Virus record (IMG/VR): IMGVR_UViG_3300025146_000061
Location: 1-25,888 of that record
Direction: 5' to 3' (one strand)
Length of the DNA: 25,888 bases
DNA from: a virus
The translations under genes were made by a program, and so were the position numbers. The stretch's first letter is position 1. Each line of letters opens with the position of its first letter. Positions 1 to 25,888 of the stretch are shown here, piece after piece. The notes below the pieces were generated by a model, which searched no databases, was not told the DNA's origin, and saw only the letters and a program-made list of their open reading frames with translations.

Positions 1-192
1 CCCCATGGCCTGCGCGGGACGCACAGCAGCCTGGCGCGCGCCGCCGGCGCCACCGCCGAGGTGGTCGCCGGGCAGCTCGGCCACGCCGGGACCGGGGTCC
101 AGGACGCTCACTACGTCGCCCCCGGGATCGCCCAGCTGGTCACCCAGCAGCGCGCACTGCGGGTGCTGGACGGCGGCCGGGACCGGACGTGA
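1..192 (+). CDS. Tyrosine recombinase (phage integrase), C-terminal part only
   Basis: The 3' end of a site-specific recombinase enters from the left edge, 63 codons before TGA at 190-192. The visible part carries the second half of a tyrosine-recombinase active site: HGLR (residues 2-5, the HxxR box), LGH (26-28) and the putative nucleophile Tyr38 in the context QDAHY. This spacing is typical of the family. The enzyme would integrate and excise the phage genome at an attachment site through a covalent 3'-phosphotyrosine intermediate. About 25 residues follow the tyrosine, ending in a basic tail. It is the only clear plus-strand gene and it converges with the late operon. The first catalytic Arg and the DNA-binding domain lie outside the window, so the subfamily is unknown. 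A XerC/D-like host enzyme cannot be excluded, but the adjoining phage genes favour an integrase. Confidence 0.85.
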   Translation, partial: PHGLRGTHSSLARAAGATAEVVAGQLGHAGTGVQDAHYVAPGIAQLVTQQRALRVLDGGRDRT

Positions 193-193
193 A

Positions 194-222
194 TCGTTGG
201 CGGAACGAGTCGATTCGTTGGC
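194..222. repeat. Near-palindrome and 8-bp direct repeat just after the integrase gene
   Basis: TCGTTGGC occurs at 194-201 and again at 215-222. Between and overlapping these, 204-219 (AACGAGTCGATTCGTT) is a near-perfect palindrome centred on TCGA with one mismatched pair. Phage attachment sites commonly flank the integrase gene, and recombinase arms bind inverted repeats, so this is a candidate att core or arm site. It could equally be an operator, a small hairpin after the integrase stop codon, or chance. Confidence 0.35.
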
Positions 223-289
223 AGGCGCCCGGGCCTGTCCTAACCGCCGGATCCTACGAGCTGTTTTTCAGCCCAATCCCACGAAACAA

Positions 290-310
290 GCTTCCAGAGT
301 CTGTGGAAGC
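290..310 (-). terminator. Candidate hairpin terminator for the minus-strand late operon
   Basis: GCTTCCA (290-296) and TGGAAGC (304-310) form a perfect 7-bp stem around a 7-base loop. On the minus strand the stem is followed by TTGTTTCG, a modest T-rich run. The hairpin sits about 28 bases beyond the stop codon of the last minus-strand gene, between two convergent transcription units. The stem is only partly GC and the T run is interrupted, so efficiency is uncertain. No T run follows it on the plus strand. Confidence 0.45.
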
Positions 311-337
311 ACCTGTAGTGACACGTAGTTAACCCGT

Positions 338-628
338 TCAGGGGTTGCCCGGCGCGGCGGAGCGTGCAGCACGTTCGCGCACTTGAGTCGTTGCCCGGCC
401 AGCGGCGCCGCAGAATGCCCCAGGAGCCTCGATCCGGATTACCCCTGCGGCGCTCGGCGCGGAAGGCTGCCCGCGCTCTCCGGTCGACTGGTGGCTGTAT
501 CCACAGGGTAGGTAGGTGACCACGGCCGGCTCGTCGTCCGCGTCTCGGTCGGTCTGCCAGTCGCAGGCGTCGCACGAGGGCCAGCAGCAGCACAGCTCGC
601 GGCGGGCGCTGTGCTCGTCCTCGGTCAT
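338..628 (-). CDS. Hypothetical Cys-rich 96-aa protein, last gene of the late operon
   Basis: I do not recognise this protein. Its ATG at 628-626 shares one base with the TGA of the upstream gene (TGATG), the junction seen repeatedly in this cluster, which supports it being real and translationally coupled. The N-terminal half is rich in Cys: residues 13-15, a CxxC at 19-22, and Cys42 followed by GYSH, which could bind metal as a small zinc-ribbon-like fold or form disulfides. The C-terminal half is Ala/Gly/Arg-rich and featureless. It is followed by the terminator-like hairpin, so it would be the last message of the operon. No function is assigned. Confidence 0.55.
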   Translation of the reverse strand: MTEDEHSARRELCCCWPSCDACDWQTDRDADDEPAVVTYLPCGYSHQSTGERGQPSAPSAAGVIRIEAPGAFCGAAGRATTQVRERAARSAAPGNP

Positions 629-1686
629 CAGTTGTAGCGCCGCACCGGACGGCGGCGCACGGGGGTGACCGTGTACGTGGGCGGCGGCGGGGTGAGCGTC
701 CCGGTCGCCGTCGCGACCCCCGCAGCGCTACCGGACAAGGCGCCATCCCCAGCGAGGGTGGCCGCCGCCGTCGCCACACCTGCCACGCTTGCGGCCAGCA
801 GCCCGCGGCCGGCCAGCGTCCCGGTCGCGGTCGCGGTGCCGGCCGACGAGCCGGTGATAGCGCCTGAAGGCGGACCACCTTCGGTGAGCGTCCCGGTCGC
901 AGTTGCCGCGCCGGCGGCCGCTCCTGCCAGCGCGCCAACGCCGCTGAGCGTTGCGGCCGCGGCCCCGGACCCTGCCGAACTGCCGACCAGGGCGCCCTTG
1001 GCGCGCATCGTGCCCGACGCGGTCGCGACCCCGTCCGACGTGCCGGCGATCGGGCCCAGGGTCTCGGACAGCGCGAGCGCGACGTAGGCGACGTCGTCCA
1101 CCGCGGCGGTCCCGCCGATCGCGAAGTCGGCCGACCCCGGCGTGGTCTGGCGGATGACCTCCGAGTAGAACGCGCCCAGGTCGAAGTCGGCGACCGTCTG
1201 GCAGTTGGCGTTGGGCGTGAAGGCCGCCGGCGAGGCGCCGCCGCCGTAGAGCGCCGCCACCGCGGCACAGGTCCGGCCGGCATACTGCAAGGTGACCGAC
1301 GGGTTGGCCGCGTTCTCGGCGATCCCGTCGCTGTCCACGACCTCGCAGTCGCGGCTGGCAGTGTACGAGATCGAGGTGAAGTGGATGTCGTCGGTGGTAC
1401 CCGAGGCCAGGTCGGCCGAGACCGTCTGGGCGCCGGTCGGGATGCTGGCGCCGAGGAACCACCACTCGGCGGCGCCGAGCTCGGTGGCGGTGTCGGTCCG
1501 GCGGATCACCCGGGCCATGGCCACGCCGCCGTAGGTCACCCCGACCACGTGGTCGGTGGTCGAGACCCCGTGCACGGCCGAGACCAAGACCGCCCGCGGC
1601 ACCCCGACCGGCGTATGCGTCCAGGTGTGCGGGTCCGTCGTGCCGGTCCGCTCCGACTCGACGGCGGCGTCGAAGGCTACCGCCAT
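628..1686 (-). CDS. Phage appendage/structural protein with C-terminal Ala-Gly-Thr repeats
   Basis: This 352-aa protein has two parts. Residues 1-210 look like a beta-rich globular domain of the kind seen in phage appendage proteins, with patterns such as VTYGGVAMARV, EWWFLGASIPTGAQTV and VALALSETLGP. Residues 212-331 hold six degenerate repeats of about 20-24 residues, each ending in a variant of VATATGTL (positions 213-228, 232-247, 252-267, 276-291, 296-311, 316-331). A Pro/Arg-rich tail closes it. Similar repeats occur in phage fibre and virion-surface proteins, so it is probably a virion appendage or decoration. Its N-domain resembles in layout the 238-aa protein at 5401-6117; homology is only suspected. 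The ribosome-binding site is weak (AGGG about 12 bases upstream), and a 15-base gap separates it from the preceding gene. Confidence 0.75.
   Translation of the reverse strand: MAVAFDAAVESERTGTTDPHTWTHTPVGVPRAVLVSAVHGVSTTDHVVGVTYGGVAMARVIRRTDTATELGAAEWWFLGASIPTGAQTVSADLASGTTDDIHFTSISYTASRDCEVVDSDGIAENAANPSVTLQYAGRTCAAVAALYGGGASPAAFTPNANCQTVADFDLGAFYSEVIRQTTPGSADFAIGGTAAVDDVAYVALALSETLGPIAGTSDGVATASGTMRAKGALVGSSAGSGAAAATLSGVGALAGAAAGAATATGTLTEGGPPSGAITGSSAGTATATGTLAGRGLLAASVAGVATAAATLAGDGALSGSAAGVATATGTLTPPPPTYTVTPVRRRPVRRYN
694..1053 (-). repeat. Degenerate tandem coding repeat, six units of about 60-72 bp
   Basis: The DNA encoding residues 212-331 of the appendage protein repeats with a period of about 60-72 bp. 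On the plus strand the element GAGCGTCCCGGTCGC and close variants recur near 693, 817 and 885. Each unit encodes a segment ending in ATATGTL or a variant. Divergence between units suggests old duplications under protein-level selection. Confidence 0.7.
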
Positions 1687-1701
1687 CGGGTAGCCCTGGC
1701 C

Positions 1702-1998
1702 CTACTCGGCCCAGGCCGGCAGCGGCAGATCGGTCCCGCCGTCGTTGTCGCAGAGGCCAGCGGCGATGGCGAAGGCCCTGGTCGGCGGCGGCCCCGCGAC
1801 GGTGTCGCCCGGCAGCTCGCCCGTCCAGACCACGGTGCGGTCCGGCTTGGCGATCATGCCGTGGCGCTTCTTGGTCGCCGGGTCGGTCGTCATTGCCAGG
1901 ACGAAGACCCGTTCCTCTCCCTCGTCCTCGCGGATCGCCAGGACCCGGGTGAACGCCTCGTGGTTGCCATCGCGGGTTCCGAACTTGAGCTCGAGCAT
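1702..1998 (-). CDS. Hypothetical 98-aa phage protein
   Basis: A 98-aa protein of unknown function. The ATG at 1998 has a strong Shine-Dalgarno sequence, AGGAGG, eight bases upstream, so the start is secure. It begins MLELKFGTRDGNHEAF and alternates charged and hydrophobic residues in a way that suggests a small mostly beta fold (RVFVLAMTTD, TVVWTGELPG). No signal peptide, membrane segment or nucleic-acid-binding motif is visible. It lies between two appendage-type genes with short gaps, so a role in the virion periphery is possible but unproven. Confidence 0.7.
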   Translation of the reverse strand: MLELKFGTRDGNHEAFTRVLAIREDEGEERVFVLAMTTDPATKKRHGMIAKPDRTVVWTGELPGDTVAGPPPTRAFAIAAGLCDNDGGTDLPLPAWAE

Positions 1999-2008
1999 GG
2001 GAGACCTC

Positions 2009-2440
2009 CTAGTCCTCGGTGACGTCGAGAGCGCCGATGGCGAACTCGGGGGTGATGCCGGCGCTCACGGCCAGCGTGGCACCGAGCGCGCCCTTGTACA
2101 GCACCTTGCCGGTGCCGCTGGTCGCGGTGCCGATGTGGAAGTGCGAGATGGCGTTGCTGCCGCTGGTGCACTGGTCGAAGGCGATCACCGCGGCATTCTC
2201 CACCGCGTTGCCGGTCACCGTCCAGCCGCCAGACGTCCGCGCGACCAGCTTGCGCGCGTAGGGGGTATAGGTCGCCTCGTTGGTCGTCTCGTCCCCGGCC
2301 TCGCCGACGTCGGCCGTCGCCAGGCCTACCCGCAGGTCGGTCAACGGGGCGGTCGCCGCGTTGTCGGCGAGGTTGGCGATCGGCGTCGCGTTGAAGATCA
2401 GCTTCAGCAGGTCGTTCTCGAACGTGTTGCCCTTGGACAT
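2009..2440 (-). CDS. Conserved phage virion protein, tail-fibre-like small family
   Basis: This 143-aa protein begins MSKGNTFENDLLKLIFN and carries GEAGDETTNEATYTPYAR and RTSGGWTVTGN, a pattern I recognise from a conserved phage family often annotated as putative tail fibre or virion protein. The second half (SHFHIGTATSGTGKVLYKG followed by an ITPEF turn) is typical of its beta-rich C-terminus. Length matches the usual size of about 130-145 aa. The start is supported by AAAGGGGAT upstream of the ATG. It lies just after the endolysin gene, among other appendage genes. The family is recognised from memory and its exact location in virions is not established from this sequence. Confidence 0.75.
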   Translation of the reverse strand: MSKGNTFENDLLKLIFNATPIANLADNAATAPLTDLRVGLATADVGEAGDETTNEATYTPYARKLVARTSGGWTVTGNAVENAAVIAFDQCTSGSNAISHFHIGTATSGTGKVLYKGALGATLAVSAGITPEFAIGALDVTED

Positions 2441-2456
2441 TCCCGATCCCCTTTCG

Positions 2457-3056
2457 TCACTCGCCGACGAAGTGCAGGTAGCGCACCAGGTAGGCGTGCC
2501 GCAGGTCCCAGCAGTCGGTCTCGCGGATCGATGGCGGCTCGCCGCCGCGCAGGGCGGCGCCGATCGCCAGCAGCTTGTCGGCCGTCGCGATGTGGCGCTC
2601 GCGGTCGTAGCCGGGCAGCACCTGGGAGACGAGCTCGACGTGGCCCGGAGCCTTGCGCACCCAGCGCCGCGTGACCCACTCGTACACCCCGCGGCGCACG
2701 ACCAGGTCGCAGGGCAGCACCGGCTCGCCGTCCTCGAGCGGGCGGACGCTGGTCCGGCGCGGCGGCTCGCGCCTGGGCGCCTCGGCGCTGTCGCCGATCA
2801 GGATGCCGAACGCATCGCGCACCAGGCCGTCGGTGTTCAGGTAGAGCCCGCCGAATGGCTCCTGGTCGAGCACACTGCCGATCCAGTAGTGCACCGCGTT
2901 GCTGCAGTCGATCAGGCCCAGCGGCCCCAGCACGGACTTCGCGCGGGGGTCATTGCCGTGGCCCCGGCCCAGGCCGTAGGTGCCCAGGCCGCGGGACTCG
3001 ACGGCGCGCCAGAGGGCGCGCTCGCGGGTGGTCGGTAGGCGGGGGACCGGTGTCAT
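2457..3056 (-). CDS. NlpC/P60-like cysteine peptidase, probable endolysin
   Basis: This 199-aa protein has the layout of an NlpC/P60 or CHAP-type papain-like cysteine peptidase that cuts peptidoglycan stem peptides or cross-links. The motif GLIDCSNAVHYW (48-59) gives the catalytic Cys51 in the usual DCS context. PCDLVV (115-120) corresponds to the conserved PGDLVV-type strand, and GHVELV (138-143) supplies the likely catalytic His139. There is no signal peptide, so release would depend on a holin. The holin candidate lies immediately upstream with a 4-bp ATGA overlap, consistent with a lysis cassette. The insertion between the Cys and His motifs is long, so family membership rests on the motifs alone. 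A virion-associated lysin is an alternative. Confidence 0.7.
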   Translation of the reverse strand: MTPVPRLPTTRERALWRAVESRGLGTYGLGRGHGNDPRAKSVLGPLGLIDCSNAVHYWIGSVLDQEPFGGLYLNTDGLVRDAFGILIGDSAEAPRREPPRRTSVRPLEDGEPVLPCDLVVRRGVYEWVTRRWVRKAPGHVELVSQVLPGYDRERHIATADKLLAIGAALRGGEPPSIRETDCWDLRHAYLVRYLHFVGE

Positions 3057-3409
3057 CGGCCGCTGTAGCGCTGCTCGCGCAGCTGCAGCAGGTCGCGGAC
3101 GGCGGCCGGCGCCTTGTCACCCTTGGCGCGCGCCTTCAGCCGGGTGCGCGCCTGCAGCACGTCGGCCGGCGCCAACTGCTTGGCGCCGAGCAGGTCGTGC
3201 ACCATGTCGAGGGCCTCGCGCTCGGCGTCCATCGGGCCGAACTTCTTGCTCTGCTTCATGCCCTCGACGGCCACGTACGCCATGTCGACGGCGGCGTTGA
3301 GCCGGTCGCGCCAGGTGCGCGCGGCGCGGAAGCGCTGGACGGCGGCGTAGCCGGACGTGGCCAGGCCGTAGACGGTGACGGCGAGCAGGATGATCTCGAC
3401 GGGTGACAT
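3053..3409 (-). CDS. Putative holin, single N-terminal TM segment (LLH-like)
   Basis: This 118-aa protein starts at an ATG preceded by AGAAAGGA. Residues 4-24 (IILLAVTVYGLATSGYAAV) form one predicted membrane segment. The rest is a charged helical tail with AVDMAYVAVEGMKQ (40-53) and a KKFG turn, the layout of LL-H-type phage holins, in which a TM helix is followed by a Lys/Glu-rich cytoplasmic part. It would make membrane lesions at the end of infection and let the endolysin reach the wall. It overlaps the endolysin gene by 4 bp and follows another membrane-anchored gene. The family call rests on size, topology and position rather than a signature motif. A spanin-like role is less likely because no periplasmic domain is evident. 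Confidence 0.6.
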   Translation of the reverse strand: MSPVEIILLAVTVYGLATSGYAAVQRFRAARTWRDRLNAAVDMAYVAVEGMKQSKKFGPMDAEREALDMVHDLLGAKQLAPADVLQARTRLKARAKGDKAPAAVRDLLQLREQRYSGR

Positions 3410-3423
3410 GACGGTCCTTTCTG

Positions 3424-3987
3424 TTACGGGCCCGCGTGCGCGAGCTGCTTGATGACGACCTGGCCGGCGGCGCTGCCGACGAAGATCAGCACGCCGATGG
3501 CGATCTTCACCCAGACGCCGGTGACGGCGTGGGCGGTCTTCTGCTGTTGCAGCTGGGTAGTGAGCTCGCCAATCTTCTCGTCCATGTCTTCGAGCCTCCT
3601 GGTGAGCATCTCCAGCCGGGTGATCAGCTGGGTGAGCGACCCGAAGGTGCGCTCGATCTCGGCGATACGGTCCTCGTGCTTGGCCGCGGTCTTGCGCAGC
3701 ATCTGCACCGCGCCGTCCTCGCCTTCGTCGCCGGCGACGAAGACCAGGCGCTTCTCGGCCCGCGACGCCTTGACCTTGGCCTCGCCGGCGACCTCGGCCA
3801 CGCGAGCGATCGCTGCCCACAGCGGCGCCAGGTCGGCGCGGTGGGGCTGCTGGGACTGGCGGTGCAGCTCGGCGACGTCGTAGGGCAGCGGCGTGTAGTC
3901 GTCGTCGACCGGAGCCGACGGGACGTTGGGCACGCCGCGGGGTGGGGTCCGGTAGCGGCCGCGGCGGTCGTCGTCGGGGGCGCTCAC
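3424..3987 (-). CDS. Coiled-coil protein with C-terminal TM, lysis cassette (XhlA-like layout)
   Basis: This 187-aa protein has a disordered Pro/Asp-rich N-terminus (1-55), a long helical/coiled-coil stretch (about 95-150, e.g. RRLEDMDEKIGELTTQLQQ) and one C-terminal membrane segment at about 157-178 (VKIAIGVLIFVGSAAGQVVI). A coiled coil with a C-terminal anchor is the layout of XhlA-type haemolysin/holin-accessory proteins, although those are usually shorter. It starts at GTG (3987) within a GTGA overlap with the preceding gene and lies just upstream of the holin candidate and endolysin. A role in lysis timing or membrane permeabilisation is inferred from topology and neighbours only. Confidence 0.6.
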   Translation of the reverse strand: MSAPDDDRRGRYRTPPRGVPNVPSAPVDDDYTPLPYDVAELHRQSQQPHRADLAPLWAAIARVAEVAGEAKVKASRAEKRLVFVAGDEGEDGAVQMLRKTAAKHEDRIAEIERTFGSLTQLITRLEMLTRRLEDMDEKIGELTTQLQQQKTAHAVTGVWVKIAIGVLIFVGSAAGQVVIKQLAHAGP

Positions 3988-4373
3988 GCCGGGTTCACCA
4001 CGTCCTTCAGGGTGAAGTCGGACGGGGGGATGATCACCCGTCGCTTGCCGCCGATGGTGGCGACCAGGTCGTAGCTGTACTTGCCGGCAGGGGTGGTGGC
4101 GCCGCTGGTGTCGGCCGAAGCCAGAGCGAGCTCGGCCTGCCCCAGCGTGGCGCCGGCCTGAGCCAGCAGCGTGATGCCAGCGCCCACCGACTTGGAGATC
4201 AGCGCCGGGTCGGCGACGCCCGGCGCGGTCTTGACCTGAAACTCCATGGTCGCGCCGGTGAGGTCCTGGCGGCCGCTGTCGTCGGCCTTGGTGACGGTGA
4301 CCCGGAAGACGCGGTCGGCTCCGCGGAAGCCGACGATCGGCACCGGCCGGGGAAGCTGGGCGGGACTGGACAT
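3984..4373 (-). CDS. Ig-like/BppU-N-like phage appendage protein
   Basis: A 129-aa protein starting at ATG 4373, preceded by GGAGGAGG inside the end of the esterase gene and sharing TGATG with it. The pattern of a strand-rich start (FRVTVTKADDSG), then DLTGATMEFQVKTA, SVGAGITLL, a TAPAGKYSYDL-like segment (here TTPAGKYSYDLV) and a closing FTLKDVV strand matches the small beta-sandwich found at the N-terminus of lactococcal-phage BppU baseplate proteins and many phage appendage proteins. It is probably a virion accessory protein that binds or links an appendage. No catalytic residues are apparent. Confidence 0.65.
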   Translation of the reverse strand: MSSPAQLPRPVPIVGFRGADRVFRVTVTKADDSGRQDLTGATMEFQVKTAPGVADPALISKSVGAGITLLAQAGATLGQAELALASADTSGATTPAGKYSYDLVATIGGKRRVIIPPSDFTLKDVVNPA

Positions 4374-5401
4374 CAGACCTCCTCCAGGCTGCAGACCAGA
4401 ACGTCGGGCTCCTCGAGGCCGGCCTGCCAAAGGTCCTCGGCCAGGTCGGCGGCGACCGCGTCGACGTCGGCGAGCTCGCCGACCGGGTCGTCGGCAGCCA
4501 GCTCGGCGCCGAGCTCGTCGGTCGCGACCATGTCGGCCGCCAGCTCGTCGGCGGCCGCCAGCTCGGCGGCGACGTCGCCGAAGCACAGGCCGTTGCCCTT
4601 CAGCGTGCCCAGATCGATGAAGGCGTTGGCCTCGTAGTGATCGTCGTCCCGGAGCGCCAGGCCCTCGGTCGGGATCATGATGACGCCCGGGGTCGTGCTG
4701 GCGAAGTAGGCCTGCTCGGCGCGGACGGTGGCCACGTGCGGAGCGACCACACCGCTGGGCAGCTGGTCGAAGATCAGCCAGGCGAAGTAGCCCAGGTCGG
4801 CGAGCCAGCGGTCGCTCAGGGCGGTCATGTTCTCGGCGTACAGTCCGGCGGGACCTGCGCCGTTGGCGTCGCCGTTGCCCTGGCACCAGTCCAGGGCCAG
4901 CACCTTGGCGCCGATCTCCAGGGTCTTCTGCCGGCAGAAGTTGAAGGCCTGGGTGTACAGGTTCTCCGACTCGCCCGCAGGCGGAGCCGCGGTCGGTTTC
5001 CAGTGGACGTTGAGGCTGGTGCCGTTGCGCGCCCACTTGATCAGGTAGATGGCGCCGTCGCCGTAGAACTCGCGCAGCCTCCGGCCCATGGACAGCTCGG
5101 CGCCGAACGACTTGCGAGCCGACGCCGGGTTGCTGCCGATGACCCGGTGCGGCTGCAGCGCCTCGAACGGGTAGACGTCGATCGTCGGTCCGACCGCCTG
5201 GCTGCACAGGGTCTGTGCGAGCTGCACGCTGGGATAGGCGTCCTTGTAGGCGGCGTTGCCGGCGGACAGGTCGTCGGTGCTGGCGCCGCCCACCTGGTTG
5301 GACTGGCCCCACATCCAGATCGCGAGCGGCTGTCCCATGCAAGGCTCCTCGGCCGGCGCGCAGCCGGCCAGCACGACCAGGGCGAGGGCGAGCGCGCGCA
5401 T
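4373..5401 (-). CDS. SGNH/sialate O-acetylesterase-like hydrolase with lipoprotein signal
   Basis: This 342-aa protein begins with an apparent lipoprotein signal peptide: MRALALALVVLAGC, with lipobox LAGC (11-14) and Cys14 as acylation site. The body has blocks of the sialate O-acetylesterase (DUF303/CE6) branch of SGNH hydrolases: WGQSNQVGG (31-39, nucleophile Ser34), KWARNGTSL (122-130), CQGNGDAN (173-180, where QGExDA is usual, so Glu is replaced by Asn) and DDDHYEA (252-258, catalytic Asp/His). It would remove acetyl esters from surface sugars. The C-terminus (about 276-325) is a low-complexity Ala/Asp/Glu repeat. The ATG shares TGATG with the upstream gene. It sits among appendage genes, which suggests a virion enzyme, but the export signal points to action in the host envelope, for example lysogenic conversion. 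Substrate is unknown. Confidence 0.75.
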   Translation of the reverse strand: MRALALALVVLAGCAPAEEPCMGQPLAIWMWGQSNQVGGASTDDLSAGNAAYKDAYPSVQLAQTLCSQAVGPTIDVYPFEALQPHRVIGSNPASARKSFGAELSMGRRLREFYGDGAIYLIKWARNGTSLNVHWKPTAAPPAGESENLYTQAFNFCRQKTLEIGAKVLALDWCQGNGDANGAGPAGLYAENMTALSDRWLADLGYFAWLIFDQLPSGVVAPHVATVRAEQAYFASTTPGVIMIPTEGLALRDDDHYEANAFIDLGTLKGNGLCFGDVAAELAAADELAADMVATDELGAELAADDPVGELADVDAVAADLAEDLWQAGLEEPDVLVCSLEEV

Positions 5402-6117
5402 CACGCGGCCTTGACCTCGATCGCCAGCGCCGCGCACTGCTGTAGCGCCGCCCAGGTGGCCGTGCAGTCGCGCTGGTTGCGCGCCCACTCGGTCTCCATC
5501 CGGATCACCGAGGTCAAGACGTTCTGATCGTCGATCTCGGCGAAGTCGGCGTCGGGCACGATGTCCTGGTTCACTGCACCGATGAAGACCGCCAGGTTCA
5601 AGTTGTTCGGGTGCTCCAGCGGGGCGAGCGTCGGAGCGGCCAGGCTGAGGGACGAGCCGTTGGTCGTGCCCGCCGGCGCCTGCACGACGCAGCTACCCGA
5701 CGCCGGCGCATCCTTCATCGAGGCGAAGCGCCAGATGATGGCGCTCTGCACGTTGCCGGCGAAGTCGATCTGCACCGTGCCCGAGCCCGGGACGGCCAGA
5801 CCCGGCGCCTCGAAGGCGGTCACCCGGCGCGAGCCGATGATCACGCTCTGCTTGGCCGTCCACGCCAGATTGAGCCCGGCGTTCGAGGTCACGGTCGGCT
5901 GCGGCGCGACCGCGCCCTGGTGGCTCACCCACAGGATGACAGGCCGGTTCGCCGGTGGCGTGATGGCACCGGTGGCGAACGCCGCTGCGTCGGCCGTGGA
6001 CGTGCCGGCGCCGTTGGCCGCAAGGTTCTCCGGCGACGGCAGGAGCCGGCTGTCGCCGTTCAGGTTCGGCCGGAGCCCGACGTCGAGCCCGCTCTTGAGG
6101 CCGACGATCAGGCTCAT
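5401..6117 (-). CDS. Phage structural/appendage protein, beta-rich
   Basis: This 238-aa protein starts at ATG 6117, overlapping the previous stop by ATGA. It contains VILWVSHQGAVAPQPTV, GLNLAWTAKQSVIIGSRRV and PGSGTVQIDFAGNVQSAI, alternating strands that resemble the beta-sandwich domains common in phage appendage proteins. The same order of motifs appears in the N-domain of the repeat protein at 628-1686, so the two may be diverged paralogues. No enzyme motif, membrane segment or signal peptide is seen. It lies directly before the esterase gene and may form part of the structure that carries or accompanies it. Confidence 0.6.
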   Translation of the reverse strand: MSLIVGLKSGLDVGLRPNLNGDSRLLPSPENLAANGAGTSTADAAAFATGAITPPANRPVILWVSHQGAVAPQPTVTSNAGLNLAWTAKQSVIIGSRRVTAFEAPGLAVPGSGTVQIDFAGNVQSAIIWRFASMKDAPASGSCVVQAPAGTTNGSSLSLAAPTLAPLEHPNNLNLAVFIGAVNQDIVPDADFAEIDDQNVLTSVIRMETEWARNQRDCTATWAALQQCAALAIEVKAA

Positions 6118-6491
6118 GAGGCGGACAGCTTCCCGTTGGTCTTGATCGAGAGCTTGCTGTTCGCGGTGGTGGTGATCTCGACCATCACGTCGCGGGCGCC
6201 GTTGTTGCCCAGGTGCACCAGCTTGGAGCCGGCGGCCGCGGCGGCGACGGTGCCGGCCAGGGCGGTCTCCTCCGCCCACAGGGTGAGGTCGAGCGCGCCG
6301 CCCTCGTTGACGGGCGGATTCTCGTCGTTGGAGACGAAGACCTTGTAGGTGAATGCGCTGGTGGCATCGTGCCAGCAGAGCTGGAAGCTGGAGACGATCT
6401 CCTGCATCGAGGTGAGCCGGTAGCGCTTCACGGTGGCGTTGGCGACGGCCACGTTGTCGAGCAGGGGCTTGGACGGGGACACGTTCGGCAT
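6114..6491 (-). CDS. Small phage structural protein, 125 aa
   Basis: This 125-aa protein starts at ATG 6491, preceded by TAGGAGAC, a good ribosome-binding site overlapping the stop region of the large ejection-type gene. It has short strands (SFQLCWHDATSAFTYKVFVS, KLVHLGNNGARDVMVEI) consistent with a small beta-sandwich. I do not recognise a named family. It follows the internal virion proteins and precedes appendage genes, so a virion role is the best guess. No catalytic or membrane features are visible. Confidence 0.6.
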   Translation of the reverse strand: MPNVSPSKPLLDNVAVANATVKRYRLTSMQEIVSSFQLCWHDATSAFTYKVFVSNDENPPVNEGGALDLTLWAEETALAGTVAAAAAGSKLVHLGNNGARDVMVEITTTANSKLSIKTNGKLSAS

Positions 6492-6499
6492 GGGGTCTC

Positions 6500-9250
6500 C
6501 TACCGGTTGGCCAGGCGCTGGGCCGGCGTCTCCAGGTTGCGGGTGTCGATCCGGTTGAGGGCGGCAGCGCTGGGCTGCACGGGCGCCGCAGGCCCGGCGC
6601 CGCCGCCAGGTCCGGGCTGCTGCTGCGGCTGCTGCGCCGCTTCGCTCTCGAAGGTGGCCTGCATGGCCGCGATGAACTCCGGGCGCATCGAGCCGTCGAA
6701 GGGGGCGCCGAACAGGATCGACAGCTGCAGGCGCTTGCCGTAGGGCAGCTCCTTGCGCGTCTCGGAGACGCGCTCGACCAGCGAGCGCTGCACCCGGGCG
6801 AAGTACTCCGGGTAGACGGTCTTGACCGCCTCGACCGTCTCCAGGGTGAGCGTGCCGCGCTGCAGGTCCTCGACCAGGGCGTGCGGGTCGTCGACCGCGC
6901 GGACGTAGCGGGCCCACCGGCTGATCTCGCTGTCGGCCGGCCGGTAGGGTCGGCCCGCCGCGCCGATCTGCCCGAGCTGCAGCTGCGGCGGCACCTTGCT
7001 GGCCAGGAACTGCACGCCCCGGCTGGTGGCGTCGGCGATCTGCCCGGCCATCTCGGGCGACGCGCCGACGCCCTCGAAGTGCGCGGCCAGGCCGGCGTGG
7101 AAGTCCGGCAGCTGCTGGGCGGCGCGCAGGACCTCGGCGGACCGGGCCCGGTAGAGCGCCCCGGTCTTGTCCTCGCCGCGGGCCCGGGCTGGCTTCTCGG
7201 TCGAGTCCTCGGGCACCGGCGCGAACCGGACGCGCTCCAGGACCTGGGCGGCCGCCGGTCCGGCGAAGCGGGTGGCCGGCCGGCCGACGCCGGAGACGAA
7301 CGCCTCCAGACCCTTCTCGGTCTTGGCCAGCACGCCGCCGGTCGCCTTGGCAGCGCGGGCGGCGAAGCCGGACACCAGCCCGCCGGGCAGCCCGGGGATG
7401 CCACGTCCCTTGCCCATCAGGCCGGAGATGACGTCGGAGGCCGAGCCGCGGCTGGCCAGCTGCAGCCCGCGGCTGGCGGCGTAGACGCGCAGCAGGGTCT
7501 GGGCGACCTGGCCGCCCGGCAGCGCCTTCAGGTCGGGACCGATGCCGGCCAGCTCGGCGGCGGCCAGGATGTCCATGCCGCGGATCTTGGCGACCTGGTC
7601 GCTCTTGCCGCCGGCGACCCGGAACAGCAGGTCCTTGACCTTCTCGGTCGCGGTCGGCGGAGGGGCGGCCTGGCCGGGGTCCATGCCCAGCGCCGCCTCG
7701 CCGGCGGCCTTGACCTTGACCGCCCGCTCGCCGGCGTGGGCGACGTCCTGCAGGTACTGGCCCGCCTCGGGCAGCGCCGCCTGGCCGACGGGCATCCGGG
7801 CCTGCAGGTCCGCGGTCGCCGCCTCGAACTCGTCGATCGCCCCCAGCGCGCCCTTGAGGTCCGCGGGCTGTCGACCGAATACGCTGTCGACGGCCTTGGT
7901 GCCAGCGGTCGCCTTGTAGACCTTCCACTCGGCGGCCATCTCGCGGACGGCGGCGGTGTGCGCGCCCTTGTGCCCGGCGCCGGCGTGCTTCTTCATGAGC
8001 GGGCCCATCCGCTCCTTCTGGAACTCGGTCCAGGTCTTGCGGGCCACCTGCCCGCCGGCCAGCGCGTCCACCGCGGCCTCGGCCTTGGTGGTGCGCTCGA
8101 GCGCCTGGCGGATCGCCGCGGCGGCGTCGTCGGCGACCTGGCCGGACTGCAGCAGCACCTCGGCCTGGGCCCGGGTCTCGCGGGCGACGGTGTTGAGCAC
8201 GTCGAGCTGCTCGGTGAGCATGTCCTGGCCGGCCTTCTTCTGCGCGGCCGCCGTCGCCTTGCCCGCCTTGACCGCCTCGGCCTTCTTGAGCAGCTCGGCG
8301 CCGCGGCCAGCCAGACGACCGGCCCCGCGCAGCGCCGCGCCAGCGGCCACCCCGCCGGCGCCGAGGACGCCGCCCAGGGCAGCGCCGTGCAGCGCACCGT
8401 GGCCCAGGGCGGCCACGACGCTCTCGGCGGTGAGCGGTTCGTCCTCCAGGACCAGCTGCGACAGGCCCATCCCGGCGCCGAAGAAGGCGCCCTCGGTGGC
8501 GGTCTGGGCAACCACCGGGGCGGTCCGGGCCACCGCGCGCGCCAGCAGGCCTCCGGAGGCCAGGCCGGCGGTTCGCCCGGCGACCCCGCGCCCGACCGCG
8601 CCGCCGGCGGCCGCGGCAGCTCCTGCCGGGGTGCGCGCCAGGGCGACGCCGGCGCCGCCCGGCAGAAGCGACGGCAGCACGGCGCCGCCGATCTCGGCCA
8701 CGGTCGAGATCCCCTCGTGCCGGGCCCGGCTCTCGCCGAGCGCCTCGCGCACCTGGGCGTCCCGGTCGCCGAGCTTCTCGATGTCGATCCCGAGCTCGTG
8801 GCGGATCCGGCTCCTGAACTCGGGGTCCTTGGCCAGCTCCGGCCGCTCCTCCAGCAGGTAGGCCAGCGCCTCGTCCCGCGACGGCGCCTGCCCCAGGAAG
8901 GCGCGGCCATACTTGTTGGTCATCAGGGCGTCGGAGCCGCCCAGGGTCACGCCACGGAGCGCGCCGGCCAGACCTGCGATGCCGCCGCCCAGCGCGCCGC
9001 CGTAGCGGTCGTCGAGCTCGGCCTCGCGCTGGCGCCCCTCGAGCGACTCGGCCGACTCCGGCTGCGCGCCGACCTGCAGCGCCTGGTCGACGTTGTCGGC
9101 GGTGATCGTGATGAGGTTGCCCTGCCGGCCGACCAGGTTGAACGAGTCGCCAGGGCGCGGGCTGTAGCGTCCGGACCGCAGCGCGGCGTCCAGGTCCTCC
9201 TGGCCGAAGTCCTGCTCGCGCCCGGTCTCCTTGTCGAGAAGGACGGGCAC
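6500..9250 (-). CDS. Large internal virion/DNA-ejection protein candidate, 916 aa
   Basis: This 916-aa protein starts at GTG 9250 right next to the TAG of the previous gene. Residues 1-62 form a small charged domain (FGQEDLDAALRSGRY, GNLITITADNVDQALQ). Two Gly/Ala-rich hydrophobic regions follow, at about 84-105 and 183-310, with stretches such as EGAFFGAGMGLSQLVLE that resemble the membrane-active segments of phage internal proteins. Long charged helices (about 320-560) come next, then a mixed region and a Gln/Pro-rich tail (about 875-900). It is third in a 247-703-916 aa series after the tail nozzle gene, as T7 gp14-gp15-gp16 follow gp12. The likely role is to leave the virion and form a conduit for DNA through the envelope. 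No lytic transglycosylase motif is seen. Function is inferred from layout. Confidence 0.65.
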   Translation of the reverse strand: MPVLLDKETGREQDFGQEDLDAALRSGRYSPRPGDSFNLVGRQGNLITITADNVDQALQVGAQPESAESLEGRQREAELDDRYGGALGGGIAGLAGALRGVTLGGSDALMTNKYGRAFLGQAPSRDEALAYLLEERPELAKDPEFRSRIRHELGIDIEKLGDRDAQVREALGESRARHEGISTVAEIGGAVLPSLLPGGAGVALARTPAGAAAAAGGAVGRGVAGRTAGLASGGLLARAVARTAPVVAQTATEGAFFGAGMGLSQLVLEDEPLTAESVVAALGHGALHGAALGGVLGAGGVAAGAALRGAGRLAGRGAELLKKAEAVKAGKATAAAQKKAGQDMLTEQLDVLNTVARETRAQAEVLLQSGQVADDAAAAIRQALERTTKAEAAVDALAGGQVARKTWTEFQKERMGPLMKKHAGAGHKGAHTAAVREMAAEWKVYKATAGTKAVDSVFGRQPADLKGALGAIDEFEAATADLQARMPVGQAALPEAGQYLQDVAHAGERAVKVKAAGEAALGMDPGQAAPPPTATEKVKDLLFRVAGGKSDQVAKIRGMDILAAAELAGIGPDLKALPGGQVAQTLLRVYAASRGLQLASRGSASDVISGLMGKGRGIPGLPGGLVSGFAARAAKATGGVLAKTEKGLEAFVSGVGRPATRFAGPAAAQVLERVRFAPVPEDSTEKPARARGEDKTGALYRARSAEVLRAAQQLPDFHAGLAAHFEGVGASPEMAGQIADATSRGVQFLASKVPPQLQLGQIGAAGRPYRPADSEISRWARYVRAVDDPHALVEDLQRGTLTLETVEAVKTVYPEYFARVQRSLVERVSETRKELPYGKRLQLSILFGAPFDGSMRPEFIAAMQATFESEAAQQPQQQPGPGGGAGPAAPVQPSAAALNRIDTRNLETPAQRLANR

Positions 9251-11362
9251 CTACGGGACCCCCGTGAAGTAGCCCTCGGGGATGGCGCCCGTGTCCAGGG
9301 CCGGCGCGAGCCGCCGGGTGGTCGCGTTCTGCTGGGCCTGGCGGGCGCGCTCCTCGCCGGGGGTGAGCGGCTTGGGCGCGCCGGTGACCTCGGCGTACCG
9401 CTTGATGAGCGCGGCATCGGCAGCGATCGCCGTCTTGTCGCCGGCCTCGACTTGCGGCCGCAGCCGGGTGCGCCACTCGACGATCCGTCCGGAGTCCTCG
9501 GGGCCGAGCTCGCCGACGCGCGACCGCAGCTCCTTGAGGCCGGCATCCCGGCGCTCGGGCTTGCCGGTCTCCACCTGGACGACCAGGTCGGCGATCGGCG
9601 CCTTGCCCGGCTCGCTCGCCGGCTTCGGCACCAGGATCGGCTCCTCGGCGGGGTTGTAGCCGGTGATCCCGGCGCCGCGGACTACCTCGGTGATCTGCTG
9701 GTCGGCCAGTCCCTGGATCACCTTGTACGCCTGGGTCGGGTCGCGGCCGGTGAAACTCGGCGGCGCCGGCATCACATCGCGAGCCGCGTCGACGTCGTTC
9801 TTGGTGAGCACACCGGGGCCGTTGAGCATGCGCGCGAAGGCCCACGCGAGCTTGTTGTAGCGGGTATCGAGCTCGATCTTCTCGTCGGAGGCGAGGAAGC
9901 CTTTGGAGCCGATGCCGTCGTACTTGCGGCCGGCGCGATCAACCAGGTCCTGCAGCTGCGCCAGCTCGCGGCGGAACTGCCGGTAGCCGACCAGCTGGCC
10001 GTTGACCTGCGTGGCCGCCTCCTTGCTCGTGGCGTTGGAGAGCAGCTTGCCCGCCTGATCGAATACGCCCAGCGGCGCGCCCTTCTGCGCCTCTTCGGTG
10101 CGCTTCTGCTCGCGGGTCGCCTGCTGGTCCTCGATGTCGGCGCCGGTCTTGGCGACCTTGAGCTCGAACTCGCGATCGGACTCGAAGCGCCGTCGCTCCT
10201 CCTTCGCGCGAGCAGCGGTGGCGGCCGCGCGCGACTGGGCGGCCGCCTGGGCGGCGGCGACGTTCTGAGCGCGGATCTGTTCGAGCAGTCCGTCGGCCTG
10301 CTGGCGGAAGCCGAGCGCGCCCTGGGCGGCGCGCAGCCGCGCCTGCTCGGGCATGGGCGCCGCGAGCGCTTCCAGCTTGGCAGCGGCGATGTTCAGGTAG
10401 GACACGCGAGCGGCGGCCTCGGCGGTGCCCATGTCCTTGTACCGGTCGAGCATGGTGCCCAGCAGCCCGCGCCGGGTCTCGATCGCGGAGCGCTTCTGCT
10501 CGATCGCGACCTTCTGCGCCTCGATGTCTCGGTCGATCTGCTGGTTGATGATCGCGAGCGCCGAGTTCTTGCCGGTGTACGCTTCCAGGAAGCCGCCGAT
10601 GAACAGGCTCAGCGCGCCGACGATCCGCTGCGGGACCGAGGCGTTCTTGTACAGGCGGTTGGGATCGATGCCGGAGTTGGCCAGCTCGTCGGATCGAGTG
10701 CGCACGTCCTCGACCAGCTCGTCGGCCTTCTTCTCGCGCTCGACCCGCTGCGCCTCGTCTTCGCGCAGCTGTTGCTCGGCCTCGCGCGCCATGCGCACCC
10801 GCTCGGCGTTGACCAGGCCCAGCTGCTGGGCTTCCTTCTCGCCCTGCTCGATCGCGAGCTCACCGCCGAGCTCGGCGGCGCCGACCAGGCCGCCGACACC
10901 GCGGGGCAGCGCGGCGATCCGCTGCTCGTAGGTGGGGTCGGCGGCGCGCGCGACAGCGCCCGGGGAGGCCCCGCCCATGGACGGCGGGGCGATCGTGCCC
11001 GGTCCCAGCCGCGGCACGTCACCGGCCGCAAGCGGGGTGGACGTCGGCGCGATCGCCGGCGGCGCCGCGAGCGCGTTGCGCGGTGCGCCCTGCAGCGGGA
11101 TCGGCGGCGGCGCGGACCCGGGCGACTGCTGCTGGGGAGCCGGCGGCCAGCCCGGCATCGGGGCTGAGCCCGGCGCCGGCGGCAGCGAGCCGGCCAGGTC
11201 GCCGGCGAGCTGCGGATCGGTGATCGGCGCCGGGGTGGGGGCCGGCGCCGCGGGCCCGGACAGGCCCATGCCGGCGGCCAGCCCGCGCGGGATGCGCATG
11301 GAGCTGCCATCGTCCTGCTGGACGTAGACGAAGAACTCGTCCTGTCCGGTGACGGAAGGCAT
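9251..11362 (-). CDS. Internal virion/ejection protein candidate, coiled-coil, 703 aa
   Basis: This 703-aa protein has a Pro/Ala-rich, probably disordered segment (36-130), a helical region rich in Glu/Arg (about 170-225), a hydrophobic stretch at 246-262 (RIVGALSLFIGGFLEAY) and a long coiled coil (about 275-430). The C-terminal third is mixed and ends in EGYFTGVP. Size, helical content and one membrane-like segment fit the middle member of the ejection-protein set of short-tailed phages. The start is unusual: AAGGAG directly touches the ATG with no spacer, and it overlaps the TAA of the previous gene; a weaker GGGGGG lies about ten bases further upstream. Alternatives include a tail-lysin scaffold, but no enzyme motif is present. 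Confidence 0.65.
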   Translation of the reverse strand: MPSVTGQDEFFVYVQQDDGSSMRIPRGLAAGMGLSGPAAPAPTPAPITDPQLAGDLAGSLPPAPGSAPMPGWPPAPQQQSPGSAPPPIPLQGAPRNALAAPPAIAPTSTPLAAGDVPRLGPGTIAPPSMGGASPGAVARAADPTYEQRIAALPRGVGGLVGAAELGGELAIEQGEKEAQQLGLVNAERVRMAREAEQQLREDEAQRVEREKKADELVEDVRTRSDELANSGIDPNRLYKNASVPQRIVGALSLFIGGFLEAYTGKNSALAIINQQIDRDIEAQKVAIEQKRSAIETRRGLLGTMLDRYKDMGTAEAAARVSYLNIAAAKLEALAAPMPEQARLRAAQGALGFRQQADGLLEQIRAQNVAAAQAAAQSRAAATAARAKEERRRFESDREFELKVAKTGADIEDQQATREQKRTEEAQKGAPLGVFDQAGKLLSNATSKEAATQVNGQLVGYRQFRRELAQLQDLVDRAGRKYDGIGSKGFLASDEKIELDTRYNKLAWAFARMLNGPGVLTKNDVDAARDVMPAPPSFTGRDPTQAYKVIQGLADQQITEVVRGAGITGYNPAEEPILVPKPASEPGKAPIADLVVQVETGKPERRDAGLKELRSRVGELGPEDSGRIVEWRTRLRPQVEAGDKTAIAADAALIKRYAEVTGAPKPLTPGEERARQAQQNATTRRLAPALDTGAIPEGYFTGVP

Positions 11363-11366
11363 CTCC

Positions 11367-12110
11367 TTAGCCCCCCAACCCGCCGCCCAACCCGAAGGCG
11401 AAACCGCCGAGTGAGGACAGGCCGCCCAGGAGTTGCTCGCCCGGGGATGGGGTCTGCAGCAGCTGGCCGAAGCGCTGGCCGCGCTGCTGCTCGTAGCCCA
11501 TCAGGCCCTGCTGCTGCATGCCGGCGTTGGCCTGCTCCTGGCGCAGGAGCTCGAGCAGGCGCTGGTCGTTCATGCCGGTCTGCTGCTGGGCGAGCTGGGC
11601 CTGGCTCTGGGCCAGCCCGATGTCCTGGCCGCGAGCGCCCGACAGGACGCCGCCGAGCTGGCCCATGGCGCCGAGCTGCTCCTGGATGCGGGCGTCGGCC
11701 GCCTGCCCGGCCAGCCCCGACTGCTGCGCGCTGCCCTGCTGCGCCGCCATGCGCTGGGCCAGCGCCTGGTTGCCCGGAGCGGCCGAGGCGGCCAGGCCTT
11801 GCTGCTGGGCCACCGAGCGATCCGTCGCGCGGCGCAGCTGGGCCTCGGCGACGGACGGCCCGGTGCCGGCGGCCTGCGCCTGCAGCTGGCTGATCAGCGC
11901 CTGCTGGCCGGAGCGGAACTGTCCCTGCGGCTGCATGTTGATCTGCGGCCCCTGCCTGGCATCGGCCTGGCCGGCCAGGCCCAGCAGCCGGTTGCCGCGG
12001 TCCTGGAAGCCGGGCGCCTCGAAGTTGCCCCGGTTGACGTCGCGGAACTCGTTCTGGCTCCGGTTCGCTCCCAGGTTCAGGAATCCGGCTACGCTGTCGA
12101 ACAGGCCCAT
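11367..12110 (-). CDS. Gln-rich internal virion/DNA-transfer protein candidate, 247 aa
   Basis: This 247-aa protein is very Gln/Ala/Gly-rich and helical. It contains GTGPSVAEAQLRRATDRS and QQQGLAASAAPGNQALAQR, a pattern I recognise from small phage proteins placed next to nozzle and ejection genes in podoviruses. It starts MGLFDSVAGFL and ends in a Gly-rich amphipathic or membrane-like tail (LGGLSSLGGFAFGLGGG). The ATG has AAGGAG seven bases upstream. As first of three internal-protein candidates it corresponds in position to T7 gp14 or P22 gp7. A direct role in forming the DNA channel is inferred. Confidence 0.65.
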   Translation of the reverse strand: MGLFDSVAGFLNLGANRSQNEFRDVNRGNFEAPGFQDRGNRLLGLAGQADARQGPQINMQPQGQFRSGQQALISQLQAQAAGTGPSVAEAQLRRATDRSVAQQQGLAASAAPGNQALAQRMAAQQGSAQQSGLAGQAADARIQEQLGAMGQLGGVLSGARGQDIGLAQSQAQLAQQQTGMNDQRLLELLRQEQANAGMQQQGLMGYEQQRGQRFGQLLQTPSPGEQLLGGLSSLGGFAFGLGGGLGG

Positions 12111-12127
12111 GTCACTGCTCCTTCCGT

Positions 12128-15100
12128 TTACCCGAGGGTTTTGGCCGACGGCAGCTTGGCCAGGCCTTCCTTGAGACCGACCTCGAGCGCCAGCTCGGTG
12201 AGCTCGTAGCTCTCACCGGGCTCCGCCGAGGGGATGTCCGTGAACGCGAACTTGACCGCGGAGACCTTCTGCCGCGGCAGTCGGAAGCGGAACTGGTAGA
12301 CGCCGTCGCCCCGGCCGCCGTAGACCGGCTCGGCGCCGTAGTAGGCGTCGCCGCCGTAGACCACCTGCGACAGGCCAGTGGCCGGGTCCCAGGTGCGGCG
12401 GTACACGAACGGGCCGTAGTCGAAGGCGATGTCGACCTGCAGCCGGTGGGCGGAGTGGTAGTCGCCCAGGATGTGGGCGCGCCGGACCCGGATGCGCCGC
12501 TGCAGCTGGTCGGGGCGGATCCACGCCGTCTCCAGCTTCATGGCGTACAGCGCGCCGCCGTCCTTGAAGAAGCCGACGGTCTCGGCGCGCACCTGGCCCG
12601 AGGCCAGCGCGTAGGCGTACTGGCCCTTCCAGACGCAGGCGTCGGCGGCGCCGAACGTCCACACCGCCCACTGCCGGAACAGATAGTCGAAGCACAGCGT
12701 CCGGCCGGCGTCGGTGACGAACAGGACCTGGTTCCGGTCGGCGACCACCAGGGCGGCGGTGACGCGGTCGGCGTTGTAGGCCTCGACGTCGGCGCCGACG
12801 TACTCCAGGCCCAGCGCCTGCGTGAGCAGGTAGATGCCCTTCTCGCTCTGGAACATCAGCCCGCCGGGCACCATGACGATGGAGCGCGGGTTGTCGCAGC
12901 CGGTGTCCGCGGTGATCATCTGCGGCCGGGCCCAGGCGCCGCTGCCCAGGTTGCTGGGCCCGTCGCCCGACAGGGCGTAGATCCCCCGCCGCTTGAAGAC
13001 GATGAGCAGCTCGTTCATGACGGCCAGGCCGGTGATCCCGCCGCCGGCCTCGTCCACGTCGAAGGCCAGGGCGTCGGAGAAGGCCAGGGCCTGCCCGGGC
13101 GAGCGCAGCTTGGACGGGTAGATCCGACAGGGTGCCTGCCCGGCGCCGGCCACGAACACCCGGTCCTTGCCGGACGCGACCAGCGGAGCCGCCGGCGGGG
13201 CGACGTGGTCGAGCTCGCCGCTGTTCTGGTAGTCGAGCTCCTTGGACAGGATGCTGGAGTCGGGCATCTTGTCGATAAAGTCGATGGTGTCGACGGTGGG
13301 GTCGTTCGTCACCCAGCCGTTGGGATCGACCGCCGCCGGATCCACCGAGCTCACCCGGTAGCGGGGCGCGCCTGGGCCGGGGTCCTTCTCGGTCCGGTAG
13401 ACCGCGAAGCCCAGCTCCGGCCGGGGGCTCTTCTTGGCGGTGATCGAGAGCGTTCGGATGGTCACCCGGATCGCGTTGTGGGCTGCGTTGGTCACGGTGA
13501 CGGTGAGCAGCGCCGCCAGGGTGCCCAGCTCGCGCTCGCCGCGGGCGTTGGTCCACTCGGGATAGACCGAGTAGGTGTGCTTCTGGTTGGCGGTTGCCCC
13601 GGGGTTCAGGCCTGTGCCGGCGCCGTTGGTCTCGCTGGCGCCGACCAGGCCCTCGACGAACAGATGGAAGCCCGACTCGACGATGCCCTCGCCGTCGTAC
13701 TGGTGCAGCAGGCCGCCGGCGATGTAGAGCGTCGCGCCGACTTCGGCGCGCCGGTAGGAGCGCTCGCTGGCGAAGTCGAGCGTGATCCGCTGGATGCCCT
13801 TCTCGGTGAAGACGTCGTCGCCGGGCGACTCCAGGCGCAGCTTGTACAGGCCCGTCGAGCGCCAGACGCCGGCGCCGCGGTCGGTCATGGCCGGCAAGTG
13901 CCCGCGGCGGTAGGTGACGCCGCCGGCGACGCCGGGGAGCATGCGGGCGACGACCGCGCCGTCCTGGCGCATGGTGAAGTAGGTGGTCTGCAGCGGCGAG
14001 TCGTGGACGATGTTGACGTAGACGAAGTCGCCTTGTCGGAAGGCCTTGGACGCCAGCGCCGCGTGGCGCAGGTCGGCCGTCGGCCCGCTGCCGATCTCGA
14101 CGTTGCCGGCCGTCGTCTTGCCGACCGAGAAGCGGCGCAGCCGATAGTCGGCCTTGGACGCGGCCTCGACCTCGTAGTAGACGAGCGCTCGCCACACCTC
14201 GGCGGCCCCGGACACCTGGCTGATCCCGGGCAGGCTCCATCCGATCGCCAGGTTGGCGACCAGGTCCAGGTTCTCCACGTTGGTGGGCGTCAGCATCGCG
14301 GCCAGATCGGAGCTGAAGGACGCGGCGTACGGGCCGGCGGGGGCCCCGCCGGCGCTCCGCGACCAGCACACGACCACCTCGCCCGAAGTGGGCTCGACCG
14401 CAAGCGCGACCGCGTATTCGGCGGTGCCAGAGAACGTGCGCGGCGGCGGGATGCCCAGCACCGCGCCCGCCCCGCTCATGAACGCCACCGCCAGCGTGTT
14501 GGCCGCGGTGGTCATGTACGCGAAGGCCGCACGCTCGCCGTGGGGCGCGACGTCGAAGAGCGGGTTGGCCGCGGATAGGTCGGTAACCAGGTTCTTGGCA
14601 GCGCCCGACATCGTGGCCTGCAGGTTGGCCGGACTGATCGGCAAGGTCTTGATGGTGGTGATCGCGGTCTCGGCCCACAGCACGTGCAAAAAGCCGTTGA
14701 CCGCCACGACCCGCGGCCGGATGCCGCTCGAGGAGAGGCGCCGTGCCGCGATCAAAACCGCACCGGTCTCCGCGTCAACCACCGCCGCGAAGACGCCGGC
14801 GCCCTCCCAGGCGTACACCCCGATCCCGCCGACCTCGGCATAGTCGGCCAGGCGCTGGTCGTAGGGGACCTTGGCAACGACCTGGTGATCGACCACGACC
14901 GACTCGAACTGGCCCTTGTCGATCCACCCGTCGTGCGGGGCGCTATAGGAGAACAGGCGTACGCCATCGGCCAGGAGCAGCTCATCGGCCCGGGTCGCCA
15001 GCATGCGGCCGCCCAGGGAATCGGGCGACGCCGCCCCGCTGCCGGCCGAGCCGCCGGAGCTGCTCGGGTTGCCGTGGATCTCGGTGGTACCGGTGCCGGT

Positions 15101-15277
15101 GTCCACGACGTCATGCCCGAGCTTGCGGGCGCCCCGGCGCTTACGGATCGAGCCGCGCTCGGTGAACTCACCGTTCTCCAGCACCGCGAGCTTGGGCGGC
15201 TGCAAAGCCTTCGCGTCGCTCTTGGTGTCCACCCCCTGGTTGAAGGGCAGAGCGATCGGTTGCCAGTTGACGGTCAT
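12128..15277 (-). CDS. Tail nozzle/tail tubular protein B-like, 1049 aa
   Basis: The largest protein in the window. It begins MTVNWQPIALPFNQGVDTK and then has LENGEFTERGSIRKRRGARKL, the N-terminal signature of the nozzle (tail tubular B-like) proteins of many short-tailed phages. The centre contains DRVFVAGAGQAPCRIYPSK, ITGLAVMNELLIVFKRRG and SIVMVPGGLMFQSEKGIYLL, the repeated-strand propeller region of that family. It would form the distal tail tube through which DNA leaves and to which fibres attach. It follows the adaptor and fibre genes and precedes the ejection proteins, as expected. It is longer than T7 gp12 (794 aa), with extra beta-rich sequence at about 450-680. Start is at ATG 15277, six bases after the previous stop. 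Confidence 0.8.
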   Translation of the reverse strand: MTVNWQPIALPFNQGVDTKSDAKALQPPKLAVLENGEFTERGSIRKRRGARKLGHDVVDTGTGTTEIHGNPSSSGGSAGSGAASPDSLGGRMLATRADELLLADGVRLFSYSAPHDGWIDKGQFESVVVDHQVVAKVPYDQRLADYAEVGGIGVYAWEGAGVFAAVVDAETGAVLIAARRLSSSGIRPRVVAVNGFLHVLWAETAITTIKTLPISPANLQATMSGAAKNLVTDLSAANPLFDVAPHGERAAFAYMTTAANTLAVAFMSGAGAVLGIPPPRTFSGTAEYAVALAVEPTSGEVVVCWSRSAGGAPAGPYAASFSSDLAAMLTPTNVENLDLVANLAIGWSLPGISQVSGAAEVWRALVYYEVEAASKADYRLRRFSVGKTTAGNVEIGSGPTADLRHAALASKAFRQGDFVYVNIVHDSPLQTTYFTMRQDGAVVARMLPGVAGGVTYRRGHLPAMTDRGAGVWRSTGLYKLRLESPGDDVFTEKGIQRITLDFASERSYRRAEVGATLYIAGGLLHQYDGEGIVESGFHLFVEGLVGASETNGAGTGLNPGATANQKHTYSVYPEWTNARGERELGTLAALLTVTVTNAAHNAIRVTIRTLSITAKKSPRPELGFAVYRTEKDPGPGAPRYRVSSVDPAAVDPNGWVTNDPTVDTIDFIDKMPDSSILSKELDYQNSGELDHVAPPAAPLVASGKDRVFVAGAGQAPCRIYPSKLRSPGQALAFSDALAFDVDEAGGGITGLAVMNELLIVFKRRGIYALSGDGPSNLGSGAWARPQMITADTGCDNPRSIVMVPGGLMFQSEKGIYLLTQALGLEYVGADVEAYNADRVTAALVVADRNQVLFVTDAGRTLCFDYLFRQWAVWTFGAADACVWKGQYAYALASGQVRAETVGFFKDGGALYAMKLETAWIRPDQLQRRIRVRRAHILGDYHSAHRLQVDIAFDYGPFVYRRTWDPATGLSQVVYGGDAYYGAEPVYGGRGDGVYQFRFRLPRQKVSAVKFAFTDIPSAEPGESYELTELALEVGLKEGLAKLPSAKTLG

Positions 15278-15283
15278 CGGGGT

Positions 15284-16402
15284 TCAGGCGACGCGGTCGC
15301 AGGTCATCGCCATCGAGAAGACCTTGCTGGACTGCGCGCCGTCGCGGGTCCAGGAGATCTCGGCGTAGTAGGTGCGGTCGACTTCGATGGTGTGGTTGGG
15401 CGCGGTGCCGACGGACTGGTCGCCGTCGAGGGAGTTGGTGGCCGAGCCCAGGGGAAACCTGCCGGTGCCGGTGGACGTGTAGAAGAGTTCGACCTTCAGG
15501 GTGGCCACGCCGGCCGCGATGCTGTTGAGCGCCCGGACGCTGACCGACTTGAGCCGGCTGCCCACGACCATGGGGCCCAGACCGACGACGATCGATCCGG
15601 TCGTGTTGGTGAACAGGATCGACAGGTCGGCCAGGTCGACCACCGGCGCGACGGCGCCGAGGTGGTGCGCGCCGATCAGCGGCACCATGTACACGCGGTT
15701 GGCGTGCTTGGTGTCGGCCTGGCCGGTGGTGAGGGCGCCGGCCACCAGGCTGGTGGCGGTTGGATCGTCCAGGGCAGGCGACCGGGTGGTCGCCAGGACG
15801 CCGGCGGCCGACATGGTGATCAGGCTGGTCGAGCCCGGCACCGCCGCCGGCATGGTCATCGCGTAGCTCGCCACCAGAGCGGCCGGCGACTTCAGGGTGA
15901 CCTTGTTGACGATGCCGGCCGCGACCTCGCGTAGCTCGATGTCGCCGATGTTGAGCTTGGCGGCGTGGTTCACCTCCTGGGTGAAGGTGAAGGTCTTGGT
16001 GGCGTTGGAGTAGCTGGCGTCGGCGTTCACGCCGCCGGCGCCGTAGTCGCCGGTGAAGCCCTTGACCGCGGCGGCGTTCAGGGCGCCGTTCTTGGTGAGC
16101 TGGATCGGCGTGCCGTTGCCGTCGGTCCACCAGAAGTCGCCGCCCGCGTCGGCCTGGGCCTTGCGCACGTGGGCGGCGCCGCTGGCGATCGCGGCCAGGG
16201 CGGCCAGCCGCAAGGCGCCGACGTCCTCGAGCAGCTGGGCGTTGACGTCCAGGGTCTGGTTGACGTCGATCTCGTCGGGGGTCACCAGGGGCTCGACGTC
16301 GTCGACCAGCTTCTGGATCGCCGTGTTGAGCGTCGAGGCGTAGGCCGGGCCCGGCGAGACACTCGGGGTCGGCAGGACGACATTCAGGGGCTTGCCAGGC
16401 AT
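15284..16402 (-). CDS. Tail fibre/appendage protein, 372 aa
   Basis: This 372-aa protein starts at an ATG touching the TAG of the preceding gene. The N-terminal part is helical (TLNTAIQKLVDDVEPL), then comes FWWTDGNGTPIQLTKNGALN (residues 90-109), a motif found in phage fibre proteins, followed by beta-rich sequence such as NATKTFTFTQEVNHAAKLNIG that suggests a trimeric shaft. The C-terminal part (about 240-372) looks like a beta-sandwich head (YMVPLIGAHHLG, KSVSVRALNSIAAG, YYAEISWTRDG). It is probably an attached fibre or appendage involved in host contact. The pairing with the 109-aa protein immediately upstream is seen in other podoviruses. Confidence 0.7.
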   Translation of the reverse strand: MPGKPLNVVLPTPSVSPGPAYASTLNTAIQKLVDDVEPLVTPDEIDVNQTLDVNAQLLEDVGALRLAALAAIASGAAHVRKAQADAGGDFWWTDGNGTPIQLTKNGALNAAAVKGFTGDYGAGGVNADASYSNATKTFTFTQEVNHAAKLNIGDIELREVAAGIVNKVTLKSPAALVASYAMTMPAAVPGSTSLITMSAAGVLATTRSPALDDPTATSLVAGALTTGQADTKHANRVYMVPLIGAHHLGAVAPVVDLADLSILFTNTTGSIVVGLGPMVVGSRLKSVSVRALNSIAAGVATLKVELFYTSTGTGRFPLGSATNSLDGDQSVGTAPNHTIEVDRTYYAEISWTRDGAQSSKVFSMAMTCDRVA

Positions 16403-16732
16403 CTAGAACACCCACAGGCTCGCGGTGGCGGCGACGCCCCCGGAGTCCAGCCAGAGCTCGGTCTCGGGGCGGGGGTTCGACGCATCCCAGCTGGGGAGGT
16501 CGAAGCGGGCCGTGGTCCGAACGACCAGGACGCCGCGGGGCTTGCGGCCCAGGGTGTGGCGGACCTTGGTGACGCCGGCGGCGTCGAAGACCACGCCTTC
16601 GAGCAGGGCGCCATCCAGCAGCGGGATGCCGGCCAGCTCGAGCAGCGCGCGCGAGACCTGGTCGAGCTGCAGCTGGCTGGCGCCAGCAGTCCCGCCGGCG
16701 CGGCGCAGCACCTGGAGCTGGTTGGTGCTCAC
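16403..16732 (-). CDS. Conserved phage virion protein, fibre-associated, 109 aa
   Basis: This small protein contains LLDGALLEGVVF, then a HTLGRKPRGVLVVRT segment and ends in TASLWVF. That order (gain-of-turn strand, H-x-LGRKPxG, terminal SLWVF) is a pattern I recognise from small phage virion proteins encoded next to tail-fibre genes. I chose GTG at 16732 because it makes a GTGA overlap with the adaptor stop codon, as at several other junctions here. A GTG two codons earlier (16738) is equally open. No enzyme motif is visible. It likely occupies the tail or fibre attachment region. Confidence 0.7.
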   Translation of the reverse strand: MSTNQLQVLRRAGGTAGASQLQLDQVSRALLELAGIPLLDGALLEGVVFDAAGVTKVRHTLGRKPRGVLVVRTTARFDLPSWDASNPRPETELWLDSGGVAATASLWVF

Positions 16733-17421
16733 CGCCACCGCCAGTCGGCCGGGTCGTAGGCCGGGCCCTCGAGGTCCTCGTCGCCGCGCACGTCGCGGAC
16801 CCGATGACTCTGCAGCTGGCTGCGGTGCTCGGCCTCTTCGTCGATCCGGTCGAGCAACACCTGGCGCTCGGCGCGCAGGGCGGAGCTGGACGACTCCTCC
16901 TTGTCGAGCATGCGGATGGCGGCCTGCAGGACCAGCAGATCCTCCCAGCCGTTGACGCCGTCGACGGTGTCGGCGTCGTCGACCAGGTCGATCGCCGCCG
17001 GGACGTAGACGTGGCGATAGGTCTGCCCGGCCGGGGCCAGGGGCGCCAGCTGCACCTTGGCGGCGGCGCCGGTGCCGATCACCCGGTAGGCCACCGCGTG
17101 GCCGCCCAGCTCCTGGTACCGGTTGCGCTCGGCGGAGCTGTACTGCGCCAGCTCGACGTAGCGGCTGCCGTTGAGCCAGTCCACCCCGATGGTGGCGTAG
17201 TAGTCGCTCGGCACCAGGTAGGTCGCCGCCCCGGTGGTGGCGATCACCTGCTCCTTCTCGTCGGCCAGGCCGAGCTGGGCCTGCACCAGCTTGCCGTAGA
17301 GCCAGGAGTAGGCGGCCGACAGGAAGCGATTCAGCTCCGGGTCGGACACGAAGTCCACGTCCTTCATGTCCGCGAGGTCGCGTGCCCGCGTTCGCAGTTC
17401 TTCGAGAGTGAACGTACGCAT
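16729..17421 (-). CDS. Head-tail adaptor, P22 gp4-like
   Basis: This 230-aa protein begins MRTFTLEELRTRARDLADMK and continues FVSDPELNRFLSAAYSWLYGKLV, the helical pattern of the P22 gp4-type adaptor (tail accessory factor) family. Such proteins bind the portal as a ring, close the head after packaging and provide the platform for the nozzle. The middle contains YLVPSDYYATIGVDWLNG and the C-terminal part an RHVYVPAAIDLVDD strand pair, also usual for the family. Length is somewhat above P22 gp4 (166 aa). The ATG has GGAGG eleven bases upstream. It lies between head genes and fibre genes, the expected position. Confidence 0.8.
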   Translation of the reverse strand: MRTFTLEELRTRARDLADMKDVDFVSDPELNRFLSAAYSWLYGKLVQAQLGLADEKEQVIATTGAATYLVPSDYYATIGVDWLNGSRYVELAQYSSAERNRYQELGGHAVAYRVIGTGAAAKVQLAPLAPAGQTYRHVYVPAAIDLVDDADTVDGVNGWEDLLVLQAAIRMLDKEESSSSALRAERQVLLDRIDEEAEHRSQLQSHRVRDVRGDEDLEGPAYDPADWRWR

Positions 17422-17439
17422 CCGACCCGGAGCCTCCGG

Positions 17440-17685
17440 TTACTCCGCCTCGTAGCCCTTGCAGAGCTCCATGAGCGCCAGGAAGGCGTCCAGGGCTGCG
17501 TCGGGGTCCTCGGCGGACTTGAACTCCATCACGGCGGTCTTGAGCTCTTCTCGCTTCGCGCTCTCGTCCTCGTCGTCGGCCGGCTTCTTGTCGCCGGCCG
17601 ACGCCATGGCTCCATCCTTGCCAGAAGGGCTGTCCCCGCCGGCGGCGCGCTTGAGCATGGAGACCATGGCGTCGCGGCCCTTCAT
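17440..17685 (-). CDS. Small acidic phage protein, 81 aa
   Basis: An 81-aa protein starting at ATG 17685, sharing TGATG with the previous gene. It has a basic N-terminus (MKGRDAMVSMLKRAAGG), a charged Lys/Asp/Glu-rich linker and a C-terminal amphipathic helix (DAALDAFLALMELCKGYE). Small proteins with a similar acidic helical end occur between capsid and adaptor genes in other phages, but I cannot name a function. Assembly chaperone or minor head protein are possibilities. Confidence 0.6.
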   Translation of the reverse strand: MKGRDAMVSMLKRAAGGDSPSGKDGAMASAGDKKPADDEDESAKREELKTAVMEFKSAEDPDAALDAFLALMELCKGYEAE

Positions 17686-18068
17686 CACTTCAGGGTTCCC
17701 GACTGGTTGAAGGTCGCGCTGAAGTTGACGCGGTTGTTGGCGTCGGCCGCGATGTCGGCCGCGGCCGCGCCCGTGATGGTGCGGACCACCAGGGTCTTGG
17801 CGGTCCCGTCGTAGGTGCCCAGCTGCGCCTTGCTGTCGGCCGACGCCGCCACCTGCAGCGTGGCCTCGGCCTCGACCAGGTCGTAGCCCACCTGCTCGAA
17901 CGTGATCAGGAAGAGCCCGGCACCGGTGCGCGCGACGGTGAAGCCGCGCCCCTTGTTCTTGGTGGCGTCGATCGCGCTCCCTCCGTTGGGAGCGAACGAG
18001 CCCTTCACCACCACGTACTCGCTCGGGCCCTTGACCCGCAGCGGGGATACCCCTGAGATTCCTCCCAT
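17685..18068 (-). CDS. Candidate capsid decoration/minor head protein, 127 aa
   Basis: This 127-aa protein lies directly downstream of the major capsid gene, the usual place for decoration proteins. It is beta-rich: EYVVVKGSF, GFTVARTGAGLFLITFE, EAEATLQVAAS, TLVVRTITGAAAADIA and a closing RVNFSATFNQSG. ATG 18068 has AAGGAG with seven bases of spacing, the strongest kind of site in the cluster and consistent with high expression. The assignment rests on position, size and fold-like pattern; a minor structural protein of another kind is possible. Confidence 0.6.
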   Translation of the reverse strand: MGGISGVSPLRVKGPSEYVVVKGSFAPNGGSAIDATKNKGRGFTVARTGAGLFLITFEQVGYDLVEAEATLQVAASADSKAQLGTYDGTAKTLVVRTITGAAAADIAADANNRVNFSATFNQSGTLK

Positions 18069-18083
18069 GGTCGAGCTCCTTCC

Positions 18084-19439
18084 TTACAGCGCGCAGACGC
18101 CGTTGCGGCCGGGGCCGAACACGGCCATGTTGCACCAGGCGCGGACACGACCCTCGACGCCGTCGTCCCCGGACTGGCGGATCTCGACGTTGCCGTCGTC
18201 GTCCACCACGTGGGGCAGCGGGTTGAGGTGGCGCAGCATGATCGAGCTCATGGTGAGCACGTAGCCGCGGTCCTCCGGACAGTCCGGCTCCGCGAACACG
18301 TTGAAGCTGCCACCCGAGGTGAACAGCTTGATCGACGGGAAGCCGACCTTGGCCTCCATGCCCGGGTCGCGCACGACCTTGTCGCCCAGCTCGAGCTCCA
18401 TCTGGGTCCACTTGGTGTGGTTGATGAAGGCGTGGCTGGGCCGGCCGCCCGAGACGGTGCCGATCAGCTCGCCGAGCTCGATCAGGTTCTCGTGGATGGG
18501 ACGGGCGGCGTTGTTGATGCGCCAGCCGGCCAGGAGCTCCGGGTCGGCCGAACGGTCGACGCCGAAGTGGTTGTCGCCCCCGGTCGGGGCGGTGAGCGGC
18601 AGCCAGGCCGCCAGGCCCGCGATCGACAGGTCGTAGTCGCCCTCGACGAACAGATAGTCGTCGTCGGCGCCGGTGCCGATGCCCGCGGTGTAGTTGCCGG
18701 TGAGGGTCACGGTCCCCGCCTGGCGCTGCACCGACAGCACCTTCACGGTGCCGGCCTTGACCGCGCCGCCGCCGTCGGCGGTGCTGCCGACCAGCACCAT
18801 GTCCTTCTGGAAGTGCCGGGTGTCGGTCTTGTTGTACAGGGTGATGACCGCGGTGGCCGACCCCGTCTTCAGGCGACCGATCGAGCCCGACGCCTTCCGG
18901 AACAGCGAGCGGCTGATCGAGTTGCCGAGCTCGGCGATGATGCCGTCGTACTCGGACTTCTTCAGCTCCGCGAACGCTCCGGCCTGGCCCTTGGACTGGG
19001 CCATGGCCAGAGCGTCCATGGTGAGCACGCCGTAGTCCTTCGTGATGTCGAGCTTGAAGGCCTTGGACTGCGACGCCGACACGTTGGCCTGGGCCTTCGA
19101 GAAGGTCCGGCTCCGGCCCATCGGGTTGCCGAACATGACCGGCACCTTCCAGGTGTCGCCCACCCACTTGTCCTTCTTGGGGACCAGGGTGAAGAACGCA
19201 TGGTTCTTGATGGCGACGTTGGTCGGCTCCGGGCCGTCGTAGAGCTCCTTGAGGAACGCGGCGAAGGTGGTCTTGGTCGAAGCGGAGACGCCCATGACGG
19301 CGCCGCCTCCCAGGACCTGATGGATGTCCGACCAGATCAGCGCGCCGCCCAGGATGAGCAGCAGGCCGAATGCGAACAAGGCCAGGCGGATGGGGCTCCG
19401 GCGGATCGCGCCGGGCAGATTCTTCAGTGCGTTGAACAC
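18084..19439 (-). CDS. Major capsid protein, with hydrophobic N-terminal extension
   Basis: This 451-aa product (403 aa if started at the internal ATG 19295) is the major head protein: it follows the scaffold and precedes the decoration candidate. The body has an N-terminal region with WKVPVMFGNPMGRSRTFSKA, a central region with HENLIELGELIG and HAFINHTKWTQMELELGDK, and a C-terminal RGYVLTMSSIMLRHLNPLP region, matching podoviral coat proteins presumed to have the HK97 fold. Residues 1-48 are unexpected: a basic start (KNLPGAIRRSPIR) and a membrane-like helix at about 19-36 (LALFAFGLLLILGGALIW). GTG 19439 has AAGGGAG seven bases upstream; ATG 19295 has GGGAGG ten bases upstream. Which start makes the virion form is unresolved. 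The extension could also be removed by a protease. Confidence 0.85.
   Translation of the reverse strand: MFNALKNLPGAIRRSPIRLALFAFGLLLILGGALIWSDIHQVLGGGAVMGVSASTKTTFAAFLKELYDGPEPTNVAIKNHAFFTLVPKKDKWVGDTWKVPVMFGNPMGRSRTFSKAQANVSASQSKAFKLDITKDYGVLTMDALAMAQSKGQAGAFAELKKSEYDGIIAELGNSISRSLFRKASGSIGRLKTGSATAVITLYNKTDTRHFQKDMVLVGSTADGGGAVKAGTVKVLSVQRQAGTVTLTGNYTAGIGTGADDDYLFVEGDYDLSIAGLAAWLPLTAPTGGDNHFGVDRSADPELLAGWRINNAARPIHENLIELGELIGTVSGGRPSHAFINHTKWTQMELELGDKVVRDPGMEAKVGFPSIKLFTSGGSFNVFAEPDCPEDRGYVLTMSSIMLRHLNPLPHVVDDDGNVEIRQSGDDGVEGRVRAWCNMAVFGPGRNGVCAL
19306..19311 (-). promoter_or_regulatory. Ribosome-binding site for the internal capsid start (ATG 19295)
   Basis: GGGAGG on the minus strand lies ten bases before ATG 19295, inside the long form of the capsid gene. 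It would allow translation of the 403-aa form without the hydrophobic leader. The spacing is slightly long, and purine-rich codons such as GGA or GGT for Gly could create it by chance. Confidence 0.4.
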
Positions 19440-19446
19440 AGCCTGT

Positions 19447-19453
19447 CTCCCTT
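19447..19453 (-). promoter_or_regulatory. Ribosome-binding site for the upstream capsid start (GTG 19439)
   Basis: AAGGGAG on the minus strand is separated by seven bases from GTG 19439. It sits in the 32-base gap between scaffold and capsid genes, where no other coding sequence explains it. It supports real use of the upstream start and thus of the membrane-like leader. Confidence 0.6.
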
Positions 19454-19471
19454 GAGCCAGGCAGGTGGGGG

Positions 19472-20605
19472 CTACTGCTGTTCCAGCAGCCGGGCGGCGC
19501 GCTCGATGCGCTCCTCCGGCGTGAGATCCCGCCTGCTCTTGCGGCTCGTGTGGGTGTCCGTCTCTTCGTTGGAGAGGGTCGGCGCAGGCTTCGCGTCGGG
19601 CGCCGCAGGCTTGTTCGCGCTGGAGGGCTTGTCGGCAGGGGTCGGGTACAGCTTGCGGAAGGGGGCCAGTTCGCGTTTCAGGTTCTCTTCGAGCTCGGCG
19701 GCGAGCTCGGCAGGGGTCGGGGGCTTGGCGGTCGGATCGGCCTCGGCCTTGCGGGCGGCCATCTCGTAGAGCGCATCGACCAGCTGGTCGGGCAGCTCCT
19801 CGGCCAGGGCCTGGACGTGCGGCAGGGCGCGGTGCTCGGGCTTGCCATCGGCGCCGGCCAGCTCGACCTTGAGGATCTCGCCGGCCTTGGGCACCGCGAC
19901 GCCACGGATCTGGGTCTTGTAGCCGGCGATCAGTCGCTCGTCCGCGGCGGCCTGGGTGGCGCGCTGCTCGCGCTCGGCGGCCTGCTGCTCCCTGGCCTCG
20001 ATCGCGGCCATGCGCTCGTCCAGGGCGCGCTGGCGCTTGCGCTCGGCCAGCTCGGGCGGCGCCTTGTCGCCCATGGCCTCGAAGTAGAGCAGCTCGCCGA
20101 TCTCGGCGAAGCCGTCCTTGATGCCCAGCGCCTTGAACAGGGCGACCGGGTCGGCCTTGGCCATGGCGGCCGCGCGCTCGACCAGCTCGACCTGGGCGAG
20201 CTTGCCCTCGAGCTCCTTCTCGCGGGCAGCCAGCTTGGTCTCGCGCTCGGTGGACGCCCGCTGCAGCTCGCGCTCGCGGCGGGCGATCGCGGCCAGCTGG
20301 GGCGACACCTGCGCCGCGGCGGCCGCGGCCGGGTCGGCCGGCTTGGCCGCCTGGGCGGCGGCGGCCGCAGCGGCAGCGGCATCGCCCGGGGCGACGGTCG
20401 GGTCGCCCTCGGGCGCATCGGCGCCGGTCGGATTGCCGTCGACGTCGGTGCCGACGTCGGGCACCGCCAGGTCCAGCCCGGCGGCCAGCATGGCGGCGGC
20501 GCGCGCGGTCCGGTCGGGCGCCTCGGCGCCGGCGGCGGTGTCGGTGGTCTCGGAGGCCGAGGCGGCCGGGGTGGTCGGGGACGGGGTGCTGGCCTGGGTC
20601 TTCAC
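19472..20605 (-). CDS. Capsid scaffolding protein
   Basis: This 377-aa protein starts at GTG 20605, with GAGG nine bases upstream. It has an Ala/Pro/Asp-rich disordered N-terminus (1-100), a long charged helical region (about 105-240, with runs such as AAREKELEGKLAQVELVE and AIEAREQQAAEREQRA), and a basic C-terminus (DLTPEERIERAARLLEQQ) of the type that binds coat protein. Position between portal and major capsid, high helix content and low complexity fit a scaffold that organises procapsid assembly and then leaves. No Ser or Asp protease motif is visible, so a separate head protease is not evident in this window. Confidence 0.75.
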   Translation of the reverse strand: MKTQASTPSPTTPAASASETTDTAAGAEAPDRTARAAAMLAAGLDLAVPDVGTDVDGNPTGADAPEGDPTVAPGDAAAAAAAAAQAAKPADPAAAAAAQVSPQLAAIARRERELQRASTERETKLAAREKELEGKLAQVELVERAAAMAKADPVALFKALGIKDGFAEIGELLYFEAMGDKAPPELAERKRQRALDERMAAIEAREQQAAEREQRATQAAADERLIAGYKTQIRGVAVPKAGEILKVELAGADGKPEHRALPHVQALAEELPDQLVDALYEMAARKAEADPTAKPPTPAELAAELEENLKRELAPFRKLYPTPADKPSSANKPAAPDAKPAPTLSNEETDTHTSRKSRRDLTPEERIERAARLLEQQ

Positions 20606-20616
20606 GGTGGGTTACC

Positions 20617-22464
20617 TCACGCTGCGGCAGCGAACGGGGAGGGAGCGCCGCCGGCGGCGGCCTCCGAGATCGCGGGGGTCGGCTGCGGGGCCGCGGGCGC
20701 CGCGCCGGCGGTGGCCATCTGCTTGACGGCCTCGGCCTGCTGGATCCAGATCCGGAAGCCCTCCAGGATGTCGTCGGGGGCGCCCTCGCGCTTGGCGCGC
20801 AGCAGCGCCAGCTGGTGGCGGGGGATTCCGTACGACAGGAACTGGTAGGGCTCCGGCGGGGAGAACTTGCCGTCGAGCAGGTCCTCGACGTTGGCCTCCA
20901 TGTCCTCGATGCCGGCGTTGAGCAGGGAGGCGGAGTGCTCGAGGTCGGGGTGGTTGAGCAGCCGCCGGGCCTCGCTGTTGTCGATCAGGCCCGCCTGGGC
21001 CATCTCGATCACCGCCTGCAGGCGCCCGGCCGGAGTGCGCGACAGGATCGAGCTGGTCTCGATCTTGATGACGAAGCGCTCCTCGTCGAGATCCACCTGC
21101 GACCACTCGATCTTCTCGACGAAGCGGCGGGCCAGGTAGACCGAGGTGAACTTCTGGCTGCGGCCGTAGATCCGCTTGGCCAGGCGCACGATGTGACGGG
21201 CGGCCTCGGCGAACACCTGCTCGTAGCGCTGCGCCTGGATCGCGAAGCGCTGGGTCTCGATGTCGTTGTACTCGCGGAGAGCGACAGCGCTCTCAAGGCC
21301 GCCGGGCTTCTTGCTCTGGGCCGACAGCTGGGAGATGCCGGCGAACTCGAAGCCGGACTGCTTGAGGCGCTCCTTGTAGGAGTAGATCTCCTGGCCGACC
21401 GCCTGCGGGGTGTGGAACACCGGCGGCCGGTTGCCGCGGTAGCCGATCACCGCCCCGATCTCGTTGGTGAGCTGCAGGCGCAGCTGCTTGGCGTCGGTGT
21501 TGACGAACACCCGCGGGGTGGCGATCAGGTCCTGGGCCTGCTCGATGAAGCGGTTGAGCTTGTTGATCCGCAGCTGGATGCCGAAGAGCTGCTCGGCCAG
21601 GCCCTGGCCGTAGAAGCCGATCAGGGGCTTGGACCAGCGGTAGAAGACGAACGGGAACTCGTCGTCGGTGAAGGGCGCGTCGTGCAGGGTGGCGGTCTGC
21701 ACGGTGATCGTGTGCCGGCCGTCCTTGGCCTTCGGGCCCGAGCGCAAATGCCAGCTCTCGATCACCACGACCTGGTCGGACTGCACCCGGCGATAACTGG
21801 TGTACTGCGGGTCGTCCTTGTGGGCCGAGTCGATCTCCGCCTCGTGGCCCGGATACATGGCCTTGAGGACCTCGCGGTCGACAAACTTGCGCTGGTGCAG
21901 CTCGCGGGGCAGCGACTGCCGGCACTGGCTCTCGTCCACGATCAGCTCGTCGGGGACGACCCGCTCGACCCGGATGGTGCCGGGCGCGCCGCCCGGCTCG
22001 TAGATCTTGAGCGCGCCGGTGCCGAACACCCCGCCGTCGCGGAAGACGTCGACGCCGGCGTCGTAGATGCCCGAGGTCTGGAAGATGCCCAGGACGAACT
22101 TGTCGAGCATCCGGGCCTTGCGCTGCACCGACCACTCGGCGCCGTCGGTCATGAAGCTCGCCTTGGGCCGGTTCTTGGCGATCATCGAGGTGGCGGTGTC
22201 GATCACCGACTGGATGACGTTCTCCGACACCCGGCCCTGCGCCGGCCGGCGGCCGCCGCGCTTGCGGGTGGTCCAGCCCATGCCGACCAGGTCGCAGTTG
22301 GCGTAAAGGTGCGCGTGGCGCAGCATCTGCTCGTGGACGTCGCGCTGGTCCTCTTCGAGCGCCTGCACGTGCGGGAACACCGCCTTGTGGGCGGCGTCCT
22401 TGTCGGCGTGCCACCAGAAGGAGCTCGTCTTCACGCTGTCGGCGGCTTCGGGCTTGGTGGTCAC
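20617..22464 (-). CDS. Portal protein
   Basis: This 615-aa protein is the portal of a podovirus-like phage. It lies between the terminase region and the scaffold. Recognisable segments are RVSENVIQSVIDTATSMIAK, DVFRDGGVFGTGALKIYEPG, VVPDELIVDESQCRQ, FVFYRWSKPLIGFYGQGLAE and QLRINKLNRFIEQAQDLIA, followed by the GISQLSAQSKKPGGLESAVA region preceding the stem helix. It would form the dodecameric ring at one capsid vertex that binds terminase and later the adaptor. The C-terminus (about 585-615) is Ala/Pro-rich. It starts at GTG 22464 inside a GTGA overlap with the preceding gene. Confidence 0.88.
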   Translation of the reverse strand: MTTKPEAADSVKTSSFWWHADKDAAHKAVFPHVQALEEDQRDVHEQMLRHAHLYANCDLVGMGWTTRKRGGRRPAQGRVSENVIQSVIDTATSMIAKNRPKASFMTDGAEWSVQRKARMLDKFVLGIFQTSGIYDAGVDVFRDGGVFGTGALKIYEPGGAPGTIRVERVVPDELIVDESQCRQSLPRELHQRKFVDREVLKAMYPGHEAEIDSAHKDDPQYTSYRRVQSDQVVVIESWHLRSGPKAKDGRHTITVQTATLHDAPFTDDEFPFVFYRWSKPLIGFYGQGLAEQLFGIQLRINKLNRFIEQAQDLIATPRVFVNTDAKQLRLQLTNEIGAVIGYRGNRPPVFHTPQAVGQEIYSYKERLKQSGFEFAGISQLSAQSKKPGGLESAVALREYNDIETQRFAIQAQRYEQVFAEAARHIVRLAKRIYGRSQKFTSVYLARRFVEKIEWSQVDLDEERFVIKIETSSILSRTPAGRLQAVIEMAQAGLIDNSEARRLLNHPDLEHSASLLNAGIEDMEANVEDLLDGKFSPPEPYQFLSYGIPRHQLALLRAKREGAPDDILEGFRIWIQQAEAVKQMATAGAAPAAPQPTPAISEAAAGGAPSPFAAAA

Positions 22465-22775
22465 GCGGCACCTCGGGGCGCTTCGTCGAAGCGCGGCACT
22501 TCGCCGCCGGGATACGCGTCCGGATCGTCGTAGTCGGACTCGTAGATCGGCCGCTTGTCGCCATCGATGGAGAAGGCGGGCAGCTCCTGCCCTTCGTCGC
22601 CGGCGCCGGCCGGAGCCTCGGCCGCCAGCTCGAGCTCGAGGTCATCCACGCGCAGCCGGGTGACCCCCTTGGCGCGCAGGGTGTCGACCAGGGCGGACAG
22701 CTGGTCTTTGTGCTCGGCCAGGGCCAGGAGCTTGCGCAGCGACGCCGCGGTCTTCTTGCCGCCGGCGGCGGTCAC
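22461..22775 (-). CDS. Hypothetical 104-aa protein between terminase and portal
   Basis: This protein starts at GTG 22775 and ends at 22461, with GTGA overlaps at both ends, so it is part of the coupled operon. The first half is helical and basic (SLRKLLALAEHKDQLSALVD), then comes a short strand pair (GVTRLRVDDLELELA) and a disordered acidic tail (DYDDPDAYPGG). I do not recognise a family. Small genes here in other phages are often minor head or packaging factors, but no function is visible. Confidence 0.65.
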   Translation of the reverse strand: MTAAGGKKTAASLRKLLALAEHKDQLSALVDTLRAKGVTRLRVDDLELELAAEAPAGAGDEGQELPAFSIDGDKRPIYESDYDDPDAYPGGEVPRFDEAPRGAA

Positions 22776-24334
22776 CAGCTACCCCCGTCGAGCTCGACGC
22801 CGTAGTCGTCCCGGTCGAAGCCGCCGAGCTGCTCGGCGTCGGCCTCCCACCAGTCGAGCTTCTCGCGGCGCTCGGCGGCCGCCCGGGCGCGGACCAGCTC
22901 CTCGTCGGCGGCCATGTCGTCGTACTGCGGCGTGCCCGGCCGGGGCCGGACCGGCGCCGGCGCCGCGAACCGGTGCACCGCCCAGCGCCACAGGTACAGG
23001 AACGCGTCGTAGGCGTGGTCGGCGCAGGACCGGTCGGGAAGGGTCATCTTCTCGTTCCACTGCAGGACCTCGATCTCGGTCTCCAGGTTGGAGCCGGCGC
23101 GGATCCGGATCCGGCCGCCGACCAGGTCGGAGTTCTGCAGCTCGATGTAGTTCCGCTTCTCCTTCTTCTCGGCGGGCAGGACGTCGATCCCGTACTCCTC
23201 GCCCAGGGCGTCGATCATCGCCTTGCCGGCGCTGTCGCCGACGATCACGTCGAAGCCCCCGAACTGGGTCTCGAACTCGCGGATCTTGCGCGCGATGTCG
23301 GCGACGGTGAGGTGGGGGCTCTTGAAGTCGGTGACGTGGTAGAGCGTCTCGCAGGTGTCGGAGTGGGCGGCGACGACCAGGGCGAAGTCGTCCTCGAAGC
23401 CGAAGTCCAGGCCGCACATGTAGCGCCACTCGTGCTCGTCGGGCAGGCCGTGGGCGTTGGTCGAGCGCGGGTCCGGCGTCCAGCTGTTCTTGTCGGGGTC
23501 GTACTTGGAGACCCGGCTGTCGAAGTCGCCGACCCACTCGCCCAGGTACTCGCGCCGCCAGATCGGGTGGTCGTCCGCCCAGCCGGCCGCGCGCTTGTCC
23601 TTGAGCGCCGACGCCCAGATGTGCGGCATGGCCACGTTGTCGCGGACGTTCCACCGGTGGAACGACCACTCGCGCTTGCACCGGCGCTTCTTGGCGAACC
23701 GCTGGCTGTGCCGGGACCCGTCGCGGGTGACCTCGTAGAAGACGCCGGCTAGGATGGAACCGGGGGTGCCCATCAGGACGAGCGAGCCCAGTCGGTCGTG
23801 CAGCGCCGGCGCGATCACCTCCCGCACGAGCTCCGTGATCACCGCGCTCGGAAAGCTCTTGCACTCGTCGATCACGACGAGGTCGTAGGCCTGCCCGCGT
23901 TGCTTCTCGATCTCGTCCCTGGACTCGGCGCCCATGAGCGCGATCAACGAGCCGTTGGGGAAGTAGGCGATCAGCTCGGTGTTGTGGAACTGGATCCCGA
24001 GGTCGTAAACCTTGTTGAGGTGCTTGAGGCCCGTGCCCGGCGGCCGCCACAGCAGGCCTCGGGCCGACCCCTTGGTGAGGGTGAGGAACAGGCAGTTACT
24101 GCCCGGCTTGAGCAGGCAGGTCTGGATCAGGTAGGCCGCAGCCGAGAAGGTCTTGCCGGCGCGCCGGCCGCACAGCGCCGCCTTGCGGCGGGCCGGGTCG
24201 TCCAGGAACTCGAGCTGCTGGCGGAACAGGTCGTGCCGGATGGCGGCGACCTTGGCCCGGTCAGACGCGGGCGACCGCCGGCGCAGCTCGTCCTGCGCCT
24301 CGGCGAAGACCTGGTCGGCGACGAGGCCGATCAC
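22772..24334 (-). CDS. terL: Terminase large subunit
   Basis: This 520-aa protein is the packaging motor and nuclease. ATPase motifs: Walker A CGRRAGKT (55-62), Walker B DLVVIDE (151-157, with Asp156 and Glu157) and the coupling motif LMGTPG (187-192). Nuclease motifs: GLDFGFEDD (308-316, Asp310), VGDSAG (365-370, Asp367) and CADHAYDA (437-444, Asp439 and Asp443), which would bind two metal ions. All expected residues are present, so it should be active. It cuts concatemeric DNA and pumps it through the portal. It starts at GTG 24334 within GTGA, overlapping the preceding small gene. Length is typical for the family. The packaging mechanism (pac, cos or direct terminal repeat) cannot be read from the sequence. 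Confidence 0.95.
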   Translation of the reverse strand: MIGLVADQVFAEAQDELRRRSPASDRAKVAAIRHDLFRQQLEFLDDPARRKAALCGRRAGKTFSAAAYLIQTCLLKPGSNCLFLTLTKGSARGLLWRPPGTGLKHLNKVYDLGIQFHNTELIAYFPNGSLIALMGAESRDEIEKQRGQAYDLVVIDECKSFPSAVITELVREVIAPALHDRLGSLVLMGTPGSILAGVFYEVTRDGSRHSQRFAKKRRCKREWSFHRWNVRDNVAMPHIWASALKDKRAAGWADDHPIWRREYLGEWVGDFDSRVSKYDPDKNSWTPDPRSTNAHGLPDEHEWRYMCGLDFGFEDDFALVVAAHSDTCETLYHVTDFKSPHLTVADIARKIREFETQFGGFDVIVGDSAGKAMIDALGEEYGIDVLPAEKKEKRNYIELQNSDLVGGRIRIRAGSNLETEIEVLQWNEKMTLPDRSCADHAYDAFLYLWRWAVHRFAAPAPVRPRPGTPQYDDMAADEELVRARAAAERREKLDWWEADAEQLGGFDRDDYGVELDGGSW

Positions 24335-24597
24335 CCAGCGGGACGGGCGCGGCCCTTGCGGGCCTGCGCGTCGTCCGGCGGCTCGAGCTCGGCCGTCTCG
24401 AAGGAGCTCACGTTCTCGAAGGGAACGTAGGTCCTCCAGGGGGCATCGTCCCGCCCGACCCCGGACAGCCTCACCAGCCGCCTATCCAGGTCGACCTCGA
24501 CGTCGATCCCCTGGCCGGGCGTGATGAGCTGCTCGTGGCTTCGGGTGGGAAGCCGGACGCGGTGGCGGAACTCGATGGTGTGCACCTGTAGCTTCAC
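24331..24597 (-). CDS. Hypothetical 88-aa protein upstream of terL
   Basis: This small protein starts at GTG 24597, preceded by GGAAG seven bases upstream and overlapping the stop codon of the acetyltransferase gene (GTGA). It begins MKLQVHTIEFRHRVRLP and alternates strands (GIDVEVDLDRRLVRLSG, RTYVPFENVSSFETAE), suggesting a small beta fold, followed by a basic tail (ARKGRARPAG). I do not recognise it. Lying just before terL, it could be a packaging cofactor, but that is only positional. Confidence 0.6.
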   Translation of the reverse strand: MKLQVHTIEFRHRVRLPTRSHEQLITPGQGIDVEVDLDRRLVRLSGVGRDDAPWRTYVPFENVSSFETAELEPPDDAQARKGRARPAG

Positions 24598-25115
24598 GGG
24601 TGGGCTTCCTTGCTCGGAGGGGGTGCCGCGTCGGCCGCGGCGGGGGTCGGCGCCTTGCGCGCCAGCTTGGGGGCGAACACAGCCGCCGGGAACGGCCCGC
24701 CGGTGCCCGCCAGCCGGCCGGCGATCGGCGTGCGGAACGTGTAGGCCAGCGGTCCCGTGGGCTTGACGCCGGCGGCGGTGAGCAGCGACTTGAAGACGCC
24801 GTTCCTGCGGAAGGGCTCCTTCACGTAGGCGTAATGCACCACCGCCTGGAAGGGCTGTCCGGTCGTCGCCGGCTCGATCACCAGGTACCCGAATAGCGCC
24901 CGCTCGCCTGGCTCGGCGCCGGCGTCGACCGCGCACAGCACCCGGACGCCCGGGCGCGCCAGCAGCCGCTCGATCGCCGTGTGGTAGGCCTCGTAGTACA
25001 GGTCGTCCGGCAGCGGCCCGGCATAGTGCGTGCCCTGGAACGACCGCAGCCAGCTGTGAAAGACGAAGGGCAGCTCGCCGGCGGTGGCAGCGCGGTAGGT
25101 GACGGGGGCGGTCAC
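24594..25115 (-). CDS. GNAT-like N-acetyltransferase
   Basis: This 173-aa protein starts at GTG 25115 within a GTGA overlap. Residues 75-116 carry the acetyl-CoA-binding core of the GNAT fold: a strand pair (FGYLVIEP, VVHYAYVKEPF at 92-102), then RRNGVFKSLLTAAG (103-116), matching the R/Q-x-x-G-x-G/A loop except that Phe replaces the last small residue. AYTFRTP (124-130) fits the following strand. A C-terminal Ala/Pro-rich tail follows. The substrate is unknown. GNAT-like proteins beside the terminase genes occur in other podoviral genomes; suggested roles there (modifying a host or phage protein) are unproven. The altered loop leaves open that this copy is a binding protein rather than an enzyme. 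Confidence 0.65.
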   Translation of the reverse strand: MTAPVTYRAATAGELPFVFHSWLRSFQGTHYAGPLPDDLYYEAYHTAIERLLARPGVRVLCAVDAGAEPGERALFGYLVIEPATTGQPFQAVVHYAYVKEPFRRNGVFKSLLTAAGVKPTGPLAYTFRTPIAGRLAGTGGPFPAAVFAPKLARKAPTPAAADAAPPPSKEAHP

Positions 25116-25366
25116 GCCGGGCCCCCGGCGCCCGGCCGGTACGCCGGCAGGTTCTCGACCCGCCAGCGCAACAGGGCGTAGTCGTTCAGCGACGTGTCGC
25201 CGGCGACCGCTCGAACCAGGGCTGCGGCGTAGGAGTCGGTCGCCCCCGGCGGGACATACACACGCCGCTGGAACTCGTCGAAGAGCTCGGCCTGGTCGAG
25301 CTTGGCCGCGGTCGCCTCGCACGCCGCGCAGGGCGGCCGCGGGTTGGCGAAGTCGGCCACGCGCAT
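25112..25366 (-). CDS. Hypothetical 84-aa protein
   Basis: This protein starts at ATG 25366, sharing TGATG with the preceding gene, and ends in a GTGA overlap with the acetyltransferase gene. An upstream in-frame start exists, but it would overlap the preceding gene heavily. It has a CxxC at residues 13-16 (PPCAACEATA), which might bind metal, followed by helices (DQAELFDEFQRRVYVP, LNDYALLRWRVENLP). No family is recognised. Confidence 0.6.
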   Translation of the reverse strand: MRVADFANPRPPCAACEATAAKLDQAELFDEFQRRVYVPPGATDSYAAALVRAVAGDTSLNDYALLRWRVENLPAYRPGAGGPA

Positions 25367-25764
25367 CACTTCCCCGTCGCCTTCCCGCCGATGCGCCGCG
25401 CGTTGTAGACCCGGGTGAGCTCCTGCAGGAGCTTGCGCTGGTGCTCCGGCAGCTGCGACTCGAACCATTCCACGAAGACCGCCCGCTTCTGCGGCGGCGT
25501 GAGCCTCGATGCGCGCCGGTGCGCGTCCTTCTCCAGCGACCGGGCCTCTTTGACGACCTGGGCGAGCGCCCGGCCGAGCCGAGCGGCGTTCTCGGCGTGC
25601 TCTGCGCTGAACTTGAGCCCGGACACCTCGCGCTCGGTCTGCTCGCCCTCGAGCTGGACCAGCTGGCGCTCGATGAGGTTGATCGAGCGCTGCGCGACCG
25701 CGTACAGCGGATCCGCGACCTCGGCGACGCCGGCGGCGGAGCCCTTGGCCTTGCGACGGGCCAT
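25366..25764 (-). CDS. Candidate terminase small subunit, 132 aa
   Basis: This 132-aa protein is basic and almost wholly helical: a disordered Lys/Ala start (MARRKAKGSAAG), a long helical region (SINLIERQLVQLEGEQTE, RLGRALAQVVKEARSLEK) and a C-terminal part LTPPQKRAVFVEWFESQLP with basic end. The strong site GGGAGGGGGG precedes ATG 25764. It is the first complete gene of the operon and sits three genes upstream of terL, where small terminases are common, and coiled-coil oligomerisation fits that role. No clear helix-turn-helix is visible, so the call rests on position and composition. A different DNA-binding or regulatory protein is possible. Confidence 0.45.
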   Translation of the reverse strand: MARRKAKGSAAGVAEVADPLYAVAQRSINLIERQLVQLEGEQTEREVSGLKFSAEHAENAARLGRALAQVVKEARSLEKDAHRRASRLTPPQKRAVFVEWFESQLPEHQRKLLQELTRVYNARRIGGKATGK

Positions 25765-25888
25765 TACCCCCCTCCCTGCTGTCGGCGCCAGTCTTTCGGC
25801 GCGTCCTGGGCCGAATCTGGGCCTCCAGGGATGGAATAACGCTCGTTTGGGTCGTTCAGAGCCGAAATATGCGACCGAGACGCGGGAC
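25764..25888 (-). CDS. 3' end of an unidentified upstream gene (partial)
   Basis: An open frame enters at the right edge and stops at TAA 25766-25764, overlapping the ATG of the next gene as TAATG. The 40 visible residues end ISALNDPNERYSIPGG and then DAPKDWRRQQGGG, which reads like a natural polar C-terminus. The stop/start overlap is the junction style of the whole cluster. However, GC at the third codon position is lower than in neighbouring genes and a second frame is also open here, so this could instead be an untranslated leader that contains the operon promoter. Confidence 0.4.
   Translation of the reverse strand, partial: PASRSHISALNDPNERYSIPGGPDSAQDAPKDWRRQQGGG

Follow-up and report, generated by a model that had tools for sequence, protein, structure and literature searches.

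A membrane-like coding leader on a tailed-phage capsid gene suggests long and short capsid forms

Introduction

Tailed-phage capsid proteins are expected to be soluble, and the delta domain of HK97 gp5, an N-terminal extension of the capsid protein, is a cytosolic scaffold. Dual starts that yield a longer and a shorter product are known from phage lambda, both in the S holin (S107/S105) and in the nested in-frame genes C and Nu3. The capsid gene described here resembles each of these systems in part. It shares an N-terminal extension with HK97 gp5, but the extension is short and membrane-like and a scaffold-like gene is present at the locus. It shares two in-frame starts, with possible use of both, with the lambda genes, yet it encodes a major capsid protein and its two products would differ by a whole membrane segment. 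Capsids of the SU10 or PHROG_14242 kind are alike in fold, in their place after a scaffold-like gene and in the nearby SU10_adaptor and P22-type portal genes; in contrast to the gene studied here, no membrane-like N-terminal leader is found on such capsids in 53 other contigs.

Two reports bear on whether a capsid protein could tolerate or exploit a membrane segment. An engineered phage, T7::PhoE, in which a signal peptide is fused to the capsid protein, is described as being as infective as wild type and as carrying lipid (PMC5157022). The likeness lies in the signal peptide on a tailed-phage major capsid protein, although the construct is man-made and the part of that report drawn on here does not state which end is fused (PMC5157022); since the fusion phage is reported to be infective, joining a capsid protein to a signal peptide is not necessarily lethal (PMC5157022). 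In phage T4, head assembly is reported to begin at the inner membrane, where the portal gp20 is attached together with its chaperone gp40 (PMC9958956). There the membrane-attached part is the portal and not the capsid protein; T4 makes a membrane-tied capsid form thinkable without being evidence for it (PMC9958956). Among the titles and abstract openings of the literature matches listed, we found no natural membrane leader on a tailed-phage major capsid protein, although one may be in print.

Results

The capsid gene lies in a tailed-phage head module

The window, by which we mean the whole stretch of DNA analyzed, is a 25,888-base IMG/VR virus record with a GC content of 71%. Its minus strand carries a tailed-phage head module comprising a Terminase_6N large subunit, a P22-type portal, a scaffold-like gene, the capsid gene and an SU10_adaptor protein, the last four in the order portal, scaffold-like gene, capsid, SU10_adaptor protein. 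The scaffold-like gene (19472..20605, minus strand; 377 aa, GTG start, stop codon at 19474..19472) is an open reading frame directly upstream of the capsid gene, and its position points to a scaffold function; comparison of its product with PHROGs and Pfam assigned no family. From its stop codon, 32 nt lead to a GTG at 19439 that could begin the capsid reading frame and 176 nt to the capsid ATG at 19295. No promoter-like or terminator-like sites were found at the intervening insert, and the one terminator-like site recorded, at 18815 on the plus strand, is no more than chance would give. A search of the window found neither a tRNA nor an Rfam match at gathering score, which speaks against a regulatory RNA or tRNA.

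Two other reading frames of the window were also noted. Downstream of the head genes, the protein encoded at 4373-5488 (minus strand; scanned as 4376-5404) contains a SASA carbohydrate-esterase domain (Pfam PF03629, E 8.2e-15) and may act on host surface sugars. At the contig end, an open frame at positions 1-192 of the plus strand, opposite to the head genes (HGLRGTHSSLARAAG...LGHA), presumably resembles the C-terminal end of a tyrosine recombinase; a Pfam search with its 63 residues returned no match.

The capsid body is predicted to adopt the HK97 fold

The major capsid protein proper (18084..19295, minus strand; 403 aa from the ATG at 19295..19293) was recognized through PHROG_14242, AlphaFold modelling and its relatives. 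When the 451-aa product of the longer reading frame was searched, the match to the PHROG_14242 major head protein (E 3.5e-8) covered residues 54-278 only, and Pfam gave no family for the capsid protein. The AlphaFold model of the 451 aa reached a pLDDT of 81.8 with 43 sequences (46 with 12 sequences); the structure alignment took 41 of the 53 relatives described below, truncated, identical or near-identical ones being excluded. Foldseek related the model with a probability of 1.00 to the capsids of SU10, Pa223 and HK97, with a modest whole-chain TMq of about 0.35-0.45, and VIA-align matched it to A-1(L) (Z 19.9, rmsd 7.2, 288 aligned) and to HK97 1ohg (Z 16.8, rmsd 2.5, 234 aligned). On these models the capsid body is a major capsid protein with a predicted HK97 fold. 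The solved capsids align mainly from residue 52 onward. Ahead of that point, a helix spanning residues 16-39 was modelled with modest confidence (pLDDT of 65, 72 and 51 for the 10-residue blocks of residues 11-40), and residues 36-54 have a pLDDT below 50. Because the body aligns from residue 52 and the linker is of low confidence, the leader looks like a tethered addition and not like part of the shell fold.

Two in-frame starts flank a membrane-like leader

The GTG at 19437..19439 (minus strand) and the ATG at 19295 share one frame with no stop between them, and initiation at the GTG adds 48 residues to give 451 aa. Each start is preceded by its own ribosome-binding site: AAGGGAG (19447..19453, minus strand) with 7 nt between GGAG and the GTG, and GGGAGG (19306..19311, minus strand), located within the leader codons, with 10 nt between GGAGG and the ATG. 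At the GTG site, an anti-SD duplex of -8.4 and an opening cost of 14.9 give a net value of 6.5, which is lower (better) than that of eight of the 11 other gene starts in the window; AAGGGAG contains neither GGAGG nor AGGAG and fails the strict motif, the support for the GTG being its duplex energy. The ATG site has the stronger anti-SD match (duplex -10.2) but is more folded than the GTG site (opening cost 21.5, net 11.3), and this tighter predicted folding could favour the long form. Of 83 other in-frame ATGs inside 12 genes, only one is preceded by GGAGG or AGGAG at a similar distance, which makes the site of ATG 19295 unusual. GGGAGG moreover employs GGA, a rare glycine codon (22 of 553 glycine codons in 12 genes), and its presence despite that codon, with the 1-in-83 rarity, is consistent with the retention of an old start.

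The 48-codon leader (19296..19439, minus strand) is divided into a basic stretch (residues 1-18, net charge +4), a hydrophobic helix (residues 19-36) and a Gly-rich linker (residues 37-48), with a charge of -1 after the helix. The predicted transmembrane or signal-anchor helix (19332..19385, minus strand; residues 19-36, LALFAFGLLLILGGALIW) is indicated by the Kyte-Doolittle scale, a dG-like score and AlphaFold. Its maximum Kyte-Doolittle mean of 2.47 over 18 residues was equalled by none of the 1126 stop-free dinucleotide shuffles among 2000 made and by none of 463 stop-free off-frame windows of 12 genes, so the hydrophobicity of the leader is beyond chance. On an approximate scale the helix also has the lowest dG-like value anywhere in the 451 aa (-2.84, whereas the best segment of the body has +6.5), and the combination of a hydrophobic stretch of about 18-22 residues with a basic N-flank, as in a signal-anchor, is present in the leader. 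An earlier, sequence-only reading of this DNA had described a GTG with a well-spaced AAGGGAG, an ATG with its own GGGAGG and, between them, 48 added residues with a basic stretch and a hydrophobic helix. The 7-nt and 10-nt spacers, the shared capsid frame, the +4 charge and the Kyte-Doolittle value bear out these particulars, and the sites, the helix and the codon signal described next together uphold its broader claim of two plausible starts around a membrane-like leader.

The leader has the codon usage of a translated sequence

The capsid frame stays open for 515 codons above GTG 19439, so an open frame alone is uninformative. Codon usage was scored with a log-odds model trained on the window's own genes, which also supply the true coding windows; the windows overlap, and the figures are descriptive. 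Read in the capsid frame, the leader has a score of 0.424 per codon; the remaining two forward frames give -0.95 and -1.06, and the opposite strand gives -0.13 to -1.35. The mean for true coding windows of equal length is 0.50 and that for off-frame windows -1.01, and no off-frame window scores as high as the leader. The synonymous-only score of the leader is 0.17, at the 13th percentile of true windows (mean 0.28), and is matched by none of 976 overlapping off-frame windows. The third-position GC of the leader also speaks against an untranslated stretch.

The position of the signal was followed with a 15-codon running score in the capsid frame, which rises from about -1 (centre 19460) through -0.35 (19445) and -0.20 (19430) to 0.14 (19415), reaches 0.65-0.72 at 19370-19340 and then remains above zero into the capsid. 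From centre 19445 onward the capsid frame outscores the other two frames, and from 19415 onward its score is positive. Because the running scores rise there, the coding signal sets in close to GTG 19439 and well ahead of ATG 19295. It is weak over roughly the first 20 leader codons (0.09-0.29, under the coding mean) and strong in the helix region. As a control, the 47 in-frame codons upstream of eleven gene starts were scored: five stretches were positive (0.18-0.38), each with one stop inside and presumably reflecting a preceding gene in the same frame, and only the capsid's upstream stretch, with the leader at 0.42 and the preceding gene in another frame, was positive without a stop. The leader thus has this genome's codon usage in the capsid frame only; it looks translated and is better supported as coding than the sequence-only reading could have known.

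A close strain keeps the leader and the sampled relatives lack it

A separate IMG/VR record, L001, shares 96.4% identity with the window across 5.5 kb. The two starts, their binding sites and the open frame are all preserved in it, and its leader has a codon score of 0.428. Loss of a stop through sequencing error is unlikely, since this separate record, 3.6% different, has the same frame. The two leaders differ by two bases, both changes being nonsynonymous and conservative (L to V, F to L) and none silent, and the capsid body differs by 10 silent and three other changes; with just two changes, selection on the leader is neither shown nor excluded. Elsewhere in the comparison with L001, a 372-aa gene of the window (15284-16402, minus strand) differs at 10.3% of bases (64 nonsynonymous and 51 synonymous changes) and the genes upstream of it at 0.6-2.1%; this gene may encode a fast-evolving or recombined tail or receptor-binding protein.

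Related contigs were gathered with portal, terminase and capsid queries, and a capsid HMM was searched in 83 sequences (82 loci and the window), nine duplicate or window-copy loci having been excluded beforehand and a few duplicates staying. A capsid was found in 57 of the 83, which, less the window, L001 and the duplicates L041 and L052, left 53 contigs (52 from IMG/VR and one MAG) with 48 distinct N-termini, in each of which the start codon was chosen by position and ribosome-binding site. In all 53 the capsid starts within six codons of the position of Met49, and none carries a membrane-like leader, no 18-residue segment exceeding a Kyte-Doolittle mean of 1.15 in the first 70 residues. An in-frame stop occurs within 18 codons upstream of the family start in 51 of the 53; in the exceptions, L004 and L034, the open upstream frame (68 and 61 codons, respectively) is not hydrophobic. 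The remaining 26 sequences gave no HMM capsid match, and among them L010 shows, by tblastn, a 41-codon capsid start that is also without a leader. Since the other 53 capsids start at the Met49 position without a leader, homology indicates that the capsid proper starts at Met49 and that the leader is not part of the family's capsid.

The sequence-only reading had held that homologues all starting at the equivalent of Met49, with no conservation of the leader codons, would mark the upstream start as an artefact. The homologues do start there, but the artefact does not follow, because the leader has codon bias in the capsid frame, GTG 19439 is close to the point where the coding signal rises, and the leader is preserved in a second strain.

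The slot between the two genes varies within the family. An HMM grown from the scaffold-like protein matched open reading frames in 62 of the 83 sequences. In 49 of the 53 relatives a match precedes the capsid, and the gap between the two is 2-65 nt in 40, 89-91 nt in three, 163-182 nt in four, and 374 and 708 nt in one each. The four gaps of 163-182 nt (L069, L070, L071 and L074) are without a membrane-like ORF. The 708-nt gap, in L004, contains an HNH_3 endonuclease ORF on the opposite strand (L004:7842-8408, minus strand), which indicates that the slot takes inserts in this family. No small membrane ORF like the leader was found in the slot of 12 relative loci, whose gaps were translated in the three forward frames and, for 11 loci, in all six; Kyte-Doolittle values there peaked at 1.41 in a forward frame (L004) and at 1.94 overall (L034, opposite-strand frame), against 2.47 for the leader.

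In a tree built from 43 capsids, the window pairs with L001, with strong support and on a long branch, which makes a single gain of the leader the simplest reading. The closest capsid relatives beyond L001 are at most 44% identical. With the 48-residue leader as query, viral contigs searched with short peptide patterns yielded no relative except the L001 contig, and phages, plasmids, PHROGs and Pfam yielded none; this search covered viral and plasmid sequences and the two family databases, and the leader may still be of host origin. Named phages searched by tblastn with the 451 aa and the 403-aa body, or with the portal and adaptor, returned nothing; the terminase found 37 records, every one below 60% identity and with less than 80% of the query covered. 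No relative came from scanning viral sequences with only the terminase, nor from an initial genome-contig scan with the capsid body. A MAG contig (L018, JAHEZQ010000039.1), with related portal (35%), terminase (28%) and capsid (30%), is binned with Melioribacter, a possible host hint for this one distant relative only.

Discussion

The locus has both starts, a leader with a coding signal and a short form homologous to the family's capsids, and the sampled relatives have no such leader. This extra membrane-like coding front end suggests long and short capsid forms. Short of an even chance, we tentatively favour a lineage-specific in-frame insertion with both a membrane-anchored 451-aa and a normal 403-aa protein being made. 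In this lineage, about 140 bases coding for a membrane-anchor segment would have been inserted in frame into the gap between the scaffold-like gene and the capsid gene. Initiation at GTG 19439 would then produce a 451-residue capsid protein with an N-terminal signal-anchor, N-in by its charges, and the kept family start ATG 19295 a 403-residue assembly-competent capsid protein. The short form would build the shell, and the long form, at the inner membrane, could anchor or nucleate assembly, bring lipid with it or undergo trimming.

The charges (+4 before and -1 after the helix) imply an N-in orientation in which the capsid body would cross the membrane, which should harm assembly; this makes a minor, trimmed or regulatory role more plausible for the long form than that of bulk coat, whereas the folding energies alone argue the opposite way, towards the long form. 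That the long form is a minor, membrane-anchored product which ties prohead assembly to the inner membrane, seeds it there or brings lipid into the shell, with the internal start supplying the bulk coat, is a more specific and rather doubtful version of our favoured reading.

Other explanations account for parts of the same evidence. Use of GTG 19439 only, giving a 451-residue precursor whose leader stays or is cut after membrane contact, would suit a GTG site whose predicted accessibility exceeds that of the ATG site, a leader that looks coding and the engineered T7, reported to be infective and lipid-carrying with a signal peptide on its capsid protein (PMC5157022). We consider it unlikely, given an internal GGGAGG and ATG exactly at the family's start, the absence of the leader from 53 of 53 sampled relatives and the fact that no maturation protease was recognized among the 17 window proteins scanned with PHROGs and Pfam, a scan narrower than a full search. 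The leader might instead be a small membrane protein of its own, moron-like and concerned, for example, with exclusion or lysis timing, that has no stop and is fused as a by-product to a capsid made from ATG 19295. The slot does take inserts in relatives, as with the HNH_3 ORF of L004, and the leader is coding-like with no relatives found, but neither strain has a stop, without which a separate peptide could be released only by a protease, and the insert shows neither a promoter-like nor a terminator-like site; we regard this account as improbable.

That the leader is an untranslated intergenic stretch, with the capsid made from ATG 19295 only, is in keeping with the family start in all 53 other contigs, with the cheapness of open frames at 71% GC (515 codons further up), with the 163-182-nt gaps of four other contigs that hold no membrane-like ORF and with leader changes that both alter the amino acid. 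The codon bias, the third-position GC, the place of the signal rise and a synonymous score reached by no off-frame window all tell against it, and we judge it quite improbable. Least credible by far is the delta-domain-like internal scaffold removed on maturation, which the sequence-only reading had listed among its options: the leader is indeed an N-terminal extension of an HK97-fold capsid, but a scaffold-like gene lies directly upstream, the leader stands outside the family's capsid, being absent from all 53 relatives, and it resembles a membrane anchor.

Under the favoured reading of an insertion with both forms made, the case would show how an essential structural gene can acquire a new N-terminus and still retain its original start internally. 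Should the long form prove absent or inert, the lesson would be one of caution, since codon usage by itself can single out a private insert that may have no function. If the capsid gene of a natural lineage does carry a translated membrane segment, it would offer a clean test of coat-mediated, membrane-tied assembly.
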